NCBI GenBank assembly: GCA_037382465.1
Contig: JARRPX010000020.1
Location: 1-64,000, forward strand
Length of the DNA: 64,000 nt
Direction of reading: 5' to 3'
DNA from: Anaerolineales bacterium
Lineage (GTDB): Bacteria > Chloroflexota > Anaerolineae > Anaerolineales > E44-bin32
Positions 1 through 64,000 of this stretch are shown piece by piece (within the stretch, counting starts at the first letter, position 1; the number at the start of each line of letters is the position of its first letter). The translations under genes and the position numbers were made by a program. A model generated the notes under the pieces. The model saw only the letters and a list, made by a program, of their open reading frames with translations, ran no database searches and had not been told where the DNA came from.

Positions 1-370
1 GTGCCCATTCTGATCGTTGGGAATCTGCTTGCTTGCTTATAGTCCAATCTTTCGAGACGCTGCTGTACTCCGGAATCGGGCGGAAGTGACTCAGGCTTTC
101 TTTACTGCCTTCAATAAGCAGGTACCGCAGCTTCCACAAGGCGCTGAACTCACGATCGTCGGATTGCCCTCGTTGGATGATTCATACATATTGGACTATA
201 CGGTGAAATCCTGGCTGGATTTACATTACCCGGGAAATGAGATGAGCGTCACCATCGGGGACAGGGTCGCCGGTGTAGAATGTATCGAGTGCATGCAAAT
301 CGAGGTGGTAAATACTGGAGATACCAGCTTTGAACTGTGGGTTGGATTTCCCGTAGACGGGAAGCAGTAG
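1..370 (+). pseudogene. 3' end of a membrane protein gene, interrupted by a 4-bp repeat frameshift
   Basis: The window opens inside a gene. In frame 1 the first bases encode a hydrophobic stretch (VPILIVGNLLAC) that hits TAG at 40-42, while the following coding sequence continues in frame 2 to a TAG at 368-370. Between them lies gctt repeated three times (27-38). With only two copies, frame 1 would run without interruption through LLAYSPIFRDAAV into the downstream sequence. The C-terminal 100 residues look soluble and follow a membrane helix, as at the end of polytopic glycosyltransferase-like proteins, but I cannot assign a family. It may be a true pseudogene, a phase-variable tract or an assembly error. 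Confidence 0.5.
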
Positions 371-445
371 TGAATTTGCGGATGAGACACATCGCAGTGA
401 TGCAAGGATTTCGAGAGATGACGGCACACAATCGTGGAGGTCAGT

Positions 446-1636
446 ATGGACCGCTTTCAAACGAATAAAAAATCCATTCGGGCGTGGGTATTGCGGAGTT
501 TGCTCGTGTTTTCGTTCGCCTCGATGAGCGCTTGTTCGCTCGTTGGGCAGAAGACGACGCAGTGGGATCAACCCCCGGAGATGAGCATCGACACTTCGGC
601 CATCTACATCGCAACGTTGAAGACGGAAAAGGGCGACATCCGTATCGAGCTTTTCGCCGATGAGGCGCCGATGACGGTGAACAACTTCATCTTTCTGGCG
701 GAGCAAGGCTACTACGACGACACCACCTTCCATCGGGTGATCCCCGATTTCATGGCGCAGGGCGGCGATCCCGAAGGAACGGGGATGGGCGGCCCGGGAT
801 ACAGCTTCCCGGATGAGATCAGTTTCAATTTGCGTTTCGACGATGAAGGCTATCTCGCCATGGCGAATTCCGGTCCGGACACCAATGGAAGTCAATTCTT
901 CATCACTTTCGGGCCCACGCCGCATTTAAACGGTTTGCATACGATCTTCGGTAAGGTCGTCGAGGGGATGGACGTGGCGCGAGCATTGACGCCGCGCGAT
1001 CCGATTTCCAATCCGGATTTCGAAGGCGATCGATTGGAAAAAGTCGAGATCGAACGGGTATCGGAGAGCTTGCTGCCCACACCAACGGAAACGGCGATCC
1101 CCATCGTACCGCAGTGGGAAGCGGGGAGACCACTTGCTGCGCTCGATGTCGAAGCTCGCGAAAACCTCTTCACCGGCCCTCCGGAAATGAGAATCGACGT
1201 GAGCAAATCGTACGTTGCATCGATCCAGACCACGCAGGGGGAGATCGTCGTCGAGCTTCATCCGCAGGAAGCGCCGGTGAGCGTCAATAACTTCGTCGTT
1301 CTTGCAGAGTTGGGTTATTGGGATCAATTTCCGATCGCCTACGTCGAGCAGGGATTTCTGGTGATCACGGGCTCGCCGCGCGGCACGCAGGACAGTGACA
1401 TCGGATACACGCTTCCGTTTGAGTCGGGTTTGGAAACCACACCCGGCGCGGTGGGCTTTTTCTTGCGTCAGGATATCCTCGCCGTGAGCGGCAGTCAGTT
1501 CTACATCACCATGGTGGCCATTCCCACCATGAATGAGATGTATCCGGTTTTCGGATACGTCACCGAAGGCCTGGATGTGGTCGAGAGTTTGACCGCTGAA
1601 GACAGGATCGAATCGATAACGATCGTCGAGGGATAG
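446..1636 (+). CDS. Two-domain cyclophilin-type peptidyl-prolyl isomerase lipoprotein
   Basis: Predicted exported folding catalyst of 396 residues. The N-terminus is a lipoprotein signal ending in MSAC with the modified Cys at position 30, so it should be anchored on the outer face of the membrane. The first cyclophilin domain (about 50-215) keeps the family motifs FHRVIPDFMAQGGD and GSQFFITFG, so it should be active. A second cyclophilin-like domain (about 245-396) keeps the framework (EAPVSVNNF, GSQFYITM) but lacks the FHR and QGG residues and is probably inactive. I chose ATG 446 because GGAGG lies five bases upstream; a GTG at 434 is in frame but would put that site inside the gene. It ends 11 bases before gatB, so the two are probably co-transcribed. 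Confidence 0.9.
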   Translation: MDRFQTNKKSIRAWVLRSLLVFSFASMSACSLVGQKTTQWDQPPEMSIDTSAIYIATLKTEKGDIRIELFADEAPMTVNNFIFLAEQGYYDDTTFHRVIPDFMAQGGDPEGTGMGGPGYSFPDEISFNLRFDDEGYLAMANSGPDTNGSQFFITFGPTPHLNGLHTIFGKVVEGMDVARALTPRDPISNPDFEGDRLEKVEIERVSESLLPTPTETAIPIVPQWEAGRPLAALDVEARENLFTGPPEMRIDVSKSYVASIQTTQGEIVVELHPQEAPVSVNNFVVLAELGYWDQFPIAYVEQGFLVITGSPRGTQDSDIGYTLPFESGLETTPGAVGFFLRQDILAVSGSQFYITMVAIPTMNEMYPVFGYVTEGLDVVESLTAEDRIESITIVEG

Positions 1637-1647
1637 AGAGGCGCATC

Positions 1648-3087
1648 ATGCCGGATTACGAAGCGGTCATCGGTCTCGAAACCCATATCCAACTGAACAC
1701 CCAGAGTAAGATTTTTTGTGGGTGCAAGGCGGATTCGTGGGACGACGAGGCGAACACGAATATCTGCCCGGTCTGCACCGGACTGCCCGGCGTGCTGCCG
1801 GTTCTCAATCGTGTCGTCGTCGAAAAGGCCGTGTTGTTGGCTGCAGCCATGCAGGCTGATTCCATACAACCGCTTTCGTATTTCGCACGTAAAAATTATC
1901 TCTACCCGGATTTGCCGAAGGGATATCAGATCAGCCAATACGACGAGCCGCTTGCGCGCGGCGGTTTTCTCGAGCTTCCACTTCCGGACGGCGGCACTCG
2001 GCTGGTGACGATCGAAAAACTGCACATCGAGGAAGACGCCGGAAAGACGGTTTACCAAAACGATCGACGTCTGATCGATTTCAACCGCTGCGGCGTGCCG
2101 CTGGTCGAAATGGTCACGGGACCGAACTTGCGTACGGCGGACGAGGTCGCGCAGTATTTGATCCGTTTGCGGCAGCTGCTGCGCTGGTTGGGCATCTCGG
2201 AGGGCGACATGGAGCGCGGCCAACTGCGCTGCGATGCGAACGTCTCCATTCGCTCGAAAGGCAGCGAGGTTCTCAATCCGAAGACGGAAATCAAGAACGT
2301 CAATTCGATCGAAAATGCCCGCATGGCGGTGGAAACTGAAATTGAACGGCAAATCCGTGAGGTCTCCGCCGGCCGCACGATCGAAACCTGGACGTTACAG
2401 TGGGACGAGGACGGTGGAACGCTGCGTAAAATGCGTTCCAAAGAGAGTGAGGCGGATTACCGTTATTTTCGAGAACCCGATCTGCTGCCCATCGTCCTCG
2501 ACGATGAATGGCGGGCCGAAATCCTGGCCCGCCTTCCGGAACTTCCCCTGGCGCGGCGCGAACGCTTCGTCGAGCAATATAGTCTTCCCTTGTACGACGC
2601 AGAAATTCTCACCGAAGAACGCAGCCTGTCCGAGTATTTTGAGGAGGTGGTTTCGATCGTAGGAGACGACGCAAAGACGGTCTCCAATTGGCTGATCAAC
2701 GACGTACAGCGCATGATCCGGGAGCTTGGTGTCTCTCCTGCCGATTTGAAACTGCGTCCCGCGCACCTGGCCAGGATCATCCAGATGGTTCAGGAGAAGG
2801 CGATCACCACGAACACCGGCAAAGACCTGCTCATGAAAGTCGAGCAAAGCGGGAAATCTCCCGAGCAGCTTGTCGCCGATCTGGGGTTGGCGCAGGTCTC
2901 CGATGAGGACGTTCTGCGTGAGGTGGCCGCAAAGATCATTGCCGGAAATCCGGAGCAGGCAAAGACGTACAGGGACGGGAAAACGACGATCCTGGGTTGG
3001 TTTGTGGGCCAGATCATGCGAGAGACGAAGGGCAAGGCGAACCCACAAAAAGTCCGCTCGATACTCGAAGACCTACTCGCAGAATAA
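1648..3087 (+). CDS. gatB: Asp/Glu-tRNA amidotransferase subunit B
   Basis: Cytoplasmic GatB subunit of the GatCAB complex, which converts Glu-tRNA(Gln) and Asp-tRNA(Asn) to the amidated forms. The 479 residues match the usual length. The start MPDYEAVIGLETHIQLNTQS, the Cys-rich segment after it (CGC, ICPVCTGLPGVLPV) and the YPDLPKGYQISQYDEP motif are GatB signatures. The C-terminal part (about 330-479) is the helical GatB/YqeY tRNA-binding domain, ending in the conserved GKANPQKV region. gatA and gatC are not in this window. The gene closely follows the cyclophilin lipoprotein gene and is followed by an acetyltransferase. Confidence 0.98.
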   Translation: MPDYEAVIGLETHIQLNTQSKIFCGCKADSWDDEANTNICPVCTGLPGVLPVLNRVVVEKAVLLAAAMQADSIQPLSYFARKNYLYPDLPKGYQISQYDEPLARGGFLELPLPDGGTRLVTIEKLHIEEDAGKTVYQNDRRLIDFNRCGVPLVEMVTGPNLRTADEVAQYLIRLRQLLRWLGISEGDMERGQLRCDANVSIRSKGSEVLNPKTEIKNVNSIENARMAVETEIERQIREVSAGRTIETWTLQWDEDGGTLRKMRSKESEADYRYFREPDLLPIVLDDEWRAEILARLPELPLARRERFVEQYSLPLYDAEILTEERSLSEYFEEVVSIVGDDAKTVSNWLINDVQRMIRELGVSPADLKLRPAHLARIIQMVQEKAITTNTGKDLLMKVEQSGKSPEQLVADLGLAQVSDEDVLREVAAKIIAGNPEQAKTYRDGKTTILGWFVGQIMRETKGKANPQKVRSILEDLLAE

Positions 3088-3128
3088 GACACCTTTTTTT
3101 CATCGCTCGCGATTTTTGTCGGTTCCTT

Positions 3129-3590
3129 ATGAAAACGATCCGGCCCGCCAATGCAACTGACTCTTCCGAGATCAAGCGCCTCGTGCGCAGCGAACGACTC
3201 AATCCGTTGGGGTTGAACTGGAGGCGTTTCTTGATCGCCGAAGATCGCGGCGGCGGCTTACTGGGCTGTGTGCAGGTGAAGAAGCACGGTGGTGAAGCGA
3301 TGGAACTGTCCTCTCTCGTGGTGACTCCTGTCTGGAGAGGGCGCGGGGTGGCCGGTGCGTTGATCGAATATGTCCAGCAGCGCTCGAATTCACCCTTGTG
3401 GTTGACCTGCCGGTCAGGCTTGATCCCCTTTTATTCCCGCTTCGGATTCCGGGAAATCCGGGACCCCGCTCAGATGCCTCGGTATTTCAAACTGACTCGA
3501 ATCTTCGGAAAGCTGCTGCACTTCGTGGGGACCATCGGGGGCTACCTCGCCGTCATGCGCTGGGATCTTCCTGCCGAATCGAGGCCTTGA
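3129..3590 (+). CDS. GNAT-family N-acetyltransferase
   Basis: Small acetyl-CoA-dependent acetyltransferase of 153 residues with unknown acceptor. The acetyl-CoA-binding motif A is visible as LSSLVVTPVWRGRGVAGALI (V-x-x-x-x-R-G-x-G-x-A/G), followed by the beta-5 segment ending in FYSRFGFREI, which is typical of the fold. The reading frame is open further upstream into gatB, but the conserved GNAT start IRPANATDSSEIKRLV begins at ATG 3129, so that start is preferred. Forty bases separate it from gatB. An AT-richer region without genes follows. Confidence 0.85.
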   Translation: MKTIRPANATDSSEIKRLVRSERLNPLGLNWRRFLIAEDRGGGLLGCVQVKKHGGEAMELSSLVVTPVWRGRGVAGALIEYVQQRSNSPLWLTCRSGLIPFYSRFGFREIRDPAQMPRYFKLTRIFGKLLHFVGTIGGYLAVMRWDLPAESRP

Positions 3591-4061
3591 TTAGGTTTGC
3601 TTTAATATAAGCGAACCCCACCTCGAATATGTTTCCTCCATAATCTTGCTGGTCTTGTTGCTTAACAATTGCTGTTTGTGAAAAATTTACCCCCGTCATT
3701 TCTCCACAAACGAAGATAGAGTTGCAGCATAATATTGCCGATTGTGGATTTTCGCAATATCTCATTGTAATTTGCGAAAACATAACATACTTGGGAGGGG
3801 CTGGGTGCTTGATACACGTGGACAATGTTTTTCCCCTTCAGGCAGAATTTAAAGGACTTAGTAACACTGACTCAATACGATAAAGGTAAACACAAGAACC
3901 TGGTTGAAGTACCACAGTGGGCATGAAACACCCGTGATATTGGAGTGATCTGCCATGTTGTAAAATAATGGCACGAGCTCTCAGAAGACAATCGAATTGC
4001 TTCGTGTTTTGGCCGGATCGGGAGATTCGCGAATATATGACTGACGCCTCTTGGTACCAGG
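3591..4061. other. Intergenic region with no recognised gene
   Basis: About 470 bases, noticeably AT-richer than the flanks. Short open frames on both strands have no protein-like composition and no ribosome-binding site. It should hold the promoter of the permease-peptidase gene. A weak candidate is TTGGAG near 3941 with TAAAAT near 3961, but the spacing is only about 15 bases, so I do not call it as a promoter. Confidence 0.4.
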
Positions 4062-7000
4062 ATGAATTTGAGATTTGCATCTCGTAGCATTTTTCTGCGT
4101 AGGCAAGAAACAGTGTTGGTTTTTACCAGCACTGTCCTTCTAACTATAGCCTTCACGATATTCCTCACCATTTCTTCAGAGACCTCCGTAATCGCCGACC
4201 GATCGCTGGATCAATACTGGCGTACCACCTATGATCTTTTGGTGCGATCGCCGGGTGCAGTGTCGGACATCGAACGCGAGTTTGGATTGGTCGAGATGAA
4301 TCATCTGGCCGGAACATCGGGTGGCATTACTGTTGCGCAGTACGGATTGATCAAAGGCATTGATGGCGTAGATGTGGCCGCGCCGATCGCGATGCTCGGT
4401 TATGTGAATCGTAATGCACCTTTCATTGGTATCTTCGACCCTCTGCCTGCCGGTGTCTATCGCGTTGCTGTTTCCGCGGCGATATGGGATGGAAGCAGAT
4501 CCATAGACGCCACGATCCAAGAACCCTATTATGCATTCTATTACCAGGGCAACGAGCAAATACCTTTTTCCGATGAAGAACTTAATCGAGAATTCCGTGA
4601 GGAATTGATCCGCTTACAACTGGTGCCGGTAGGCACCTCAGATATTTGGGGCTTTATGATACGTACGCCTTCCTTCGAAGATCAGGCGTTGTTGGCGGCA
4701 GTGGATCCGGAAGAAGAAGCCAAACTCATCAACCTCGACCAGATGGTGATTTCGGATGATTACTTGTCCGTTGAGACGTCGCTGACCCACGATCGCAGGG
4801 GGTATCCGCTCATTCCGATTCTGGTGAACATACACGATTACGTGAGTGAGACGATCGCCATTCGGATCGAACGCGTGGACGTTTTTAATGAAAATCTCCC
4901 ACCAGTAGATAGTCTCAAGAATATCTCTGGGCCAGACGAAATCGCTGAAGCGCCGCGCCGGGTTGTATGGGAAGAGACTGTACCGGTAAAACGGGAGTGG
5001 ACGAACGTGGCACCACTCATGGAAATTGCGAATGGTCAGATAGAAAGTGGCTCTTCGACAACCTCTGAATTCGCGGGCTATATTTACGCACCGGCGCCGG
5101 TCCAATACGAAGAGATGAAAGCTATTCCCGAATCTCTCGAAGGGAATGGCCTGGTGTTGGAGGCATTGCCGATTGGTTCGACCTCCACCGAGGAGCATTT
5201 TGAACGAGAGGAACTATGGGCGCCCGACTATCAGGAGCTTCTGCAAAGCATAAGTTGGAAACGATCTCCCGAACTGGTCTTCAGGAAGCTCGAGCCCCGG
5301 CAGAAGGTCCTTTTCGACGTGTTTATCCGTGGCGTGTATGATGTGGATCCGCTGATTGCGTTGTCCGGCGCTTCACCCAACGAAGTGCCGCTTGAAACGT
5401 ACTACCCACCACTGGTCACTCTTGTCTATGATGAAAATGGTGAACCTTACCAGGCTCCAGCCACCCTAAGACCAACACTCAACACCGCAGGCTACCTGGT
5501 CGCTCCGCCGGACATGCTCATATCGCTCGAAACCGCACAGGATTTGATCGATGAATGGTGCGTGGACTGGAAAACAGTTGAGGGAACGCCATATCCAATC
5601 ATTGAACCCATTGAATGTCCATCTGTGAGGGACGACATCATTTCGGCCGTTCGGGTCCGCGTCGGGGACATCGCTGAACTTACCCCGCTGGCTCAAAGCC
5701 GGATCGAGCAGGTTGCGCAAGAAATCGTTGAACTGACGGGTTTACACGTGGATATCATGGTGGGCTCCTCACCTCAACCCGTGTTGGTTCACATCCCGGG
5801 CTATGAAGATGTGCCCGGTTTGGGGTACGTCGAAGAGATGTGGGTCAAAAAGGGGGTGAACACGCTGATCCATACGGGGATCGATCGCGGAGAAGAACTG
5901 CTTTTCGGCGTGTTTCTTCTGGCTTTTCTCCTCTACCTGTTCAACGCCATGTTCGTTTCGATCATAGGCAGGCTTCCCGAATTCGGAGTCATGCTAGCCA
6001 TAGGCTGGCGTAAGCGCACGTTGATCGGATCTGTCATGGGCGAGGCGCTTTTACTGGGGTTGAGCAGTGGTGTTTTGGGCGCGGCGTGTGTCCTGGGGAT
6101 CGTGCAGGTTTTCGATTTGTCGGTGCCCAGGGAATATATCGCATTGCTGATCCCGTTAGGAGCAGGCGCTTTTTTGCTCGGCGCTTTGCTTCCGGCCTTG
6201 CGGGCGGTGCGGTCTTTTCCGGTGCCTGTCATCCGGTCCGGGGAGATCGCGGTGATTGGCCGCGGTTCGGTGAGTTCCAATTTGCTTCGATACATCCTGC
6301 GCGGGATGTTGCGGAAACCGCTTCGATTAGTGGCTACGTCGATTGGGCTGATTCTGGCAGCGGCATCGACGGTTTTCCTGGTTATGGTGTTGTCTGAGTT
6401 GAACGGCAGTCTGTGCGGCACTTTGCTGGGGGAATGGATCTGCACACAGATACGACCCTACCACATCACCCTGGCAATCGTATCCTTCCTATCCGCGATT
6501 TTGGCGATTGGCAAGATGATGGCCACGAATGTCATGGAGCGACGGCGTGAGATCGGACTGTTGGGGGCGCTGGGTTGGCGGCAGGGGACCATTTCGCGAA
6601 TGATCACCGGTGAAAGTGCGTTGATCGGTCTATTCGGCGGGATCCTTGGTACAGTCTTGTCCGTTCTGATCTATCGAATGATTTTCCCGCCGCAATCGAT
6701 CGATGTCTTTACCTGGATGCTGGTGTTCGGTCTGGGCGTGGTGCTCCCAACATTGTCGGCGGCGATGGTCACCAGATTCATGGCGCGCAGAACCATACGA
6801 GTATTCCCCGGGACGGCACTAAGGGGGGCGGGGCGAGGCAGCCTCATAAAGAATCGCCGTCGCGCTTTCGGATGGATTGGTCTCGCAGCGCTGGTTTCCG
6901 TGGTCCTTTTGATTATTTCGTCCCTGGTGTATGCGGACCTGCACGAGGCAGATCGCGCTTCGGTATCGACCCATCTCACATCCATCCCCGCCAGCGCAGT

Positions 7001-8381
7001 GCAGAACACACCTACGCCGATCTATACACCCGCTCCGACCCCCACAGCGGTATCGACGGAGGATTTGAACCGCTACCATATCGACCTAAACGTCGATGTC
7101 GAAGGAAGGAAGATTGAGGGGCATGAAAGAATCGAGTTCACAAATCGAACGGGTGGTGTTTTAAACGCGCTGGCCCTGCGTCTTTATCCGAATTATCCTC
7201 GCCTTACGTCTGAAGGTGAGGAACAGGTGGACCATCTCCGCGTGACGAAGCTCACCATCGACGGGGATACGCTGTCCGACTGGTCGCTCACGGCATTCAA
7301 CACGGCTGTGATTGTGAATCTCGACGATGCCCTGCAGCCAGGTGAGCGCACGACGCTGGATATCTCCTTCGAATTGGAAGTACGTGAAGCGGCCGACGCC
7401 CAGGTAGATGCATGGATTCTTCATTCGTTCTATCCCATGCTGGCGGTTTATGATGAGACAGGTTGGCGTCTGGATGTATGCTCGTATTGCACGGATTTTG
7501 TCTACAGCGAGAGTGCGCTGTACGAGTTCAGCGTAACTGCTCCGAGAGATTGGATCATCGCGGCGACGGGTGAGGAAGTGAACGCCAGCGATAACGATGG
7601 TTGGTCCACGACACATACTTACAACGCAGACGTGGTACGAGATCTTGCGCTGGCAATGAGTCCCTCCTTCCAGGTAAATCGCAGGCAATTCGATGATGTG
7701 AATGTATCCTTGTATGCGCTGACGGATCATTCACAAAACGCCATAATTCTTGATACCGCCGTCGAATCATTAAGCTTCTACGGCGACCTTTTCGGAACCT
7801 ATCCATACGAGAGCCTGGATTTGGTCGTTATGCCGGGCCCGGGAGCTGCCGGGGTGGAATACCCGGGTTTAATCTACCTGTTTTCTTCACAGGAAAGTGA
7901 TCGATTGCCAATACTGACGGCACATGAGGTGTCCCACCAGTGGTGGTACAGCGCTGTCGGCAACGACGTGTTTCTGGAGCCATGGCTAGACGAGGCGCTT
8001 GCCCAATATTCTGCCCTGGTTTTCATGGAAGAAGTCGAGGGCGAAGAAGTCATGCAGCGCTATCTTCGCGATTATGAGGAAGATATCGACCGGCTTGAGG
8101 TTCTGCATGGGACAAGCTTTCCTGTCGGAAGCTCGGTGTGGGAATTTGCACCAAACGGGGAAAATTATTATGAGGTTATTTATTACAAAGGGCCAATGTT
8201 CCTGCATGCGCTGCGGCTCGAGATCGGGGATGAGGCATTCTTCAGCGGCATGCGCACGTATTTCACGCAGTACAAATATGGCATAGCAACCGGGGCGGGT
8301 TTCATCGAAGCCATGCAACGGGCATCCGGCAGGAATTTGCGTGATTTTATGGAAGAATGGCTTGGGCCGATTGGAAGCTGA
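4062..8381 (+). CDS. FtsX-like ABC transporter permease fused to an M1-family metallopeptidase
   Basis: A single 1439-residue frame joins two proteins. Residues 1-980 form a MacB/FtsX-type permease: one N-terminal membrane helix (about 17-39), a large extracytoplasmic domain (about 40-608), then two FtsX membrane blocks (about 610-730 and 750-910), each with the VMERRREIGLLGALGWR-like loop or its equivalent. After another helix (about 937-960) and a Thr/Pro linker comes an M1 peptidase domain (about 1003-1439). It has the zinc motif HEVSHQWW (1288-1295), the third ligand Glu1311 exactly 18 residues after the second His, and GVEYPG (Glu1266) in the position of the aminopeptidase GxMEN motif. 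The peptidase should lie outside the cell membrane. The ATPase gene follows 65 bases downstream. Confidence 0.88.
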   Translation: MNLRFASRSIFLRRQETVLVFTSTVLLTIAFTIFLTISSETSVIADRSLDQYWRTTYDLLVRSPGAVSDIEREFGLVEMNHLAGTSGGITVAQYGLIKGIDGVDVAAPIAMLGYVNRNAPFIGIFDPLPAGVYRVAVSAAIWDGSRSIDATIQEPYYAFYYQGNEQIPFSDEELNREFREELIRLQLVPVGTSDIWGFMIRTPSFEDQALLAAVDPEEEAKLINLDQMVISDDYLSVETSLTHDRRGYPLIPILVNIHDYVSETIAIRIERVDVFNENLPPVDSLKNISGPDEIAEAPRRVVWEETVPVKREWTNVAPLMEIANGQIESGSSTTSEFAGYIYAPAPVQYEEMKAIPESLEGNGLVLEALPIGSTSTEEHFEREELWAPDYQELLQSISWKRSPELVFRKLEPRQKVLFDVFIRGVYDVDPLIALSGASPNEVPLETYYPPLVTLVYDENGEPYQAPATLRPTLNTAGYLVAPPDMLISLETAQDLIDEWCVDWKTVEGTPYPIIEPIECPSVRDDIISAVRVRVGDIAELTPLAQSRIEQVAQEIVELTGLHVDIMVGSSPQPVLVHIPGYEDVPGLGYVEEMWVKKGVNTLIHTGIDRGEELLFGVFLLAFLLYLFNAMFVSIIGRLPEFGVMLAIGWRKRTLIGSVMGEALLLGLSSGVLGAACVLGIVQVFDLSVPREYIALLIPLGAGAFLLGALLPALRAVRSFPVPVIRSGEIAVIGRGSVSSNLLRYILRGMLRKPLRLVATSIGLILAAASTVFLVMVLSELNGSLCGTLLGEWICTQIRPYHITLAIVSFLSAILAIGKMMATNVMERRREIGLLGALGWRQGTISRMITGESALIGLFGGILGTVLSVLIYRMIFPPQSIDVFTWMLVFGLGVVLPTLSAAMVTRFMARRTIRVFPGTALRGAGRGSLIKNRRRAFGWIGLAALVSVVLLIISSLVYADLHEADRASVSTHLTSIPASAVQNTPTPIYTPAPTPTAVSTEDLNRYHIDLNVDVEGRKIEGHERIEFTNRTGGVLNALALRLYPNYPRLTSEGEEQVDHLRVTKLTIDGDTLSDWSLTAFNTAVIVNLDDALQPGERTTLDISFELEVREAADAQVDAWILHSFYPMLAVYDETGWRLDVCSYCTDFVYSESALYEFSVTAPRDWIIAATGEEVNASDNDGWSTTHTYNADVVRDLALAMSPSFQVNRRQFDDVNVSLYALTDHSQNAIILDTAVESLSFYGDLFGTYPYESLDLVVMPGPGAAGVEYPGLIYLFSSQESDRLPILTAHEVSHQWWYSAVGNDVFLEPWLDEALAQYSALVFMEEVEGEEVMQRYLRDYEEDIDRLEVLHGTSFPVGSSVWEFAPNGENYYEVIYYKGPMFLHALRLEIGDEAFFSGMRTYFTQYKYGIATGAGFIEAMQRASGRNLRDFMEEWLGPIGS

Positions 8382-8446
8382 TCTTGCGGGAGATGATCGC
8401 TCGAGATCCGTAAGCGTACTGTGATCGAACGAAAGAAGCGGGCCAA

Positions 8447-9142
8447 ATGACAGGAGAAAATACCATAATCGTCGAGACCGAGGGATTGAGTAAGGCGTAT
8501 GCCAATGGACCGGAGGTATTGGCGCTCGATGACATCAATATGTCTGCGCATAAAGGTGAGTTTGTATCCATAACCGGTCACTCGGGCAGCGGAAAGACCA
8601 CGTTGCTCAATCTCCTGGGTGCGCTCGATCGACCATCGCGAGGCAGGGTTGAGATCGACGGGATAGACCTCAGCACCATGAGTGGGGATGCTCTGGCCGA
8701 TTTCAGACGAAGGACGATAGGCTTCATCTTCCAGTTATTCAACCTGGTACCTTTCATGACGGCGCTTGAAAACGTGATGCTGCCGTTGATACCCTATCAA
8801 CGAGAAATCGATTTCCATCTCGAAACCCGCGCACGGGCGTTACTCAAAGCGGTTGGCATCTCTGAGCGCGCGCAGCACTTGCCGGGTCAGATGAGTGGAG
8901 GGGAGCAACAGCGGGTTGCGATAGCTCGAGCGCTGATCAACAGGCCAAAATTAATTCTGGCGGATGAACCAACGGGTAATGTGGACAGCAAAACCGGAGC
9001 CGAGATCATGGACCTGCTGCAGCGCCTGCAGCAGGAGCATGATGTTTGCATCCTGTTGGCGACACACAATGATGCGCTGGCGGAAATGGCGGAGAGAGTC
9101 ATCGCCTTACACGATGGTCGAATGATGGAGAGCAGCTTGTAG
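8447..9142 (+). CDS. ABC transporter ATP-binding protein, LolD/MacB type
   Basis: ATPase of 231 residues that should power the permease-peptidase encoded just upstream. The Walker A motif is GHSGSGKTT, the signature MSGGEQQRVAIARAL and Walker B LILADEPTGNVDS, which together are typical of the LolD/FtsE/MacB branch. This branch acts as mechanotransmission machines rather than substrate pores. The gap of 65 bases and the same strand suggest one transcript. ATG 8447 begins MTGENTIIVETEGLSKAY, which fits the usual start just before the first beta strand. Confidence 0.95.
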   Translation: MTGENTIIVETEGLSKAYANGPEVLALDDINMSAHKGEFVSITGHSGSGKTTLLNLLGALDRPSRGRVEIDGIDLSTMSGDALADFRRRTIGFIFQLFNLVPFMTALENVMLPLIPYQREIDFHLETRARALLKAVGISERAQHLPGQMSGGEQQRVAIARALINRPKLILADEPTGNVDSKTGAEIMDLLQRLQQEHDVCILLATHNDALAEMAERVIALHDGRMMESSL

Positions 9143-9318
9143 CTGGACTGTGCGTTCACCCATAACCTTGCCGCTTGTGCAATCTGGCGGTATATCCCTT
9201 CCTTCTGTGTATAGGGAAAAATTATCCAAGAAGAGAGGAAAAAGCAGCGGAATTTCTTCCATAATCAGTAAATTCATAATGACCATCTTATTACAGTGTG
9301 TGAATTTCCTGCATATCG

Positions 9319-9356
9319 TTGCCGAAGCGGGCATATTATTTTTCCGGCATCGGCAA
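9319..9356. repeat. Imperfect inverted repeat in a convergent intergenic region
   Basis: TTGCCGA at 9319-9325 pairs with TCGGCAA at 9350-9356, and the stem continues inward with two mismatches. It sits between the ends of two convergent genes (9142 and 9423). No clear U-run follows on either strand, so it may be a weak transcription end or simply a structured spacer. The rest of this 280-base gap shows nothing else. Confidence 0.35.
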
Positions 9357-9422
9357 TATCAAGTTGAGTGGGATCCGGCATTCGGGATTCGAATTGTATT
9401 TTTAGAGTCGTAATCAGTTAGG

Positions 9423-9716
9423 CTAGCTGAAGATCATGGAAACGAGCGCTAGTGCGCCGGCGAGCACCATGCTGACGGCGCCGATTCGAAAACGGGTTTG
9501 CATGGTGAGATTGACCGATTTTCTGAAGCTTTCGACCTCTCGCTGCAAGTCTTCGGGGATCGCATTCATGAATCCTTCTTTCCCCTCTTCTCCTGGTTTG
9601 GCCGTGCTGCTAAAAATGAAGGGCCGCGTTCCACTTCGGGAGTATATCCAGAATAGAATGGCGAAGTAGAAGAAGACAACAGCTGCGATTAGCCAGAGAA
9701 TCCGAAAGGGGTTCAT
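9423..9716 (-). CDS. Small two-helix membrane protein of unknown function
   Basis: Protein of 97 residues with hydrophobic helices at about 5-25 and 75-96 and a charged, soluble middle (PEDLQREVESFRKSVNLTMQT). This gives a hairpin topology with the middle on one side of the membrane. A good ribosome-binding site (GAGGTG, about five bases before ATG 9716) supports the gene. I do not recognise a family. It stands alone, convergent with the ATPase gene and about 150 bases from the end of the next minus-strand gene. Confidence 0.65.
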   Translation of the reverse strand: MNPFRILWLIAAVVFFYFAILFWIYSRSGTRPFIFSSTAKPGEEGKEGFMNAIPEDLQREVESFRKSVNLTMQTRFRIGAVSMVLAGALALVSMIFS

Positions 9717-9848
9717 ATTTTCACCTCGTTCGATCGTTCAACGCGTCTATGATGTCATTGGTAGACAAAGCATAGGCGTGCTTGAACTTTCACGCAAGCG
9801 CTTACGAGCCGCTTGCTCATCCGGGCCGGTGATCGCTGCCGATGGCAA

Positions 9849-9864
9849 ACAGGGAATTCCCTGT
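9849..9864 (-). terminator. Perfect 16-base palindrome at the end of a lipoprotein gene
   Basis: ACAGGGAATTCCCTGT overlaps the stop codon of the minus-strand lipoprotein gene. It could fold into a short hairpin followed by only three U residues, so it is at best a weak intrinsic terminator. It could also be a protein-binding site. Confidence 0.3.
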
Positions 9865-11249
9865 CACGGCGTGAAATCGTAGGAGATGAAATCACCAGCC
9901 GGGCTCACGAGGGCCGTCAGGCTGCCGCCAATCTGACCTCTCATCAGCGTCCAGGCGCCCATTCCGCCCGATAGACAAAAGAACGCGTTGTTGTTTCTCC
10001 AGCGCAAATCGTTACAACTGCCGATCGATGTCGCTGCGCCACCGTCGAGGCCCAACTGCAAATTCAGCGGAGTGCCGAGTGAGTAAACGAAGTGGGTGCT
10101 GTCTGGCGACCAGCCCTGCCATTGAATGCCGCCAGTAGCGTAAACCAATTGTCCGCTTCCATCCGCGTTGGCCAGATACAGATCGTAGACGTTCTGCGTA
10201 CTCGTCTTGCGGATGAAGGCAACCCGCTGCAAATTGGGGGACAAGAGCGGTGCGCTGGAAAACTGTGGGAAGTAAAAATCGCCCCGGATGGTTCCGACGT
10301 TGCTCGCCGCTGCCGTCGCCGTCTGTACGCGCCATATCGTACCGGAAGGTGCCGCGTCGAGTGGATCGGAGGACGGGATGGCCACGCCGAAGGCGTCAGA
10401 ATTGGGAGTCCATACGGGCTGTGCGTAGTATTGAAATTCGCTGTAAGTGATGACGGGCGCGTAAGTGATCAAGTTCGCCTGCAGGTTGCTGCCGTCTACG
10501 TCGGCCAGGCCGATACTGTCGGGTGTGAGCAGAACGAGTTTCGTGCCGTCTGGTGAGAGTGTGAAATCTCCGCCGGTGCCGGGCGGAAAAACGATCGTCA
10601 AATCACCCGTGTCGCTGTCCAGGCGAACGAGGTCATCGTATTTCGCTAATCCCGGACCCTCCGAGGGAACGGCACGAGTGTTGAACATCAGCACATGACT
10701 GCCGGGTATGAATGCAATACCGGCGGTGTCGTTCCGGCTGAACACCGGATCTAAAGGGTAGAGGGCGTCGATCTGCGCCGAAGTCAATAAAGCCTTCTCG
10801 CCGCTGCCATCTGAATTAACGGATCGGATTTCAGGCAGTTGTTCCGGCCCGATGCGGCGGATGAAGGCAACCTTCTGGCAGTCGCTCGAGATCATGACTT
10901 GACCGGCGTCGCCGCTGCTCGTGAGCTGTTGGGGCGGGTTGGCGGCTTCGAGCAGCCATACGTTACCCGCGTCGGTGTAGACGATACAGTGTCGGTTGGA
11001 AACGGCGGCTTCGGGTGAAGGATGTTCGGCGGGTTGTGTGTCTCCCGAAGGAAGCTGGCCGGATTGTGTTTCGGCCGGGGCTTGCTTATTCTCGACTCCA
11101 GATTCTTGTTCGGCCCGAGCCGTCAGTGTCGCTGCGACCGCATTTTCCAACAGGTCTCCCGGTGGAGGGGTTGGCGTCTTGGCGACGGTGCAAGCTGTCG
11201 CGACGATCAGCAGGATCGTAAGGGCAAACATCAGACGTGGTCTGTGCAT
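9864..11249 (-). CDS. Lipoprotein with a TolB/WD40-like beta-propeller
   Basis: Protein of 461 residues with a lipoprotein signal (VATAC, modified Cys20), then a Pro/Thr/Glu-rich linker to about residue 85 and a repeat domain. The repeats have the TolB-like pattern in which values are compared to text-like statements, for example FTLSPDGTKLVLLTPDS, LSPNLQRVAFIRKTS and GWSPDSTHFVYSLGTP. The SPDGxxL/FV motif marks WD40-like or TolB propeller blades. It is probably surface-anchored and binds a ligand or partner; no catalytic site is evident. It lies 99 bases downstream of the acyl-CoA dehydrogenase gene, so co-transcription is possible. Confidence 0.85.
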   Translation of the reverse strand: MHRPRLMFALTILLIVATACTVAKTPTPPPGDLLENAVAATLTARAEQESGVENKQAPAETQSGQLPSGDTQPAEHPSPEAAVSNRHCIVYTDAGNVWLLEAANPPQQLTSSGDAGQVMISSDCQKVAFIRRIGPEQLPEIRSVNSDGSGEKALLTSAQIDALYPLDPVFSRNDTAGIAFIPGSHVLMFNTRAVPSEGPGLAKYDDLVRLDSDTGDLTIVFPPGTGGDFTLSPDGTKLVLLTPDSIGLADVDGSNLQANLITYAPVITYSEFQYYAQPVWTPNSDAFGVAIPSSDPLDAAPSGTIWRVQTATAAASNVGTIRGDFYFPQFSSAPLLSPNLQRVAFIRKTSTQNVYDLYLANADGSGQLVYATGGIQWQGWSPDSTHFVYSLGTPLNLQLGLDGGAATSIGSCNDLRWRNNNAFFCLSGGMGAWTLMRGQIGGSLTALVSPAGDFISYDFTP

Positions 11250-11348
11250 GGCTGTCTCCGCAATTCGGATATCGGCATTATACTCGCAGCCGGAATTATC
11301 GCAGCGTTGATCTTGAAAAGGCGTCGAGCTTTGCTCGACGAATAGGGC

Positions 11349-12194
11349 CTAATATTCGTAAAAACCTTTGCCGGACTTGCGTCCCAGTTGACCCGCATCG
11401 ACCATCTTGCGCAGCAGCGGCGCTGGACGGTATTTATCGTCGCCGAGATCGTGATGCAGCAGTTCCATCACCTGAAGGACGACGTCGAGTCCGATCAGGT
11501 CGGCCAAGGCCAACGGACCCAGCGGGTGGTTCATGCCCAACTGCATCACGGTGTCGATGGCCTGCGGCGTTCCCACCCCTTCCATCAAGGCGAAAATGGC
11601 TTCGTTGATCATGGGGCCGAGGATGCGATTGGATATGAAGCCCGGTGAATCCAACGCCTGGACGGCCTCTTTTCCCATCTTGCGAGCGACCTCGAAGACG
11701 GCCTTGGTGGTGTGATCCGAGGTGAGCAAGCCGCGCACGATTTCCACGAGCTTCATCAGCGGCACGGGGTTGAAAAAATGCATGCCGATTACTTGCTCTG
11801 GCCGTTGGGTGGCGGCGGCGATTTTCGTTATCGGAATAGAGGAAGTGTTCGAAGCCAGGATCGTTGTCGGGGGAGCCAGTTCATCGAGGCGGTTAAAGAG
11901 ATCGAGTTTCAGATCCACGTCTTCCGGGGCGGCCTCGATAACCAGATCGGCCTCAGCGACGGATTCCAGGTCCAGTGCGGTGTTCACGTCCGATGCGGCA
12001 AGCCGCTGTTTTTCGTCGATCGTTCCCTTTTCGACGAGCTTGTCCGTCGACTGCTTGATGGATGCCGTGGCTTTCTGCAGCGCCGCGGAATCGACATCGG
12101 TCAGCGTAACCCGGTATGCTGCGATTGCCGCCGTTTGGGCGATGCCGCTGCCCATCGTGCCGGCGCCGACGACCACGATGTTCTCGATTGCCAC
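11349..12194 (-). CDS. 3-hydroxyacyl-CoA (3-hydroxybutyryl-CoA) dehydrogenase
   Basis: NAD(P)-dependent oxidoreductase of 281 residues that interconverts 3-hydroxyacyl-CoA and acetoacetyl-type CoA. The dinucleotide fold is at the N-terminus ([14 protein letters not shown]), and the catalytic segment SNTSSIPIT...[15 protein letters not shown] carries His139 and the partner Glu. The C-terminal dimer domain ends in [11 protein letters not shown], a hallmark of short PaaH/Hbd enzymes. It follows the thiolase gene by 45 bases on the same strand. Together they catalyse two consecutive steps of butanoate or beta-oxidation metabolism. Confidence 0.95.
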
Positions 12195-12239
12195 GTTATT
12201 TCTCCCCTCTCGGAAACGCTGTTTGCGTTCGCGCTGTTT

Positions 12240-13460
12240 CTATCCTTCGGCTTCGAGTTCCACGGCCATGGCGACGGCCTCTCCGCCGCCCAGGCAGAGC
12301 GCGGCGATGCCGCGCTGAAGATTGCGGTCCCGCAACGCGTAAAGCAGCGTCGTGAGGACGCGTGCGCCGGATGCGCCGATGGGATGTCCGAGGGCGATGG
12401 CGCCGCCGTTTACGTTGACTTTGTCCCAGTCCCAGCCGATCTCTTCCAGCGCCGCCCCGTCGGCGAGAACTTGTGCGGCGAAGGCTTCGTTCAATTCGAT
12501 CAAATCCACATCCTGCAGCGTCCAATCTATTTTGGCGAGCAGCCGCGGAATGGCGTGTGCCGGTGCGATGAACAAGGATTTCGGGGGAACCGCAGATTGT
12601 GCGTAGCCGCAGACCCGCGCCATGGGCGCCGTTCCCATCTCGTCGGCTTGCCGGCGGCTGGCGTAGACGACGGCAGCGGCGCCGTCGTTCAACCCCGGTG
12701 CGTTGCCGGCCGTCACCCTGCCGTTGGGCGTGAAGGCCGGTTTCAGGGCGGCCAGCTTCTCCAACGAAGTCTCACGCCGCGGCGTCTCGTCTTTTTCAAC
12801 ACGCGTCCGTGTGCCTTTCCTGCCGGGCACCTCGACTGCGACGATTTCAGCGTCGAACTTGCCGTCGTCCATGGCCGTGACCGCTTTTCGATGGCTTTCT
12901 ACGGCCCAACGATCCATCGCTTCGCGGCTGATGTCGAATTCTTCGGCGATCCACTCAGCGGCCATTCCCATGACCCAATCTTCGAAGGGATCCCACAATC
13001 CATCGTGCAGTAGGGCATCCGTAAGTTCAGCATTGCCGTAACGCAGTTCTCCGCGCCTGCCCCGTACGAGGAAAGGTGCGTTACTCATGCTTTCCATGCC
13101 CCCGGCAACGATCAAGCTGGCGTCCCCCGCTTTGATGGCCTGGGCAGCGAGCATGCCCGATTTCAAACTCGATCCGCATACCTTGTTCACCGTCGTTGCA
13201 CCTACCGTTGGTGGCAAACCGGCGAAGATGGCCGCTTGCCGGGCCGGAGCCTGGCCGAGGCCGGCTGAAACCACGTTGCCCATGAGCACTTCGTCGATTT
13301 GCGCCGGGTCCGGAATGCCGGCGCGTTCGACGGCTTCTCGAACGGCAGCTGCACCAAGCTGCACGGCAGAAAGTGGACTCAGTACGCCCTGAAAACGGCC
13401 CATGGGTGTGCGCACGGCACTCAAAATGACGGGATCAAGCTTGTTTGTTGCTTCACTCAT
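12240..13460 (-). CDS. Acetyl-CoA acetyltransferase (thiolase)
   Basis: Thiolase of 406 residues. The nucleophile is Cys95 in NKVCGSSLK, and the C-terminal GHPIGASGAR and CLGGGEAVA motifs supply the catalytic His and second Cys. It condenses two acetyl-CoA or cleaves 3-ketoacyl-CoA. It is the first gene of a pair with the 3-hydroxyacyl-CoA dehydrogenase. Unlike the second thiolase homologue in this window (33528-34721), all catalytic residues are intact, so this copy could supply acetoacetyl-CoA to other pathways. Confidence 0.96.
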   Translation of the reverse strand: MSEATNKLDPVILSAVRTPMGRFQGVLSPLSAVQLGAAAVREAVERAGIPDPAQIDEVLMGNVVSAGLGQAPARQAAIFAGLPPTVGATTVNKVCGSSLKSGMLAAQAIKAGDASLIVAGGMESMSNAPFLVRGRRGELRYGNAELTDALLHDGLWDPFEDWVMGMAAEWIAEEFDISREAMDRWAVESHRKAVTAMDDGKFDAEIVAVEVPGRKGTRTRVEKDETPRRETSLEKLAALKPAFTPNGRVTAGNAPGLNDGAAAVVYASRRQADEMGTAPMARVCGYAQSAVPPKSLFIAPAHAIPRLLAKIDWTLQDVDLIELNEAFAAQVLADGAALEEIGWDWDKVNVNGGAIALGHPIGASGARVLTTLLYALRDRNLQRGIAALCLGGGEAVAMAVELEAEG

Positions 13461-13510
13461 ACACTACCTCTTCAATGTTGGGGTTTGTTTGGCATTTGGA
13501 ACGAGGATCG

Positions 13511-14014
13511 TTAGCCACGCAGATCGGAACTCAATTTCACCCACGCCGCATGAAGCCGCCGGTACGTCTCTTCCAATGACTCGGGCAGAACGCGCGTGTC
13601 TGCGCTGGTGGTCATGAAGCTGGTGTCGCCCGTCCAGCGCGGCACGATGTGCACGTGGATGTGCTCTGCAATGCCGGCACCGGCCGCCTCGCCAATATTA
13701 ATGCCGACGTTGAATGATTCGGCGTTGTACACCTCGCGCATGACGGCCAGAGTCTGGGTGGTTAGCTGCATCAGTTCGTTCCGCGTCGCTTCGTCTAAAT
13801 CTTCGAGCGAGGCTTTGTGCTCGAACGGCACGACCAGCGTGTGGCCGTTGGTGTAGGGGAAGCGGTTGAGGATGACGAAGGTCTGTCGGCCGCGATGTAA
13901 GATCAGGCTCTCCGAATTGTCGTCCATCGCCGCACGGCTGCAGAAAATGCAGCCTTTCTCCTTAACCTTTCCTTCCACGTAGTCCATCCGCCAGGGAGCC
14001 CAGATTCGTTTCAT
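13511..14014 (-). CDS. HIT-family nucleotide hydrolase/transferase
   Basis: Protein of 167 residues with the histidine triad HIHVHIVP (from His118). The N-terminal segment MKRIWAPWRMDYVEG and the pair C22/C25 (GCIFC) place it with the Fhit-like/Ap4A phosphorylase-type HIT proteins that bind zinc. The likely reaction is cleavage of dinucleoside polyphosphates or nucleoside phosphoramidates in the cytoplasm. It is divergent from the biotin ligase gene, with 84 bases between their starts. Confidence 0.93.
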   Translation of the reverse strand: MKRIWAPWRMDYVEGKVKEKGCIFCSRAAMDDNSESLILHRGRQTFVILNRFPYTNGHTLVVPFEHKASLEDLDEATRNELMQLTTQTLAVMREVYNAESFNVGINIGEAAGAGIAEHIHVHIVPRWTGDTSFMTTSADTRVLPESLEETYRRLHAAWVKLSSDLRG

Positions 14015-14086
14015 GCTTCGACGGATGGATTCTATCAGAGAATAGCCAAATGGAAAACGTCATGGCATGCATCCTGCACCAGCGAG

Positions 14087-14092
14087 TACAAT
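14087..14092 (+). promoter_or_regulatory. Candidate -10 box for a leaderless biotin ligase transcript
   Basis: TACAAT ends six bases before ATG 14099, so transcription would start at or next to the start codon. The only purine-rich sequence (GGAG) is one base from the ATG, too close for normal ribosome binding. No good -35 box is seen. Confidence 0.35.
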
Positions 14093-14098
14093 TGGAGT

Positions 14099-14911
14099 AT
14101 GACGATTGCTGCTGATCTGCGTGCCAGACTCCCGATCCAGGGGTTGGGCGACCCGTTCTTTTATCACGAAACAATCGCTTCGACGAACGATGAAGCCCTG
14201 GAACGGGCACGCCAGGGAGCTGCCCACGGGGCGTTGGTCTTCGCCGAGGAACAAACGGCAGGCCGCGGCCGCGCCGGTAGGCACTGGTTCACGCCGGCGA
14301 AAAGCGCCCTGGCTTTCAGTTTGGTGCTGCGACCGCAGCTGGACGATTCACAGGAAGTCTTCGGGCTTGCCGGCCTGGGCGCCCTGGCGGTAGTGAAAGC
14401 CCTCGAGACGTGGACCATTCGGGCGGCCATAAAATGGCCCAACGATGTGTTGATCGACCGGCACAAGATCGCCGGCATCTTGGTCGAGACATCCTGGGCC
14501 GGAGTGGAACTGGAGTATGCCGTTATGGGAATCGGCATCAACGTGCAGAGGCAGTCGGTTCCTGCGAAGGATGCGCTGGACTATCCGGCGAGCTGCATCG
14601 AAGCCGCCGTGGGCAAACGAGTCGATCGCTACGATCTGTTCATCGACGTCCTAGAATCTCTTGCATATTGGTACGAACGATTGGGCAGCGAGGAGCTGAT
14701 CGACGCGTGGCAGCATCATCTGGCGTTTCTCAACCAAACGGTTGTCGTGCGCGATACAACCGGGGAACGGACCGGTGTGTTGTGCGGGATGACCGTGGAC
14801 GGACGGCTGCGTTTGGAAACGCCTCAGGGAGAGCAGTTTCTTGCAGCCTGTGGAGATGTACGTATGCGTTCGGTTGACACAAACTTCAAATCGGCTACAC
14901 TTGGCGAGTAA
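14099..14911 (+). CDS. birA: Biotin-[acetyl-CoA carboxylase] ligase
   Basis: Enzyme of 270 residues that activates biotin with ATP and attaches it to the carrier domain of biotin-dependent carboxylases. The ligase core has GRGRAGRHW, the biotinyl-AMP-binding loop, and KWPNDVLI plus KIAGILVE, the ATP and lysine sites. The SH3-like C-terminal domain follows (about 220-270). There is no N-terminal winged-helix DNA-binding domain, so it is a class I ligase without the BirA repressor function. It is divergent from the HIT gene and followed by a small membrane protein gene after 26 bases. Confidence 0.95.
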   Translation: MTIAADLRARLPIQGLGDPFFYHETIASTNDEALERARQGAAHGALVFAEEQTAGRGRAGRHWFTPAKSALAFSLVLRPQLDDSQEVFGLAGLGALAVVKALETWTIRAAIKWPNDVLIDRHKIAGILVETSWAGVELEYAVMGIGINVQRQSVPAKDALDYPASCIEAAVGKRVDRYDLFIDVLESLAYWYERLGSEELIDAWQHHLAFLNQTVVVRDTTGERTGVLCGMTVDGRLRLETPQGEQFLAACGDVRMRSVDTNFKSATLGE

Positions 14912-14937
14912 GGTTTGCTCCTTCAGGGAGGGCAGGT

Positions 14938-15150
14938 ATGTTCGACAATTTACGTGAATTAACTGACGGACCGATGGAATACGAGGAGGAGCGCAAACGC
15001 CTTTTCGATGTCGAAGAACAGATCGCTCCTGAACGACGGATTTTTGGCATGACGTCGGGCCAACGGTTGGTGTTGGCGGTACTCTTGATGGCTACGGTGA
15101 TGGTTATGGGAGCAGCTTGTCTGTTGGTGACGGGAAAAGTCTGGTATTGA
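14938..15150 (+). CDS. Small single-helix membrane protein of unknown function
   Basis: Protein of 70 residues: an acidic, charged N-terminal half (YEEERKRLFDVEEQIAPERR) and one hydrophobic helix at about 46-67 near the C-terminus. A strong ribosome-binding site (GGGAGGGCAGG) precedes ATG 14938. It follows birA by 26 bases and is closed by a strong terminator, so it is probably the last gene of the birA transcript. No family recognised. Confidence 0.7.
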   Translation: MFDNLRELTDGPMEYEEERKRLFDVEEQIAPERRIFGMTSGQRLVLAVLLMATVMVMGAACLLVTGKVWY

Positions 15151-15178
15151 CGTATTTTCGATCGCGGCGTACAAGTTT

Positions 15179-15206
15179 CAAAGGGCGCATGTTCATGCGC
15201 CCTTTG
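15179..15206 (+). terminator. Rho-independent terminator
   Basis: A perfect 12-bp stem (left arm CAAAGGGCGCAT, loop GTTC) is followed by TTTG/TTC. It closes the birA and small membrane protein transcript and lies before the convergent acylase gene. Confidence 0.85.
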
Positions 15207-15295
15207 TTTGTTCTCCAGGATACTCCGAGCTGCGTTACCGGCTCTTCGCTTCTAATTTCTCCGGTTCGTTCCACTCATTCTCTCGAAATCCATTT

Positions 15296-17731
15296 CTAGC
15301 CATCGCTGGGCTTGAGGGTCAGGTGGGCTTCGGAAGCCGCAATTACGTCTTGTTTGGCCCACAGCATCGCGTGGTATTGGATGTTGCGCCACAGGTCGAT
15401 CATGTCATCGTAGTGCGTGTGGAACGCGTGACCGGATTGACCGGTGGTGTGAATCGAAATCGAACGGCTGAAGTCGGCCAGATCGATGATCTGCCGATAG
15501 GACGGCACGATGGCCACGTCGTATGAATTGCCCAGATCGTATCCCGTGTTGTTTACGGTAAAGAACGATCCGTCCACTTCGACCGGGCCGCGGTTGAAAA
15601 TCGCTTCGATCAAGCCGATCCCGCTCTGCCCCAGGCTTTGGTTTTCGAATGTGGCCCGATGCAGATCGCCCCAGCGCCACTTGGACATCGACTTGCCCAG
15701 CGACTCGCTGAGTTCGTCCACCGCGGCTTCGAGCGCGCGGAGCAGGATGCTTTCGCGGTTTTCGACTTCCTGCGTGTAAACATCGTCGAACCAGACTGCG
15801 TCGGCGTTGGGCAGCGTGTTGACCAATGCGGTGAGCAGCGAGGGACGGGCTTTCTCCAGCAAACGCTCGCCCAACTCATCGCCATACACCTGGTCGATCA
15901 TGTGGATACGCAGCGTTTCGAACAACGCGGCCGCGGCGCTCTCCCGCACGGTCCGCCCATCCCATTGCCGCAGCAAGTCCACGGCTTCCGACAGTCTCGC
16001 CTCCGCCGGATCCAGTTCGAGGATGTAAGGCAGGACGTCCTCCACGTAAATCTGGTTGTCGTTGCCTTGCATGGATTGGATGTATTGGATCGAGATCGAG
16101 TCGTTCGCTTCGATCATCTCCACGATGCGGCGGGCGCGGAAGCCGGGCGCCCAGTCTACGGTGATCGTGTAGGGGTATTCCTCGCCCACGACGGCATGAT
16201 TGGCGGTGGCGACGTAACCCTTCTCAGGATTGAAGGACCTGGGCAGTTCGTCGAACGGAATGTAGTCGACCCACTCGTAGTCGCCGCTCCATCCGGGAAC
16301 GGGGATCGATCCGTCTCCGCTGGCGCGGATGGGAATGCGTCCCGGTGCCTGATAACCGATGTTGCCGTCCACGTCGGCGTATACGAAGTTCTGGCTGGGT
16401 ACGTCCCAGTAGCGCAGCGCGTCGCGGAATTCCTCCCAGTTCTGGGCCAGATCGATGCGCAGGACGCTCTCCATCAACCGCGAGGGCTGCAGCGCGGTCC
16501 AGGAGAGCGCCAACGGCTGCCAGCCGAAATACCATTGATCCTCCGTGCCGCCGGCGACGTCGTTGATGATCGGTCCGTGCTGCGTGATGCGCACGTTGAC
16601 GACGATGGGATCGTCATCTCCGGCAACATTGATTTCTTCCTGGATCAAATCCATGTCGAGCCATTCGCCGCGAAATTCGTACTGGTTGGGATTCTCGGGG
16701 TTGATACGTTCGATGAACAAGTCCTGCACGTCGGGACCCAGATTGGTGACTCCCCAGGCGATGCGTTCGTTGTGCCCGATGATCACGCCCGGTGCACTGG
16801 CGAAGGACGATCCGACCACATCGAACGGGCACTCCGGTCCGACGGGTTCGCAGTGCAGGCCGATCTCGTACCAAATCGAAGGCATCTGGATGCCCAGATG
16901 GGGATCGTTGGCCAGGAGCGGCATTCCGGTTTCGGTTCGCTCGCCGGAAATGACCCAGTTGTTGCTTCCCAGGCTGAATCCTTCTCCGAATACGTTGAAA
17001 TCATATGCGGCCGCGGGAATCGAGTCCAGCGTCGCGTTCGTCAGGGTTTCGGGTACGATGACCGGGTAGTCGCTGTTGTAGGCGGGAATGATTTCCGCAA
17101 CGGCGTCCGTTCCCAGGCGCGCGGCGACGTTGGCGCGCAGCAGTTCCATGTTCTGGTTGCCGCTCAAATCCCAGGCCATGACCTTGGCCCAGGTCAGTGT
17201 ATTGAGCACGGTCCAGGGCTCGGGCTCGATTTTAACGCCCGTGAGTCCCAATATCGTGAACTCGAAACTCAAGGGTTTGGTTTGCGTCTCGAGATAGGCG
17301 TTGACGCCTTCCGCATAGGCCTCCATGACCGCCAATGCCTCGGGCGACAGAAGTTCGACTTCTTCTGCTGCCGCACGATGCCATCCCACCGTGCGGATGA
17401 ATCGATCGCTTTCCAGCGCACTCGGCCCGAGGATTTCGGCCAACCGTCCGCTGCCGATGCGGCGCCAGAATTCCATCTGCCAGAAGCGGTCTTGCGCGTG
17501 AATAAATCCCTGGGCCATGAAAAGATCGTGTGTGTTGGCGGCGTAGATGTGGGGAATCCCGAAGGAATCGCGGTAGACCTCCACGGGCGTCTGCAGGCCG
17601 GGGAGTTGAATCACTCCTTCGGTTAGCGGGAAAGACTGGCGACTGCTGATGTACCCTGCGATGACGAGCGCAATTGCGAGCAGGATGATGATAATCATGA
17701 AGATAATCACGGACTTTCGTACACGAGCCAT
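15296..17731 (-). CDS. Penicillin-acylase-family N-terminal nucleophile hydrolase
   Basis: Preprotein of 811 residues with an N-terminal membrane/signal helix (about 7-27). It should be cleaved autocatalytically into alpha and beta chains. The new N-terminal nucleophile is Ser256 in LGSNNWVISG. The DPHLGIQMPSIWYEIGLH segment and the N-terminal VYRDSFGIPHIYA plus AQDRFWQMEFWRRIGSGRLAE blocks are diagnostic for the S45 family. Members hydrolyse amides such as acyl-homoserine lactones, penicillins or acylated peptides; the substrate here is unknown. ATG 17731 has GGGAGG upstream. It is divergent from gyrA. Confidence 0.94.
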   Translation of the reverse strand: MARVRKSVIIFMIIIILLAIALVIAGYISSRQSFPLTEGVIQLPGLQTPVEVYRDSFGIPHIYAANTHDLFMAQGFIHAQDRFWQMEFWRRIGSGRLAEILGPSALESDRFIRTVGWHRAAAEEVELLSPEALAVMEAYAEGVNAYLETQTKPLSFEFTILGLTGVKIEPEPWTVLNTLTWAKVMAWDLSGNQNMELLRANVAARLGTDAVAEIIPAYNSDYPVIVPETLTNATLDSIPAAAYDFNVFGEGFSLGSNNWVISGERTETGMPLLANDPHLGIQMPSIWYEIGLHCEPVGPECPFDVVGSSFASAPGVIIGHNERIAWGVTNLGPDVQDLFIERINPENPNQYEFRGEWLDMDLIQEEINVAGDDDPIVVNVRITQHGPIINDVAGGTEDQWYFGWQPLALSWTALQPSRLMESVLRIDLAQNWEEFRDALRYWDVPSQNFVYADVDGNIGYQAPGRIPIRASGDGSIPVPGWSGDYEWVDYIPFDELPRSFNPEKGYVATANHAVVGEEYPYTITVDWAPGFRARRIVEMIEANDSISIQYIQSMQGNDNQIYVEDVLPYILELDPAEARLSEAVDLLRQWDGRTVRESAAAALFETLRIHMIDQVYGDELGERLLEKARPSLLTALVNTLPNADAVWFDDVYTQEVENRESILLRALEAAVDELSESLGKSMSKWRWGDLHRATFENQSLGQSGIGLIEAIFNRGPVEVDGSFFTVNNTGYDLGNSYDVAIVPSYRQIIDLADFSRSISIHTTGQSGHAFHTHYDDMIDLWRNIQYHAMLWAKQDVIAASEAHLTLKPSDG

Positions 17732-17954
17732 AAAAGCCTCCCTTCATGCGTGACTGTCTAGTTTGTTGATCTGATTGTATATGAGAATCCCCCAATATTC
17801 ATCCGTTGGAACACAAAGTCCGTTCGGGGGTTTCTGCGTAATTCGACGATTTTGGACGTGACGCAGGGCAGGAATCGCGTCAAATCGATCCCTTTCGCAG
17901 CCCGTATTTCGACGCACGGGGGATGAGAAAGTAGTCTGAACGACGGTCTAGGGG

Positions 17955-17960
17955 TATAAT
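17955..17960 (+). promoter_or_regulatory. Candidate -10 box of gyrA
   Basis: A consensus TATAAT lies 30 bases before GTG 17991. No convincing -35 hexamer is present at 16-18 bases upstream. The region of 259 bases between the divergent acylase and gyrA genes holds nothing else that I recognise. Confidence 0.5.
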
Positions 17961-17990
17961 AGAAACGTTCCCGCTGCAGGCGGGTTTTCT

Positions 17991-20486
<2,496 letters not shown>

Positions 20487-20515
20487 AGCGAAGCGGAAAG
20501 AATGGGAAGCATATC

Positions 20516-20546
20516 AACCTCCCACGCATGATCTGCGTGGGAGGTT
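20516..20546 (+). terminator. Strong rho-independent terminator of gyrA
   Basis: A 13-bp perfect stem (left arm AACCTCCCACGCA, loop TGATC) is followed by TTTGTTTTTC. It lies 30 bases after the gyrA stop, in front of the convergent murI gene. Confidence 0.92.
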
Positions 20547-20569
20547 TTGTTTTTCGCTGCGTAATTTCC

Positions 20570-21382
20570 CTATTTCAGTGTTTTACCCCGCCATTGGGCG
20601 GAATGCTGTTCGCCGTCCAGGCCGATCAGTCGGATTCCCATCTCGCGCAGCCGGTGAGAGTCGGCGCTGCTGACGTAAGTCACCCGGCCTTCTTGATCCG
20701 GCGGAGCGGCCAGGCCGTGTTGGTCGAGGATACGCTGGGTCTGGCGGGCGATCGCGGGGGAGGGATCGATGACGTTGACCTCAGGGCCGGCGATGTTCTC
20801 CAGAACGGGGATGATGAAGGGATAGTGCGTGCAGGCCAAGACCAGCGTGTCCACGCCCTCGGCGAGCAGCGGCTCGACGGCGTTTCTCAGGATGCGGTGC
20901 GTGGCGATGCCGTCCAGGTCGCCCGCTTCGATGCGTTCGACCAGGCCGGGCAAGGTTTGCTGCAGGACGGTGACGTTGTTTGCGAAGCGTTCCACCACGG
21001 AAGCAAACAGTTCCCCCTGAAAGGTGGCGGAGGTTGCCAGCACACCGACGACCCGGCTTTGCGTCGTTTGAGCCGCCGGCTTAACCGCAGGTTCCATGCC
21101 GACGAAGGGCGTATGCGGGAAAACCCGGCGCAGATGATGCAGTGCGGCAGCCGAAGCGGTGTTGCAGGCGACCACGATCGTTTTCGCGCCGCGGTCGAGC
21201 AGATAGCGGGTGATCTCCTGGGAGAGCTCGCGCACCTTGAGTAGCGTACGATTACCGTAGGGAACGTGAGCCTGGTCGGCAAAGAAGACGACGTTTTCCT
21301 GCGGCAGCAGTTCGTGAATCTGATGCAGAACGGAAAGTCCCCCAACGCCCGAATCGAAAAGCCCGATAGGTCGTGGGTCCAT
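20570..21382 (-). CDS. murI: Glutamate racemase
   Basis: Cofactor-independent racemase of 270 residues that makes D-glutamate for peptidoglycan. The two catalytic cysteines are Cys73 in VVACNTAS and Cys184 in VLACTHYPF. The N-terminal IGLFDSGVGGLSV and the PYGNRT loop complete the family pattern. The length is normal. It converges with gyrA, whose terminator lies just beyond the murI stop. Its presence implies that the cell makes peptidoglycan. Confidence 0.97.
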   Translation of the reverse strand: MDPRPIGLFDSGVGGLSVLHQIHELLPQENVVFFADQAHVPYGNRTLLKVRELSQEITRYLLDRGAKTIVVACNTASAAALHHLRRVFPHTPFVGMEPAVKPAAQTTQSRVVGVLATSATFQGELFASVVERFANNVTVLQQTLPGLVERIEAGDLDGIATHRILRNAVEPLLAEGVDTLVLACTHYPFIIPVLENIAGPEVNVIDPSPAIARQTQRILDQHGLAAPPDQEGRVTYVSSADSHRLREMGIRLIGLDGEQHSAQWRGKTLK

Positions 21383-21590
21383 TGAGTCGAATGCGCTATC
21401 CCAAGCTGAATTTAAGAATGATCGATTGCTGCATCTCGATCGAAATCACGGCGTGTTTTGTGCATTGTACACCGAAAAGCGGCCAATCTACATGCCGGTT
21501 TATTCGAGTCGAACCGCGAAATAGGTATGCGAACGTTGGTTTTAATTATGGGGATGCACAACTCGGATCGGCGGTGTGCCGGGAGAAAAA

Positions 21591-21618
21591 AACGGTGCGG
21601 GTCGCGACCCGCACCGTT
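21591..21618 (-). terminator. Rho-independent terminator of rplS
   Basis: A perfect 28-base palindrome (left arm AACGGTGCGGGTCG) lies 17 bases after the rplS stop. On the minus strand it is followed by a run of T, giving a strong intrinsic terminator. The remaining bases up to the murI start show no gene. Confidence 0.9.
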
Positions 21619-21635
21619 TTGATGCTTGTGTGAAT

Positions 21636-21983
21636 TTACGATCGTTTTTCCTTCAAGCGGGCTTGCTTCCCTGAACGCTCGCGCAGGTAGTACAGCTGTG
21701 CGCGACGTACGTGTGCACGGCGCTGAATGGTGACTTTTTCCAGTCGAGGGGAGCGCATGAGGAAAGTGCGTTCGACGCCGATGCCGTGTGTGGCCGTGCG
21801 CCGGACGGTAAAGTTGGCGTTGTTGCCGCCTTTGCGCACACGAATCACGGTTCCGCGAAATTCCTGAACCCGTTCACGATCGCCTTCGGTAATACGTACG
21901 AACACCGTCACGTTATCTCCGGCTTGGATGTCGGGGATTTCCGGGTTGACGGGCGCTTCGATGGATTTAACAAGCTCGTTCAT
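21636..21983 (-). CDS. rplS: 50S ribosomal protein L19
   Basis: Ribosomal protein at the 30S-50S interface, 115 residues. The core FRGTVIRVRKGG, ERTFLMRSPRLEKV and RRAHVRRAQLYYLR segments are characteristic. I start it at MNELVKSIE (21983) because AGAAGGAAG lies about eight bases upstream, and the extra 21 residues of the longer frame are not part of L19. It has its own terminator and a structured leader, so it is transcribed alone. The usual neighbours trmD and rimM are absent. Confidence 0.96.
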   Translation of the reverse strand: MNELVKSIEAPVNPEIPDIQAGDNVTVFVRITEGDRERVQEFRGTVIRVRKGGNNANFTVRRTATHGIGVERTFLMRSPRLEKVTIQRRAHVRRAQLYYLRERSGKQARLKEKRS

Positions 21984-22014
21984 CTCGATCTTCCTTCTCT
22001 GTTGAACATACACC

Positions 22015-22053
22015 CGCCGCCCATCGCTCCCGGGCGGCGCAGGCAAAAGTATA
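22015..22053 (-). promoter_or_regulatory. Candidate rplS promoter -10 and 5' leader hairpin
   Basis: On the minus strand a -10-like TATACT (22048-22053) is followed by a leader of about 58 bases. The leader begins with an 8-bp perfect hairpin (arms CGCCGCCC and GGGCGGCG, 22015-22039). No good -35 is visible. Ribosomal protein genes are often controlled through such leaders. Whether L19 or another factor binds here is unknown. Confidence 0.4.
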
Positions 22054-22083
22054 CCACATTCGATTTGGAGAGGGCTAGAGTAA

Positions 22084-22473
22084 TCTACTTCGTTCTATAA
22101 AGGTCAAAACTGAAATCCGCGGATCCATAATCTAAAAGGGAAAGTATTGGTACGTGAGCAACGGAATGGCTTGCGATCGATAATTTGAGTCCCGCGGTGA
22201 TTGCAGATATACTACTACGTAGGTTCTATTCCTGAATCAATTGCCCGTTTGCGAAATTTTGCGTACTGAAATGCAGATACGACATCCGAATTCTAGACTC
22301 GTCCACCGTCTGAGCCTTGTTGCAGGCATTATAACGAACCTGCAGTGCCAGCCGGTGATTGGGTCCAACACGATGCCCGGTGATGCGAAGCACATTGTCT
22401 GTCCCTGACATTCCGGAACCGGGAAAGAGCTCTATCTCTCCTGGGAACTCATTCCATGCGGAGGAGGTTCAGA
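22084..22473. other. Gene-poor region with a possible minus-strand gene remnant
   Basis: About 390 bases. On the minus strand, 22226 to about 22455 reads as protein-like sequence (for example DNVLRITGHRVGPNHRLALQ) but has no ribosome-binding site, and a stop lies just upstream, under the start of the DUF4386 gene. It may be the tail of a decayed gene. The rest shows nothing recognisable. Confidence 0.25.
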
Positions 22474-23151
22474 ATGCATCCGAACAGAAATACTGCAAGA
22501 ATCGTGGGGATCTTGTTTCTTGTCGTCAACATTACATTTCTGGCCGGTGCGTTGCTTCTTGACTCTGTTCTAAGTGCGCCTGATTATCTCATCAGTGTCT
22601 CCGAACACCACGCTCAATTGGCGTTCGGGGTGCTGCTCGAGCTGGTAAACGGTGTCGCCTATCTTGGTATCGCCATGCTGATGTATCCAATCCTGAAGCG
22701 ATACAGCGTCAGCATGACACTCGGCTACGTCGCATTTAGAATCCTCGAGTACGGGGCGCAAATCCTTGCTGACCTCAGCCCGCTGTCACTGCTGAAATTG
22801 AGTGAGGAATTTGTGAAAGCAGGCGCTCCAGAGGCGTCTACCTTCCAAACCCTGGGCACGCTGACCATGGCAGATCGTGATTCGGCCTTTCTAATGGTTT
22901 CGATCACGTTCGGACTCGGGGCGTTGTTCTTTTATTGCGTGTTGTATCAATCGAAACTCGTCCCGCGTTTCATATCGATTTGGGGTCTCATCGGAGGCAT
23001 TGCCGTACTTGCCAATGCCATATTAGACATGTTCGGTTACCCTCCAGGAAACCTGGGCGTGATCATGCTATTGAACGAATTGTTTCTGGGGGTATGGTTG
23101 ATCGTCAAGGGATTCAGTGCACCTGATGCCGTTTCCGAATCAGTAACCTAA
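22474..23151 (+). CDS. DUF4386-family membrane protein
   Basis: Polytopic membrane protein of 225 residues with about six hydrophobic helices. The N-terminal ARIVGILFLVVNITFLAGALLLD, the VAFRILEYGAQ segment and the C-terminal GLIGGIAVLANAILDMFG match the DUF4386 pattern. Function is unknown. The start at ATG 22474 is fixed by GGAGGAGG seven bases upstream; an ATG at 22456 would overlap that site. The next gene, a DUF4389 protein, follows after 19 bases, so they probably form one transcript. Confidence 0.85.
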   Translation: MHPNRNTARIVGILFLVVNITFLAGALLLDSVLSAPDYLISVSEHHAQLAFGVLLELVNGVAYLGIAMLMYPILKRYSVSMTLGYVAFRILEYGAQILADLSPLSLLKLSEEFVKAGAPEASTFQTLGTLTMADRDSAFLMVSITFGLGALFFYCVLYQSKLVPRFISIWGLIGGIAVLANAILDMFGYPPGNLGVIMLLNELFLGVWLIVKGFSAPDAVSESVT

Positions 23152-23170
23152 AATCAAAAGGAGGAGAACG

Positions 23171-23830
23171 ATGGAAAACCCCGCAGAATATCCGGCTCGT
23201 TTACAGGTCGACTATCCGGAACAATTGGATCGTTGGACCACGTTCTTTCGTATCATCTACATCATCCCCATTGCGATCATCTTGAGTCTGCTCACGCAGG
23301 CCGGGGAGACCGTCACGAAGACGGTTATCCTGAATCAAGCCGGCGATGTGGTGAACGTTACCCGGGACACGACAGGCGGATTGTTGACTGGCTTATTCAT
23401 GGCTACACTCTTGATGATCCTCTTTCGCCAACGCTATCCCCGCTGGTGGTTCGATTTTATCCGCGAATTGACGCGCTTCGAGGCCAGGTTCGCTGTCTAT
23501 GCGACGCTGCTCACCGATCAATATCCCTCGACCGTCGAAGAGCAGGCGGTCCATCTGGAGATCGACTACCCCGAAGTGGAAACAGAACTCAATCGCTGGA
23601 TGCCGCTGGTGAAATGGCTCCTGGCCATACCGCATTACATCGTTTTGGCCTTTCTCGGTGTCGGCGCCGTGTTCGCCGCGATCATCGCCTGGTTTGCCAT
23701 TCTGTTAACCGGCCAGTACCCGAAGAGCCTTTTCGACTACATGGTCGGCGTCGTCCGCTGGGGGCTGCGTGTGAACGCTTACGCATTCCTGCTGGTGACC
23801 GACAAATATCCACCGTTCAGTTTGAGTTAG
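23171..23830 (+). CDS. DUF4389-family membrane protein
   Basis: Protein of 219 residues built of two related halves. Each has a YPxxVxVDYPExxxRW-type segment (YPARLQVDYPEQLDRW, then VHLEIDYPEVETELNRWMPL) followed by hydrophobic helices; there are four or five helices in total. This internal repeat is typical of DUF4389. A strong ribosome-binding site (AAAGGAGGAG) precedes ATG 23171. Function is unknown. It lies directly downstream of the DUF4386 gene and is followed by a large nested inverted repeat. Confidence 0.85.
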   Translation: MENPAEYPARLQVDYPEQLDRWTTFFRIIYIIPIAIILSLLTQAGETVTKTVILNQAGDVVNVTRDTTGGLLTGLFMATLLMILFRQRYPRWWFDFIRELTRFEARFAVYATLLTDQYPSTVEEQAVHLEIDYPEVETELNRWMPLVKWLLAIPHYIVLAFLGVGAVFAAIIAWFAILLTGQYPKSLFDYMVGVVRWGLRVNAYAFLLVTDKYPPFSLS

Positions 23831-23845
23831 CATTGGCGTGATTGG

Positions 23846-23930
23846 GTAGACCTTCTGTGTTGGAAGAAACTGGGGCCGTCAAGCAAGAACTCAAGACGGC
23901 CTCAGTTTATTGCGGTTTCTGAAGGTCTAC
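23846..23930 (+). repeat. Nested inverted repeat between DUF4389 and reductase genes
   Basis: The outer arms GTAGACCTTC (23846-23855) and GAAGGTCTAC (23921-23930) pair perfectly. Inside them, 23867-23880 pairs with 23895-23908 over 14 positions with one G-U pair. The internal loops are 11 and 12 bases, and the apical loop 14. A U-rich stretch (GTTTATT) follows the inner stem, so the inner hairpin may end the upstream transcript. The outer stem is 28 bases before the next start codon and could instead be part of a structured leader. Confidence 0.6.
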
Positions 23931-23957
23931 AGCCGTCCGTTTCTAAGGAGGAAGCGC

Positions 23958-24851
23958 ATGAAAGCGATCGTCGTCGCCGAGTATGGACCGGCGAACGGAC
24001 TCCGGCTGCAGGAAGCGGAAAAACCAACGCCCAGAGAACATGAAGTCTTGATAAAAATATATGCTACGACGGTGACCGCCGGAGATGTCATCCTGCGGCG
24101 TATGCGCTTCCCGCTGCGTTTGATTTTCAGCCTATTCTTCGGTCTCAAGAAAAATAAGATCCTGGGACACGAGTTGGCCGGAGAGGTCGAATCCCTCGGC
24201 AGAGAAGTGAAGGGATTCAAAATTGGCGACCAGGTCTTTGCATCGGCCGGAAACAGCGGAGGCGCTTATGCCGAGTACATCTGCCTGCCGGAAGACGGCA
24301 TGCTGGCGCTCAAGCCGGACAACATGACCTACGAGCAGGCTGCGGCGGTTCCCATCGGCGCCAACACCGCACTGCACATTCTCCGCAAAGGGAACATCCA
24401 ACCGGGACAGAAGGTTATGATCTACGGCGCCTCAGGCAGCGTGGGGACGTACGCCGTCCAGTTGGCCAGATATTTCGGGGCGGCGGTCACGGGCGTGTGC
24501 AGCACTTCGAATCTGGAAATGGTGCAGTCCCTGGGCGCCGATCACGTCATCGATTACACAAAGACCGATTTTGCCCAATTCGCTGCGTACTATGACGTCG
24601 TCTTTGATGCCGTTCGAAAACTGCCGTCTTCGCAGGCGAAGAGATTGTTGAAGGAAAATGGAAAGTCTCTTTCGGCCAGCTCTCCAACGAGCGAAAGAAC
24701 CGAGAACCTGGTCTTCATTAAAGGGCTCATCGAGCAGGGAAAACTGAAGGCGGTGATCGACCGCACCTACACGCTGGAGCAGATTCCCGAAGCCCATCGC
24801 TACGTGGAAGAGGGGCATAAAAAAGGCAACGTCGTCATCACTTTGGAGTGA
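23958..24851 (+). CDS. MDR-family NAD(P)-dependent reductase (quinone oxidoreductase-like)
   Basis: Protein of 297 residues in the zinc-independent branch of the medium-chain dehydrogenase/reductase family. It has a GroES-like N-terminal domain and a nucleotide-binding Rossmann domain with IYGASGSVGTYAVQLAR. No zinc-ligand cysteines are visible, as in zeta-crystallin-like quinone reductases. I start it at MKAIVVAEYG (ATG 23958), which has TAAGGAGG upstream. It is clearly a paralogue of the protein at 25435-26436. The substrate is unknown. Confidence 0.92.
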   Translation: MKAIVVAEYGPANGLRLQEAEKPTPREHEVLIKIYATTVTAGDVILRRMRFPLRLIFSLFFGLKKNKILGHELAGEVESLGREVKGFKIGDQVFASAGNSGGAYAEYICLPEDGMLALKPDNMTYEQAAAVPIGANTALHILRKGNIQPGQKVMIYGASGSVGTYAVQLARYFGAAVTGVCSTSNLEMVQSLGADHVIDYTKTDFAQFAAYYDVVFDAVRKLPSSQAKRLLKENGKSLSASSPTSERTENLVFIKGLIEQGKLKAVIDRTYTLEQIPEAHRYVEEGHKKGNVVITLE

Positions 24852-24946
24852 CGGAGTAAGCAGCGGTTATTCAGCGAAAGGACGACGCAGCTTCGTGCGT
24901 TTCCCGGAAAGAGACGTGGATCAATCATAAAGCCGAGGGTGCAACG

Positions 24947-25333
24947 ATGGAAGAGATACGGATCAAGCTTTCAGGACTATGGACGGCGCTCATACTGACC
25001 TATCTTTTGGGAGACGTGCTGCGTATTTTCAGCGGCGACTTTGTCCCGGGCGAGATGGGCGAGATGGGTGGGATGCAGATCACGCAGGGGATGTATCTGG
25101 GACTGGCAATTTTGTTGCTGATTCCCATTATTATGGTTTTCCTTTCACTGGTTTTGAAGTATCGAGCCAATCGGTGGACAAACCTCGTCCTGGCGGCCTT
25201 CTTTTTTATCTTTAACCTCTTTGGGCTGCCGACGTACCCTTCCCTCTACGATCAATTTTTAATCATCGTCGGGCTTGTGTTTAATGGATTGACGTTTTGG
25301 TATGCCTGGAAATGGCCCGAACCGGAGTCTTGA
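24947..25333 (+). CDS. Four-helix membrane protein, DUF6326-like
   Basis: Protein of 128 residues with four hydrophobic helices (about 9-28, 45-66, 74-92 and 100-118). The soluble loop after the first helix is Met/Gly-rich (GEMGEMGGMQITQG). It resembles proteins annotated DUF6326, but I recognise that family less firmly than its neighbours. It lies between two paralogous MDR reductases, on the same strand. A membrane-anchored partner role is possible but unproven. Confidence 0.75.
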   Translation: MEEIRIKLSGLWTALILTYLLGDVLRIFSGDFVPGEMGEMGGMQITQGMYLGLAILLLIPIIMVFLSLVLKYRANRWTNLVLAAFFFIFNLFGLPTYPSLYDQFLIIVGLVFNGLTFWYAWKWPEPES

Positions 25334-25434
25334 ATTTCGATCAGCGCGTCTTTCCAAGCGTTGCTTGCACGGCTGCTCGGGTCATATCCGGATGATGACG
25401 CCGGTTGCGATTTTCATTTGGAGGATTCAAACAC

Positions 25435-26436
25435 ATGAAGGCGATTGTCTGGACGAAATACGGTCCCCCGGAAGTCCTTCGACTTGGGGAAGTCGAAAAG
25501 CCCGCGCCTAAGGACGACGAACTGCTCATCCGAATTCACGCAACGACCGTCACTGCCGGCGACTGCGAAATGCGAAGTCTCGATTTTCCCCTCATTCTCG
25601 GCCTCGCCATGCGGTTGTGGATCGGGCTTTTAAAACCGAGAGGATCGACGATCCCCGGAACCGAACTCGCCGGAGAGATCGAAGCGCTGGGTCGAGCGGT
25701 GAAGGGTTTCAAGGCGGGCGATCAGGTGTTTGGCGCCGCCGGCATGAAATTGGGCGCGAATGCCGAATATATCTGCCTGCCTGCAGAACCGAACGACATG
25801 CAAGGGGGCGTGACTCTCAAACCGGACAACATGAACTATGCGGAAGCCGCCACAGTCCCCTTCGGAGGCCGCGACGCACTGCATTTCCTGCGCAAGGCGG
25901 ACATTCAAAGCGGGCAGAAGATCCTAATCAACGGAGCCGGCGGCAGCATCGGCACGTTCGCCGTGCAGCTCGCCAAACACTTCGGAGCCGAAGTGACGGC
26001 GATCGACAGCGCGGAGAAGTTGGAGATGCTTCGATCGCTTGGCGCCGACCATGTCGTCGACTACACCCAGGAGGATTTCACGCAAAACGGCGTCGTCTAC
26101 GACGTCATCTTCGACGTCGTCGGCACGGTTTCATTTTCGCGCAGCAAAAATTCCATCAAGAAGGACGGCATCTTCCTTCTCGCCAACCCAACATCACAGA
26201 TCCTGAAAGGCCTCTGGACCAGGATGACGACCGGCAAGCAGGTCGTTCTGGAGACTGCGAGTGGGACGATCGATGACTTGATCTACCTCAAAGAACTCGT
26301 CGAAGCCGGAACGCTGCGAACGGTGATCGATCGCATTTATCCGTTGGAACAAATCGTGGATGCCCACCGCTATGTGGAAACCGGGAAGAAGCAGGGAAAC
26401 GTCGTCATCACGGTGGCGCCGGCCCCTGCTGTTTGA
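25435..26436 (+). CDS. MDR-family NAD(P)-dependent alcohol dehydrogenase-like reductase
   Basis: Protein of 333 residues, a paralogue of the enzyme at 23958-24851. Both share the start MKAIV...YGP, the TTVTAGD segment, the Rossmann motif (here INGAGGSIGTFAVQLAK) and the tail (A)HRYVE.G.K.GNVVIT. It lacks the catalytic zinc cysteines. ATG 25435 has TTGGAGG nine bases upstream. Compared with its paralogue it carries an extra loop after the substrate domain (PAEPNDMQGG). Likely a soluble quinone or enone reductase; the substrate is unknown. Confidence 0.92.
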   Translation: MKAIVWTKYGPPEVLRLGEVEKPAPKDDELLIRIHATTVTAGDCEMRSLDFPLILGLAMRLWIGLLKPRGSTIPGTELAGEIEALGRAVKGFKAGDQVFGAAGMKLGANAEYICLPAEPNDMQGGVTLKPDNMNYAEAATVPFGGRDALHFLRKADIQSGQKILINGAGGSIGTFAVQLAKHFGAEVTAIDSAEKLEMLRSLGADHVVDYTQEDFTQNGVVYDVIFDVVGTVSFSRSKNSIKKDGIFLLANPTSQILKGLWTRMTTGKQVVLETASGTIDDLIYLKELVEAGTLRTVIDRIYPLEQIVDAHRYVETGKKQGNVVITVAPAPAV

Positions 26437-26472
26437 GTTGGGATGATCTAAGCCGCCGCGGATTTCATTGGA

Positions 26473-26922
26473 TCACGGAATCCGGAATGGATAACGATCG
26501 AATTCCTCCGGTGTGAGATTGAGCACGTTGTTTGTGTATAGATTTGCAAACAGCCTTACGAAGATAATTACCGTAAAGACAATGAAACCGGTGCTGTATT
26601 CCATTATTGTGAAGAAGGGCAGCAGAAAGATCCAGAAGGCAAGATTATAGGCCTTACGGATGAGCGCCAGAGGGTGGGTGGACGCCTGTCGAACTGCGGT
26701 GTTGTCGGCCGTATTTTCCCGAAGCCATGCGAACCGCATGGACGTATGATACTCAATGATCAGTCAGTAAAGCACACCAACAATCGAGATGCCGATCATC
26801 CCACTCTTTTCAGACCAGGTCGAAGTGGAAAAAGCGGCGATGATATAGATCAAGCTGGGAATACCCAACGCCAGCGTGAGCATGTTGTTCCAGCGCACAG
26901 TAAGATATTTTCCCTTTTTCAA
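26473..26922 (-). pseudogene. Small membrane protein gene split by an in-frame TGA
   Basis: Reading from TTG 26922, which has AAGGAGG just upstream, one frame runs to the stop at 26473, interrupted only by TGA at 26766-26764 (codon 53). The first part is a membrane segment (MLTLALGIPSLIYIIAAF), and the second (LIIEYHTSMRFAWLRENT onward) continues without a frame change and contains two more helices. The whole, 149 residues, reads like one protein. The simplest view is a recent nonsense mutation of a Trp or Arg-type codon. An internal ATG at 26739 could still allow re-initiation of the second half. Confidence 0.6.
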
Positions 26923-26977
26923 TTTTCACCTCCTTATCGATTTCCATCCTTTAATCCTTGCTCATCGTGCAAGTATG

Positions 26978-27007
26978 ATATAAATCGATCTATTATTCTA
27001 TAGTCAA
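26978..27007 (-). promoter_or_regulatory. Candidate promoter of the split membrane gene
   Basis: On the minus strand TTGACT (27002-27007) and TTATAT (26978-26983) are separated by 18 bases, placing a start about 50 bases before the TTG start codon. The rest of this 274-base gap, up to the next plus-strand gene, shows no feature. Confidence 0.4.
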
Positions 27008-27196
27008 GTCATTTCGCCGAAATCCCGTTTGCCCGTCAAGTCGTCGGGAAGGGTTCGTCGGAGTAAAACGACAAATACGCATTCGATACACCTAGTCCCA
27101 AAGACACGAGAAGCGCAATTTTCACATTGCAACATAAAGCAATCTAGAACTCATGTATATTATCGGAAGAATCGTCAAAGTTGAGGAGGGAGAACT

Positions 27197-28213
27197 ATGA
27201 AACATCATCGTATCGTCGTCGCTCGGCACGGCGGACCGGAAGTCCTCCAGATGATCGAAGAGGAACTGCCTGAGCCTCAATCCGGCGAAGTGCGGGTGAA
27301 GGTTCAGACCGCCGGAGTCTCTGCCTACGATCTGATGTTCCGGCGCTCCGGGATGCTTCCCGGAACGCCGCACGTGCCGTTCACCCTCGGGACGGACGTC
27401 GTCGGCGTGGCGGACAAACTGGGAGAGGGGGTTTCTACCATCGAGCTGGGGAAAACTCTCGCCGGCATGACGTTTTCGCGTGGCGGTCTTGGCGGTTATT
27501 CGGAGTACATCTGTTTGCCTGCGAGCGATCTGGTTTCCGTGCCTGCAGGGATCGATCCTGTCGAGGCCGTTTGTCTCCTGGCGAATTACCTGACTGCGCA
27601 TCTCGCGCTGCATCACAGCGCAGAGGTCCAAAGCGGAGAGCGCGTCCTAATCCACGGTGCTGCGGGAGGGGTGGGGACTGCGCTGCTCGATCTCGGGAAG
27701 CTCGCCGGGTTGGAGATGTACGGCACGGCATCCAAATACAATCACGAAGTCGTATCGGGATATGGGGCTACGCCGATCGACTATCACACCGAAGACTTTG
27801 TTGAGCGCGTGCGTGACCTCACCGGCGTTGGCGCGGACGCCGTGTTTGATCCCATCGGCGGTGCGCGGCAGCTTTGGAGATCGAAAAGAGCCGTGCGCAG
27901 AGGCGGACGTCTGGTGTGGTTCGGAGTGGCCGCAACGAAGAAGGGCGGCATGCGGGTCATTCCGTTCACCATGGCAATGATGGCGCTGCTGATGGTCCTT
28001 CCGGACGGCAAGCAGGTCATGAGCGTGCCGGATCTTGGCAAGGAAAATGCCTTATATCGCCAAACGCTAACGGACCTGCTCGATTTACTCGTCGCGGGAA
28101 AAATCAAACCGCTGATAGCGGCGCGCATTCCGTTGGCCGAGGCCGCTCGCGCTCACGAACTGCTCGAGCGTGGAGGCTACGCAGGTAAAGTAGTTCTCGT
28201 TACTGGTGGGTGA
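27197..28213 (+). CDS. MDR-family NADPH:quinone reductase-like protein
   Basis: Protein of 338 residues, the third MDR enzyme in this region but less like the other two. The GroES-like domain holds the YDLMFRRSGMLPG segment, and the Rossmann motif is IHGAAGGVGTALLDLGK, as in synaptic vesicle VAT-1-like and zeta-crystallin-like reductases. Zinc ligands are absent. A hydrophobic stretch late in the protein (VIPFTMAMMALLMVLP) is typical of one quinone-reductase subgroup. GAGGAGGG lies before ATG 27197. No regulator gene is adjacent. Confidence 0.92.
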   Translation: MKHHRIVVARHGGPEVLQMIEEELPEPQSGEVRVKVQTAGVSAYDLMFRRSGMLPGTPHVPFTLGTDVVGVADKLGEGVSTIELGKTLAGMTFSRGGLGGYSEYICLPASDLVSVPAGIDPVEAVCLLANYLTAHLALHHSAEVQSGERVLIHGAAGGVGTALLDLGKLAGLEMYGTASKYNHEVVSGYGATPIDYHTEDFVERVRDLTGVGADAVFDPIGGARQLWRSKRAVRRGGRLVWFGVAATKKGGMRVIPFTMAMMALLMVLPDGKQVMSVPDLGKENALYRQTLTDLLDLLVAGKIKPLIAARIPLAEAARAHELLERGGYAGKVVLVTGG

Positions 28214-28330
28214 ATATAGCAGCGCAACCGTCACGCTGGAAGAGTGGGGATCGATCCGGCCAACGCTTCTGGCGTGGTCGATTTTGATCGCTGCCATTTG
28301 AAAGGAATCACTTAAGAGAGAGGAAATCGC

Positions 28331-29260
28331 ATGAGAGAATCGGTCATCAACGTTAAAGATTTTCGCAAGACCTACGGCGATTTCGTCGCCGTGGACGGCA
28401 TCAGCTTCGACGTCAGGGAAGGTGAGATTTTTGGCTTGCTCGGACCCAACGGCGCCGGAAAGACCAGCACGTTGGAAAGCCTGGAGGGGCTGCGTGAACC
28501 AAATGGGGGTTCTCTGCGGGTGGGGGGCATCGATCCGACCAGAGATCCCCGAGGGCTGCGTAACGTGATCGGCGTGCAACTGCAGTCCTCTGCGTTGCCG
28601 GAAAGCATCACCCCCGACGAGGCGATGAAATTCTTCTGCGCTTATCACGGTGTGACGCCTCGCTTCGACCTGTTGGACCGGCTGGGTCTGCATGAGAAAC
28701 GGAAGGCGCAGTTCTTCGAGCTTTCCACCGGGCAGCAGCGCCGCCTTGCGTTGGCACTTGCGGTGGCGCACGAACCGCCGGTGCTTTTCCTGGATGAACC
28801 GACGGCGGGGTTGGACGTGGCAACTCGGACTGAATTGCATGACTTGATGCGCGAAATGAAAGACGTCGGCACGGCCATCATCTTGGCCACGCACGACATG
28901 GCCGAAGCGGAGGAGCTGTCGGATCGAGTGGCCATCTTGCTGAATCACAAGATCGTCGCGACCGGCACCCCGCTGGAAATCACGGCCACAGGAGCGGAGT
29001 TGACCAAGGTTTCCGTACGGACTCGAGACTCCTGTCTCTCCGAAAGCACCACCTCCTTGCCCGCGGTAAGCCAACACTTATCGAAAGAGACCTACGAGAT
29101 CTATTACAGCACCGATATCGGTCCGACTGTGGCCGCCATCATTGCGCAGGTCGAATCCCGGGGGGATGTGTTGATCGACTTGCGTGTGGAACGGCCGTCG
29201 CTCGAGGATCGTTTCCTCGAGATCACCCGTCCCAACACGGCAGCAGGAGGCGCACGATGA
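28331..29260 (+). CDS. ABC-2-type exporter ATP-binding protein
   Basis: ATPase of 309 residues. Walker A is GPNGAGKTS, the signature is LSTGQQRRLALALA and Walker B VLFLDEPTAGLD. Note STGQQ in place of the usual SGGQ. The C-terminal 80 residues form the accessory domain seen in DrrA/NatA-type ATPases. It overlaps the permease gene by four bases (ATGA), so translation is coupled. It probably exports a drug, lipid or similar small molecule; the substrate cannot be read from the sequence. Confidence 0.95.
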   Translation: MRESVINVKDFRKTYGDFVAVDGISFDVREGEIFGLLGPNGAGKTSTLESLEGLREPNGGSLRVGGIDPTRDPRGLRNVIGVQLQSSALPESITPDEAMKFFCAYHGVTPRFDLLDRLGLHEKRKAQFFELSTGQQRRLALALAVAHEPPVLFLDEPTAGLDVATRTELHDLMREMKDVGTAIILATHDMAEAEELSDRVAILLNHKIVATGTPLEITATGAELTKVSVRTRDSCLSESTTSLPAVSQHLSKETYEIYYSTDIGPTVAAIIAQVESRGDVLIDLRVERPSLEDRFLEITRPNTAAGGAR

Positions 29261-30066
29261 CCGCTTTTCTCAATCACTTTTCGTTCGAATTCCGCACGGG
29301 TATCCGCAACAAGACGCTGCTGTTGATGAACTATCTTTTTCCACTCGGATTTTTTCTGATGATGGGATTTGTCATGGGCGCGATCAACCCTCTTTTCATC
29401 GAGAGTATGACCCCGGCGATGGTTGTCTTTGCCATTTTGGCGGCCACCTTTCTGGGCATTCCAGATCCGCTGGTCAACGCACGCGAAAACGGCATCTTCC
29501 GCAGCTACAAGATCAACGGCGTCCCTTCGATTTCGATTCTCGTCATCCCGGCCTTGACGACGATGCTGCATCTGCTGATCGTAGCGGGAATCATCACTGC
29601 CACCGCCGCACCGCTGTTTGACGCTCCGCTTCCGATTGATTGGTTCCACTATTTCCTGGTCTTCCTCGTCATGGCTTTCGCCTGTGCGGGCATCAGCGTG
29701 CTGATCGGGGTGATTTCGGCGAATTCGCGCATCACGGTGCTCTGGTCGCAGCTTTTCTTCATCCCCTCCATCATGTTGGGCGGCATGATGTTCCCGTCCA
29801 GTATGCTACCTGAGGTTGCCGCCAAATTCGCCCAACTCTTGCCCGCTGCACACGCCATGAATGCCTTCAATGGACTGGCGATGGGAAACGCAGCCGATTA
29901 TTCCCCCTGGGGTTCCGTGATCGTCCTGGCACTTACCGGTTTACTCGCCTTTGCGCTGGCAGTCTACCTGTTCAGTTGGGACAGCCGCAACACCACCAGG
30001 CGCGGCCATCTTGCACTGGCACTGCTGGTTCTGTTACCCAACATTGTGGGAATGTTTGTGTTGTAA
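29257..30066 (+). CDS. ABC-2-type transporter permease
   Basis: Membrane subunit of 269 residues with six predicted helices. The segment GGMMFPSSMLPEVAAKFAQLLPAAHAMNAF is the typical ABC-2 signature near the fifth helix. It partners with the ATPase encoded just upstream, with which it overlaps by four bases. A terminator follows three bases after the stop, so the exporter is a two-gene unit. Confidence 0.94.
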   Translation: MTAFLNHFSFEFRTGIRNKTLLLMNYLFPLGFFLMMGFVMGAINPLFIESMTPAMVVFAILAATFLGIPDPLVNARENGIFRSYKINGVPSISILVIPALTTMLHLLIVAGIITATAAPLFDAPLPIDWFHYFLVFLVMAFACAGISVLIGVISANSRITVLWSQLFFIPSIMLGGMMFPSSMLPEVAAKFAQLLPAAHAMNAFNGLAMGNAADYSPWGSVIVLALTGLLAFALAVYLFSWDSRNTTRRGHLALALLVLLPNIVGMFVL

Positions 30067-30069
30067 ACT

Positions 30070-30092
30070 AGATGGTGTAGCCATCTCTTTTT
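30070..30092 (+). terminator. Rho-independent terminator of the exporter operon
   Basis: A 6-bp stem (AGATGG/CCATCT, loop TGTAG) is followed by CTTTTTG. It lies immediately after the permease stop codon. Confidence 0.7.
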
Positions 30093-30145
30093 GATATAGG
30101 ATAAACATCGTAGAAGTGACAATTTATTAGGGAATGGAGGATGTA

Positions 30146-31321
30146 ATGGTTAAGTCAGGAATTCAAGGGAAGATGAGCGGATCTTCCCGTCTGGTGTTCG
30201 TCGATCACTTGCGCGCTTTTTTGATCATCCTCGTCGTGCTGCACCACGTGGCGGCGGTCTACGGCGCGGGGACGGAGTTCTATTACGTCGAGCCGCCGTT
30301 CACCGACCCGACCGCCTTCAGCCTGCTTTTGGCGTTCATGCTGCTCAATCAGGCCTGGTTCATGGGCGCGTTCTTCTTGCTGGCGGGTTACTTCACGCCG
30401 GGCTCGTTCGATCGAAAGGGATTCGGTTCTTTCCTCAAAGCGCGTCTACTGCGCCTGGGTATTCCGCTGGTCTTCTTCATGTTGGTGCTCAACCCGCTTT
30501 CCTCGGTCGGCTTCTACCTCATGCCCTCCGAACTCACCGGCATCACGACGCCGCTGACCTTGAAGGCGCTCTACCCCGAAACCATCGGCCTCGGGCCGAT
30601 GTGGTTCGTCGCCTTGCTGCTCGTCTTTTCAATCGGCTACGCCATATGGCGCCGGCTGGCCGCTGAGCGAACATCAAACGAAACGTACCGATCTTCTTCT
30701 CTCGGCTATCTTGGGGTGGGACTTTTCATCCTTGCGTTGGCGGGGATCAGTTATCTGATGCGCATGATCGTTCCGATTGGAGAAGATGTGCGCGGCTTTC
30801 CGACGCTGGCTTACCTGCCGCAGTATCTCAGCTTTTTTATCTTGGGGATTGTGGCATCACGCAGAGATTGGTTCCGTGGGATATCGAACACGATGGGTGC
30901 GATCGGGATTATCGCTGCCTTGATCGCGGGCGTGGTTTTGTTCCCCTATTTGTTCAGCGGAAAATGGTTCACGCTTGAGGTTTCGAACAATCTGGAAATC
31001 GCCATGGGCAATGGGAACTGGCAATCTGCACTGTACGCTTTGTTTGATTCCGTTTTCGCGGTAGGAATGTGCCTGGGCCTGATCCCCTTCTTCAGGCGGG
31101 TCCTGAACAAGCCGAGCAGGCTGGGGAGCTTCTTGTCCCGACAGAGTTATGCGGTTTACGTTTTTCACATCCCGGTCATCGTGTTCCTGGCCTACGCACT
31201 GCGAGGCCTCGAGTTGGCCAATCTGCTGAAATTCGCTGTGGTATCCTTGATCGCGGTACCGGCTTGCTTTCTCCTCGCTTTTATCATTCGCAGGATCACC
31301 TTCGTCTCAAAAATCCTGTAA
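30146..31321 (+). CDS. Acyltransferase-3-family membrane protein
   Basis: Polytopic membrane enzyme of 391 residues with about ten helices, related to OafA/OpgC O-acyltransferases. The N-terminal RLVFVDHLRAFLIILVVLHH contains the family R-x10-H motif, with His in VVLHHVAA. It probably transfers an acyl group to a sugar or other membrane-associated acceptor. GGAGG at 30136-30140 favours ATG 30146 over the in-frame ATG 30134. A bidirectional terminator follows. Confidence 0.9.
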   Translation: MVKSGIQGKMSGSSRLVFVDHLRAFLIILVVLHHVAAVYGAGTEFYYVEPPFTDPTAFSLLLAFMLLNQAWFMGAFFLLAGYFTPGSFDRKGFGSFLKARLLRLGIPLVFFMLVLNPLSSVGFYLMPSELTGITTPLTLKALYPETIGLGPMWFVALLLVFSIGYAIWRRLAAERTSNETYRSSSLGYLGVGLFILALAGISYLMRMIVPIGEDVRGFPTLAYLPQYLSFFILGIVASRRDWFRGISNTMGAIGIIAALIAGVVLFPYLFSGKWFTLEVSNNLEIAMGNGNWQSALYALFDSVFAVGMCLGLIPFFRRVLNKPSRLGSFLSRQSYAVYVFHIPVIVFLAYALRGLELANLLKFAVVSLIAVPACFLLAFIIRRITFVSKIL

Positions 31322-31350
31322 ATGCGAAAAGACTGCGTTCAATGTAAGAA

Positions 31351-31377
31351 AAAATATGGCAGCCGAGGCCATATTTT
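31351..31377. terminator. Bidirectional rho-independent terminator
   Basis: A 10-bp stem (AAAATATGGC/GCCATATTTT, loop AGCCGAG) is flanked by A-runs on one side and T-runs on the other. It can therefore end both the acyltransferase transcript and the convergent Nudix transcript. Confidence 0.85.
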
Positions 31378-31419
31378 TTTATTGTCAATGGCGGGTTCAG
31401 GAAAGTAGCGGTTTTTTTG

Positions 31420-31965
31420 TCAATTCTCGTTTCCCCACTTCCCCAGGGCCATACCTGCAAGGAAGATCCCGGTCACCGTTTTCGCATCGCGAATTTTGTT
31501 TTGCGTTACTTTCTGGAGGGCTGCGTTCCATGAAAGCCGGATGACTTGGATGACTTCGTCCTCGTCCGGGGGCAGCGGCGCGTGAGAGAGATCCCTCGCC
31601 AGATAATAATGTAAGAACTCGCTGGAATATCCTGGAGCGAGAAAAGTGCCCCCGAGATGTCGTAGACTACCGGGCGACATACCGACCTCTTCACGACACT
31701 CCCGCCTGGCGCAGCTTTCGGGGTCCTCGTTTGCCTCGATGCTTCCCGCAGGGAGTTCAAGCAGCTCTTCTCCCGTCGGGTGCCGATATTGACGCACGAA
31801 AAGGATTTGGTCTTCTTCATCCACGGGGATGATCGTCACGCCGCCGGCATGGTTGACATATTCGATGCGCTGCGTCTTTCCGGCTGGATTTATAATTTGA
31901 TCGATGCGCACATCGAAGACTTTGCCCTGGAACACGGTGTCCGATTTTTTGATTTCTATCGCCAT
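31420..31965 (-). CDS. Nudix hydrolase, ADP-ribose pyrophosphatase type
   Basis: Protein of 181 residues. The Nudix box is complete at 74-96 (GSIEANEDPESCARRECREE then VGM), giving the metal-binding REECREE-type helix. The preceding VRQYRHPTGEELLELPAG and following APGYSSEFLHYYLA are typical of ADP-ribose pyrophosphatases of the NudF group. The likely reaction is hydrolysis of ADP-ribose to AMP and ribose 5-phosphate. It is transcribed towards the shared terminator at 31351-31377. Confidence 0.93.
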   Translation of the reverse strand: MAIEIKKSDTVFQGKVFDVRIDQIINPAGKTQRIEYVNHAGGVTIIPVDEEDQILFVRQYRHPTGEELLELPAGSIEANEDPESCARRECREEVGMSPGSLRHLGGTFLAPGYSSEFLHYYLARDLSHAPLPPDEDEVIQVIRLSWNAALQKVTQNKIRDAKTVTGIFLAGMALGKWGNEN

Positions 31966-32008
31966 TACTCCTCCGTTGTTCTTTCGACTTCAACTTTCGG
32001 GAATAGAG

Positions 32009-32033
32009 CGGGGCAGACCTTTCGTCTGCCCCG
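32009..32033. terminator. GC-rich hairpin without a U-run
   Basis: CGGGGCAGAC and GTCTGCCCCG form a 10-bp stem around CTTTC. It lies between the Nudix start and the LysM lipoprotein end. No T-run follows on either strand, so it may be a weak or factor-dependent terminator. Confidence 0.4.
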
Positions 32034-32140
32034 TATCATCTCATGCACTTCAATTCACCGGGCGATCTTGACGCTCACAGCATCCAGGAATTCAATCGTC
32101 CCGTCCTGGAAATCAGGAGGCGGTGTGCGTCCTGTTTAGA

Positions 32141-32218
32141 TTACGGAATGATCAATTCCTGGCCCGGGCTGATCGAGCTTGGATTCACCAGATTGTTAGC
32201 GTCGATTATGGCCTGGGT
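32141..32218 (-). pseudogene. Relic of a second LysM domain in another frame
   Basis: Just beyond the stop of the LysM lipoprotein, in another frame, the minus strand encodes TQAIIDANNLVNPSSISPGQ then ELIIP and a stop. This is the C-terminal half of a LysM repeat (compare DIIDYNNLASPSSLEVGMVL in the intact domain). The N-terminal half is missing, suggesting that a deletion removed it and shifted the frame. Confidence 0.6.
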
Positions 32219-32703
32219 TCAGACGGCGTATGGGTAGGGGGCGATGAAATGGGGATCTTTAACACCATGCCGACTTCGAGCGAACTGGGTGAGGCCAGGT
32301 TGTTGTAGTCGATGATGTCTTGCGGATCGACGTCGAACTGTCGGGCAATTTTCCAGATCCAATCCCCAGCCTTGACGGTGTATTCCACCACGCCTCCCAG
32401 CGTTGGGGTTGCGGTCGCTTCCGAGACCTGTTCCGTTGAGGCAGCCGAGGATTCCTGGGTTTCGGCGAGTTCCGCTTGCGGCGTATCCGTGCCGACAATG
32501 CCCATTTCTACCTGGGCCGTCTTGGTGAGTATCCCGGATCGGATGGCTTCCATCGTTGCTTCGGTATCGTCCATGGGTTCTCCGCTTTGTGTCTCTTCGC
32601 CTTCGGATGGCGGAGCCGTCGAAGCGGAACGTGTGCAAGCAGTCAGTAGAACGACGAAGCAGAGAATCAGAATCACCGGGTAACGCAGGCGCTGATCGCT
32701 CAT
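32206..32703 (-). CDS. LysM-domain lipoprotein
   Basis: Protein of 165 residues with a lipoprotein signal (LLTAC, modified Cys23), a Ser/Thr/Glu-rich spacer, and one LysM domain at about 107-152 (VEYTVKAGDWIWKIARQF, then IIDYNNLASPSSLEVGMVLKIP). LysM binds N-acetylglucosamine polymers such as peptidoglycan, so the protein probably sits at the cell wall. ATG 32703 is supported by AAGGAGGAG five bases upstream, and the longer frame upstream is rejected. The C-terminal tail (PPTHTPSEPRP) probably results from the frameshift that produced the adjoining LysM relic. Confidence 0.85.
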   Translation of the reverse strand: MSDQRLRYPVILILCFVVLLTACTRSASTAPPSEGEETQSGEPMDDTEATMEAIRSGILTKTAQVEMGIVGTDTPQAELAETQESSAASTEQVSEATATPTLGGVVEYTVKAGDWIWKIARQFDVDPQDIIDYNNLASPSSLEVGMVLKIPISSPPTHTPSEPRP

Positions 32704-32985
32704 TGTCTCCTCCTTGGAGGGTGTGAACTCCTCTCGAGCGGCAGTCGAAACGGTCGAGAATTTCGCACATCCCGAAATTTCACGCCCAAATGTCTTCTGC
32801 CGTGCCTTTCTATGGTTCGAAGTCTCGTGCCAACCCTCAAGCGCGCATAGTAGCACATGTGTTTGGGCGCGTCAAGCGGGCACGCTGACGTACTTATAAT
32901 TGCAAGTTCCATGCCGATGATATAAACGTCATTCTAGCGAAGATTTCGTTTTTTCGCACCTCGCGGAAGCCAGGACAAATGAAAA

Positions 32986-33014
32986 AGCCCACATGTGAAT
33001 TCAAACTGTGGGCT
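32986..33014 (-). terminator. Rho-independent terminator of the mevalonate cluster
   Basis: AGCCCACA and TGTGGGCT form an 8-bp stem. On the minus strand it is followed by TTTTTC, 20 bases after the DUF35 gene stop. The remaining gap between it and the LysM gene start (about 280 bases) shows no gene. Confidence 0.75.
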
Positions 33015-33034
33015 AAAGTGGGAAAAAGGCGGCA

Positions 33035-33442
33035 TCAGGATTGCCGGATGAGCGGCCGGAACTTGTATCCGTAGATCAGCAAGCCGCGATCGCCGTCCGA
33101 ATACAATTTTCGCGTCACCATTTCTACCGGCATGCCGATTTCCACCGGCTGCTGTTTTTCGTCCAAATCGGTGAGCTGCGCGGTCACGGTCGGACCCTCG
33201 TCGAGTTTGACGAGGGCGACGGTGTAGGGCGCCTGCTCTTCGTGGCTGGCTGGGGCCTGAGATACTTTCGTGAACGAATAGACCTGGCCTCTTCCACTGA
33301 GGGCCAGGGTGCTGTTTGCCTCTTCACCGCATTCCGGGCAGATATCCCGCGGCGGAAAAATCTTTGCCTGGCAATGTATGCATACTTCGCCTTCGAGTGC
33401 GTAACGTTGTTTGTTCAAGCGCCAGTGTCGTGGTAATTGCAT
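33035..33442 (-). CDS. DUF35 zinc-ribbon/OB-fold protein of the mevalonate cluster
   Basis: Protein of 135 residues with an N-terminal rubredoxin-like zinc ribbon (Cys21, Cys24, Cys35, Cys38: CIHC and CPEC) followed by an OB-fold (about 48-130). DUF35 proteins bridge acetoacetyl-CoA thiolase and HMG-CoA synthase in archaea and allow direct transfer of the intermediate. That matches its place here, last in a cluster with both homologues. I prefer ATG 33442 (MQLPRHWRLNKQRY) because GGAGAAG lies upstream; the frame is open to an ATG at 33457. Confidence 0.88.
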   Translation of the reverse strand: MQLPRHWRLNKQRYALEGEVCIHCQAKIFPPRDICPECGEEANSTLALSGRGQVYSFTKVSQAPASHEEQAPYTVALVKLDEGPTVTAQLTDLDEKQQPVEIGMPVEMVTRKLYSDGDRGLLIYGYKFRPLIRQS

Positions 33443-33527
33443 TGCGTACTTCTCCATGGTACTTCGAATTGGATTAACCGAGTGTAACTATACTCAGCGT
33501 TGACTCTCAAGACCTATCAGCATGCTT

Positions 33528-34721
33528 TCAAGACCCATCGATTCGCTGCAAGATGTGCGTCGCCGCCGTCGCGCCCGTACCGCCCAGGCATTGCGCCATC
33601 CCCGTCTGCACCTCTGGAATTTGATTCTTGCCGGCACGGCCTTGAAGCTGCAGGCACAGTTCTGCGATCTGATACACGCCGGTTGCACCGCAGGAATCGC
33701 CGCGTGCCTTCGAACCACCGAAGGTGCAAATGGGAATACTGCCTTCCGGCCGAATGCTTCCATCCTTCGCCAATTTCCATCCTTCGCCGCGCTGCGCGAA
33801 GCCGCAAGCTTCGAGAGAGAGCGCGGCAAAGATCGAGAAGCGGTCGTGCAGCTCGAAAACCTGAACGTCTTTGGCCTGGATGCCGGCGAGGGCGTAAGCC
33901 TTGTTGGCGGAGTCGATCGCTGCGCCGAATGAAAGCAGATCCTGTCGATCGTGAAGCGCGACGGTCGAAGTGGCTTGTGACGATGCCGCGATGCGAACCT
34001 GGGGATGGGAAGGTGTTTCCGGAAATAGCTCGGCTCGCGTGAGGACGAGCGCTGCGGCGCCGTCGGCGATTGGGGCGGCGTCGAACATGTTGACCGGCGG
34101 GCAGAGCATAGGCGCTTTGGCGTATTTGCTCTCGTCGATGGCCCGCTGGAACATGGCCATCGGGTTGTTGGCGCCGTTTGCGTGGGCGTTGACGCAGAAT
34201 CCGGCAAAGGCGTCCTGCGGAACGTCAAATTCATACAGGTAGCGCTGCATCACCAGCGCTGCCTGCGCCGCCGTGGTCACGCCATGAATGGCCTCGTAAT
34301 CCGCGTCGCCGGACATCACCAGGGCATCTTCCACTTCGGCGCTGGGTCGTTCGGATATTTTTTCCACACCCACGACCAGGGCGACGTCGATCTGACCGGA
34401 CCGCAGGGCGAGGAACGCCTGGCGTACGGCGGCGCCGCCGGAAGCTTCGGCGGCTTGAATGGTGTATGCTTCGACGCCGCGCAGTCCGGCGAAGTCGGCG
34501 ACCAATGCGCCCAGTTGTGTTTGCGATGAAAGCACGGGGGCCAGGGAGTTGGCCACGTAAATCGCCTCGGGAACCAGTTCTCCCGCATCCTGGCGCGCTG
34601 CCGTGATGGCTTCGAGCGCCAGTGTGCGCAATTGCTTCTCCCAGTGTTCTCCCACGGGAGTAATGCCGAGACCGGCGATGAGAATGTCGTTGGGGTTCGA
34701 TTTTGTCATCATGGTTTTCAC
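33528..34721 (-). CDS. Thiolase homologue with Glu in place of the nucleophilic Cys
   Basis: Protein of 397 residues in the archaeal/SCP-x-type thiolase family. The family motif (V)EAACASGG reads here as QAAEASGG, so the catalytic nucleophile is Glu92 (GAA at 34446-34448). Other motifs are kept: [15 protein letters not shown], the [20 protein letters not shown] loop and the C-terminal [12 protein letters not shown]. It should bind CoA substrates but not form the usual Cys-acyl intermediate. Its start (GTG) overlaps the HMG-CoA synthase stop by four bases (GTGA). A shorter start at ATG 34712 is possible. Confidence 0.9.
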
Positions 34722-35794
34722 TTCAAAATTAGTTTTCCGCGCAGGCGGGTGTACGTGGCGTAGTCGATTTCCGTGCGGCGTTCGAGATACTGCTGCGTCG
34801 AGACGGCGCGCTCGCGTCTCTCGGTCAACGCTTCGGATACCCGCAAACTGAAGGCGTCCGATCCGGCGCCGGAACCGTAGGAGACCAGGAGGATGTGATC
34901 GCCCGGCTGTGCGACGTCCAACACTGCGGTCAGACCGATGAGCGCCGATCCGGCGTACGGGTTCCCGATTTTAGGGGAAAGCAGCCCGGCCTGGATTTGT
35001 TCCGGCTTGAAACCCAGACTTCGTGCCGCTTTCTGGGGAAATTTGGCATTCGGTTGGTGAAAGACCGCATGCTGGTAATCTTCCGCCGTCGTACCCAGTG
35101 CGTCCATGAGGGTGCGGGCGGCGCAGTGGATGTGTTTGAAGTAGGCGGGTTCGCCCGTGAAACGCTCGCCGTGTTCGGGATATTTTTCATATGCCCGCCG
35201 GAAAAAATCCGGCGTATCGGTGACGTAGGAATAGGATCCTTCGAAGACTGCCAGCGCTTCCTCGGCCGGCCCGATGACATAGGCTGCGCCGCCTGCGGCC
35301 GCCGTGTATTCCAGGGCATCTCCGGGTCTGCCTTGCGCCGTGTCCATGCCGATTGCGAGCGTATAATCCGCCATCCCCGAGCCGATGAGGCCGATGGATG
35401 CCTGGAAGGCTTCGGTAGCGGCTTTGCAGGCAAATTCCCAGTCTGCGGCGAGGGTGTGGGGTGTAGCGCCGATCGCCTCCGCAACGACGGTCGAAGTCGG
35501 CTTTACGGCGTACGGATGCGATTCGGAGCCCACCCAGACCGCTCGAACGACAGACGGATCGATTTGAGCCCGCTGCAATGCATTCCTGGCGGCTTCGATC
35601 GCCATGGTGATGACGTCTTCGTCCAATCCGGCGACCGATTTTTCTTGGATGGGCGTGCCGCCACTGCCGCCCTTCCAGATCCGGGCCACTTCGCTTGCGG
35701 GAAGACGATAGCGGGGGACATAACTGCCGTAGCCAACGATCCCGACTTCGCGATCTGGTTGATAGATGCTGGGTTCTGCTCGCGTTTGATCCAT
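34718..35794 (-). CDS. Hydroxymethylglutaryl-CoA synthase, archaeal type
   Basis: Protein of 358 residues that condenses acetyl-CoA with acetoacetyl-CoA to HMG-CoA, the committed step toward mevalonate. The nucleophile is Cys123 in [13 protein letters not shown] and the catalytic His is His246 in [26 protein letters not shown] near the N-terminus matches the archaeal enzymes (about 350 residues) rather than the 390-residue MvaS of Gram-positives. It lies 42 bases after HMG-CoA reductase and overlaps the thiolase gene. Confidence 0.95.
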
Positions 35795-35836
35795 GGTTTC
35801 GCAACCTCTAGCTGAATTTTGTGAATTGTAAGGCGT

Positions 35837-37171
35837 TTATCGCTGAAGAGTTGAAGATTTCGGTTTGTGTCCGTTGCCGTTTTTGCTTTGATACAAGCGG
35901 ACCAATTCCCGTGCGCGTTCCAGGCGGATGGTGTTCTCTTCGACCGTCTGTTTTGCCACGCGATCCACCAGGTCGCCTTTCGCGCCGGCCGCAGCGGCGA
36001 GTTGGCGTGCGTGTAAAACCATGTGACCTTCCTGGATTCCTTCCGTTGCCAACGCTCGCAGTGCGGCGAGATTTTGCGCAAGACCCACAGAGACGATCAC
36101 TTCGGCCAATTCGCGTGCGCTTTCGACTTTCATGATCGCCAGGCTGGCTTGTGCGACCGGATGCACGCGCGTGGCGCCCCCGACGATCCCTACTGCCATC
36201 GGCATTTCGAGTTCGCCGTTGAGATTGCCGTCCTCGTCTACCCACCAACGGCTTAGCGAGGTGTAGCGGCCATCTTTTGCGGCATAGGCATGAGCGCCGG
36301 CTTCGACCGCCCGCCAATCATTTCCGGTGGCGATCAGCACCGCATCCACCCCGTTCATGATGCCTTTGTTGTGCGTCGCCGCCCGATAAGGATCGGCCGC
36401 AGCGAACGCCCAGGTTTCGATGATACCGTCACGAACGCGCTCGCCGTCGTATTCGCCGAACGCCAGATAGTGCGGTGGAATGCTGCAGCGGGCGGATGCC
36501 GTGCGCCGATCGGCGAGATTGGAAAGGATTCTGGAGTGAACCCGGCCGCCGGTGATTTCCTCGATCCGCGGCGAGATGTATTCGGCCACGGTGTTGATCG
36601 TGTTGGCACCCATGGCGTCGCGCGTATCATATATGATATGGGCGACCAGCATGGGCCCGATCGGCGTGTCTTCTAAAATCCGCACTTCGAGGTCGCGTGC
36701 GCCGCCGCCGAGCTGCACGATCACGGGATCGATTTCGTTCGCCAGCTCGAGTATTTCGGCCTTGTGCTGCAGCAATTTCTCCCGGGCGGACTCGAAATCA
36801 TCGATATCCAGGACCTGGATTTGAGCGATCATCTCGGATTCGCCGGCTTCAGCCTCGAAGCCTCCGCTCGCGCGCACCAATTTCGCCATGAATGAAGCAC
36901 CCGCAACGACGGATGGTTCTTCAATGGCCATCGGGACGAGGAAGTCTTCGCCGTTGATCAGGAAATTCGCTGCAATTCCGAGTGGCAGACTGTATACGCC
37001 GACGACGTTTTCGATCATCTTTTCCGCTTGTTCTGCGGTTAAACCATTCGCGCCCTTCAGGGCAGCGTATTTTTCCGGATCGAGTTCGGCGGTTTCCGAT
37101 ATTCTCTCCAGTCTTTCTTCCATGCTCAAGTTGTACAGACCCGATATGCGTGACGTACCGTTGGTATACAT
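35837..37171 (-). CDS. mvaA: Hydroxymethylglutaryl-CoA reductase, class II
   Basis: Soluble reductase of 444 residues, as in class II enzymes (no membrane domain). It converts HMG-CoA to mevalonate. Visible motifs are ENVVGVYSLPLGIAANF and MAIEEPSVVAGAS (substrate and catalytic Glu), DAMGANTINTVAE (cofactor site), HNKG (catalytic Lys), GNDWRAVEAGAHA (catalytic Asp) and GHMVLHAR (catalytic His). ATG 37171 is chosen because GGAAGG lies eight bases upstream and the promoter boxes fall inside the longer frame. It is first in the cluster, before HMG-CoA synthase. Confidence 0.96.
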   Translation of the reverse strand: MYTNGTSRISGLYNLSMEERLERISETAELDPEKYAALKGANGLTAEQAEKMIENVVGVYSLPLGIAANFLINGEDFLVPMAIEEPSVVAGASFMAKLVRASGGFEAEAGESEMIAQIQVLDIDDFESAREKLLQHKAEILELANEIDPVIVQLGGGARDLEVRILEDTPIGPMLVAHIIYDTRDAMGANTINTVAEYISPRIEEITGGRVHSRILSNLADRRTASARCSIPPHYLAFGEYDGERVRDGIIETWAFAAADPYRAATHNKGIMNGVDAVLIATGNDWRAVEAGAHAYAAKDGRYTSLSRWWVDEDGNLNGELEMPMAVGIVGGATRVHPVAQASLAIMKVESARELAEVIVSVGLAQNLAALRALATEGIQEGHMVLHARQLAAAAGAKGDLVDRVAKQTVEENTIRLERARELVRLYQSKNGNGHKPKSSTLQR

Positions 37172-37195
37172 AAATACCCTTCCGTTAGGGATTAC

Positions 37196-37225
37196 ATCAT
37201 AAACTATACAGAGATTTACTGGCAA
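37196..37225 (-). promoter_or_regulatory. Promoter of the mevalonate cluster
   Basis: On the minus strand TTGCCA (37220-37225) and TATGAT (37196-37201) are 18 bases apart, close to the sigma-70 consensus. Transcription would begin near 37188 and leave a leader of about 17 bases before ATG 37171. Confidence 0.6.
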
Positions 37226-37247
37226 AAACTATCAGGATGCATATGCA

Positions 37248-37276
37248 TTTGCGGTGATACCGGGATGGGGTAGAAT
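37248..37276 (+). promoter_or_regulatory. Candidate promoter of the sensor kinase gene
   Basis: TTTGCG (37248-37253) and TAGAAT (37271-37276) are separated by 17 bases, divergent from the mevalonate promoter. The -35 match is modest. Confidence 0.35.
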
Positions 37277-37299
37277 TGGTTTGAAGGGTGAGTATATTC

Positions 37300-39015
37300 G
37301 TGAGTCCGAAAGAACAGGGAAGGGTACAACTCAAGAATCCCACCTCCAATTCACCGTCCGAAGAAACGCGTATGCGTGCGCTTCATCGCGCGACGCTGAC
37401 TCTTTTTTCCGATCTCTCCTTGGACGGCGTCCTGCGCAGGATTATCCACGCCGCACGCGAACTGGTAAACGCGCGCTACGCAGCCTTAGGCATTCCGGAC
37501 GGAAAGGGCGGACTGGAGACCTTTATAACGTTGGGCCTCTCGGAAGGGCAAATCAAAGCCATCTCCCACGAACCGGAAGGGAAAGGTTTGCTCGGCGAGA
37601 TGCTTCGCCTCGGTCACAGTATCCGCATCCCCGATATTGAGGAACACCCCAAATCCGCCGGATTTCCCGAGGGTCACCCGCCGATGACTTCATTCTTGGG
37701 CGTGCCGATCTCGGCCTACGGGCGTCCGATCGGTCAGATCTATCTTACGGATAAACGCGATGCCGATGGTTTCAGCGCGGAAGACCAGCGCCTGATCGAA
37801 ATGCTGGCTTCCCACGCCGCGGCGGCGATCGAGAATGCCAGGCTTTACCGGCAGATTCTTGACAATGAAGCGGAACTCACCCAGCGTAATATGGAGCTCG
37901 AGCTGATCAACACCCTGACGACTTCCGTCAGTTCGGCGATGGAACTGGATAGAATGCTCGAAGTGATGCTCGCTCGAGTCATCCAGCTCATTGGTGCCAA
38001 AGCCGGCGAAGTCTTTCTCCTCGAGGAAGCTCAGGGAATATATCGCAAGTCGATCCATTCGGGGCCGTCACTGGATGCCTTGTGGGATCAGGAGCAATTC
38101 AGGGAAGGCGAGGGATTCATCGGCCGGGTCGTCCGTCTGGGGAAACCTGCCTGGACGACGAAATTGGAAGAGGAACCTCATCTGCACGAGGCCGCCGTAA
38201 AAACCGCAGGGATCGGCACGATAGTAGGGGTTCCCCTCACGGCGCCGAGTAAAATCGTTGGAATCTTTACTTTGGCCTTCGAAGGCGAACGAGTGATCGA
38301 GGAGCGTGAAATCGGCCTGCTCGAGGCTGTCGGCGCAGGCGCGGGGATTGCCGTGGAAAACGCGCGTTTGTATCGCCAGGCACGGCGATTGGCGGTCCTC
38401 GAAGAACGCGAACGCATCGCTATGGATCTCCATGACGGCATCATCCAATCCGTTTATGCGGTAGGTTTGATTCTCGAATATATCCGGCTTCAAATTCACG
38501 AAAACCCGGACCAGGCGGTGGAGCGTTTGGAGCAAGCGATAACCGGATTGAACGAAGTCATCGGCGATCTTCGCTCGTACATCCTCGATCTGCAGCCGAG
38601 TCGAATGTCTGTGGACAACCTGGGTGCGGCGCTGGAACAACTGCGTCGTGAATTTCGAGCCAATACTCTCGTCGACGTCGATCTGAAAACCGAAGCGAAA
38701 GTGCTCGAGTCCCTTCCAAACCCGAAGGCGCGCGAGTTATTCCACATCGCTCAGGAAGCCCTTGCGAACGTGGCGAAACACGCCCGGGCGACGCAAGTCA
38801 TGATGAGCGTGCGGTCGCTGGGGGATGACGTCACACTGCAGGTCATCGATAACGGTGTGGGTTTTGAGGTGGGGAAAGAACAAAACGTCCTGGGTCACGG
38901 CTTATCGAACATGGTGGAAAGAGCGCGCAACATCGGCGCCAAATTCGAAGTCGCCTCGCATCCAGGTGAGGGAACCACGATAACCGTTCGGCTTCCCAAA
39001 ACGGACGGACGCTGA
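37300..39015 (+). CDS. GAF-domain sensor histidine kinase, NarL type
   Basis: Soluble kinase of 571 residues: two GAF sensory domains (about 30-190 and 210-360), a HisKA_3 dimerisation helix with the phospho-accepting His378 in IAMDLHDGIIQSVYAVGL, and a HATPase_c domain (about 465-568) with LGHGLSNMVERARNIGAK. There is no membrane segment, so it senses a cytoplasmic signal, for example a small ligand or redox state. GTG 37300 is preferred because AGGGTGAG lies about seven bases upstream; an in-frame GTG at 37288 is possible. A receiver-like protein gene follows after 176 bases. Confidence 0.92.
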   Translation: MSPKEQGRVQLKNPTSNSPSEETRMRALHRATLTLFSDLSLDGVLRRIIHAARELVNARYAALGIPDGKGGLETFITLGLSEGQIKAISHEPEGKGLLGEMLRLGHSIRIPDIEEHPKSAGFPEGHPPMTSFLGVPISAYGRPIGQIYLTDKRDADGFSAEDQRLIEMLASHAAAAIENARLYRQILDNEAELTQRNMELELINTLTTSVSSAMELDRMLEVMLARVIQLIGAKAGEVFLLEEAQGIYRKSIHSGPSLDALWDQEQFREGEGFIGRVVRLGKPAWTTKLEEEPHLHEAAVKTAGIGTIVGVPLTAPSKIVGIFTLAFEGERVIEEREIGLLEAVGAGAGIAVENARLYRQARRLAVLEERERIAMDLHDGIIQSVYAVGLILEYIRLQIHENPDQAVERLEQAITGLNEVIGDLRSYILDLQPSRMSVDNLGAALEQLRREFRANTLVDVDLKTEAKVLESLPNPKARELFHIAQEALANVAKHARATQVMMSVRSLGDDVTLQVIDNGVGFEVGKEQNVLGHGLSNMVERARNIGAKFEVASHPGEGTTITVRLPKTDGR

Positions 39016-39191
39016 GCGCCTCCCGTTCGTATTCCGGCCATGCTTTTTATCCCCGAATCAACTTATGTAAAGATATTGACGCGTCATATCTCGCGTGACA
39101 GTTTGCCAGACACATTGGGATAGAGATCACTGGAAGCGGAATACCTGGCTTCTTATACTGGGAGTATCCCTGAAGGGGAGGGATACCGATC

Positions 39192-39563
39192 ATGGTCACC
39201 GCTCGATTGTATATTTCTGATGAACACACGACGGTTCGCTCCGCACTAGCGGAGCGTCTATCGCGGGATGCCAGCCTGGCTGTGATCGGTCAGTCAGGCG
39301 ACGCCGAGACGCTGCTTTCCGACATTCGCAAGGACAAACCCGATGTCGTGCTCGTGGAGGTCAAGCGCACGGACGGATTGGGGCTGGAAATCATCCGTCA
39401 AATCGCCAACTTGCCCGACCCGCCGCTTTTGATCGTGCTCACTTCATACGCTTCGAGCTGGGAAGAGGACGCTGCCAGTCGGGCAGGTGCAACCGCATAT
39501 CTTCTCAAAGATATCGATACGGGCGAATTGATTCGGCGCATTCATCGCCTGGTTGCGAGATAA
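39192..39563 (+). CDS. Single-domain receiver protein with Glu at the phosphorylation site
   Basis: Protein of 123 residues with a CheY-like receiver fold and no output domain. The position of the phospho-accepting Asp is Glu56 (VLVEVKRTDG instead of VLLDVRMP). Other features, LTSY (switch Thr) and LLKD (conserved Lys), remain. It lies downstream of the GAF kinase. Glu can mimic the phosphorylated state, so it may act as a constitutive partner. GGGGAGGGA lies before ATG 39192. The region from its stop to 39830 holds no gene. Confidence 0.85.
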   Translation: MVTARLYISDEHTTVRSALAERLSRDASLAVIGQSGDAETLLSDIRKDKPDVVLVEVKRTDGLGLEIIRQIANLPDPPLLIVLTSYASSWEEDAASRAGATAYLLKDIDTGELIRRIHRLVAR

Positions 39564-39830
39564 TCCTCAATCGAATCGTCCATCAAATCGACAGCGTTCT
39601 GCCCATCCACGCATCGAAGTAAACTCGGCTGGCTCGATCTCGTGCTTCCTCTCCCGTCGGACTTCGATCCGCGGTCGATCGCACATGTCGCGTTAATCCC
39701 TTTTCGTGAGCATTGAATCCCGTTTTCCTTCGCTTGCTTCACGAATTTGGAGTCGCTGTATCATCAATGACCTTGATCCGGGCTGCTTCTTCCGGTATAG
39801 TTGCAATTGTCCGAATATCGAGGTGTGTCT

Positions 39831-39995
39831 ATGCCAATGACGGCAAAACAAAGGAAGCTCCGCCGACGTCAACGACGCGTTCGAAAACTGCGCCGCTTGA
39901 AGAAGGACCTGGAGCTGGCCCAGGATCGAACCAGCCGGGAAAAAATCATCGAGAAAATCCGTAAGATATCCCCTTGGGAACCGCTGCCCGATTAA
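39831..39995 (+). CDS. Small highly basic protein
   Basis: Protein of 54 residues (MPMTAKQRKLRRRQRRVRKL at the start), rich in Arg and Lys, ending in RKISPWEPLPD. GAGGTG lies just before ATG 39831. The charge suggests binding to nucleic acid or the ribosome, but I recognise no named family. The in-frame ATG at 39801 is less likely because it lacks a ribosome-binding site. Confidence 0.6.
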   Translation: MPMTAKQRKLRRRQRRVRKLRRLKKDLELAQDRTSREKIIEKIRKISPWEPLPD

Positions 39996-40121
39996 CTTCT
40001 CTCGAGGATCGAGGGAATCCTCTCAAGACATTGATCATCACTCCGGGGTCCTTCGTTCCTGCACCTGAAACGGTTGAATCATATTTTAAAAGATAGGAGT
40101 TCCAGGGGCGCAGCGGGTGGT

Positions 40122-40541
40122 CTAGAATTTAAACGAGGGGAGCAGCGGGCGAATCACTTCTTTCAACTCGCGAGATGAAAATGGTTTGGCCAAGAAAGCG
40201 CTGGCGCCTGCGTTTATGGCTGCTTTGCGGTCCGATGTGGCTGCGATGGCGCTGAAAACGATAATGGGAACATTTGCGGATTTCGTCGCGCAGCGAATCT
40301 TGTAGATCAACGTCAGCCCATCGATGTCGGGCATCATGACGTCGGTCAAGATCAAATCGGGTGTATTTTTCTCCAGGAATGCGAGAGCATCCGCAGCACT
40401 GTAAGCTCGCTGGCATTTAAAGCCCAACGTCTCCAATATCTCACACACGACATTGCAGACGGTTTCCTCGTCATCAACCACGAGAACATAAAGTGGTTTC
40501 CGGGGTGTTTGCTTTTCGTCTTCGAATGGTTTCTCTGGCAT
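40122..40541 (-). CDS. Single-domain response regulator
   Basis: CheY-like receiver of 139 residues with an N-terminal extension (MPEKPFEDEKQTPRKP). The acidic pair is in VVDDEE, the phospho-acceptor is Asp67 in LILTDVMMPDIDG, the switch residue is in VFSA and the conserved Lys in AKPFSSRE. It has no DNA-binding or enzymatic output domain, so it probably acts by protein contact. No kinase gene is adjacent on the same strand; the nearest is at 37300-39015. Confidence 0.92.
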   Translation of the reverse strand: MPEKPFEDEKQTPRKPLYVLVVDDEETVCNVVCEILETLGFKCQRAYSAADALAFLEKNTPDLILTDVMMPDIDGLTLIYKIRCATKSANVPIIVFSAIAATSDRKAAINAGASAFLAKPFSSRELKEVIRPLLPSFKF

Positions 40542-40685
40542 CGAACGGACCGTAATTTACTCCATCTCATTATAACAAACTGTATATCAAAACCTGGAAT
40601 TCAAAGACTCGAATTAGATGGGCTGGCAGGTGGTACTCGCATTGTCGTCCGATATCGTGTACCATATCGCTCGGAGTGCGATCGA

Positions 40686-41300
40686 ATGAAACCGTTGAAC
40701 AAGCCTCGCGGGACCGTGCTCGGCCAAGGTTGTTTCCTCGGATTCGCCTTGTTTTGGACTGCTTTGTCCGTTTTCATGTTCGTCATGGCCTGGAATGATC
40801 ATGAAGTGCCTGCAATTTTGTTCATCTCTTTGTTCGTGCTCATCGGCCTGGCGATGCTCGTGGCTGCACTGTGGCGTTATTTCTCGAGACTCAGACTGAG
40901 CTCCCCCGTGATTACGATCTCCAATACCGAACTCCAGGTCGGGGAGCGTTTCAACGTAGATTATCAACAGGCTTACAAGGTCGCCAGCGAGGTCAGCAAA
41001 GCCAGCGTTTCCCTCGTTTTCCAGGAGGCGGCCACATACACCCAGGGAACCGATACGCGCACGGATCGCCATACGGACGTCGTGGAAACGCATGAAATAC
41101 CAGGCCGGCGGTTCGAAGCCGGGGAAGTCATGCGGCAAAGCCTTTCGATGGCGATTCCCAGCGAGGCGATGCACACTTTCATCGCCGATAACAACAAGCT
41201 TCAGTGGTTCGTTCGCGTGCACGTAGACATCGTCGACTGGCCGGACCTGGAAGAGAATTACGAGATTCGTGTGATGCCGCAAAAGGCATGGGGCATTTGA
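40686..41300 (+). CDS. Two-helix membrane protein with an arrestin-like domain
   Basis: Protein of 204 residues: two membrane helices (about 12-60) and a beta-rich soluble domain. The segments SPVITISNTELQVGERFNVDY and WFVRVHVDIVDWPDLEENYE, in which a binding-groove-like pattern recurs, resemble the arrestin or Spo0M fold; this is an inference from pattern only. ATG 40686 has GGAGTG just upstream. The next gene starts one base after its stop and encodes another protein of this type, so they are certainly co-translated. Confidence 0.65.
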   Translation: MKPLNKPRGTVLGQGCFLGFALFWTALSVFMFVMAWNDHEVPAILFISLFVLIGLAMLVAALWRYFSRLRLSSPVITISNTELQVGERFNVDYQQAYKVASEVSKASVSLVFQEAATYTQGTDTRTDRHTDVVETHEIPGRRFEAGEVMRQSLSMAIPSEAMHTFIADNNKLQWFVRVHVDIVDWPDLEENYEIRVMPQKAWGI

Positions 41301-41301
41301 G

Positions 41302-41691
41302 ATGAGTAAAGCAGACTTTGAGATCGCGCTTCAGGGTGGCGAGGCGGACGGCGTTTTCCTGCGTTTCAAACCCGGCGAAACGATGCAAGGTTCGGTTCAG
41401 GTTACGCCTCAGCGCGACATGAATTGCAGACATCTCTTGGTTCGCCTCATTTGGCAAACGGAAGGACGCGGGGATCGCGATCACGGCGTAGGCGGGGAAA
41501 TCGACCTTTTCCAGGGCAAACTGCAGGCGGGAACGCCGAGGTACCATTCCTTCCATTTCCGCCTTCCCGACGAGCCATGGAGTTATGCCGGCCACTACAT
41601 CAACATCGTCTGGCGGGTAGAGGTTTCGATCGATCTGGCCATGACGGTCGACCCCAGAGCCGCCAAGCCGTTCATCCTCGTTCCGGCGTAG
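41302..41691 (+). CDS. Arrestin-like soluble protein
   Basis: Protein of 129 residues without signal or membrane helix. KPGETMQGSVQVTPQRDMNCRH followed by VRLIWQTEGRGDRD and the final FHFRLPDEPWSYAGHYINIVWRV resemble an arrestin/Spo0M-type N-terminal lobe. I infer a scaffold function rather than an enzyme. It begins one base after the stop of the membrane partner. It converges with the AAA ATPase gene, with only four bases between the stops. Confidence 0.6.
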   Translation: MSKADFEIALQGGEADGVFLRFKPGETMQGSVQVTPQRDMNCRHLLVRLIWQTEGRGDRDHGVGGEIDLFQGKLQAGTPRYHSFHFRLPDEPWSYAGHYINIVWRVEVSIDLAMTVDPRAAKPFILVPA

Positions 41692-41695
41692 GCAG

Positions 41696-42379
41696 TCACT
41701 GCGCCATCGCGCGGCGCAGCACTTCGACCGAAATGACACTTTCGAATTGCCGCCGCTGGAAGACCTCGTAGAGAAAATCTTCGAGCGAACGAAGATCATC
41801 AGCGAAGGTTTCACCGAGCCAACCATAGGCTTCCTCGGTCAACGAAGCTCTGGCGCTTTCCCCCTCGGAGAAAAATCGTAATCGTCGTTCGATGACGCTG
41901 CGCACGAACTCGGCTTCGTGATGATGGAGCGGGATCGTCTGCAGCGGGCGGCGTAGCCGTGCGAACACGGGGCTGAGATCTTCGTGGCTGCCGAAAATGA
42001 GCCGTAAGCCAGCCTCGCGCATCGGGGCAACTTTCTTCACCACCCGCAGGCGTTGATTCTGGGTCAGGCGCTGCATTTCGTCGATCAACAGGATTTCGCC
42101 CACGGGCCACGTCCCTGGCAATTTCGTTTGCCCCGGCGGCAGGTAGCAGTACTGCACCTTGTGGCCCTGATCCTTGAAGCGTTTCTTCAAGGCCAACAGC
42201 GCCGATGTCTTTCCGGAACCTTGATTTCCGATGATCTGCAGGTGACTGAAATCCCCTTCGATCGCCTCTTCGATCGCCTGGGGCACGACCGCGATCTGAG
42301 ACCATTCCTCGCGCGTCAGGGCACGGAACGGGTTGCAGCGAAAGCCCAGGTCGTGAAAGGGAAAAAATCGGCTCGTCAT
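41696..42379 (-). CDS. AAA ATPase of unknown role (TniB/ExeA-like core)
   Basis: ATPase of 227 residues with Walker A GNQGSGKTS (51-59) and Walker B ILLIDEMQ (96-103). The N-terminal FPFHDLGFRCNPFRAL is similar to the start of ExeA/TniB-type ATPases. No transposase gene is nearby, so it is not obviously part of a transposon. The C-terminal half is helical. No good ribosome-binding site is visible before ATG 42379. A link to the convergent arrestin-like pair cannot be shown. Confidence 0.75.
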   Translation of the reverse strand: MTSRFFPFHDLGFRCNPFRALTREEWSQIAVVPQAIEEAIEGDFSHLQIIGNQGSGKTSALLALKKRFKDQGHKVQYCYLPPGQTKLPGTWPVGEILLIDEMQRLTQNQRLRVVKKVAPMREAGLRLIFGSHEDLSPVFARLRRPLQTIPLHHHEAEFVRSVIERRLRFFSEGESARASLTEEAYGWLGETFADDLRSLEDFLYEVFQRRQFESVISVEVLRRAMAQ

Positions 42380-42423
42380 TGAAAGTTACGTGTTTTGTTT
42401 GACGATGTGGGCGTTCACGACTC

Positions 42424-43248
42424 TCATGTCCGCCGCGTACGTACCCGCAGCGCAAACACGGCCAACAAATACATGGCGGAGGCGAGTATCAAACATGCCA
42501 GGATGCCTTTCCCGAGGAGGCTGCCATCCCAGCCGTTGTTGATCAGACTGCGCATTGCTTCCAACACGTAGGTTATGGGATTGATGCTTGCGGCTGTCTT
42601 TAACCAGCCGTCGAGCAGATCGAGCGGGACGAAGGTCGGTGCGAGGAAGGTTAGTGGGAAAAAGATGAAGCTGGCGCCCTGTGTCGCCGCGGCGCTCCCG
42701 CTTCCCAGGGCGGCCGAGACTGTGAAACCTGCGAATCCCGTTCCCAGAAGAACGGCCAAACCAACGATCGCGAGTGCGCCATTGATGCCGGTCACGATTT
42801 TCAAGCCCATGATCAGACCTACGCAGAGAACGAGAGACGCCTGCAAACCCAGAATAATGGCGCCGGCCAGAATCGGGGCGAGAAGAAGCGAGGCACGGCT
42901 GATCGGTGTTAGCAGGAGTTTATCGAAATAGCCGCTGTTGGAGTCGCGCACGAGATTCTGAGCGGCGATACCGGCGCCGGAAAGCGCTGCGCTGATAATC
43001 GACAGCGGCAAGATGAACCCCAGATAACTGTTGGAACCCAGGTTGGGGATGAAATTGGCTGCTTCGCCCAGGGTGGAATCGTATATGATCAGGAAGAACA
43101 GACTGATGGCCAATGGGGGAAGCAGCGCCTCCGGGGTTCTGAAAATCGTGACCAAACTGCGCCAGGTAAGGAGCAGAAGCTGGAGCGGTGACCATCTTCG
43201 CGACGGGTTGTCACAAGATGTATTTACTGAGTTAGTGTTTTGACTCAT
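42424..43248 (-). CDS. ABC-2-type transporter permease
   Basis: Membrane subunit of 274 residues with six helices. The ABC-2 pattern is visible in FIFFPLTFLAPTFVPLDLLDGWLKTAASINPITY. It is the partner of the ATPase encoded upstream and shares a four-base overlap with it (ATGA). It belongs to the DrrB/NodJ type of drug or polysaccharide exporters. Confidence 0.94.
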   Translation of the reverse strand: MSQNTNSVNTSCDNPSRRWSPLQLLLLTWRSLVTIFRTPEALLPPLAISLFFLIIYDSTLGEAANFIPNLGSNSYLGFILPLSIISAALSGAGIAAQNLVRDSNSGYFDKLLLTPISRASLLLAPILAGAIILGLQASLVLCVGLIMGLKIVTGINGALAIVGLAVLLGTGFAGFTVSAALGSGSAAATQGASFIFFPLTFLAPTFVPLDLLDGWLKTAASINPITYVLEAMRSLINNGWDGSLLGKGILACLILASAMYLLAVFALRVRTRRT

Positions 43249-44237
43249 GATCCTGTGTCCTTTTTACTTGTGGCGCCTTGTTCGGTTTTAGTTTCTTGGC
43301 TTTGAAGTCGTTGCCCGGTCACCTGTAGAAAGACGTCATCCAGCGTCGGTTGGGTGAGCGTTAACGAGATCGGATTCAGGTTCGCCTGCTGCAACCGACT
43401 GACGACCTGAGGAATGGTTTCGGCCGCCTGGTTCAGATACAACCTTACGGTATTGCGATCGATTTGCGTGCGATCGGTGATGTCGCTCAGCAGCTGGCAG
43501 GCGCGATCTGCCGTGGAGCGATCGTCGAAAATAACGTTGATCGCTTCCAGCCCCAGCCCGGCTTTGAGTTGAGCCGGAACACCTTGAGCCTGAAGTTTAC
43601 CCTGATCGATGATCGCGATTCGATCGGAAAGTACATCGGCCTCCTCCAAATACTGCGTGGTGAGAAAGATGGTCATGCCGATTTCCCCGTTGAGCCTGCG
43701 GACTTCCTGCCAGACATCGCGCCTGCTCGTAGGGTCAAGACCAGTCGTCGGTTCATCGAGGAAGAGGATTTCAGGTTCGTGAACGAGCGCCAGGGCGAGA
43801 TCCAACCGCCGACGCATCCCACCACTGTATGTACCCACGCGACGGTCGACGGCGTCCGTGAGGCCGACCAATTGCAGCAGCTCGTCCGCTCGTTCGCGGG
43901 CTTGCTGGCGGCTCTTGCCGAACAATTGACCTTGAAGAATCAATAACTCGAGCGGCTTCATTATGGGGTCGAGACCGATTTCTTGAAGCGCGACGCCCGC
44001 AATTCGACGTACTTCGTCCGCTTCACATTTGATGTCATATCCGCCGACACGGGCGTTACCGTAAGTGGGCAGGCCCAAGGTAGTGAGTATTTTTATCGTG
44101 GTGCTTTTACCCGCTCCGTTGGGTCCCAAGAAGCCGAATATTTCGCCGGCATTCACTGTAAAGGAAATATCATCGACAGCCTGCACGCCGGGGTAGTGTT
44201 TCGCGAGGTTTTCCACGATTATTTCTCGGTTTGACAT
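43245..44237 (-). CDS. ABC-2-type exporter ATP-binding protein, DrrA-like
   Basis: ATPase of 330 residues with Walker A GPNGAGKST, signature YSGGMRRRLDLALAL and Walker B ILFLDEPTTGLD. The C-terminal domain (about 230-320) is the regulatory extension of DrrA-type daunorubicin/drug exporters. The start at ATG 44237 (MSNREIIVEN) is set by AAAGGAG six bases upstream; the in-frame TTG two codons upstream would overlap that spacing. Expressed with its permease through overlapping stop and start codons. Confidence 0.95.
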   Translation of the reverse strand: MSNREIIVENLAKHYPGVQAVDDISFTVNAGEIFGFLGPNGAGKSTTIKILTTLGLPTYGNARVGGYDIKCEADEVRRIAGVALQEIGLDPIMKPLELLILQGQLFGKSRQQARERADELLQLVGLTDAVDRRVGTYSGGMRRRLDLALALVHEPEILFLDEPTTGLDPTSRRDVWQEVRRLNGEIGMTIFLTTQYLEEADVLSDRIAIIDQGKLQAQGVPAQLKAGLGLEAINVIFDDRSTADRACQLLSDITDRTQIDRNTVRLYLNQAAETIPQVVSRLQQANLNPISLTLTQPTLDDVFLQVTGQRLQSQETKTEQGATSKKDTGS

Positions 44238-44371
44238 AGGCAACTCCTTTCATCCAATAGATGCGCGATGTGAATGCGGTGTTACATACTTTTACTATTC
44301 AACGGAACGGATCCCCTCAAAGATGACGGCGGTGTCAGAGTCTAGTCTACTTGTATGATCCCCCAATCTTC

Positions 44372-45310
44372 CTATCCGTCGCCATTCTTGCCCATCAAAT
44401 TCCTCAGAGCCGCTTCGGCTTTCGGGAACCGGAAATGATATCCTTCGGCGAGCAGCCTTTCGGGGAGGACTCGCGAGCCTTTCAGCAAGGTGCTGGACAT
44501 TTCTCCAAACAAGAGTTTCAGCGCGATGCCCGGGATGCGCAGGAAGCTGGGCCGTTTCATCACCCGCGCCAGTGTTTTCATGAACTCGGCATTGGTGAGC
44601 GGATTCGGGGCGGTCAGATTATACGCACCCGCGGCCTGTGTTCGGCCGGCGAGGAATCGCAGCACGCCTATAACGTCGTCAATGTGCACCCATGAAAAAT
44701 ACTGCTGGCCCGAACCCAGCGGGCCGCCGAGGAACAGCCTGGTCTGCCAGATCATTGGCGGTAGGGCGCCGTCCTCGGAGTGCAGCACGGGCCCCAGGCG
44801 CACGATCACGCGGCGCACGCCCATGTCCTCCACACTGCGCGTGGAAGGCTCCCAGCATTCAGTACATATTCGTGCCAGGAAGCTGTCTCCCGGAGGTGTT
44901 GCTTCGGTTACGTGTTCGGAAGCAACGGGGTAATAATCGACGCCGGAAAATTGGATCAGCACAGCGGGTTTGTTGGAAGCATTCTCGATTGCCTGAACGA
45001 GCGCTTTGCCCGCTTGCGCCCGGCTGTCGCAGATGCGTTCTTTGCGGGCGGAGGTCCAGCGCAGCCTGAATGGATTGGGCCCGGCGATGCGCTCGCCGGC
45101 CATGTTGACCACCACATCCACGCCCTCGATTGAGTGCCCCCATCCTTTGGCCGTGGCACCGTCCCATGCAACCAACCGTCGTCCCTCGACTTCGCCTTCG
45201 TGGGCTTTTGGATTTCGACTGAGGACAACGACTTCGTCGCCGTTTGCGATCAGATTCGCGCTCAGCGCTTGGCCGATCATGCCAGTGCCGCCGGTAAGAA
45301 GCCATCTCAT
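44372..45310 (-). CDS. TIGR01777-family NAD-dependent epimerase
   Basis: Protein of 312 residues of the extended short-chain dehydrogenase family (SDR39U1, YfcH-like). The N-terminal Rossmann motif is LLTGGTGMIGQAL, then VVVNMAGERIAG, SGVDYY and a DUF1731-type C-terminus (about 255-308, RVLPERLLAEGYHFRFP). Note SGVDYYP where active SDRs usually have a YxxxK motif. Function is unknown for the family; a role near heme or cell division has been suggested for relatives. It stands alone on this strand. Confidence 0.92.
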   Translation of the reverse strand: MRWLLTGGTGMIGQALSANLIANGDEVVVLSRNPKAHEGEVEGRRLVAWDGATAKGWGHSIEGVDVVVNMAGERIAGPNPFRLRWTSARKERICDSRAQAGKALVQAIENASNKPAVLIQFSGVDYYPVASEHVTEATPPGDSFLARICTECWEPSTRSVEDMGVRRVIVRLGPVLHSEDGALPPMIWQTRLFLGGPLGSGQQYFSWVHIDDVIGVLRFLAGRTQAAGAYNLTAPNPLTNAEFMKTLARVMKRPSFLRIPGIALKLLFGEMSSTLLKGSRVLPERLLAEGYHFRFPKAEAALRNLMGKNGDG

Positions 45311-45492
45311 TTTCGTTCTCCCGTATTTGAGTGGACGTGCGGTCAGTTCGTGCGTCGAAATGTATGCCGAGCTTGCTTAACATTTATTATAACTTCTCCA
45401 TTTTCCATTTTTACATCTGCCGAGCGAGCTTGCATTGCCGTCGAGTTTTCGGAGAATCCTTGACGCCGCGTCCGGGATTGTTCAAAATAGGT

Positions 45493-45551
45493 GCGCTCCC
45501 TTCCAAGAAGATCGGGAGCGTATAATTTGCCGTTAACTGAGAGCGCTCCCA
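45493..45551 (+). promoter_or_regulatory. Promoter region with LacI/CebR-type operator sequences
   Basis: TGAGAGCGCTCCCA at 45538-45551 differs in one position from the CebR operator TGGGAGCGCTCCCA of cellulose/cellobiose control in actinobacteria. Two half-sites lie upstream: GCGCTCCC (45493-45500) and GGGAGCG (45514-45520). A TATAAT (45521-45526) abuts the second half-site; no -35 is visible. This would place a LacI-family repressor over the start of transcription of the GH94 gene. The surrounding 350-base gap holds no other feature. Confidence 0.6.
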
Positions 45552-45663
45552 AATTTCGTGCATGGAATCGATAACGTCGAAGAGCTGACGCATCTGGGTG
45601 GTGCTCTCCATTCGATGGTATCCTGAGTGGTTTCACATCGATGCCGAGGTGCAAGGAGCTGAC

Positions 45664-46912
45664 ATGCGTTTTGGGTTTTTCGACGATCGTTCGCGCGAGT
45701 ACGTGATCACGCAGCCGGATACGCCGCTGCCCTGGATCAATTACCTGGGTTCGGAGGCGTTCTTCTCTTTGATTTCGAACACGGCGGGAGGATATTGTTT
45801 CTATCGGGACGCCCGCTACCGGCGGCTGACGCGCTACCGTTACAACAACGTACCCCTGGATTCCAGCGGCCGTTACCTCTACTTGCGCAGCAATGCCGAC
45901 GGCGACTTCTGGTCTCCGACGTGGCAGCCCGTGCGAAAGGACCTCGAGGCTTACTCCTGCAGGCACAGCATGGGCTACAGCATCATCCGCTCCACGTACC
46001 GGCAGATCCAGACCGAGATTCGCTATTTCGTCCCCCTGGGCGAAAACCTGGAAGTCTGGGACATGACCCTGGCCCAATCAGCCCGAGGCCGTCCCCGATT
46101 TCGCGCAGCTCGCGGCGAGGATGGCGAATTCCATTCGCCGGCACGGCTGGGACGGGGATTGGTTCCTGCGTGCGCATGACAGCTTTGGGAATCCGCTCGG
46201 CTCCAGGGTGAACGAAGAGGGCCAGATCTTCATCGAGCCCCAGGGGATGTGCGTGATGGCCGGCGTGGGTCTCGAAGATGGAACGGCGCGGCGGGTACTC
46301 GACTCGGTCAAAGAGCGGCTGGCCACCGAACACGGCATCGTGCTGCATCGACCCGCTTTCACCCAATACTATCTCCGCCTGGACGAAATTTCTTCCTACC
46401 CGCCGGGTTACAAGGAGAATGCGGGTATCTTCTGCCATACCAACCCCTGGATCATGATCTCCGAAACGCGCATGGGGAATGGGGATCGAGCCTTTGACTA
46501 TTACACGCGCATCAATCCCTCCGCTCGCGAGGCGATCAGCGAGATCCATCGATGCGAACCGTACGTTTGTGCCCAGATGATCGCCGGCCGCGAGGCGCCT
46601 GGAGTGAGTGAAGCAGAAAATTCGTGGCTGTCGGGCACGGCGGCCTGGGATTACGTCGCCATCACCCAATGGATTCTGGGCATCCGGTCCGATTTTTGCG
46701 GTCTGAGAATCTCTCCCGTCGTCCCCGGCGAGTGGACCGGTTCTACAGCCCGGCGTATCTACCGCGGAGTGACGTATAATATCGACGTCAAACGGACGGG
46801 GCCGGGAAATTCCGTCTCTCTCAATGTGGATGGCGTCCCGATTGAAGGCGAAATCGTCCCCTTGCCGTCGGAGGGAGAAAAGGCGTGTGCCGTCGAGGTG
46901 CAGATTTCGTAG
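45664..46912 (+). pseudogene. Decayed GH94 glycoside phosphorylase (cellobiose phosphorylase-like)
   Basis: Two pieces of one GH94 enzyme lie in different frames. From ATG 45664 the N-terminal part (MRFGFFDDRSREYVITQPDT, to about 46066, near NLEVWDMTL) matches the start of cellobiose phosphorylases. Frame 2 then carries the C-terminal part from about 46067 (GWDGDWFLRAHDSFGNPLGS, onward to a stop at 46912). Together they give about 415 residues, against roughly 800 for the family, so about 390 internal residues including the catalytic domain core are missing. The junction also shifts the frame. AGGAG lies before ATG 45664. Confidence 0.85.
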
Positions 46913-46991
46913 GGGTGTGCGTTCAGCGAACGCGTGCCGTTCTTCCCATCTCCAGAAGATTCATTAGCCAGTTGAAATCCGGTGATCTCCG

Positions 46992-47498
46992 ATGAGTCAA
47001 GCGGTGATATTAATGGGCGTCTCCGGTTGTGGAAAGTCCACGATTGGAACGCAGCTGTGCAGGCGATTGGGCTGGGCGTTCATCGAAGGGGATGAAATTC
47101 ACCCTGCGGAGAACGTTAAAAAGATGACGAGCGGTATTCCGCTCGACGATCAAGACCGCCTGCCCTGGCTGAAACGCATCAACGCGCTGCTGCTCGAAAA
47201 ACAGGCTGAAGGCGCCTCGGTAGTCGTGAGCTGTTCGGCCTTGAAACGGAAGTACCGCGAGATTCTCGCCCGGGGAGTTGGGAACCTGACCTTCGTGTAC
47301 CTGATGGGGGACTACGAAACGATTTTCGCACGCATGCAGAGTCGGGATCCGCATTACATGAAAGCGGACATGCTGCGCTCCCAATTCGACGCGCTGGAGC
47401 CTCCGGACGCTGCGGAGGCGCTTGAAATTTCGATCGATCAACCGGTCGAGGACATTGTGGAGGATATCATCCGTGGGATTCAACGGGATGGGGATTGA
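46992..47498 (+). CDS. gntK: Gluconokinase
   Basis: Kinase of 168 residues that phosphorylates D-gluconate to 6-phosphogluconate. The P-loop is GVSGCGKST, followed by the FIEGDEIHPAENVKKMTSGIPLDDQDRLPWL block typical of the thermoresistant gluconokinase family, and VVVSCSALKRKYREIL. Length is normal. It sits 79 bases after the decayed GH94 gene, so the two may once have formed a sugar-use operon. Confidence 0.95.
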   Translation: MSQAVILMGVSGCGKSTIGTQLCRRLGWAFIEGDEIHPAENVKKMTSGIPLDDQDRLPWLKRINALLLEKQAEGASVVVSCSALKRKYREILARGVGNLTFVYLMGDYETIFARMQSRDPHYMKADMLRSQFDALEPPDAAEALEISIDQPVEDIVEDIIRGIQRDGD

Positions 47499-47541
47499 AA
47501 CGAGCCCGGATTATCCTGAGGTCGCCACGCGACTATGCGGC

Positions 47542-47614
47542 GGATTTGAGGGGGATTCGAACCCCCGTTTTGGGCTTGAAAGGCCCACGTCCTGGTCCCC
47601 TAGACGATGGGGGC
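47542..47614 (-). tRNA. tRNA-Glu (anticodon TTC) with disrupted acceptor stem, probable pseudogene
   Basis: The D arm (GTC...GAC), anticodon arm (TGGGC, loop CTTTCAA, GCCCA) and T arm (GGGGG, TTCGAAT, CCCCC) are intact and give anticodon TTC. The 5' acceptor strand is GCCCCCA, but the 3' strand reads TCAAATC instead of TGGGGGC. Five of seven acceptor pairs are therefore lost. No CCA is encoded. A functional copy is presumably elsewhere in the genome. Sequence error is less likely because the mismatches are consecutive. Confidence 0.75.
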
Positions 47615-47649
47615 AACGGCCGGATTGTACCACGGTGCGTGGAACAGGG

Positions 47650-49053
47650 TCAACGCTTCTTTCTTTGTTTGCGTTTTGTCCCATCAACAAAGTATGAAGG
47701 TGCCGTGATGGCGTAGATTTTACACAAGCGGTTATCTAACATCCGCGAGCGAATGCGAGGCTCAATGTTATCCACATCGTCAGCAGTTGTGATTACCGTA
47801 GGAAGTTCCGCATTGTAACGGAAATTGAATAATTGATAGAGTTTTTCTCGAACCCAGGGGGTTGTGGCCTGGGTTCCTAAATCATCTAAAACCAGGATTG
47901 GTGCGGCACGGACCTCTTCGAATCGCCGATCATAGGAAATCTCACTCTTTGGGTTGAAAGTGGCGCGCAGGTGATCGAGCAGGTCGGGCACCTGGATGAA
48001 GACAACCGCGTGACCCTGGCTGGCGCAAACATTGGCGATCGCCGCGGCCAGATGTGTTTTACCCGAACCGTAAGTTCCAGTGATGACCATCCATCCTTTA
48101 GGTTTTTCGGAAAATTTCACCGCCGCTTCCAGAGCAAGCTTGAGGCTGCGCGTGTCTTCCGGAGCCAGGCGTTCCTTGTCGCGCGTGTTGAAGTTGGCGA
48201 AACTCTGTTCTTTGTGGAGTTCGAGCGACGAGATTCCATTTGTCCCGACCTGATCGCGATCCAGGCGGTAGTCCGGGGCCAGGATTTCAACCTGGGTGAC
48301 CAGATTGGGCTCCGATAGACGCGAACGCATGCGTCCCTCGATCTGTTCCAACGCCAGGTTGGTCGTCACCAGGATGGGCAGGCGGTTGACGTAGCGGTAG
48401 TTCAAGATCTGGAACAGTTTTTCACGCGCCCAATCGGTGGCGTTCTGCGTGCCAAAATCGTCGAGGATCAACAAAGGGGCGGAGCGGATTTGTACGAAGC
48501 GCTCTTCGAAGGTCGTGTCCTCGGCGTTGAATGCGAAGCGCAGCGAATCGAGCAGGTCGGGCACCGTGAGAAACAGGGTGGGCACCCCGAGAGAGGCGCA
48601 TTCGTTGGCGACGGCGGCGGCGAGATGCGTCTTCCCGCAGCCGTACGGTCCCTGGATCAGCAGCCAGCCGTCCAGGCTGTGGGCGAATTTCTGCGCCGCT
48701 TCCAGGGCATTTCCCAGCGATTGGCGTTGATGCGCCGGCAGGTTGTGACGGCCTTCCGGGTTGAAACTCTCGAAGGTGAGATGCTTCAATTCGTCCAGGT
48801 TGCTGAAGCGGTACAGGCGGCTGCGCACCCGCTCACGTACATCCGGCTGGCGGCATGGGCAGATTTCGACCTTGCCGAAGTTGGGGTCTTCGAGCGGAAC
48901 GTCGGCGCGCAAATACCCCACGCCGCCGCACAGCGGGCATCCCGGATCGCCGAGTGGTTCTTCAGGGCGGTCAGCGTTCGATGAAGTCGGAGAAGTCCCC
49001 TTCGACGTAGCGGCGGCGAGCCTTTTCAGAGTCTCCTCGATCTTCTCGCTCAT
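47650..49053 (-). CDS. DnaC-like helicase loader with two AAA+ domains in tandem
   Basis: Protein of 467 residues with a duplicated DnaC/DnaI-type ATPase. A Cys-rich N-terminal segment (C39, C42, C65, C67) may bind zinc, as in DnaI. The first ATPase domain has Walker A GPYGCGKT (135-142) and Walker B LLILDDFG; the second has GTYGSGKT (326-333) and ILVLDDLG. Both keep a sensor-type R(M/I)RSR motif. ATG 49053 has GAGGGAG close upstream, so it overlaps the DnaD-like gene by 83 bases. It probably loads DnaB. Confidence 0.93.
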   Translation of the reverse strand: MSEKIEETLKRLAAATSKGTSPTSSNADRPEEPLGDPGCPLCGGVGYLRADVPLEDPNFGKVEICPCRQPDVRERVRSRLYRFSNLDELKHLTFESFNPEGRHNLPAHQRQSLGNALEAAQKFAHSLDGWLLIQGPYGCGKTHLAAAVANECASLGVPTLFLTVPDLLDSLRFAFNAEDTTFEERFVQIRSAPLLILDDFGTQNATDWAREKLFQILNYRYVNRLPILVTTNLALEQIEGRMRSRLSEPNLVTQVEILAPDYRLDRDQVGTNGISSLELHKEQSFANFNTRDKERLAPEDTRSLKLALEAAVKFSEKPKGWMVITGTYGSGKTHLAAAIANVCASQGHAVVFIQVPDLLDHLRATFNPKSEISYDRRFEEVRAAPILVLDDLGTQATTPWVREKLYQLFNFRYNAELPTVITTADDVDNIEPRIRSRMLDNRLCKIYAITAPSYFVDGTKRKQRKKR

Positions 49054-49687
49054 CTCTCCCTCGTTTGTCCCAATCTTCGAGTATCGCTTCCACGTAGCGC
49101 CATTTTCTGACGTTGTTCTCGACGGCGATGCGGATGGCATCTTCGATCCACGCCGCCGGATAGCTGTCCTCCGCTTCACGCAGCCGGTCGGCGATCATGG
49201 GCGTCAGCGCGCCGATGTTTTGTTCGTAAAGAACGAAGATGTTCGGTCGTTCGACCTTCAGCTCGACCGGATGGTCCTCGATTCCCGTAGGGCGCCAGTC
49301 GCCGCGTTCGATTCCCTCGATCGCGGCGCGTCCCTTGGGGGTGTTCAGAAAGTATAACGCTTCTTCGCCGTCCGCAAACGTCAAGACCGCTTTGAGAAAC
49401 GTCCCGCGGGCCACGGCGCGTTCCAATGCGTCTGCCAGCTTTTCCCGTGGGTCCTGACCGCCCGAATCGAAGCTCCGCATGAAAACTTCGTCGGCTGCGA
49501 TTTCCGACTCGCGCAGGTACCTGTGGCGGCCTTCCTTCTGCGCCAGTGCCCAGAAGGCGTAGAGCGTGAGTTTCAATTCCCCCAGATGGTCGATGGCCGG
49601 GAGCAGCTCGCTGTAGAATAAATTCGGCACCGGTGTGGTTCGTAATTTGCCGGCCGGGAATCCGGAGAACCCTTTTTGTGCTTTCAT
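48971..49687 (-). CDS. DnaD-like primosome protein
   Basis: Protein of 238 residues. A winged-helix-like N-terminal part is followed by a C-terminal DnaD-type helical domain (about 148-215: LYEQNIGALTPMIADRLREA, then VENNVRKWRYVEAILEDW). DnaD proteins bridge origin DNA and the helicase loader during primosome assembly. It lies between dnaB (upstream) and the double DnaC-like loader, whose start lies inside its 3' end. This clustering supports the role. It also has an Arg/Asp-rich C-terminal tail. Confidence 0.88.
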   Translation of the reverse strand: MKAQKGFSGFPAGKLRTTPVPNLFYSELLPAIDHLGELKLTLYAFWALAQKEGRHRYLRESEIAADEVFMRSFDSGGQDPREKLADALERAVARGTFLKAVLTFADGEEALYFLNTPKGRAAIEGIERGDWRPTGIEDHPVELKVERPNIFVLYEQNIGALTPMIADRLREAEDSYPAAWIEDAIRIAVENNVRKWRYVEAILEDWDKRGRDEREDRGDSEKARRRYVEGDFSDFIER

Positions 49688-49751
49688 CTCAACCGTTTAT
49701 ATATGAATGTGCGGCAGATGGCAAAGGACTTCATTTCTCGAACCGGACAAT

Positions 49752-51137
49752 TCATCCGATTTGCGATAGATCGACCTGCCGCGTGGCGGCGTTCTCGAAC
49801 TTCGCCAGCGCTTTACGGAAAACCAGTTCGACGCTGCCCACGGGTCCGTTTCGGTGTTTGGCCACGATGATCTCGGCGATGTTTTGTTTGAGCGTGTCTT
49901 CTTCGTATTGATCCGGGCGGTAGATGAACATCACCACGTCGGCGTCCTGCTCGAGGCTGCCCGATTCGCGTAGATCGGAGAGGATCGGACGCGGTGGTCT
50001 GCGGGCTTCCACGGCGCGTGAGAGCTGTGCGGCGGCCAAGACGGGCACCTTCAACTCGCGCGCCAGGGCTTTCATGTTGCGCGAGATGTAGGAGACTTCC
50101 TGCACCCGGTTGTCGATGCGCGTTTCTCCGGTCATCAACTGCAGGTAATCGACGACGATCAAATCCAGCCGCACTTCCATGTGCAGGCGGCGGCACTTCG
50201 TGTGCAACTGCAGCGGCGTGATGGCAGGTGTGTCATCCAGATAGATGTGCGTGTCGCCCAGCGCGCTGACGGCCTGCGTGAACAAGGGCCACTCGTCGTC
50301 CTCCAGATTGGCCAATCTCAGCCGCTGCGAATCGATGCCCGTCTCCTGCGACACCAGACGCTGCACGAGTTGTTCGTTCGACATCTCGAGCGAGAAGAGC
50401 GCCACGTGCTTCTTGTGCAATTGGCTGGCGTTCTTGGCGACCGAAAGGCAGAATCCGGATTTCCCCTGCCCGGGACGCCCGGCGATGATCAGAAAGTCGC
50501 TGGGCTGCAAACCGCCCAGCAAACGGTCCAGATCGAGGAAACCTGTGGGTACGCCCAGGGTCTCGTCGCGGTGCCGGGCGAGATAATCGATGCGGTCGTA
50601 GTATTCGCTGACGACCTGCTTGATCGGCTGTAACTGGTGGGCGAGCCTGCGCTCGCTCACGCCGAAGATCGCCTTCTCGGCGTCGTTGACCACGTCTTCG
50701 ATGAGGGCGTCGGCTTTGAACGCCAATCGAGCGACCTGGTTTGCCGCCTGGAGCAGACGTCTGCGGGTTGCGGTCTCTTCGACCAGGTGGCCGTACGCTT
50801 CGGCGTGGAGCGTGGAGGGCACGTTGTTGATCAGCGTCGTGAGATACGCCGGACCGCCGGTTTCGTCGAGCTGGTTTCTGCGTTCCAGTTCCTCGGAGAC
50901 GGTCAGAATGTCGATCGGCAGGCGCTGCTCCTGCAGGCTGGTGAATGCATTCCACACCCAGCGGTTGCGGTGCAGGAAGAAATCATCCGCAGTGAGGAAA
51001 TGAGCGACGTCGTAATACACCTCGGGATTGACGAGAACAGCGCCCAACACGGCTTCTTCCGCCACGCGGTCGTAGGGCATCTCCTGGCTTTGCCCGCTGT
51101 CCTGCGGAGCGACGGAAAAAGAGGGGGAGTCACTCAT
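49752..51137 (-). CDS. dnaB: Replicative DNA helicase
   Basis: Hexameric helicase of 461 residues that unwinds DNA at the replication fork. The N-terminal DnaB domain (about 20-125) begins PYDRVAEEAVLGAVL. The RecA-like domain has Walker A GRPGQGKS (220-227), SLEMSNEQL, Walker B LIVVDYLQLM and the DLRESGSLEQDADVVMF block. There is no intein. It is first in the primosome cluster, 64 bases before the DnaD-like gene. Confidence 0.97.
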   Translation of the reverse strand: MSDSPSFSVAPQDSGQSQEMPYDRVAEEAVLGAVLVNPEVYYDVAHFLTADDFFLHRNRWVWNAFTSLQEQRLPIDILTVSEELERRNQLDETGGPAYLTTLINNVPSTLHAEAYGHLVEETATRRRLLQAANQVARLAFKADALIEDVVNDAEKAIFGVSERRLAHQLQPIKQVVSEYYDRIDYLARHRDETLGVPTGFLDLDRLLGGLQPSDFLIIAGRPGQGKSGFCLSVAKNASQLHKKHVALFSLEMSNEQLVQRLVSQETGIDSQRLRLANLEDDEWPLFTQAVSALGDTHIYLDDTPAITPLQLHTKCRRLHMEVRLDLIVVDYLQLMTGETRIDNRVQEVSYISRNMKALARELKVPVLAAAQLSRAVEARRPPRPILSDLRESGSLEQDADVVMFIYRPDQYEEDTLKQNIAEIIVAKHRNGPVGSVELVFRKALAKFENAATRQVDLSQIG

Positions 51138-51273
51138 TCGTGTGGATTCCTGCTAATCGGATTTTATTATTCGGCTCGAAAGGTAATGACTGCTGGAGAG
51201 CAGTCATCGTCGTTCCCAACCATTCCATATTAAATTCATACAAAATCTTACTTACGGTGCGTTTGGGAAGAGG

Positions 51274-51801
51274 CTAGTCCTTGGACTCCTCATCCTTTGA
51301 ATCCAGATCGTCGAGGTCGAGATTCTCTACAAAGTCCTTGAAGACTTCGAGGCGGTCTTCCGAATCTTCCATTTCTTCTCCCGCCTCCACGTCCTCCTCT
51401 GGCACAGAAGACGCTTCTTCCATGACCTCTTCGGCGACGAAAATGGGAACGTTGACTCGAACAGCGAGTGCAAGCGCATCAGAAGGACGCGAATCGATTT
51501 CAAGTTCGCGCCCGTCGACGGACAGGATGATGCGCGCGTAGAAAACGTCGTCTTTCAACTCTGTGATGTTGACGCGTACGACGCTGGCATCGTGGGTTTG
51601 TAGAACGTTTCGGAGTAGATCGTGGGTTAATGGGCGTGCGACTTCGAGTTCCTGCAGGCTGAGTGTGATTGCGTCGGCTTCGAAAGGGCCGATCCATATC
51701 GGCAGGAAGCGATCGGAGTCAAGTTCTCGTAGAATAATGATCCGCTGGGGAGACATTAGGCTTACACGAATACTGTCGACGACTACCTCTACAAAATTCA
51801 T
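51274..51801 (-). CDS. DUF151 bifunctional-nuclease-family protein
   Basis: Protein of 175 residues. The DUF151 core (about 1-125) contains the family blocks [21 protein letters not shown] and [22 protein letters not shown] strongly acidic C-terminal tail (about 130-175) is added. Relatives act as nucleases or in stress signalling; the role here is unknown. I start it at ATG 51801, which has GGAGG upstream, because the longer upstream frame is not part of the family. It lies downstream of the divergent acyl-CoA synthetase region. Confidence 0.92.
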
Positions 51802-51982
51802 TGCCTCCGTCCGCTTTCGTGACTTGGTTGAGGGCATTCTAACACACCGAAGATATGGAAGCAATGAGAATTCTCTATTCTGCCTGGTTTTAACATCTGC
51901 TATCATTGGTTTGGGCTCGTTTCGTCCAAACCAGGACTTCGTGTCGGCGTGAAATCGTAGACCGGCAGAAAGCCGAGGTGAG

Positions 51983-54094
51983 ATGCTGGATTCGCTGTTC
52001 AAACCACGCGGAGTGGCCGTTATCGGGGCTTCGACGAATCCGACCAAGTTGGGCTACGGCGTGGCGCGGAATCTGGTCGTCTCCGGATACCGGGGTAAGC
52101 TGTATTTCGTGAATCCGCGCGGCGGAGTGCTCTTCGACCGGGAGCTGTATGTCGATGTCAGTTCTGTGCCCGATCCGCTCGATCTGGCCATCATCATCAT
52201 CCCCGCAAAAGCGGTGCCGGACGTACTCGAGGAATGTGGCCAGCGCGGCGTGCGTTACGTGATCGTCGGTTCGGGAGGCTTCCGGGAAACCGGCCCCGAA
52301 GGCGCCGCTCTGGAGCAGCGCTGCCTGGAAATAACTCGCAAGCACAAAATCCGCGTGTTGGGTCCCAACTGCATCGGTTTCCTGGACACCCATTTGCCCA
52401 TCGATACCACCTTTCTGCCGCTGCCGGGTCCCACCCAGGGGGACATCGGTTTCGTCTCGCATTCCGGCGCGGTGTGCGAGGCCGTGATCGACTGGGCACG
52501 CGGCCAGGGTTTCGGATTGTCCCGCCTGGTCAGTATGGGGAATCAGATGGATTTGAACGAGAGCGATCTGCTTCCGGCGGTCGCCATGGATGCCCACACC
52601 CGTGTCGTCGCCATGTATCTGGAAGGCATCGTCGACGGTGCGCGTTTCATCGACCAAGCGCGCCGGGTCACGTGTGAAAAACCGGTCATCGCCATTAAAG
52701 TGGGCGTTTCGGAGGCGGGCCGGGCGGCGGTCGCTTCGCACACCGGCGCACTCGCGGGCCAGGACAAGGCCTACGACGCGGCCTTCCGCAAGGCGGGGGT
52801 GATCCGCGCCCGACACAGCGAGGAGATGTTCAATTGGGCCCAGGCGCTGGCCTGGTGCCCCCTACCACAGGGAGACCGGGTGGCCATCCTGACCAACGCC
52901 GGCGGTCCCGGGGCGATTGCCTCGGATGCCATCGCGGCCAACCATCTGAGTCTGGCAGCGCTGGGTGACGAGACGGTTCGCAAGCTGAAGTCCTTGCTGC
53001 CTTCCACGGTGTCCATTCGCAATCCCATCGATTTGCTGGCGGGCGGCGGGCCGCAGGAATATGCCGAGTGCCTCGGCGCGCTGATCGAGGACGACTCCGT
53101 CGATGCGGTGATCGTCATCCTGGTGCCGCCGCCGATGAGCACCGCCGCAGAAGTGGCCGGAGCACTCATCCCCTTGATCCATTCCACATCCAAGCCGGTC
53201 GTGGTGACGCTCATGGGTCAGGATCTGATCGAGCACGCGGCGCGCATGTTCCGGCAGGCGCGAATTCCGGACTACCGTTTCCCGGAGAGGGCGGCCTCGG
53301 CAATACGGGTGCTGCTGCAGCGTGCCGTTCACCTGCGCACGGTCGAGGAAACAGCGCAGCCGATCCGGGGCATTCATCCCGCTCGAGCGCGTAAAAAACT
53401 CGAGAGCGCTGAGGTTGGGGAAGGGGATTTCATCGGACCGAGCCTGGCCGCCGAGATCGTCCAATCCTACGGGTTGCAATCCGCTGCCGAAGTGCTTACG
53501 AAAAGTGTGGAAGAAGCGCAGCAAGCGGCGAACGAGGTGGGTTTCCCGTTGGCGTTGAAAGTTGCCTCCGCCGACATTCCCCACAAATCGGACGTTGGCG
53601 GTGTGCTGTTGAACGTGCGGGACGCCGCGCAGTTGGAAAGCGGTTTTGCGACGATCGTCGAACGCGCGCGCGCGACGGCGCCGGAGGCGAAAATCGAAGG
53701 CGTGATCGTGCAGCCGATGATCGAGCAAGGTCAGGAAGTGATCGTGGGTGTCGTGCGCGACCAGCAGTTCGGACCGCTGGTGATGTTCGGCTCCGGCGGC
53801 GTGGAGGTGGAAGCGCTCAGGGACGTGGCCTTTGAATTGGCGCCCCTGCGCCGTTTCGAGGCCGAGCGCATGCTCGAGTCCACCTGGGCGGGTAAACGCT
53901 TGAAGGGATACCGCAACCTTCCCCCCGCCGATCGGGAGGCGGTGATCGAGGCTTTGCTGCGTATCGGACAGTTGGCCGTCGATCTGCCGGACGTGATGGA
54001 AGTGGAAATCAATCCGTTGTGCGTGCTGCCCGAAGGTGAAGGCGCGGTGGCGTTGGACGTGCGCTTACGCAAACGCGTTCGAGATAAAGAGTGA
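51983..54094 (+). CDS. ADP-forming acyl-CoA synthetase (acetate-CoA ligase type)
   Basis: Fused alpha-beta protein of 703 residues that converts acyl-CoA, ADP and phosphate to acid, CoA and ATP (substrate-level phosphorylation), or the reverse. The CoA-binding N-terminal domain begins [16 protein letters not shown]. The phospho-accepting His is His253 in [11 protein letters not shown]. The C-terminal ATP-grasp domain (about 480-700) holds [14 protein letters not shown] and [15 protein letters not shown]. Typical for fermentative or amino-acid-degrading anaerobes. GAGGTGAG precedes ATG 51983. Confidence 0.95.
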
Positions 54095-54103
54095 GGCAGG
54101 ATC

Positions 54104-54835
54104 ATGCATGAGACTGAAGGAAATCGGGATCGAGCAACGACAGACGTTCGACGGAAGATCATCATTTGGTGCCTGCAGTCCGTGGTGGGGCTGGTTGGCT
54201 ATGGGGTGATCATCTTCCTCGCCGCGGGTACAGTGAAATGGCTCTGGGGGTGGTTGTTCCTCGCCTCGGTCGCGGTGATGCTTTTCGGTCAACCCATCCT
54301 GCTCGTTCCCATCAGCCCGGAGACTTTCCTCGAGCGCGCCGGCGGTTTACGGCAGGAAGGCGGAAAGCGCTGGGATCGCTGGCTGGCTGCGGTTGCCGGC
54401 GGGATCTTGCCCATGGCATCGTGGATCGTGGCCGGGTTGAACCTGCGTTACAACTGGCAGCCCACGCCGCCCGCGCTCATGCACGTCGTGGGATTGGTCC
54501 TCGTCGCCATAGGTTGGTTCCTGTTCCTCTGGGCCATGGCATCGAACGCCTACTTCTCCGAAGTCGTACGCATCCAGGCGGAACGCGGCCATGCGGTCGC
54601 TACGAACGGGCCGTATCGCGTCGTGCGCCATCCGGGCTATGCGGGGGCGATTCTGGCGTTTCTGGGCGTGCCGTTTCTGCTCGGCTCCTACTGGGCGCTG
54701 ATCCCGGCCGTGTTGGGAATAGCCGGATACGTGCTGCGCACGGCGCTCGAGGACCGCACGCTGCAGGATGAATTGGGGGGATATCGGGAATACTGCAGTA
54801 GGGTAAGGTATCGATTGTTGCCGGGTATATGGTGA
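54104..54835 (+). CDS. Isoprenylcysteine carboxyl methyltransferase-like membrane protein
   Basis: Membrane protein of 243 residues with about five or six helices. The C-terminal SAM-binding signature is GPYRVVRHPGYAGAI, followed by EDRTLQDELGGYREYCSRVR and YRLLPGIW, as in the ICMT/PEMT superfamily (DUF1295-like). It probably methylates a lipid or small substrate at the membrane; protein prenylation is unlikely in bacteria. It starts nine bases after the acyl-CoA synthetase stop, so both are in one transcript. Confidence 0.92.
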   Translation: MHETEGNRDRATTDVRRKIIIWCLQSVVGLVGYGVIIFLAAGTVKWLWGWLFLASVAVMLFGQPILLVPISPETFLERAGGLRQEGGKRWDRWLAAVAGGILPMASWIVAGLNLRYNWQPTPPALMHVVGLVLVAIGWFLFLWAMASNAYFSEVVRIQAERGHAVATNGPYRVVRHPGYAGAILAFLGVPFLLGSYWALIPAVLGIAGYVLRTALEDRTLQDELGGYREYCSRVRYRLLPGIW

Positions 54836-54896
54836 CCGAAATCAGAGGGTTTGATAGGCGCTGCACGTTTTTCCGTGGATGATGATAAAAACGAAG

Positions 54897-56414
54897 TTAA
54901 TAATCCGGCCCCCCAAACACCGTCGGTCCGATCAGTTTGTCCAGGTGCAGCAGGATCGTCTGGATGCGGCCGTCCTGCTCGGGATTCCGCTCCAGTCGCT
55001 GTTGGATTTCCAGCAGGACCTGGCGATAGGTGTTGAGGAACTCGAAGCAGCGATCGGAACGACGCAGTTGATGTGCCTTCCAGGAACGGATCAGATGCGA
55101 CACCGAATCGGACACGACGTCCTGGAAGGCCTCGTGTCCCTTGCGTTGGAGGTAGCGTTTTGAATTCAGACGCCGCGCCAACTGCAGATCGCGCCATGCG
55201 GTGAGCAGCGTTTTTCCCGGCCCAATGTCCTCGCCCGGGTGCGAGCCGCGCACTTCCCAGGCGCCCACACCCACCCAGGTCGACTCCAGGCCGTGATCTC
55301 TCAGCCTGGCCTTGCGTTCCTCTGTATGGAAACGCTCGGTGAGATCGCGGCGCGTGGCTGCGCTGTCCGCAGCGCCGTCTTCACCAGCGTCTGCTTCTGC
55401 GATTTGCGCTTCGTTCTCGAGGATGCGGAAAGGCTGCATTGCGAGGAATTCCTCGACTTTACGCTGCGCCACGAAATCGCGGATCTCGCGTTTGACGATG
55501 GAGGGTAGAACGCTCTCCCAGCGGCTCGTCCCCTTGCGGGTCACCGGTTGGCCGTATACCAGACGACGCACGCTGCGTTCATCGAACGGATAGGGATTTT
55601 CGAGCGTGCGTTTTTGCTCGCCGCTGTACACGCGGAAAACCACCTGGACGTCGCGCGCGTAGACCTCGATCCCGTCGCGCGTGACCGCCATGATCTCGTC
55701 CAGTTGGCTGTGACGATCGCGCAGATCGACGACGTCGCGAAGGCGCGTGAACCCTTCGATGTGTCGATCGCCGCGCGCGAACACGTCGGGGATCGCCGCT
55801 TCCTCGCGCTGTTGGGCGCTGAGCACTCTGGGATAGCCGTTCTCCGATTCGAACACGGCTGCGAAACCGAGATGCACATCCACGTAGCCTGGCCCCCCGA
55901 TGAGTATCACGGGATTCTCGGCGTTTTCCGCCTCGAGCGTTTCCAGGTTGCCTTGATCGACCCGCAGGACCGGGTAGTTCAATCCGAGGATTGCGCCTAC
56001 GAGGTAGCGGTACGCCGTCCAGACCGATTCGGTGTCGAACAGATCGGCGAGGTAGCGCGCCGCGACGTACAGCCCGAGCATCGCCGCCGCGATGACCGGC
56101 AGGATGTACACCAGGACTTCGGGTTGGAAGAACGGGGTGAGGATGTTCAGCAGCAGGAAGCCGATGGGGCCCAGCTCGTTCTGCAGTTCGGGATCGAGCT
56201 CCCCCGGAAATCCCTGGGCGACGACGATGAGGAACCAATACGCGGCGAACGCAACAGCCGTGACGAATAAACGCAGGAAGGCGCCGCCGCGATTGCGGGC
56301 CAGGAAATGGGTGCGCGCCTGCCGGCTCAATCTGCCGAGATAGGCCATCGCCGGAAAACGCATCAGCCAGCGTTTGGGCCGCTCGAAAAGCGAGGAGGAG
56401 AAGGACGGTTTCAC
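54897..56414 (-). CDS. SPFH/band-7-like membrane protein, second of a coupled pair
   Basis: Protein of 505 residues. The N-terminal 125 residues hold two or three membrane helices (about 46-68 and 83-125). The middle (about 170-330) resembles the SPFH/band-7 fold: GPGYVDVHLGFAAVFESENG, then VVDLRDRHSQLDEIMAVTRDGI and VYARDVQVVFRVYSG. The C-terminal part is charged and helical. The start overlaps the stop of the preceding gene by four bases (ATGA), and that gene has the same architecture. No named family is recognised; a membrane scaffold role is inferred. Confidence 0.75.
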   Translation of the reverse strand: MKPSFSSSLFERPKRWLMRFPAMAYLGRLSRQARTHFLARNRGGAFLRLFVTAVAFAAYWFLIVVAQGFPGELDPELQNELGPIGFLLLNILTPFFQPEVLVYILPVIAAAMLGLYVAARYLADLFDTESVWTAYRYLVGAILGLNYPVLRVDQGNLETLEAENAENPVILIGGPGYVDVHLGFAAVFESENGYPRVLSAQQREEAAIPDVFARGDRHIEGFTRLRDVVDLRDRHSQLDEIMAVTRDGIEVYARDVQVVFRVYSGEQKRTLENPYPFDERSVRRLVYGQPVTRKGTSRWESVLPSIVKREIRDFVAQRKVEEFLAMQPFRILENEAQIAEADAGEDGAADSAATRRDLTERFHTEERKARLRDHGLESTWVGVGAWEVRGSHPGEDIGPGKTLLTAWRDLQLARRLNSKRYLQRKGHEAFQDVVSDSVSHLIRSWKAHQLRRSDRCFEFLNTYRQVLLEIQQRLERNPEQDGRIQTILLHLDKLIGPTVFGGPDY

Positions 56415-57943
56415 GATTCCCCTCCCGGCTCACGGCAGTCCTTATCGAGTGTGGACAACTCCCGGGCGATGTCGAGCAACTCGGCTTTCAAGGCCGGACT
56501 TTCTTCGACCATCTCGTCGCGTGAACACAGATCGACGGCGTCCTTGAGGATACAGCGCATTGTGTCCTGTCTGCTGAGCGTGGGGTTTTTCCGAATCTGC
56601 TCGTAAAGTACGCCGCTCAACGCATCAAAGAGGATTTCACTGGCCTCCATCTGTCCCTGTTCGATGGCTCGGGTAGCCTGTTCCTGCGCGTCGGCGAGGA
56701 CATTTTGCACGTCGCTCGCCCATTCGTGACGCCAGGCTTCCATGCGCTCCTGCTGTATGTCCCTGGGGAGATAGAGATGCGAGAGATCGACGTCGAGTAC
56801 GCGAATGCCGCGCGACTGCAGGATTTTCCAATCCCGCTGTGAAGAATTATCGTCGTTGTCATCTGTTTGCGTATCGTTTTTCGGTGTGGTCAAACGGCGC
56901 AGGATGTCGTCCCGTACGGTTTGAAGGGGTTGTGCGCTTTTGGAATCGAAGCTGGTCAGTTCCTTGAGACTCTTGCCCTTGATGATTTCGCGCCACAGAT
57001 CGATGGTCAGCCGCAGTGGCAGTTCCGTCCAGGGCAGGTCTTCCGCCTCGCCGTACACGTGTCCGTAGACGGCCTTTTCGACGGCCGAGGATTTCCAGGG
57101 GTAGGGCGGCCGGCGGGCGAAACGTCCTTCGTGGGGCTCGACGTGCTCGCCCGGATCGAGCATGAATTCGACGGAGATGTCCGTCGAAACCGGGATGCCG
57201 TCCTTCGTCACGGCGAGTGAATTGACCGATTCGAGCGCGGCCGCTTCCCCCGAAGGCGGGATGAATCCCTCCACGGCGCGGATTTGACGGCGCAGATCGG
57301 CGGCTTCCTCGATGCGTTCGCCCGGATCGGTGAAGACCAATCCGGGACCGACGGAGCGGGTGAATTTGACGTCCGTGCGCAGGACCGCCGCCGAGGCGTA
57401 GTCGATGAGCAGCACGCCGGGTCCGCTGCGGCTGCGTTCGTCGTGCGCTTCGATGACTTCCCCGTTGCGCAGGAAAGTGACCGGTCCGCGTTCGCCCAAT
57501 AAAAAACCGAACAGCCTGCGGACGCTGGCCGAGCGCTCCGCATTTGCGCGCACGGGGAGCACGAATTGTGCGCCTGCGGCGACCGTTGAAAAGAGAACCA
57601 CCAGCGCGAATCCGAGGTGCGTCGCGGCGGTGATCGTCGTGGATGAGGCCTCGCCGACGATGGCCAGGAGGAACAGTCCGGTGCTGCCGCCGAAGAGTGC
57701 CAGACTGAGAATCGTGGCGATCCATTGGCGCGGGTCCTGGGCGGAGAACGTCAGGGAGAAGGTGAAAAAGCAGAACGTGAGTGAAATGCACAACCCGCCC
57801 CATAGTCCCACGAAACGCAGCAGCGCGGGCGGAGCAGCTTGTACGTCTGCGGCGCGGAGCAAGAAGTAATACGGCAAGCCGATCAAGCACAAACACAGGA
57901 ATAAGATGAAGCCGGTGCGGCGTCGAAGCGGTATCTTGTTCAT
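56411..57943 (-). CDS. SPFH/band-7-like membrane protein, first of a coupled pair
   Basis: Protein of 510 residues with four predicted membrane helices in the first 130 residues, then an SPFH-like domain (about 135-330: GPGLVFTDPGERIEE, NSLAVTKDGIPVSTDISVEF) and a long helical C-terminal part rich in Glu and Arg. I use ATG 57943 (MNKIPLRRRTG) because the longer upstream frame is Arg/Pro-rich and not protein-like. It overlaps the next gene by four bases. Function unknown. Confidence 0.75.
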   Translation of the reverse strand: MNKIPLRRRTGFILFLCLCLIGLPYYFLLRAADVQAAPPALLRFVGLWGGLCISLTFCFFTFSLTFSAQDPRQWIATILSLALFGGSTGLFLLAIVGEASSTTITAATHLGFALVVLFSTVAAGAQFVLPVRANAERSASVRRLFGFLLGERGPVTFLRNGEVIEAHDERSRSGPGVLLIDYASAAVLRTDVKFTRSVGPGLVFTDPGERIEEAADLRRQIRAVEGFIPPSGEAAALESVNSLAVTKDGIPVSTDISVEFMLDPGEHVEPHEGRFARRPPYPWKSSAVEKAVYGHVYGEAEDLPWTELPLRLTIDLWREIIKGKSLKELTSFDSKSAQPLQTVRDDILRRLTTPKNDTQTDDNDDNSSQRDWKILQSRGIRVLDVDLSHLYLPRDIQQERMEAWRHEWASDVQNVLADAQEQATRAIEQGQMEASEILFDALSGVLYEQIRKNPTLSRQDTMRCILKDAVDLCSRDEMVEESPALKAELLDIARELSTLDKDCREPGGES

Positions 57944-58075
57944 GCTTCCGTGATTGTATCCTAAAGGCGGGGTGAGGCCAAATCTGTTCCATAATGCCGG
58001 GGTACGTCGCGGTAGGCTTGCGCAGTTTTCCGAAATCGGCGATGCTACCCCAACGCTGCGACGAGGAGGACGTCG

Positions 58076-58783
58076 ATGCACAGGTGGAGTCGATATGGGT
58101 TGCCGTTTCTGGCGTTCATGACTTTAACACTTTCGGCCTGCCAGGTAATGGATCCCGTCATCCGGCGCACCTCCACGCCGGTTCCGGATCGGCCTCCGCA
58201 GCCCAGGGTGTACACGACTCCGGTGAATCTGTTCGATGACTTCAGCGATTCGGCGAGCGGTTGGGAGATCGGTGAATACAGCGTGGGCAGTGTAGGCTAT
58301 CGCGAAGGGGAATATTTCGTTCGCGTCGAAGACGAGGATGTTTTTACCTGGGGGCAGCGCTTCGAGTGGTATGGGGACGTGACCATCGAAGTGACGGCCC
58401 GCCAGGCCAGCGGACCGGAAAGCAACGATACGGGCTACGGCGTGATGTGCCGGGTGAACTACGACCCGGATATCGGCGAGCTCGAAGGCTACGCCTTTCT
58501 CGCTGCCGGTGACGGTTATTATGCGATCGCGCGCTACGTCGGCGGCGACAGCCAGCTCCTCGTCGGATGGGAGAAATCCGACACGGTCCGTCAGGGCAGC
58601 GGGTCGAACGACCTGGAGGCGATCTGCGCCAGCGAGCGCTTGATCTTCTACGTCAACGGCGTGCGCCTGGCTGAAACCCGGGACGAGAGCTTTTCGAGCG
58701 GGGACGTCGCCCTGATCGGCACAACGTACGATTCCGGGGCGGCGGAATTCCGCTTTGACAATTTTTCCCTGTCCTCTCCCTGA
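58076..58783 (+). CDS. Lipoprotein with a concanavalin-like fold domain
   Basis: Protein of 235 residues: a lipoprotein signal (LSAC, modified Cys22), then a beta-rich domain (about 50-233) with DDFSDSASGWEIGEYSVG, GYGVMCRVNYDP and FYVNGVRLAE. This pattern is seen in lectin/glucanase-like (LamG or DUF1080-type) domains that bind sugars. Probably surface anchored. AGGAGG lies before ATG 58076. It is divergent from the SPFH-like genes. Confidence 0.85.
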   Translation: MHRWSRYGLPFLAFMTLTLSACQVMDPVIRRTSTPVPDRPPQPRVYTTPVNLFDDFSDSASGWEIGEYSVGSVGYREGEYFVRVEDEDVFTWGQRFEWYGDVTIEVTARQASGPESNDTGYGVMCRVNYDPDIGELEGYAFLAAGDGYYAIARYVGGDSQLLVGWEKSDTVRQGSGSNDLEAICASERLIFYVNGVRLAETRDESFSSGDVALIGTTYDSGAAEFRFDNFSLSSP

Positions 58784-58911
58784 ACCGTGCGGCACGCTCC
58801 GCCTTCGCCGCGGCACGCGAGGGACAAATAGATACTTGCCTTATCGCGCCACTCGATATACTCTTAGGTTGTTCGCACTGAACAATTCGTATCGGAATCG
58901 AGAACACTCCT

Positions 58912-59307
58912 ATGGTCACTCGTCAATCGGAATTGATCCGGGTCCTGGGGAGTCTTGCCGAAGATCTCCCCAACCCGCTCTGGGTGGCGCTGGTCGACAA
59001 CGACGGACTCGTCGTGGCCAGCGTGCCGCCAGATCCGCCCGCAGAGCCGGAGTCCTTCTCGGCGATGACGGCCGCCTCGGTGATGATGGGCGAGCGTGTG
59101 TTGAACGAGATCGCCGGCGGCAATCTGCGCTACACCAGCGTCGCCGGTTCGGATCGTCAACTGCTCACCGTCGCGCTCAGCAAAGAGCGTTTGCTTTCGA
59201 TCGGTCTGGGGCCGGAGGTTCCCCCTCACGACACGTTTGGTCCATTGAGTCGTAGGGTTCCTGAACTACTCAAAGCGCTCAAGCGACGCTATGGGAGTGA
59301 ACTGTAA
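58912..59307 (+). CDS. Roadblock/LC7-domain protein
   Basis: Protein of 131 residues with the Roadblock/LC7 fold throughout (GLVVASV, FSAMTAASVMMGERVLNEI, QLLTVALSKERLLSIGLGP). In bacteria these proteins usually regulate a small Ras-like GTPase such as MglA. No GTPase gene is nearby, so the partner must be elsewhere. A TATACT at 58856-58861 could serve as its -10. It lies between two lipoprotein genes. Confidence 0.9.
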   Translation: MVTRQSELIRVLGSLAEDLPNPLWVALVDNDGLVVASVPPDPPAEPESFSAMTAASVMMGERVLNEIAGGNLRYTSVAGSDRQLLTVALSKERLLSIGLGPEVPPHDTFGPLSRRVPELLKALKRRYGSEL

Positions 59308-59479
59308 CGCCATCGTCGATCATCCGGTCCTTCCACCACAAACGACCAGCATGTATGCCCGAGGGGTTGGTTCCCATTCGTCTCAGATGAAATTGAGTTC
59401 ATGTGCATGAACTGCGATATAAATACAGGGCTGCTCGATTTAAACCATTGCCTTCACAGGCCCATAGGGAGGGAAACCC

Positions 59480-60637
59480 ATGCGTAAACGATTCCCACTC
59501 GTCGCGACGCTGTTCCTCGTACTTGCGATTCTAGCCTGCAACCTGCCGCAGCCGGGACCGACCACAGAAGCGCCGCCGGTGGAAGAGACGCCGACGGAAG
59601 AACCCACCCTCGAATCGACGGCGACGGAAGAGCCCGCACCGGAACCGCTTGTGGTCATTTTCGCAGGCGGTAATTTCGAAATCTACAACCTGGACGGCAC
59701 GTTGAGCGAGACGCGGCCCGCAGCCGGGTTGACGAATTGGGCGCATCCCAATTCGTACCAGATCATCGGGGATGCGATCTATTACGTCGATAGCGGCGGG
59801 ACCGGCATGAGTGGTTCGGTAAAGCGCGTGACCTCCGGCGGTGTCGACGATCTTGCCTTCACCGCCATCCCCAACATGAAGATCCTTACCTTCTCCGTTA
59901 ATGCAGACGAGAGCATGATCGCCTGGGCTGCTGCGGAATGGGCGAACAGCGAGCTTTGGACGGCAAACATCGACGGTTCCGACACGCACACGGTGACGCA
60001 GTTCGATCCGACGAGCGGTATGGACGAGTTCTACGTGCTTGAAGTCTATCGCTGGAGCCAGGCGGGCAATCTATTCTACGTGTGGCAGATTTCGGGCATC
60101 GGGGATCTGCTCTATTTCGGCTACTCCAGTATGTACGGCTACGATCCGGCGACGAACACCTACTCGACCTATTATCCGGCATCCACAGGTGGTGGAATGC
60201 TTTGTTGGAACGTCATTTCACCCGATGACACATTATTGACCGGCACTTGCGATGGGGGATCGGGGATCCAGGGATTGCGCGAGCGGAATCTGGCGACTTC
60301 CGCCGAGACGGTGCTGCCGCTGCTGCCCGACCAACAGCAAACCGGTGGCGTCTCGTATTCGCCCTCCGGCACCCAACTGGCTTTCGCCTTTGGAAGCAGA
60401 GGCATGGATCCAGGGGATATCAATGGCTGGATCGCCGTGCGCACTGCGCCGGGCGTGGATCCCACGGTCATTGCCTCGACCGCCAACGGCTACTTCCAGA
60501 AGACCGCCTGGGCGTCCGAAACCCTGCTCGTCGTGCAGGGAACGGAAAACAATGACATGCAGACGTACCTGCTCACGCTGGACGGCGCCATCACATATTT
60601 TGCGGACGGGGAGCTGATCGGCCTGATGTGGCCGTGA
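59480..60637 (+). CDS. Lipoprotein with a TolB-like beta-propeller
   Basis: Protein of 385 residues: a lipoprotein signal (AILAC, modified Cys20), a Pro/Thr/Glu linker (to about residue 55) and a propeller-type domain with blade motifs such as SYSPSGTQLAFAFGS and FSVNADESMIAWAA. It is similar in layout to the lipoprotein at 9864-11249, but the sequences are not close. The role is unknown; surface ligand binding is likely. It precedes the large TPR protein by 76 bases. Confidence 0.85.
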   Translation: MRKRFPLVATLFLVLAILACNLPQPGPTTEAPPVEETPTEEPTLESTATEEPAPEPLVVIFAGGNFEIYNLDGTLSETRPAAGLTNWAHPNSYQIIGDAIYYVDSGGTGMSGSVKRVTSGGVDDLAFTAIPNMKILTFSVNADESMIAWAAAEWANSELWTANIDGSDTHTVTQFDPTSGMDEFYVLEVYRWSQAGNLFYVWQISGIGDLLYFGYSSMYGYDPATNTYSTYYPASTGGGMLCWNVISPDDTLLTGTCDGGSGIQGLRERNLATSAETVLPLLPDQQQTGGVSYSPSGTQLAFAFGSRGMDPGDINGWIAVRTAPGVDPTVIASTANGYFQKTAWASETLLVVQGTENNDMQTYLLTLDGAITYFADGELIGLMWP

Positions 60638-60713
60638 AATTCCGCCGAGAGTCGAACGACCCTGACTGTCTACACCGTGTCTGCATTCACGCGAATGAGA
60701 AGGAATATACGCC

Positions 60714-63500
60714 ATGACTGACGAACAGACTCCAATCTCGCCGGTAGTAACGAACGCCGATCCCGATAGCAGTATGGAATCATCCGCTGTCTCTGCCTGC
60801 ATCGAATGCGGCCGCCAGGATGAAACGCTGCGCATCGCATCTTATCCATACGTGTTCAGTTTGTTCATCGCAACCTTCCGCCGGGCGTATCAAGGGGTGT
60901 GGTGCCGGAAACACGGTGGCATAAAACTGACGCTGGCGGCTTTCCTGAGTGCTTTTTTCGGTTGGATGGGCTTACCGTATGGTTTGATCGCTACGCCGGG
61001 AACGCTCTTCAAACTGGCCAAAGGCGGCGTCGTGCCCGAAGAGGCCAATGCGCAGCTTCTGAAACGGATCGCCAATTTAAAGATACTAAAGGGGGATGCG
61101 CAGGGGGCCGCTCGATGCCTGGAGTCGGCCTTGTACGTTAAGGCGCAGGATGAAGATGCACAGCGGCGCCTTTCTGACCTCTACCGTAAATTTCCTGCAG
61201 CCGTGGCGCAGTCCCCCATCTCCGATCTGTTCCCCACGTTGGCCGTCCTTGCCGCAGCGGCCATCATGGGCGGCGCGATCGGAGTCCTCGACGATCTCGT
61301 CACCCGATTTCTAAACCTCAGCGGAAGTGTGGATTTCTGGATCGTCGTTTTCAGCTGGCTGCCGCTGATCGGAATGCTTTTCCTCGGCGGGGTGCTCTTC
61401 GCCAGACTGCTGACGTTCGTCTTGAAGCGCATGAACGTGCGCCAACGCTCGCTGGGGGCTGTGCTTGCCGTCTTTACGGCGCTGCTGGCGGCCTACGGCG
61501 TGGTTGGTGGATACAGCCTCAGCGAACACGTCGCCTCGCTCATCTCCGGAGTCAGTTACGGCTCGACCGGTGAGACCCTGATGAAGACGGGCTCGGTGCT
61601 TGTCCGCGGTGGTGCGTGGCTGCTGCGCGACATGCTCACCAGTGGGATGAATGTGGATTTGATCTACGTCGCCATCCTCGCCTGTGGGTTTGCGTTCTAT
61701 CTGGTCTCCAATCTCACGGTCGCAGATCGTGTGATCCAATGGAAGCAGCGGCTCGAACAACTGCGTCCGCAAACGGCAGCACTACAGGGCGGAACCTCGC
61801 TCGTGAGCTGGGGCGCCCTGCTGGCCGCTGCGCTGGTCATCGTCGTCTCCTTTGCCTTTTTCACCGAAGTTTCACCCGGCACGAGACCGGGCAGCGATTA
61901 TCTGGACGCCCTGGCGCGAGCGGAGATTTTGTACAGCGCCGGAGATGTTCCTGGAGCGGTGCAGATCTACCAGGAAGCCATCGCATTGAATCCGGAAGAT
62001 CCCTGGGCTTATTCATATCTCGGATGGATCTACATTCAACAGGGTGAGTATGTGAAGGCCGAAGCATCATTCCTGGACGCCCTGGAACGCGATCCGGATC
62101 ACGAGGACGCCAGGATGGGCTATGCGCTGACCGAGACTGCTTTAGGTCAGTACGCAGAGGCGCTTTCATATCTGCAGGCCCTGATTGCAGACAGCACGGA
62201 TGACGAGGTGCGGGCGCATGCGTACTCCGCATTGAGCGATGTGCACATCGGCATGGGAGACGATGCGCAGGGGCTGCAGGATCTGCAGACGGCGGTCTCT
62301 TTGAGTCCCAATAACGCACATTTATACTCCGACCTGGGCTTTTACTATTATTCTCACGCCCAATACCCGGAAGCCGTGGAGGCCTTTTCCAGTGCTTTGG
62401 ACATCGATACGGCGCTGATCGACTCGCAGTTCGGGATGAGCTTCAGCCTGCTTGCCGTGGAGGACTATGATGCGGCGGCGGAGAACTTCCAAAGCCTGCT
62501 CGACGCCGGCGTGGAAAGCTATCTCGCAGTCCAGGCCTACGTTGGCCTCGGACGCTGCCAGACGGAATTGACCCGGCCTGTCGAAGCCATTCAGAATTAT
62601 GAGTCGGCGCTTGCCCTCGATCCGTCCCACATTGGAGCCTGGAATCTGGTGCTCATTGAGTATCTCAGAGTCGCCGATTTCGAAAAAGCGCTCGAACAAT
62701 CGGAAGCGTATATCGCCAGTTTCCCTGCCTCGTCGACGGTCTACGCCCTGCGCGCCATCGCCGCGTACATGCTGGATGAATCTGACGTGATGGACGAAGC
62801 CCTGGAGGACGCGCTCGAAGTTCGAGGCGAGGACGCCTACGGCATGTTTTTCACCGCCTCCGCGCTCTCCAACGCGCTGCGATTTTCGGATGCGGAGGCG
62901 CTGCTCCTCGAAGCGCGCCAGATCGATCCGGATGAAGACGTACTCCTGATTTCACTGATCGAGGTCTACATCGCCGAGCAAAAGTACGACGCCGCGCTCG
63001 CCGGAATCGAAGAATACCGCGCCGTTTCCGGTGAAACGAAGGACTCATTGCTCTCCGAGGGATATTTACGAATCGAACAGGGCGACCTGGACGCGGCGGA
63101 AACTGCGTTGACCGGGGCCTTGGCGCTCGCTGCGGATGATTGGGAAGTGCGCAACGACCTGGCTTTCTTGTACCTGCAGCAGGAGCGCAACGAACAAGCG
63201 CTGATCGAAGCCCAGGAAGCGTTGAACTTGAATCCCTACTACGCTCCTGCCTACAAAAACCTGGCGCTTGCCTCCTACGAACTCGGAGACGTGGACGCGG
63301 CGATGCAGGCAGCGCTGGAAAGCTTACGCCTCAATCCGAAGTACGACGTCAGCCACTACGCCCTGGGTCTATGCTACATGCAGCAGGGAGAAGTGGATCT
63401 GGCGATCGCAGAGTTTGGAACTTTCCTCGAACTTTATTGGGATCGCCCCAGCGCACGGCGTTTTAAAGAGTCGGCGGAAATGTACCTGCAGCAGTTGTGA
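60714..63500 (+). CDS. Large membrane-anchored TPR protein with a zinc-ribbon-like N-terminus
   Basis: Protein of 928 residues. C29 and C32, plus C64 and H67, suggest a small zinc site. There are about five membrane helices between residues 70 and 390, and a TPR array from about 393 to the end. Repeats such as AIALNPEDPWAYSYLGWIYI and ALNLNPYYAPAYKNLALASY show the 34-residue pattern. TPRs bind protein partners; the orientation suggests the array faces one side of the membrane. It could be a scaffold for an envelope complex. It probably shares a transcript with the lipoprotein upstream. Confidence 0.88.
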   Translation: MTDEQTPISPVVTNADPDSSMESSAVSACIECGRQDETLRIASYPYVFSLFIATFRRAYQGVWCRKHGGIKLTLAAFLSAFFGWMGLPYGLIATPGTLFKLAKGGVVPEEANAQLLKRIANLKILKGDAQGAARCLESALYVKAQDEDAQRRLSDLYRKFPAAVAQSPISDLFPTLAVLAAAAIMGGAIGVLDDLVTRFLNLSGSVDFWIVVFSWLPLIGMLFLGGVLFARLLTFVLKRMNVRQRSLGAVLAVFTALLAAYGVVGGYSLSEHVASLISGVSYGSTGETLMKTGSVLVRGGAWLLRDMLTSGMNVDLIYVAILACGFAFYLVSNLTVADRVIQWKQRLEQLRPQTAALQGGTSLVSWGALLAAALVIVVSFAFFTEVSPGTRPGSDYLDALARAEILYSAGDVPGAVQIYQEAIALNPEDPWAYSYLGWIYIQQGEYVKAEASFLDALERDPDHEDARMGYALTETALGQYAEALSYLQALIADSTDDEVRAHAYSALSDVHIGMGDDAQGLQDLQTAVSLSPNNAHLYSDLGFYYYSHAQYPEAVEAFSSALDIDTALIDSQFGMSFSLLAVEDYDAAAENFQSLLDAGVESYLAVQAYVGLGRCQTELTRPVEAIQNYESALALDPSHIGAWNLVLIEYLRVADFEKALEQSEAYIASFPASSTVYALRAIAAYMLDESDVMDEALEDALEVRGEDAYGMFFTASALSNALRFSDAEALLLEARQIDPDEDVLLISLIEVYIAEQKYDAALAGIEEYRAVSGETKDSLLSEGYLRIEQGDLDAAETALTGALALAADDWEVRNDLAFLYLQQERNEQALIEAQEALNLNPYYAPAYKNLALASYELGDVDAAMQAALESLRLNPKYDVSHYALGLCYMQQGEVDLAIAEFGTFLELYWDRPSARRFKESAEMYLQQL

Positions 63501-63525
63501 TCCAATACGCGTTTCATGCAGTGGT

Positions 63526-63554
63526 TTGAACTTTTCGCCGATTTCCCCTAGACT
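63526..63554 (+). promoter_or_regulatory. Promoter of the ComM-like gene, placing the start at the GTG
   Basis: TTGAAC (63526-63531) and TAGACT (63549-63554) are 17 bases apart. The -10 ends six bases before GTG 63561, so the transcript would be leaderless. No ribosome-binding sequence is present. Confidence 0.45.
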
Positions 63555-63560
63555 GTAGCT

Positions 63561-64000
63561 GTGCTCGCCAAAGTCCACGCCGCAGCCATCATCGGGCTGG
63601 AGGGGGCAATCGTCGAAGTGGAAGTGGACACCTCGCGCGGGCTCCCCTCCTTCAAGATCGTCGGATTGCCGGACACCGCCGTGCAGGAAAGCCGCGAACG
63701 CGTGCAGGCGGCGGTGAAAAACGCCGGCTTGGTCTTCCCGCGCCAGCGGGTGACGGTCAATCTGGCGCCGGCTGCGCTGCGCAAAGAGGGTCCGGCCTAC
63801 GACCTGCCCATCGCCATCGGCACGCTGGCCGCTTCGGAGCAGATCGCGCCGGAGTGGCTGGATGGCGCTCTGGCCGTGGGCGAGCTTTCGCTCGACGGTT
63901 CCGTGCGCCACATCCGCGGCGTGCTGCCCGTGGCGGCGCTGGCGCGCGAGATGGGCTTTCGACGTCTCTTCGTCCCGCAGGAGGACGCCGCCGAGGCGGC
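63561..64000 (+). CDS. ComM/YifB family Mg-chelatase-like ATPase, 5' part
   Basis: The gene runs off the right edge; 146 codons are visible. The N-terminal domain reads VHAAAIIGLEGAIVEVEVDT, GLPSFKIVGLPDTAVQESRE and VTVNLAPAALRKEGPAYDLP, which are characteristic of the YifB/ComM family. Members are AAA+ helicase-like proteins that aid branch migration in DNA uptake and recombination. The ATPase part lies beyond the window. The start is GTG, without a ribosome-binding site, and directly behind a promoter. Confidence 0.92.
   Translation, partial: MLAKVHAAAIIGLEGAIVEVEVDTSRGLPSFKIVGLPDTAVQESRERVQAAVKNAGLVFPRQRVTVNLAPAALRKEGPAYDLPIAIGTLAASEQIAPEWLDGALAVGELSLDGSVRHIRGVLPVAALAREMGFRRLFVPQEDAAEA

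Follow-up and report, generated by a model that had tools for sequence, protein, structure and literature searches.

Introduction

The prevailing view of Type VII ABC machines is that they act by moving their external parts and not by carrying cargo through the membrane. A transporter chain equipped with a peptidase for its own peptide client is familiar from the PCAT peptide exporters, in which an intracellular C39 cysteine protease acts before export. Peptidases of the M1 family remove N-terminal residues from peptides and are not wall hydrolases.

In the Type VII machines, whose permeases include BceAB (PMC5985334), the outer parts of the permease shift when ATP binds (PMC12646458; reviewed in PMC5985334). 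A machine of this type with a hydrolase partner has been demonstrated only recently, in the YbbAP-TesA system, whose external hydrolase can be seated on the permease so that the active site is turned towards it (PMC12646458).

Here we describe a gene on a 64,000-nucleotide stretch of DNA (hereafter the window) from an uncultured, Chloroflexota-type organism, Anaerolineales bacterium (GCA_037382465.1, contig JARRPX010000020.1), in which an FtsX-type permease and an M1 peptidase form a single chain. The literature that we searched yielded no FtsX-type/M1 fusion and no permease-peptide family of the kind described below, although this does not establish that none has been described. Enzyme partners of Type VII ABC machines are known; what is likely to be new is the type of enzyme, the covalent join, the unusual tandem layout and the likely peptide client. 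Because both the partner and the stoichiometry are set when an intact peptidase is naturally part of the chain, the driving or gating of an external enzyme by ATP becomes addressable in one protein.

The fusion gene

The gene occupies positions 4062..8381 (all coordinates refer to the + strand), and its 1439 codons, open throughout and free of N, encode a protein of 1439 residues. Along the chain follow a tandem MacB/FtsX-type permease, a ninth transmembrane helix (TM9), a Pro/Thr-rich linker and a two-domain M1 peptidase, an assignment based on the open reading frame, on Pfam and on a collinear full-length relative in the genome G1002. Pfam detects two FtsX stretches, the best of which covers residues 803–910 (E = 1.6e-20), and Peptidase_M1 at residues 1230–1433 (E = 8.5e-24), both above the curated cut-offs; ABC2_membrane is not detected by Pfam in this frame, and FtsX is the only permease type found. 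The uninterrupted frame with two FtsX blocks, a large external domain and a complete M1 site, as described in the original prediction, is thus borne out by Pfam, hydropathy and motifs.

A search for the same domain order elsewhere, suggested in the original prediction, returned the fusion in two further genomes. G350, which belongs to a different family and was found among 396 genomes of the class, carries it with 50% identity over residues 397–1437; this gene is cut by a contig end, its upstream side lying off the contig, and is immediately followed by an ATPase gene. A survey of 350 genomes of the order added G1002, in which the fusion gene is complete and its 1440-residue product collinear with the window protein (38% identity over 1444 columns). 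An assembly join, one of two objections that the original prediction had raised against itself, is ruled out by these two genomes together with the fairly even G+C content along the frame (0.52–0.60); the other objection, that the two parts are always separate genes elsewhere, is refuted by the same two genomes. The 27 genomes surveyed from the window's own family yielded no further fusion, their M1 proteins being separate, and neither did 24 genomes of the G350 family. In a tree of the permease part, built without the later-found G1002, the window protein (G000 among the compared genomes) pairs with that of G350 with full support.

Layout of the permease and its connection to the tail

Hydropathy places nine transmembrane helices in the protein, eight of them in the permease, the last being TM9. 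TM1 (residues 19–37; 4116..4172) is part of a long helix spanning residues 14–52 in the AlphaFold2 model, and is followed by a large external domain of about 580 residues (38–616; 4173..5909) delimited by hydropathy, the AlphaFold2 model and a sequence motif, WR-xx-YD, near the start of the domain. The first FtsX-like block comprises TM2–TM4 (residues 617–716; 5910..6209) and the second half TM5–TM8 (residues 758–910; 6333..6791, including the best Pfam FtsX stretch), both located by Pfam, hydropathy and AlphaFold2. The external loop after TM5 is short. The layout is that of a tandem pair of MacB-like halves, of which only the first carries a large external domain. Within this domain, the alignment of permeases reveals an insert bearing Cys500 and Cys519 (5547..5630), which is common to the three M1-fused members (G000, G350 and G1002); the 33 other aligned permeases lack it as a Cys-bearing insert.

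The AlphaFold2 model of the 960-residue permease part (mean pLDDT 82, pTM 0.80) agrees with the hydropathy layout. MacB, LolE and YbbP are among its best structural matches in Foldseek, and matches to FtsX span only about 130–200 residues. Since the whole-length TM-scores are low (0.2–0.3), no counterpart of the external domain is recognised. Against TIGR03434, the model for the duplicated ADOP permeases, the permease scores 25.6 bits, below the cut-off of 622.3.

TM9 (residues 938–956; 6873..6929), identified by hydropathy and charge and corresponding to helix 3–31 of the tail model, is preceded by basic residues and is predicted to bring the C-terminal tail outside. The topology modelling proposed in the original prediction was carried out with hydropathy and AlphaFold2; for a protein of eight helices plus TM9, the prediction puts the large external domain outside the cell, and the M1 tail as well. 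TM9 and the tail are joined by the Pro/Thr-rich linker (residues 961–1003; 6942..7070), which is mostly predicted to be disordered, with pLDDT values below 50 over about residues 961–993 in the tail model.

The M1 peptidase tail

The tail (residues 1004–1439; 7071..8378) is a two-domain M1 metallopeptidase according to Pfam, the AlphaFold2 model (mean pLDDT 88) and Foldseek. The short structures that fit it best are those of the two-domain M1 enzyme from Deinococcus radiodurans (TM-score, normalised to target length, 0.73), which likewise lacks the usual C-terminal domains; its entries (PDB 6iff, 6a8z) contain the peptidase alone, with no transporter part. The zinc motif HEVSH (residues 1288–1292; 7923..7937) is recognised from sequence and alignment, as is the third zinc ligand, Glu1311 (7992..7994), 18 residues beyond His1292. 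The alignment further identifies Glu1266 (7857..7859), the presumed recognition residue for the substrate N-terminus, in a G-VEYP sequence that replaces GAMEN, and Tyr1374 (8181..8183), the presumed catalytic tyrosine, in IYYKG (VYxKG in relatives). The positions of His1288, Glu1289, His1292, Glu1311, Glu1266 and Tyr1374 are invariant across 30 aligned M1 tails and standalone relatives, and the active-site residues are kept in all three M1-fused members. With HEXXH-18-E, the recognition glutamate, the catalytic tyrosine and the M1 fold all in place, the protein belongs to peptidase family M1, and its catalytic unit is, judged by sequence, complete.

The nearest non-fused relatives of the tail are standalone proteins of roughly 500–570 residues whose genes lie at other sites in this genome and in related ones. 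A CxxC pair in domain I (Cys1140 and Cys1143; 7479..7490), seen in the alignment, is common to the window protein and that of G350, and absent from G1002 and from 28 standalone M1 proteins. The extra cysteines of the fusion (500 and 519, and the CxxC of two of the three members) would suit a Cys-rich client, although they are no proof of one.

The neighbouring ATPase

An ABC ATPase gene of the LolD/FtsE/MacB type (8447..9142; Pfam, family models and motifs) lies on the same strand, 65 bp downstream of the fusion gene, and its product has intact Walker A, signature, Walker B and switch-histidine motifs. LolD is the family model that it matches best (E = 7.7e-70), yet its 234.8 bits fall short of that model's curated cut-off of 307.75, and the FtsE cut-off is likewise not reached; of the LolD-type ATPase originally proposed next door, the adjoining gene and the best-matching model stand, and "LolD-type" is to be read as a resemblance only. 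The locus thus combines an ATPase of the LolD/FtsE/MacB type having intact motifs with an FtsX-type transmembrane block whose external domain follows TM1 (from Pfam, topology, model and Foldseek), two of the features of a Type VII ABC machine. PADLOC returned only generic ATPase matches and LolE-like transmembrane matches, and anti-phage defence was discarded as a function.

Comparison with described systems

Like YbbAP-TesA, the locus encodes a Type VII tandem permease, a separate ATPase and an external hydrolase to which the permease presumably hands substrates. The differences lie in the permease, since YbbP has ten transmembrane helices, two of them a linking pair, and two periplasmic domains, as against eight plus one helices and one large domain here, and in the hydrolase, which in Escherichia coli is the separate GDSL esterase TesA and in the window a covalently joined M1 peptidase. 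YbbAP-TesA is a closer analogue than FtsEX, with which the original prediction had compared the locus. That comparison extends to a shared superfamily and no further: the permease is a tandem of about 900–960 residues, different from FtsX in overall size and layout, and the genes found around members of its family are those of small Cys-rich secreted peptides and thiol-redox proteins, as opposed to genes of division or the cell wall. MacB, LolCE and FtsX share the FtsX-like transmembrane block with the window permease, but not its tandem arrangement, its 580-residue external domain without a recognised fold or its enzyme tail, and assignment to LolCDE is not supported, the ATPase scoring under the LolD cut-off. 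The PCAT exporters have no homology to the fusion, whose enzyme is a metallo-aminopeptidase predicted to lie outside the cell.

One permease family, several kinds of tail

Together with its relatives the permease forms a family of its own, recognisable by the WR-xx-YD motif (consensus YWRTTYDILVR). At the thresholds used, members of this family were found in a minority of related genomes, namely 19 of 396 in the class, 17 of 350 in the order and 25 of 400 drawn from the phylum. Most members end directly after TM8 and have no tail. Five others (G165, G228, G279, G513 and G986) carry an M28-like tail, for which M28 exceeds the Pfam cut-off in scans of the tail (G165, G228) or of the whole protein (G279, G986), the tail of G513 scoring 12.4 bits, under the cut-off of 21.3. 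On alignment with the M28 enzymes of the same genome, the bridging aspartate, a metal ligand, is missing in four of these tails, and inspection by eye places a glutamine at this position in the fifth, that of G986. Tails in this family therefore need not be enzymes, and the substitutions suggest that the M28-like tails of the sister permeases bind rather than cut. The M1 pair, G165 and the G228/G279/G513 group stand apart on the permease tree, in which some branches are long and of unsure placement; this pattern is best fitted by at least three gains, so peptidase-fold tails were probably acquired at least three times. The exchange of M1 and M28-like tails, together with the association, described below, with secreted Cys-rich peptides of an unnamed family, provides a concrete candidate client.

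Cys-rich peptide and redox genes around the permeases

Most class-type permeases have a small peptide gene directly upstream and in the same direction. The encoded peptides are mostly 80–100 residues long, have a hydrophobic segment at the N-terminus and contain numerous cysteines. Of 35 genomes that have class-type permeases, about 20 contain such a gene, and several of the remaining loci are interrupted by contig ends. A profile HMM built from twelve peptides and run over 18,809 open reading frames from 220 loci matched loci of the permease family only, with no match at M1-only loci or in the 64-kb window; as the first twelve peptides went into the HMM, only those found later are independent. 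In additional genomes of the order the matches are weaker and are equally placed directly upstream of the permease. Genes for a redoxin (AhpC-TSA), a DsbA-like protein and MauE are frequent neighbours of the family permeases, and the literature searched on MauE with Cys-rich peptides in Chloroflexi held nothing on point, again no proof of absence.

The G1002 locus brings these elements together with the M1 fusion: it contains a tailless permease, an ATPase, a PD40 lipoprotein, a DsbA-like protein, a Cys-rich peptide of 93 residues and, 30 bp past the peptide gene, the permease-M1 gene. For the window fusion, a Cys-rich peptide gene was sought in three ways: none was found upstream or elsewhere in the 64 kb, and the genome yielded no confident candidate (best E = 0.15).

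Proposed mechanism and alternatives

We propose that the window encodes a Type VII (MacB-superfamily) ABC machine with a built-in exopeptidase. The permease would work with two copies of the ATPase, whose binding and hydrolysis of ATP would shift the external domain with nothing carried across the membrane (mechanotransmission). The external domain might grip a small secreted or membrane-attached peptide, from which the tethered M1 tail would trim N-terminal residues outside the cell. Across the family, the likely clients would be Cys-rich secreted peptides, with disulfides introduced by the neighbouring redoxin, DsbA-like or MauE proteins, so that the fused machine may pull on Cys-rich peptides and trim them. 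We infer this coupling, as well as substrate and activity, from the principle of YbbAP-TesA, with the difference that the hydrolase is covalently joined, and we assign to the whole chain of events, through to peptide trimming, a probability of roughly 0.45. The architecture kept in three genomes, the predicted topology, the permease matches to MacB, LolE and YbbP, the two-domain M1 fold with its complete site and the ATPase motifs speak for it, as do the peptide and redox genes of the family context and the Type VII/hydrolase precedent (PMC12646458). Its weak links are the missing peptide gene of the window genome, the altered M28-like tails of sister permeases and the flexible linker, since the predicted disorder of some 40 linker residues argues against rigid transmission of force to the M1 domain. 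An external domain of no recognised kinship also counts against it.

That same long and flexible linker, and the standalone existence of the nearest M1 relatives, would suit an uncoupled fusion, in which the M1 part is a surface aminopeptidase acting on extracellular peptides and the permease, with an independent job, is a mere anchor. We consider this unlikely, because three divergent genomes (38–50% identity) have retained the fusion along with an insert peculiar to M1-fused members, and because one permease family has probably gained peptidase-fold tails repeatedly. It is less probable still that the tail serves mainly as a peptide-binding or docking module with catalysis secondary or lost: all five M28-like tails, which have lost the bridging aspartate, would set the example, but the M1 tails retain every catalytic residue in each of the three members.

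An improbability of similar degree attaches to defence against antimicrobial peptides, where the permease, in the manner of BceAB, would extract the peptide from the membrane or detach it from its target for degradation by the M1 tail. BceAB is itself a Type VII system, an M1 aminopeptidase would cut linear peptides, and no peptide gene accompanies the fusion at the window locus; against this, a family peptide gene directly upstream and in the same direction suits a client and not an enemy, and a sensor kinase was not noticed adjoining the window gene. FtsEX-like regulation, with ATP hydrolysis activating an external hydrolase for cell-wall remodelling, seems very improbable. FtsEX belongs to the same ABC superfamily and acts on hydrolases, but M1 enzymes are aminopeptidases and not peptidoglycan hydrolases, the permease is neither FtsX-sized nor FtsX-like beyond its transmembrane blocks, and genes for division or the wall were not noticed adjoining the window gene, the family context being that of Cys-rich peptides and redox proteins.

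Extending the exopeptidase machine proposed for the window to its relatives, we tentatively suggest, as a possibility somewhat less probable than that proposal, a hitherto undescribed family of Type VII ABC machines in this phylum that handles small disulfide-rich secreted peptides, some members having acquired an M1 module (apparently active) or a degenerate M28 module that would couple ATP-driven motion to trimming or gripping.

Fusions with ABC-2 permeases

The statement in the original prediction that known fusions of ABC permeases to M1 peptidases are mainly of the ABC-2 type is in line with our matches from other phyla, which include three such chains (L083, L092 and L095). They share with the window protein an N-terminal permease and a C-terminal M1 peptidase in one chain, and differ from it in the permease, which is ABC2_membrane rather than FtsX, and in the spacing of the third zinc ligand, which follows after 19 rather than 18 residues. 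A degenerate active site in these ABC-2/M1 fusions was considered and dropped, as HEXXH is present with the glutamate at 19 residues.

Domain I of the M1 peptidase tail of the fusion protein carries a CxxC motif (window 7479-7490), which recurs in the fused protein of G350, another genome with a permease-M1 fusion, and is present in 0 of 28 standalone M1 proteins. In G1002, also a fusion-bearing genome, the permease-M1 cluster (locus L254, G1002:C4:111000-130500, local positions 5568-15455) comprises a tailless permease, an ATPase, a PD40 lipoprotein, a DsbA-like protein, a Cys-rich secreted peptide and the permease-M1 fusion, all encoded in the same direction.

Small secreted peptides with many cysteines, and often tryptophans, constitute an unnamed family whose genes lie immediately upstream of the permease. 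These genes are located at 7775-8083 of locus L135, 2141-2446 of L136, 8055-8363 and 11732-12004 of L137 (two genes), 4420-4680 of L138 and 5158-5460 of L174, with further members in L178, L179, L181, L182 and L184. Some are accompanied by redoxin and MauE genes, a setting that may resemble the one in which the small subunit of methylamine dehydrogenase matures. The peptides of the f15 genomes (L139, 7713-8414; L147, 4130-4609) start with RRxxL ahead of a hydrophobic stretch, which has the appearance of a Tat-type signal.

Among the sister permeases, the 1676-residue G165 protein (L136, 2527-7554) has, in addition to its M28-like tail, an extra N-terminal part of ~290 residues preceding the permease, which gave no confident Pfam family match. 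In G228, an 80-residue secreted protein with a single cysteine (L172, 9319-9561, minus strand) is encoded upstream of the M28-tailed permease, where the Cys-rich peptide would stand.

Elsewhere in the window, a 97-residue ORF with a strong N-terminal transmembrane helix (9423-9716, minus strand) sits between the ATPase gene and a PD40-like ORF (9864-11249, minus strand), and the ORF at 434-1636 (plus strand) looks, by eye, like a tandem pair of peptidyl-prolyl isomerase (cyclophilin) domains.
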